Source: Elusimicrobiota bacterium
GTDB lineage: Bacteria > CAYTYR01 > UBA6262 > DAOVJB01
Assembly: GCA_030673425.1 (NCBI GenBank)
Contig: DAOVJB010000037.1
Coordinates: 1 to 8,907, forward strand
DNA length: 8,907 nucleotides
Reading direction: 5' to 3'
The notes beneath the pieces are model-generated. The model had not been told where the DNA came from. It did not search any database and saw nothing but the letters and a program-made list of their open reading frames with translations. The translations under genes and the position numbers were made by a program. Below are positions 1 through 8,907 of the stretch, piece after piece (within the stretch, counting starts at the first letter, position 1; each line of letters begins with the position of its first letter).

Positions 1-3000
1 AACAACTATCGTACCAGCATCAACATTAGCATCTACAACAGTCACTTCTTTATTAGCCATCTTATAGCTCATCTTCCACGGGAAGATTCTTAGCACGTAT
101 TCACCGGCAGGAACATGGACCAATTCAAAAGAGGCGCTTCTGTTACTTAAATTACCCAGATCACTTCTGAAGTCAACTTTTGTTTCGGCTAATTGCTGCC
201 ATCCTCCACTGGTTGGAAATATCCCTATGAAGAATCCATCTTCTTCGCCGCCTACAGGTCTCTGAATGCTACCGGTAATACTATAACCATCGGTCAACGC
301 GAAATTTACACCGGTCTTGGTTTCCCCGCTTCCAACAGAAACATTCTGAGATGTTCCTGCTAAATCTTTAGGAGGAGGACCCCAGTACTCTCCAGTAGGC
401 TCTGTAAGAGTCATTGGCGGATTAACTACATATATATCTTCACTTAATCCTTCTATCGCATATGTAGCTACTCCTGCTGTTATACGTACTACACCCATAT
501 AAGGTACAGCCCATCCCATCCAGCTCATACGCATCGGAATAGCTGTAGCATACTTTCCATCTAAACTATCAACTGAATATGTAGCACTATCCACTGTAAT
601 AGTTCCTGTAATTGCTCCTCCTGCAGTCAATCCTAAAACAACGCCTGTTAATGATTCTCCATTGGCTAAAGGTGTTCTTTCTGTTACTGTTCCAAAGGCT
701 CCTGTTGGTACTCCTAAAGGAGCGCTAGTTGATGGCTTCACATAATATTCATTAACAGTAAGGATATATTCACCAGTACCTAAACCTGTAATAGAAAATG
801 CGCCATTAGCATCAATATCAGAATAGCTGGGCTCCTGCCAGCTACCCCACCATGGTTCACGACACGTTACCCTTACATCGGCAGCAGTACTAAAGCCTGT
901 AACTGTACCCGCAATTGAACCTGCATAACCTGATAAGGTTATGTTCTGTCCCGTAACCTCTGTTTCACCTGAAGGTATCGTAACCTCCAGAGGTCGAGGA
1001 CTCATCTCATATCCGAACAGCCAGCAATCAAGATGATAGGTAGCCCCGTCAGCTAACCCGGAAATAGTATATGCTACACTCTGGTCCACCCCTTTAGGAA
1101 TTCGAACCTGTGTTCCGGTCCCATAATGACTGCTTGGTGACCAGGCATTCAGCCATAACTGAATTTCAGTTGAACTATCACCTTCCCATGCGCTGTAATT
1201 AGTGGTATCTCCTGAAATGGTAATTGTTCCTTTGATTTTAGCTCCCGCTACAAAGGTATAATCTATATCTGGTACATCCGCTGCACTTGCTACTGCAACA
1301 GTGCTAGCATATTCACCCATTTTATATTGGCCCCATATCTGGAACTTAACATTATATGTAGCATCCAATAGGCTCCTGATTGTATAAGTAGCTGTGCTTT
1401 CCCCTTCCTGCATATGAGTTCCGCCCCAGCCGAAATATTTATCATCCGTGCTGTGTGCTGAAACATCAACAAAGAACCCTCCTACAGGAGCTGCATCGCT
1501 TCCAGGTAAGGTAACCGTTCCGCTTATGGTACCAGCCTTCACCATTGTTATGTCTACGTTGCTGGTTGTTTCACCTGATACAACGCTAATATCTTCCTTT
1601 AATTCTGAACCAAATCCTTCCATCTCTGCCCGCACATTATATGTACCAGCAGGCATATGGAGTTGATAATCTTTTGTCTGTTCAGCACCAGTTGCCTGCA
1701 CATCAAAACCAGCCCAACCATGCTGTGGACTCATCGGACTCCAAGCATTAATATTTAACCATGCCCATTCATGGGTTCCCCATTGGTCAGTAAATGCATT
1801 GAATGCAGGTATTGTGATTGTTCCTGAAATTGTTCCGCCGCTTAGTAATTCAAAATTAATACCTGATTTTACTGCACCTGCTGCAACTATTACCTCCTGT
1901 TGATAATCTGCATTAGGATAGCCGCTTTCTCCGCCTTCAGTATTGACATGATAACTTCCAGGCGCTAAACCTGATATTTCATATGCCCCGGTACTGTCAG
2001 TATAACTAGATCCCCAACTTGCGGGACCTCCTGCATTTACCCTGACACCGGCAATACCAACTCCTGCTGTAGTCTTAACCGTTCCTGAAATTCCTGCAGT
2101 CTGTACTGTAATTGTTAAAGGATCATCACTGGTATCAGGACTTGTCCAGTCAGCACCGTAATTCTCCCATGAAATTCCGTCATCTTCATTCCACCAAGGT
2201 GAGTCCACTGCTACCTTAACCTTATATGTTTCGTTAGGTACAGCATTCCAGTTTCCATCACGACCTTCCCATGAAACTGTTTTAGTTACACTATTCTCAG
2301 CATCTAAATCTGTAGAGTTTATCCATTCATCCCTTGACCAGTCGTAATCTGCCTGCAGGGCATTAAATTTATCCCAGCTTAATTTATAGTCAAGTTTCGC
2401 AGATGCAGTCAAACCATCAAACCAATCCCACGTAGATAGATCAGTATCAATAGTAGTATCATCTCCTGCTGTAGCCATATATACATAAGGACCGCCATTC
2501 TCATCCCAGAAGTAACTCTCATGATTAAATGCCGCAAAGATGCCATCCTGGTTGGTATCTACAATAATCTTAATCTGAGCGCTCTTCTGCCAGTCATCAG
2601 TAGCACCTGTAATGCTAAAAGGAATACTTATCTCTGACATATCATCTGTCCCATCATTATCAGGACTGATAGTAGTCGGACTTGCTGAGAGATTTGTAAC
2701 AGTAGGCACAGGCGCCAGTTCTAAAAGTGTAAAATCTATATATTGAGTTGAGGTATCCGTATCCTGGTAACTTACCCAGTGGTCAAAAGGATAAGCATAA
2801 TAACCAGCTATGAACAGTTTAATTACATACTGATAGCTTCCAGTGGTATCCAGGTCTAATCCTGTCAACTCATAGTTATATTGCTGATCACCAGTCCCGC
2901 TGAAACTTGCCGTACTGGTAGTAGAAGCAAGTTCCACATCATTATCAGGATTCCAGTCCCCCTGGGTATCAAAAATTTTCACCGTAACATCTCCAACAGC

Positions 3001-3843
3001 AGTCCCTTGATACATCCAAGATGACCACGGGTCATATTCTGCAGGAACTGTCCCAACAGCTCCCCTTAATGTAAAAGGAGCACCCATAGCAGCAGCTCTA
3101 TATTCAAAGGAGATGGTATCATTAGTCGTATCAATATTTGTAACCCTGATCGCTGCTACGGCTCCGGCTGTAGTATCAAGTATATATCCGTATCCAACCG
3201 CAGGAGTTTCTATGCTCGTCCCTGCACCTTCTAAATTTGTTTCAGTAATAGATTCCAGTGTTGACTTTTCTCCAACACTTAATATACCATTCTGTCCTTC
3301 AATACCCATAAAGGTCGTATAACATAAATCTGTAGATACTCCTGGATCCCAGGCCTCCGCTACATCATTATCAATATCCAATCCATCACCATCCAACGTG
3401 AGTGTAGTTGCTAATACCGCAATTGTAAGCTGAACGTTTGAACTTTCATCAGGAGGCCACGCCAGAGGATCACCATGAGTAGGAGCAAGCAGTACGTTAT
3501 ATGTTCCTTCCGGAACAGGATTACCCTGATAATCACCGCCACGCCAGTATATCGTGGTTTGACCTAGATCAAGGCTTTGCAGGCCTAGATTATAATCGTC
3601 ACCGTGATCCCAAGCTCCGACTGTACCGGCATCTGTTCTATCTAACACAATACATTGATCAGCAATAGCACCTTCACTAACAATATCAAACTGAAATACT
3701 CCAGTTGCACCATCTGCAAAAGTGGCAGAAGTCTCGCCGTTTACCAGAACAGTAGTAACGGCCGCCTCTGCCATGTTGACTAAACCCATTGAGAGCAAAC
3801 TAATTAATCCGAACAGCATAACTTTTTTTATCCTGTTACACAT
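1..3843 (-). CDS. Giant secreted multi-domain repeat protein (FlgD/Ig-like plus carboxypeptidase-regulatory-like repeats), 3' end outside window
   Basis: I read 1281 codons in this frame from 3843 to the left edge and found no stop, so the gene is 3'-partial. The ATG at 3843 is chosen because AGGAGG (3852-3857) lies 8 bases upstream; the in-frame ATG at 3849 is only 2 bases from it. Residues 1-28 form a signal peptide: basic MCNRIKK, a hydrophobic core, then cleavage near AEA/A. Residues about 30-140 end in a FlgD/Ig-like strand pair (YWRGGDYQGNPVPEGTY), and an Asp-rich LDGDGLDIDND follows near 147. A second FlgD/Ig-like region spans about 380-550 (ISPDNDGTDD, later WEGRDGNWNAVPNETY). From about 580 at least seven beta-sandwich repeats of 85-110 residues begin with GxIxGTI/V (near 582, 667, 772, 868, 976, 1077, 1188). 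The first is a clear carboxypeptidase-regulatory-like domain (TDSTGAYEISGLAPGSYHV). No enzymatic motif was seen. It is likely a secreted or surface stalk. The c-di-GMP riboswitch leader suggests an adhesive or matrix role, which is inference. Confidence 0.9.
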   Translation of the reverse strand, partial: MCNRIKKVMLFGLISLLSMGLVNMAEAAVTTVLVNGETSATFADGATGVFQFDIVSEGAIADQCIVLDRTDAGTVGAWDHGDDYNLGLQSLDLGQTTIYWRGGDYQGNPVPEGTYNVLLAPTHGDPLAWPPDESSNVQLTIAVLATTLTLDGDGLDIDNDVAEAWDPGVSTDLCYTTFMGIEGQNGILSVGEKSTLESITETNLEGAGTSIETPAVGYGYILDTTAGAVAAIRVTNIDTTNDTISFEYRAAAMGAPFTLRGAVGTVPAEYDPWSSWMYQGTAVGDVTVKIFDTQGDWNPDNDVELASTTSTASFSGTGDQQYNYELTGLDLDTTGSYQYVIKLFIAGYYAYPFDHWVSYQDTDTSTQYIDFTLLELAPVPTVTNLSASPTTISPDNDGTDDMSEISIPFSITGATDDWQKSAQIKIIVDTNQDGIFAAFNHESYFWDENGGPYVYMATAGDDTTIDTDLSTWDWFDGLTASAKLDYKLSWDKFNALQADYDWSRDEWINSTDLDAENSVTKTVSWEGRDGNWNAVPNETYKVKVAVDSPWWNEDDGISWENYGADWTSPDTSDDPLTITVQTAGISGTVKTTAGVGIAGVRVNAGGPASWGSSYTDSTGAYEISGLAPGSYHVNTEGGESGYPNADYQQEVIVAAGAVKSGINFELLSGGTISGTITIPAFNAFTDQWGTHEWAWLNINAWSPMSPQHGWAGFDVQATGAEQTKDYQLHMPAGTYNVRAEMEGFGSELKEDISVVSGETTSNVDITMVKAGTISGTVTLPGSDAAPVGGFFVDVSAHSTDDKYFGWGGTHMQEGESTATYTIRSLLDATYNVKFQIWGQYKMGEYASTVAVASAADVPDIDYTFVAGAKIKGTITISGDTTNYSAWEGDSSTEIQLWLNAWSPSSHYGTGTQVRIPKGVDQSVAYTISGLADGATYHLDCWLFGYEMSPRPLEVTIPSGETEVTGQNITLSGYAGSIAGTVTGFSTAADVRVTCREPWWGSWQEPSYSDIDANGAFSITGLGTGEYILTVNEYYVKPSTSAPLGVPTGAFGTVTERTPLANGESLTGVVLGLTAGGAITGTITVDSATYSVDSLDGKYATAIPMRMSWMGWAVPYMGVVRITAGVATYAIEGLSEDIYVVNPPMTLTEPTGEYWGPPPKDLAGTSQNVSVGSGETKTGVNFALTDGYSITGSIQRPVGGEEDGFFIGIFPTSGGWQQLAETKVDFRSDLGNLSNRSASFELVHVPAGEYVLRIFPWKMSYKMANKEVTVVDANVDAGTIVV

Positions 3844-3926
3844 AACCATTTCCTCCTTTTTTGATTAAAATTTTTTCTAACTTATCCTCCTTAAATAGCA
3901 TATATATCAAATACTCCTAATAAATT

Positions 3927-3955
3927 ATTTTATTCTTATCTGTAAACTTTGTCAA
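3927..3955 (-). promoter_or_regulatory. Second sigma70-like promoter, downstream of the riboswitch terminator
   Basis: TTGACA at 3955-3950, a 17-base spacer, then TAAAAT at 3932-3927. This is a perfect -35, optimal spacing and a 5/6 match at -10. Transcription would start around 3920, about 75 bases before the start codon of the large gene. It lies after the riboswitch terminator, so its transcripts would lack the c-di-GMP aptamer. The -35 falls inside a possible 16-codon reading frame (3917-3967), so the two interpretations compete. The region is AT-rich, which raises the chance of a fortuitous -10. Confidence 0.5.
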
Positions 3956-3986
3956 GAATTTTTTCATTCTTTCCTCTTTATTCCAT

Positions 3987-4025
3987 AAAAATTGCCGGGA
4001 TTTGCGCTCTTGGCAAACCTCGGCA
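3987..4025 (-). terminator. Intrinsic terminator forming the riboswitch expression platform
   Basis: The RNA hairpin pairs TGCCG (4025-4021) with CGGCA (3997-3993), GG (4019-4018) with CC (3999-3998), and TTTGC (4017-4013) with GCAAA (4005-4001). A4020 and T4000 are single-base bulges and the loop has 7 bases. An A and five T residues follow directly (3992-3987). That makes about 12 base pairs plus a U-tract, a normal Rho-independent terminator, placed between the c-di-GMP aptamer and the large gene. Its 5' arm (4022-4012) is also fully complementary to the aptamer strand at 4113-4103, so the terminator and that alternative pairing exclude each other. Confidence 0.8.
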
Positions 4026-4037
4026 TAGATTCTCTTT

Positions 4038-4122
4038 CTACTTCGGCAACCCAGCCCCCCGACCTTGCGTCGGGACTGTTGGCTTTGCGTCCCCCGATTA
4101 CTCGAGGTTTGCCTTTATCGGT
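4038..4122 (-). ncRNA. Cyclic-di-GMP class I riboswitch (GEMM-I) aptamer
   Basis: Read on the minus strand, the segment has the conserved GEMM-I blocks in order. GGCAAACC (4113-4106) comes first. A P2-type hairpin follows, with CCTCGA paired to TCGGGG and closed by a GNRA tetraloop GTAA (4101-4098). Next is GACGCAAAGCC (4091-4081), then a second hairpin with CCCGAC (4074-4069) and GTCGGG (4063-4058), and finally GGGTTGCCGAA (4052-4042). By hand alignment to Vibrio cholerae Vc2 recalled from memory, the ligand-contacting G, A and C (G20, A47, C92) are kept. The RNA sits about 20 bases after a predicted transcription start and is followed by a terminator and the large secreted-protein gene, the normal place for a cis-acting switch. 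The exact ends are approximate. An Infernal search with the Rfam c-di-GMP-I model would settle it. Confidence 0.93.
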
Positions 4123-4149
4123 ATTCTTATTCTTTTGTTCCCTAATATA

Positions 4150-4177
4150 ACTATACCACCACTTACGGTGTTGTCAA
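4150..4177 (-). promoter_or_regulatory. Sigma70-type promoter for the riboswitch leader and large gene
   Basis: TTGACA at 4177-4172, a 16-base spacer, TATAGT at 4155-4150. The predicted start is near 4143, which places the aptamer at the very beginning of the transcript. The -35 begins 18 bases beyond the tolR stop, and no terminator hairpin is visible between them. The spacer contains a short inverted repeat, CACC-GTAAGT-GGTG (4170-4157), which could be an operator or chance. Confidence 0.75.
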
Positions 4178-4195
4178 GGGGGGTATAAAAAATAT

Positions 4196-4597
4196 CTATC
4201 TTTTGACTTCTGTTGCAATAGCGAGCTTCTCTGCTCCGGCTAATTTTGCCTTGTCCATTATCTCTACAACCGTCCCGTGCAACACTCTTTTGTCTGCTTT
4301 AATAATCAATACTTTGTCCTTCCTGTCGAGAAAAACATTTTTCAACTCCGGCAGGAGATCCTTCATCGCTATTCTTTTCTCGTTCAGGAATATCTTCTTG
4401 TCTTTGCTTACGGTTAATATCAACTGTCTTTCTAACTGGGCTTGGGAGGTTATTGCTTCAGGCAGCTTAATCTTAATTCCGGGCTGTATGATAAAAGAAG
4501 AGGAAAGCATAAAAAATATTAACAGCAGAAATACCACATCAGCCATCGGCGCGGCATCAGAACGAATAAAAGGATGCGAACGTCTCTTAAATTTCAT
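4196..4597 (-). CDS. tolR: TolR/ExbD-family proton-channel subunit
   Basis: Inner-membrane partner of TolQ that uses the proton motive force to drive the Tol-Pal envelope machine. The 133-residue product has a basic cytoplasmic start and one membrane helix (about 18-34) with the family motif PMADVVFLLLIFFM. Asp20 is the expected proton-carrying residue. The periplasmic part ends in the usual IIKADK...GTVVEIMDKAKLAGAEKLAIAT-type fold (about 98-129). The length is close to that of E. coli TolR. The ATG at 4597 is preferred because GAGAGG (4606-4611) lies 8 bases upstream. A GTG at 4606 would add three residues but uses part of that ribosome binding site. The gene overlaps the end of tolQ by 11 bases, so translational coupling is likely. 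ExbD rather than TolR cannot be ruled out by sequence alone, but the tolB/pal neighbourhood favours Tol. Confidence 0.93.
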   Translation of the reverse strand: MKFKRRSHPFIRSDAAPMADVVFLLLIFFMLSSSFIIQPGIKIKLPEAITSQAQLERQLILTVSKDKKIFLNEKRIAMKDLLPELKNVFLDRKDKVLIIKADKRVLHGTVVEIMDKAKLAGAEKLAIATEVKR

Positions 4598-5234
4598 CTT
4601 TATCACCTCTCTTGGAGAGGAAGTATACTAATTCCGTGGAACTCTTCTCTATCTGCAGGATAAAACGGTCTACCCTGTGGCTAAGGTAATTATAAAAGAC
4701 TAAAGCCGGAATAGCAATAAGTAAACCTGTAGCGGTTGTGGTTAACGCTTCCGCTATTCCGTTTGCAACAATACTGGGTGATGAAACACCCACCAGAGCA
4801 ATAGCATTAAAAGCACGAATCATCCCAAATACTGTTCCTGTAAAACCCAACAGCGTTGCAATACTACCAATGGTATGAAGTACAGGCAGATACTCCTCAA
4901 GACGTGGAACTTCACTTAACCCAGCGGTCTGCATTACTTCTTCCATGGCTAATCTTCCGTTGGCTTTCTCCTTCAGACCCTCTCCGAGTATATGGGCTAC
5001 AGGACCAGGAGTAGAATCACAGTGAGAGATTGCTGATTTTATCTTGCCTTCCCTGGAAAATTTTATTATCTTTTGCATAAGATTCTCTACATCTGTTTTG
5101 GCTTTATGAAAAGCCCACAGTCTATTTAGAATAACAGCTACTGAGACAACCGAACACAAAAGCAATGGATACATCATTATCCCGCCCTTTTGAAAATACT
5201 GAAACAGTATACTCTTTGATAAAAATCCTAACAT
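4587..5234 (-). CDS. tolQ: TolQ/ExbB/MotA-family proton channel protein
   Basis: Channel-forming inner-membrane subunit that works with TolR to energise the trans-envelope Tol complex. The 215-residue product has the family's three membrane helices, near residues 20-39, 115-138 and 162-184. They are separated by a large cytoplasmic loop (about 42-112). The third-helix signature AEALTTTATGLLIAIPALVF (162-180 region) and the second-helix stretch GFTGTVFGMI (130-139) are clear. By alignment, Thr134 and Thr167 correspond to the pore threonines T145 and T178 of E. coli TolQ. GGAGG (5240-5244) lies 5 bases before the ATG. The gene follows tolB by 49 bases and overlaps tolR. ExbB is the alternative name; the context supports TolQ. 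Confidence 0.94.
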   Translation of the reverse strand: MLGFLSKSILFQYFQKGGIMMYPLLLCSVVSVAVILNRLWAFHKAKTDVENLMQKIIKFSREGKIKSAISHCDSTPGPVAHILGEGLKEKANGRLAMEEVMQTAGLSEVPRLEEYLPVLHTIGSIATLLGFTGTVFGMIRAFNAIALVGVSSPSIVANGIAEALTTTATGLLIAIPALVFYNYLSHRVDRFILQIEKSSTELVYFLSKRGDKDEI

Positions 5235-5283
5235 TTCTACCTCCTTTATTATTTAAATATATCCTTTATAATATATACCCCGC

Positions 5284-6582
5284 TTATGGTCCCCATGAAG
5301 GTGTGCAGCAATCACCCTGTAAAATCGAGCCTAATTCCTCCGGGAATAATTTTCTCTGATTGGAACCGTCAGATTTCATAATGTATAGTTCTCTCTTACC
5401 GCTTCTTGTAGAACTAAAAACGATATACTGCCCGTCAGGCGAAAATGACGGATTCTCGTTACTGCCTGCATCATGGGTTAATTTCTTTACATCAGTTCCG
5501 TCAGGTAACATAGTGTAAATATCAAATTTGCCAGAAAACCTTGAAACATAGACTATCTTGCCCCCCCTCGGACTCCAGCAACTGGAATCATTGTAGCTCC
5601 CATGGTAGGTTAAGCGTCTCAGGTTGGTACCTTCTCTATCCATGGTATATATCTGGGGAGTTCCGGCCCGACCGGATGTAAAAGTTATCTCCCTGCCGTT
5701 AGGCGCCCAGCACGCGGATATATCAGCAGCCCGGCTGTAAGTCAGACGACGGATAACTTTGCCGTTTGATTTAAGCAAGTAAACCTCAGGATTGCCATCT
5801 TTACTTAGTGTTATCACAATATACCTGCCGTCAGGAGAATAATCGCCGCTGACATTTAAACCCTGGAACTTAGCAAGCGGCTTGGCGGTAAATTTTTTCA
5901 GATCAAAAATATATAAGTCGGGATTTCTCCTCTTGTAGGAAGTATAAATAATCTTCTCACCGTCTTGCGACCATCTCGGCAATAGATTAATTGATCTGTC
6001 ATTGGTTAACCTTTGAAGATTATATCCGTCATAATCGGTTATAAAAACCTCCTTATTTCCTCTAATTTCAGAAACGAAAGCAATCTTAGTATGAGCAATA
6101 CCCTTTGTTCCCATAAAGCTGTAAACTATTTCATCGCTGACTTCATGTACAAGGTAGCGCAGATATTTCTTGTCTGTTTTGAATCTTTTGCCCATAATCC
6201 TCTGAGCTTTTGTTACATCAAAAACATGGCATTCTATAGTTAACTTTTCATCTTCCTGTTTATATGTGCCCTTAAGAATAGCATCTATACCTAAACTTTC
6301 CAAAGCTTTATAATCTTTACCATGATAGGTTGTGCCCTGTTTTATAATAAATATCCCTGAGAAGTTCAGGTCGTTCCTTACTATATCCGTGATTTTTCTT
6401 GAAAGATTATCACTGTCAGCCGAAGCCCGCTCGCTTACAAAATCGGGTACAAAAATAGTTATTTTCTTAGCAAGTTTAGATACATCCAAATAAACATCCG
6501 CCGCATATGTATCTTTTAGAGAAACAAAAAACATAAGCAACATTATTAATATATATATTGTATAAGTTATTACTCTTTTCAT
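5284..6582 (-). CDS. tolB: TolB, periplasmic beta-propeller of the Tol-Pal system
   Basis: Periplasmic protein that bridges Pal and the inner-membrane Tol complex. The 432-residue product is almost exactly the E. coli TolB length. Residues 1-27 are a signal peptide (basic MKR, long hydrophobic core, cleavage near TYA/A). An N-terminal alpha/beta domain follows (about 30-155, including FVPDF and GIDAILKGTY). Then come six TolB/WD40-like blades with repeated W/FSPDG-type turns: RWSQDGEKI, DYSPDGRYI, CWAPNGREI, CWSPRGGKI, SFSPDGQYI, and a last strand ending PSWGP. The ATG at 6582 has a modest AGGG (6590-6593) 7 bases upstream. It starts 20 bases after the tonB/tolA-like stop, so the two are likely co-transcribed. 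Confidence 0.96.
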   Translation of the reverse strand: MKRVITYTIYILIMLLMFFVSLKDTYAADVYLDVSKLAKKITIFVPDFVSERASADSDNLSRKITDIVRNDLNFSGIFIIKQGTTYHGKDYKALESLGIDAILKGTYKQEDEKLTIECHVFDVTKAQRIMGKRFKTDKKYLRYLVHEVSDEIVYSFMGTKGIAHTKIAFVSEIRGNKEVFITDYDGYNLQRLTNDRSINLLPRWSQDGEKIIYTSYKRRNPDLYIFDLKKFTAKPLAKFQGLNVSGDYSPDGRYIVITLSKDGNPEVYLLKSNGKVIRRLTYSRAADISACWAPNGREITFTSGRAGTPQIYTMDREGTNLRRLTYHGSYNDSSCWSPRGGKIVYVSRFSGKFDIYTMLPDGTDVKKLTHDAGSNENPSFSPDGQYIVFSSTRSGKRELYIMKSDGSNQRKLFPEELGSILQGDCCTPSWGP

Positions 6583-6602
6583 TATATATCCCTATATATC
6601 CC

Positions 6603-7238
6603 TTAGAATTCAAATTCTTCTATCTTAAACGTGAGATGTACTCCCAGGTAATTCTCGTTAAAACCTACGGGCAGAGGAGGAAAAGGTTCGGATTGAACTA
6701 TTGCCCTTAATGCCGAACGGTCCAGAAAAGAAATTCCTGATGTTTTTTCTACAGATATATCCTTTACTTTTCCGTTTCTTAAAATCTTAAAAAATATCAC
6801 CACTTGTGCCTGACCTGTCCCTTTTTGAGGATGCCAGTTTCTATTGATCTTGATTCGTATTATATCTAAATAATAATTGAAAGGAAATCTTTCTACTTTT
6901 ATTTCTACTGAAGAAGGCAAGGTTTTAGAACTTGCCGAAGGTTCTTTTTTTAGTTTCCTGGGTGTTCTTTTCAGTTTTTCGCTTAAGCTCTTGGATGCCT
7001 TCTGAATTCTCTTAAAAATCTTTTGACGTTTTAACGGGACCTCTTTTTTAATCTGCGGTTTTTTTATTGTCTTTGGTACCACTTCTTTAATCTTCTCAGG
7101 TTGTATATTTACCAATTCCACCGGGGATACAGACCATTGAACTACCCTGCGGCGAAAAAAAATATCCCATGCCCCCAAGCTGAAAATAATAACATGGATA
7201 AAAAGAGATATCAATAAAGTTTTTTTTAATGTTATCAT
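6603..7238 (-). CDS. TonB/TolA-like energy transducer with C-terminal TonB domain
   Basis: Probable TolA-equivalent that carries energy from TolQR to TolB/Pal across the periplasm. Counting from the ATG at 7238 the product has 211 residues. One membrane helix spans about 7-26 and contains Ser11-x3-His15, matching the S-x3-H motif that TonB and TolA use to contact their proton channels. A strongly basic, Lys/Pro-containing linker covers about 48-100. The C-terminal TonB-type domain runs about 118-211 (YYLDIIRIKINRNWHP, then VIFFKILRNGKVKDISVEKT and ALRAIVQSEPFPPLP). It lacks the long helical domain II of E. coli TolA and is half its length. The start is uncertain: GTGAGG (7242-7247) is only 3 bases before the ATG, and an in-frame GTG at 7247 would add three residues. 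The position directly before tolB argues for a Tol role, not siderophore import. Confidence 0.88.
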   Translation of the reverse strand: MITLKKTLLISLFIHVIIFSLGAWDIFFRRRVVQWSVSPVELVNIQPEKIKEVVPKTIKKPQIKKEVPLKRQKIFKRIQKASKSLSEKLKRTPRKLKKEPSASSKTLPSSVEIKVERFPFNYYLDIIRIKINRNWHPQKGTGQAQVVIFFKILRNGKVKDISVEKTSGISFLDRSALRAIVQSEPFPPLPVGFNENYLGVHLTFKIEEFEF

Positions 7239-7270
7239 TAGCCTCACTACATTTGCCCGATATAAAATAG

Positions 7271-7318
7271 AGGGGTCAGACTCCTGAGTTTTATTATTGA
7301 TTCAGATGTCAGACCCCT
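7271..7318. repeat. Imperfect long inverted repeat of REP/MITE type between cpoB-like gene and tonB/tolA-like gene
   Basis: The left arm AGGGGTCAGACTCCTGA (7271-7287) and right arm TCAGATGTCAGACCCCT (7302-7318) match as inverted repeats at 14 of 17 positions, with a 14-base AT-rich loop. The AGGGGTCAGAC/GTCTGACCCCT core resembles palindromes I associate with REP elements and REP-associated tyrosine transposases, a resemblance from memory and not a search. Only one copy occurs in the window. As RNA it would make a strong hairpin between the two halves of the Tol cluster. On the minus strand it is followed by CTCTATTTTATAT, a poor U-tract, so it may stabilise or attenuate the message rather than terminate it cleanly. 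Confidence 0.7.
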
Positions 7319-7340
7319 GATTCTTTTCTTAAAATACGGG

Positions 7341-8132
7341 TTACTCCGCAGTCTTTTTGATTCCTTTTATCATTTGCAGCTTTTCCTGAGCTAATTTCAC
7401 TTCCTTGATAGATGCAGGATATTCATCTATTATATGTTCCAATAGTTCCCGGGCCTCATCTTTTTTATCCATCTCATAGAGACTGAAGGCTACCTTTAAC
7501 TTAGCTGTTGGGACCTTGGCGCTACGCGGATATAAATCAACGACATTATTAAATTCCTGAATCGCTTTTTCAAACTCACCCTTACTGTAATAGCACTCGC
7601 CTATCCAGTATTGGGCACTGGGAGCAAGCTCGCCCTGAGGATATTTCTTCAAATAATCCCTGAAGCCAACAATTGATAGATCATAGCTTCCACTTATATA
7701 ATCACCATAGGCAACCTGATATAAATCTGTTGGTTTAAGAATCTTTTTTGAAACAGTCTCCTCTTTTGTTCCTCCAGTAGCAGGTTGCATGGAAGATAAC
7801 CGCTGTTGGAGTTGCATAATTTTTATCTCTAAATCATCCAATCCCTGGGAAACTTTGGAGATTTTATTCTTATTCTCTCGCAATCCCTCCTCTAATATCT
7901 GCAGATTATTCTTTATCTCTTCGAATTCCAACACTAAATTCGTTTCATTACTCTGAACGGTCTTATGAAACTTCGTATAACTCCTGGTAAGCTCGTTCAG
8001 CTGTCTCTGCATCTGCTTTACACTATGCTCTAATCCTGTCATATCCTGTGTTGTTGCAAAACATCCGGCAAGAGAAACATAAAGTATAAAACATAAACCA
8101 TATATGAGAAACTTTTTCAAGGTTCCTAACAT
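7341..8132 (-). CDS. CpoB/YbgF-like coiled-coil and TPR protein, lipoprotein form
   Basis: Probable envelope protein of the Tol-Pal system; in E. coli CpoB links Tol to peptidoglycan synthesis at division. The 263-residue product starts with a lipoprotein signal peptide ending in the lipobox LAGC, with Cys24 as the lipidated residue. A heptad-like coiled coil follows (about 33-115). The C-terminal tetratricopeptide repeats (about 137-255) show the YbgF pattern: DLYQVAYGDYISGSYDLSIV, then YPQGELAPSAQYWIGECYYSKG, then a third repeat near YPRSAKVPTAKLKVAFSLYE. E. coli CpoB is a soluble periplasmic protein, so the lipid anchor is a difference. GGAG (8139-8142) lies 6 bases before the ATG. It begins 19 bases after the pal stop, in the same operon. 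BamD-like TPR lipoproteins are a weaker alternative. Confidence 0.9.
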   Translation of the reverse strand: MLGTLKKFLIYGLCFILYVSLAGCFATTQDMTGLEHSVKQMQRQLNELTRSYTKFHKTVQSNETNLVLEFEEIKNNLQILEEGLRENKNKISKVSQGLDDLEIKIMQLQQRLSSMQPATGGTKEETVSKKILKPTDLYQVAYGDYISGSYDLSIVGFRDYLKKYPQGELAPSAQYWIGECYYSKGEFEKAIQEFNNVVDLYPRSAKVPTAKLKVAFSLYEMDKKDEARELLEHIIDEYPASIKEVKLAQEKLQMIKGIKKTAE

Positions 8133-8151
8133 CTACTACTCCAAATACAGG

Positions 8152-8724
8152 TTAATTTTCAACTATAGCCAAGATGTGCGCTCTTCTGTTGCGCGCCCAT
8201 GCCTCTTCATCATGCCCGATGTCAACCGGTTTTTCTTCGCCATAACTGATGGTATTAATCCTCTTAGACTCAATACCTAAAGTAATAAGGTACTTCCTTA
8301 CCATAACAGCCCTTCTTTGCCCCAGGGCTAAGTTATACTCTATGGTTCCACGTTCATCACAATGTCCTTCTACAAGAACTTTAACTTTGGAATTCTCCTT
8401 TAACCATTCAGCATTCGCAGCCAGAATCTTGCGGGCCCGCGATGTAATATCGGATTTATCAAATTCAAAGTAAATATCCTTAATCTTAGGAAGTTCTTTT
8501 ACCTCTTTGATATCTATCGGTTCCTCCGGAGGAAACTCCTCTATTTTAGCTATTTCTAACTCCTCTAAAGGTTCTAACGGCTCTTCCAAAGTAAATTTCT
8601 CCAAATCTGTTGGAGTCGTTTTTACCTGTTTCTTACTACAGCCAACCGCAACCAGTCCAACCAAACTCAAAAAAACCATTATAAACGCAATTCTATGTCC
8701 CATGGTCCCAGTTTTATAAAACAT
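8152..8724 (-). CDS. pal: Pal, peptidoglycan-associated outer-membrane lipoprotein
   Basis: Anchors the outer membrane to peptidoglycan and is the outer target of TolB. The 190-residue product has a lipoprotein signal peptide with lipobox VAVGC (Cys29). An unusually acidic, Pro/Glu/Leu-rich linker covers about 38-78. The OmpA-like peptidoglycan-binding domain spans about 80-188. Diagnostic stretches are IYFEFDKSDI (84-93), VEGHCDERGT (118-127) and NLALGQRRA (131-139); these hold the conserved Asp and Arg that bind diaminopimelate in the family. GGAGG (8733-8737) lies 8 bases before the ATG at 8724. Another ATG at codon 8 has no such site. It is the first gene of the cluster, with a promoter directly upstream. 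Confidence 0.96.
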   Translation of the reverse strand: MFYKTGTMGHRIAFIMVFLSLVGLVAVGCSKKQVKTTPTDLEKFTLEEPLEPLEELEIAKIEEFPPEEPIDIKEVKELPKIKDIYFEFDKSDITSRARKILAANAEWLKENSKVKVLVEGHCDERGTIEYNLALGQRRAVMVRKYLITLGIESKRINTISYGEEKPVDIGHDEEAWARNRRAHILAIVEN

Positions 8725-8779
8725 CTAATTCACCTCCTTCTTGTTAGTTATCTTCTAAAATCGTTTATATTATACCTAT

Positions 8780-8807
8780 ACTATATACGACAAACAGAAA
8801 AAGTCAA
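8780..8807 (-). promoter_or_regulatory. Sigma70-type promoter for the pal operon
   Basis: TTGACT (8807-8802), a 16-base spacer, then TATAGT (8785-8780), with TAGTAT two bases on as an alternative -10. The predicted start is near 8773, giving a leader of about 50 bases before pal. It begins only 6 bases after the stop codon of the upstream gene. The -10 hexamer and spacing are the same as in the promoter before the riboswitch. Confidence 0.7.
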
Positions 8808-8813
8808 GAGAAA

Positions 8814-8907
8814 TTACTTGAATTCCCAACAGTCGGGAGAGTTAAGAATTTTCTTAACCATTTCAACGTGCTGTCGGTGTCCTGTTTTGATTGCTGTGAT
8901 ACCAGCG
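8814..8907 (-). CDS. C-terminal end of an unidentified protein (5' part outside window)
   Basis: The frame from the right edge to the TAA at 8814-8816 encodes 30 residues, containing GITAIKTGHRQHVEMVKKIL and ending SPDCWEFK. It looks like real protein: a basic amphipathic helix and mixed composition, with the stop just before the pal promoter. I do not recognise the family and give no function. No clear terminator follows it. Two short inverted repeats lie in this stretch (8823-8837 and 8841-8858) but neither has a U-tract after it on this strand. Confidence 0.55.
   Translation of the reverse strand, partial: AGITAIKTGHRQHVEMVKKILNSPDCWEFK

Follow-up and report, generated by a model that had tools for sequence, protein, structure and literature searches.

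The class I c-di-GMP riboswitches of C. difficile, among them those of the flgB operon and the PPEP-1 protease, are transcriptional OFF switches, and one of them acts on a secreted protease (PMC11477304). Two antitoxin RNAs of the same species have a stronger promoter downstream of the class I switch (PMC11477304). The residues that contact c-di-GMP in the reference aptamer Vc2 have been named (PMC9049102, PMC4744006). A second known system with a bearing on the locus described here is the cargo of type IX secretion, which carries a sorting domain (TIGR04183) and has a PorV-family partner.

The window, i.e., the whole stretch of 8,907 nucleotides that was analyzed, is one complete contig (C27) of an Elusimicrobiota genome of 1.32 Mb (199 contigs, 88% complete). 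It contains a GEMM-I element in the leader of a giant gene (Table 1). We read this element as a functional class I c-di-GMP riboswitch that would act as a transcriptional OFF switch on the giant gene, and give this reading a probability of roughly 60%; ligand binding, polarity, kinetics, promoter use and the export route of the product are what we infer. The element is like the RF01051 class in sequence, secondary structure, contact nucleotides, leader position and the presence of an intrinsic terminator, but differs by an anti-aptamer strand predicted to invade the core and P2, and by a target that is giant, probably type IX-exported and part of a poorly known lineage. It shares with the C. 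difficile class I switches the (here predicted) OFF logic and the presence of another promoter beyond the switch, and the sets of both genomes include a secreted protease target. The initial annotation placed the element at 3843-4122, an interval that holds the aptamer and the leader but leaves the upstream promoter (4177-4150) outside; the expression platform, its likely polarity, promoter 2, the type IX sorting context and the set of nine aptamers in the genome all escaped it.

Table 1. Features of the window (numbered on its forward strand) and, in the last line, the variant aptamers of related genomes.
Feature	Position	Strand	Basis
Upstream tol-pal genes: pal, cpoB-like, tolA/tonB-like, tolB, tolQ, tolR	4196..8724	-	ORFs, domain matches
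Promoter 1, TTGACA-16-TATAGT (11/12), upstream of aptamer	4150..4177	-	Consensus match
c-di-GMP class I (GEMM-I) aptamer, full-length	4041..4122	-	RF01051, 66.2 bits; RF03167, 57.7 bits
Aptamer core strand GGCAAACCUCG, pairable with terminator 5' arm	4103..4113	-	Folding, complementarity
P2 stem with GUAA tetraloop (GNRA)	4092..4107	-	Rfam structure line; covariation
Anti-aptamer strand CGAGGUUUGCC, within terminator 5' arm	4012..4022	-	Exact 11-nt reverse complement of 4113-4103
Intrinsic terminator, stem 4025-3993 (about -16 to -17 kcal/mol) and AUUUUU tail to 3987	3987..4025	-	Folding
Promoter 2, TTGACA-17-TAAAAT (11/12), between terminator and gene	3927..3955	-	Consensus match
Ribosome-binding site AGGAGG	3852..3857	-	Read from sequence
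Giant secreted repeat protein, first 1281 codons, open at contig end (position 1)	1..3843	-	ATG 3843
Seven CarboxypepD_reg-like repeats, residues about 583-1281	1..2097	-	Profile from own repeats
Upstream C20 copies of tandem pairs	L054 4466-4560; L057 7522-7613; L059 7249-7341; L063 6208-6302

Aptamer Class and Ligand

The covariance model of the c-di-GMP-I riboswitch (RF01051) scores the aptamer at 66.2 bits, above its curated cut-off of 35, while that of the c-di-GMP-I-GGC family (RF03167), matched over all of its 80 positions with an E value of 7.4e-12, gives 57.7 bits and falls a little short of its cut-off of 59. The aptamer was therefore assigned to RF01051. Every block on which the GEMM-I call had originally been made is present, namely GGCAAACC, a GUAA-capped stem, GACGCAAAGCC and GGGTTGCCGAA, and the call is borne out by the covariance search. 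All six P2 pairs show two-sided compensatory changes among 23 aptamers from the source genome and four relatives. By membership, the element is thus an ordinary class I c-di-GMP riboswitch.

The window aptamer has all of the Vc2 contact nucleotides (G14, G20, G21, C46, A47, and C92), under a numbering-to-letter mapping that we take from the published lists together with general knowledge of Vc2. These contacts support c-di-GMP as the ligand that would be bound. Aptamers for cGAMP carry A20. The presence of G20 and C92, as in c-di-GMP aptamers, makes 3',3'-cGAMP, or any other cyclic dinucleotide, a very improbable ligand, even though GEMM-Ib variants that bind cGAMP are known (PMC8835794).

Expression Platform

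The terminator, which a simple terminator scan of the window did not list, begins 15 nt past the aptamer. Its 5' arm can pair with the part of the aptamer that bound ligand would lock, the core. Shuffling never reproduced the 11-nt complementarity between this arm and the aptamer, neither in 2000 dinucleotide shuffles of the 55 nt downstream nor in 500 shuffles of the 190-nt leader. In folds of growing transcripts, P2 persists until 4020. For transcripts ending at 4012-3996, in which the 3' arm of the terminator is still unfinished, the antiterminator pairing has a probability of 0.998-0.999, and at 4012 the antiterminator fold (-45.4 kcal/mol) is better by 7 to 16 kcal/mol than the aptamer-compatible folds (best P2 fold, -38.7 kcal/mol; P1+P2 fold, -29.6 kcal/mol). 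As the terminator nears completion, the antiterminator competes with it (p 0.54 to 0.44), and in the full-length transcript the terminator is ahead (p 0.79). These folds are thermodynamic, with ligand, pausing and tertiary contacts lying outside the energies, and it is in folding terms that terminator and anti-aptamer pairing are mutually exclusive. Since bound ligand would tie up the strand required for the antiterminator, termination is predicted when ligand is present. The switch is thus most likely a transcriptional OFF switch, with read-through in the absence of ligand and termination with c-di-GMP.

In the mechanism that we propose, RNA polymerase would start at promoter 1, or read through from the tol-pal genes, and produce the aptamer. 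When c-di-GMP is absent, GGCAAA in the aptamer core, being unpaired, would offer a toehold to the newly made strand CGAGGUUUGCC, which would invade the core, open P2 and be kept from its terminator partner, allowing transcription into the giant gene. Bound c-di-GMP would lock the core (G20, G21-C46, and A47) and leave the same strand free, upon which the terminator would form and transcription would stop. The giant protein would be made at low c-di-GMP, with promoter 2 adding a c-di-GMP-independent basal level.

The Giant Repeat Protein and Type IX Secretion

The N-terminus of the giant protein looks like a signal peptide. The initial annotation counted at least seven carboxypeptidase-regulatory-like repeats, and a self-built profile recovers seven strong copies (residues 584-1279), the profile being made from those same copies; in the nearest relative, which lay outside the profile building, it finds eight copies (E < 1e-4). 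Pfam alone passes only two repeat stretches. The ‘FlgD/Ig-like’ modules proposed alongside the repeats are borderline, scoring 26.0 bits where the cut-off is 27, and an AlphaFold2 model of residues 150-582 is uninformative (mean pLDDT 41.5).

This nearest relative (genome G003, JACRDM010000118.1) belongs to the same class, is 2219 aa long and shares 46% identity over residues 393-1281, and more distant relatives are encoded in five further genomes. The statement that the protein has no obvious characterized homologue holds insofar as these relatives are uncharacterized, but relatives do exist. A contig scan with the window protein as query gave no relative, and the same scan with the G003 relative matched only its own record.

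The G003 relative ends in a FlgD/T9SS type-A sorting domain (TIGR04183; 24.7 bits, cut-off 23) and is followed by a PorV-family gene (183.8 bits, cut-off 90), an arrangement like that of known type IX cargo. The suggestion of a surface or secreted target is supported. The source genome itself has an SprA_N match above cut-off on C123, ten TIGR04183 matches and PorV-like genes on several contigs. The giant protein is probably a very large outer-surface or secreted protein with type IX-like export. We infer this route from the sorting signal of the relative because the C-terminus of the window protein is unassembled. The locus differs from described type IX cargo in this unseen C-terminus and in a lineage that is Elusimicrobia rather than Bacteroidota.

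A search for the missing C-terminus in the source genome yielded only sorting domains of other proteins and no middle part. Two candidate continuations were rejected: the 2042-aa protein on C116 is independent with its own start, and C144, which has a cargo tail and a PorV-like gene, encodes a PorV that is not the best match to the G003-adjacent one.

Among the more distant relatives, those in L167 and L168 have sorting-type C-terminal domains, the former also adjoining a PorV-like gene, and the tails of those in L165 and L166 are rich in glycine and serine, the L166 protein also showing a membrane anchor. The neighbors of the giant gene are alike in G003 (L053) and G071 (L167, outside the phylum), comprising a penicillin-binding protein, a small DUF2148-like protein and the PorV-like gene. 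Sorting-domain cargo genes are repeatedly followed by their own PorV-like gene (L020, L053, L136, L138, and L141).

The pairing of switch and giant gene was seen once. An Rfam search of the loci of the relatives in five other genomes gave no match and no GEMM-I, and the leader of the G003 gene contains only sub-threshold plastid matches and no GEMM-I.

Sibling Aptamers in the Genome

Nine aptamers of the source genome score above the RF01051 cut-off; a candidate on C172 was dismissed at 31.1 bits, below the cut-off. Contig C21 has aptamers (C21a-c) before the genes of an S8 protease and of two GH113 proteins, and TIGR04183 passes its cut-off in each of the three. On C62 the aptamer precedes a PorV-OmpA gene, after which comes a GH113 gene, on C89 the gene of a PAS-GAF-HD-GYP protein, and on C190 the gene of a PilB with an MshE-type c-di-GMP-binding domain; those on C147 and C184 lie near contig ends. 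GGDEF domains have six matches in the genome. The presence of three sorting-domain genes among seven aptamer targets has a chance p of about 1.3e-5 (on an estimated 1250 genes and ten sorting-domain genes), with the three sharing one contig and not being independent. The nine aptamers apparently form an undescribed regulon of type IX-type cargo.

Two side observations concern individual siblings. The C62 aptamer starts about 47 nt past the stop codon of the preceding gene, like a 3'-UTR switch. At C190 (L025 3-437), the same signal may act on both the RNA and the PilB protein, since it is the N-terminal domain of this PilB that matches a c-di-GMP-binding motif.

The siblings differ in their platforms. 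Overlap of the terminator 5' arm with the aptamer 3' strand occurs on C184, C147, C62, and C190 and, as read by eye, on C89; these five look like ON switches because the arm and the strand are the same. Such siblings raise the option that the window element is an ON switch too, its ligand favoring read-through into the giant gene. We consider this improbable, as the window terminator lies apart from the aptamer and has the 5' arm that pairs with the ligand-locked core. In the window and C21a-c, the terminator is found 11-35 nt past the aptamer. A clear anti-aptamer signal among these four is given only by the window (0.92 to the aptamer 5' half), and OFF is less certain for C21a-c. While ON control in C. 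difficile belongs to class II, the source genome seems to obtain both polarities from one aptamer class by means of different platforms.

Two Promoters Around the Switch

Promoters 1 and 2, both predicted as consensus matches, rank above all other minus-strand promoter matches in the window and lie on both sides of the switch. Promoter 1 represents the normal layout, since seven of the nine aptamers in the genome have an 11/12 promoter upstream. Promoter 2 is different in that its transcripts would bypass the switch, and control of the giant gene may be partial or irrelevant. The switch could then be real but nearly without consequence, the giant gene being transcribed from promoter 2 and the switch doing no more than yielding a short terminated leader RNA or restricting read-through from the tol-pal genes. 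The quality of promoter 2 (11/12), with 0.018 such sites expected per 190-nt leader at the rate on the own-genome contigs examined, speaks for this alternative, as do the giant-gene relatives without the switch, the two C. difficile antitoxin RNAs, whose switch is reported to be dispensable given the downstream promoter (PMC11477304), and the C62 locus (L024 4075-4157), which has no upstream promoter match and a similar site (TTGACA-17-TATACA, 10/12) behind its terminator. We nevertheless hold it to be rather unlikely, as the switch has a promoter of its own, its aptamer is intact and its anti-aptamer strand matches exactly, features that one would expect a decaying switch to lose.

The original claim that the riboswitch controls the giant gene is thus plausible: the upstream promoter, the intrinsic terminator and the anti-aptamer strand argue for it, and promoter 2 and the missing GEMM-I before the relatives argue against it. 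We refrain from calling the gene ‘controlled’ outright, mainly because promoter 2 follows the terminator.

Tandem Aptamers in Related Genomes

All four phylum relatives compared (G001-G004, two genera) have tandem GEMM-I aptamers before an S8 protease gene. Most tandem copies have a recognizable terminator, and on the same contigs those S8 genes have TIGR04183 matches at their ends. Contact position 20 is C in the upstream copy of every one of the four genomes and G in the downstream copy. Because a change of G20 in Vc2 reduces c-di-GMP binding 30,000-fold (PMC4744006), the C20 copies may be dead, weak or specific for something else; they possibly represent an altered-ligand or inactive variant. 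The strict C20 pattern is found in three of 386 genomes, all from the set of relatives, and the fourth relative escapes it by differences in P2. Outside the phylum, G031 (L027 1512) has a GEMM-I before an apparent subtilisin-like secreted protease, hinting that the pairing of GEMM-I with subtilisin-like proteases is recurrent.

Implications

A full-text search, judged by titles and abstracts and with most subscription papers outside its reach, found no literature linking c-di-GMP riboswitches with type IX cargo, and the connection appears to be undescribed. We tentatively suggest, as a possible broader picture, that RNA governs a large part of the type IX-type secretome in an uncultivated, deep-branching lineage. 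Two opposite platforms would turn cargo (the giant repeat protein, the S8 protease, and GH113 proteins) off and the pilus-motor and HD-GYP genes on, and the tandem C20 aptamer of the relatives may sense another ligand. The OFF switch favored here would mean that c-di-GMP acts directly through RNA on type IX-type secreted proteins as well, and this in a poorly known lineage, with strand invasion as a concrete, testable mechanism. One small genome would hold sibling switches with two platform designs, and the C20 tandem variants provide a lead for altered ligand specificity.
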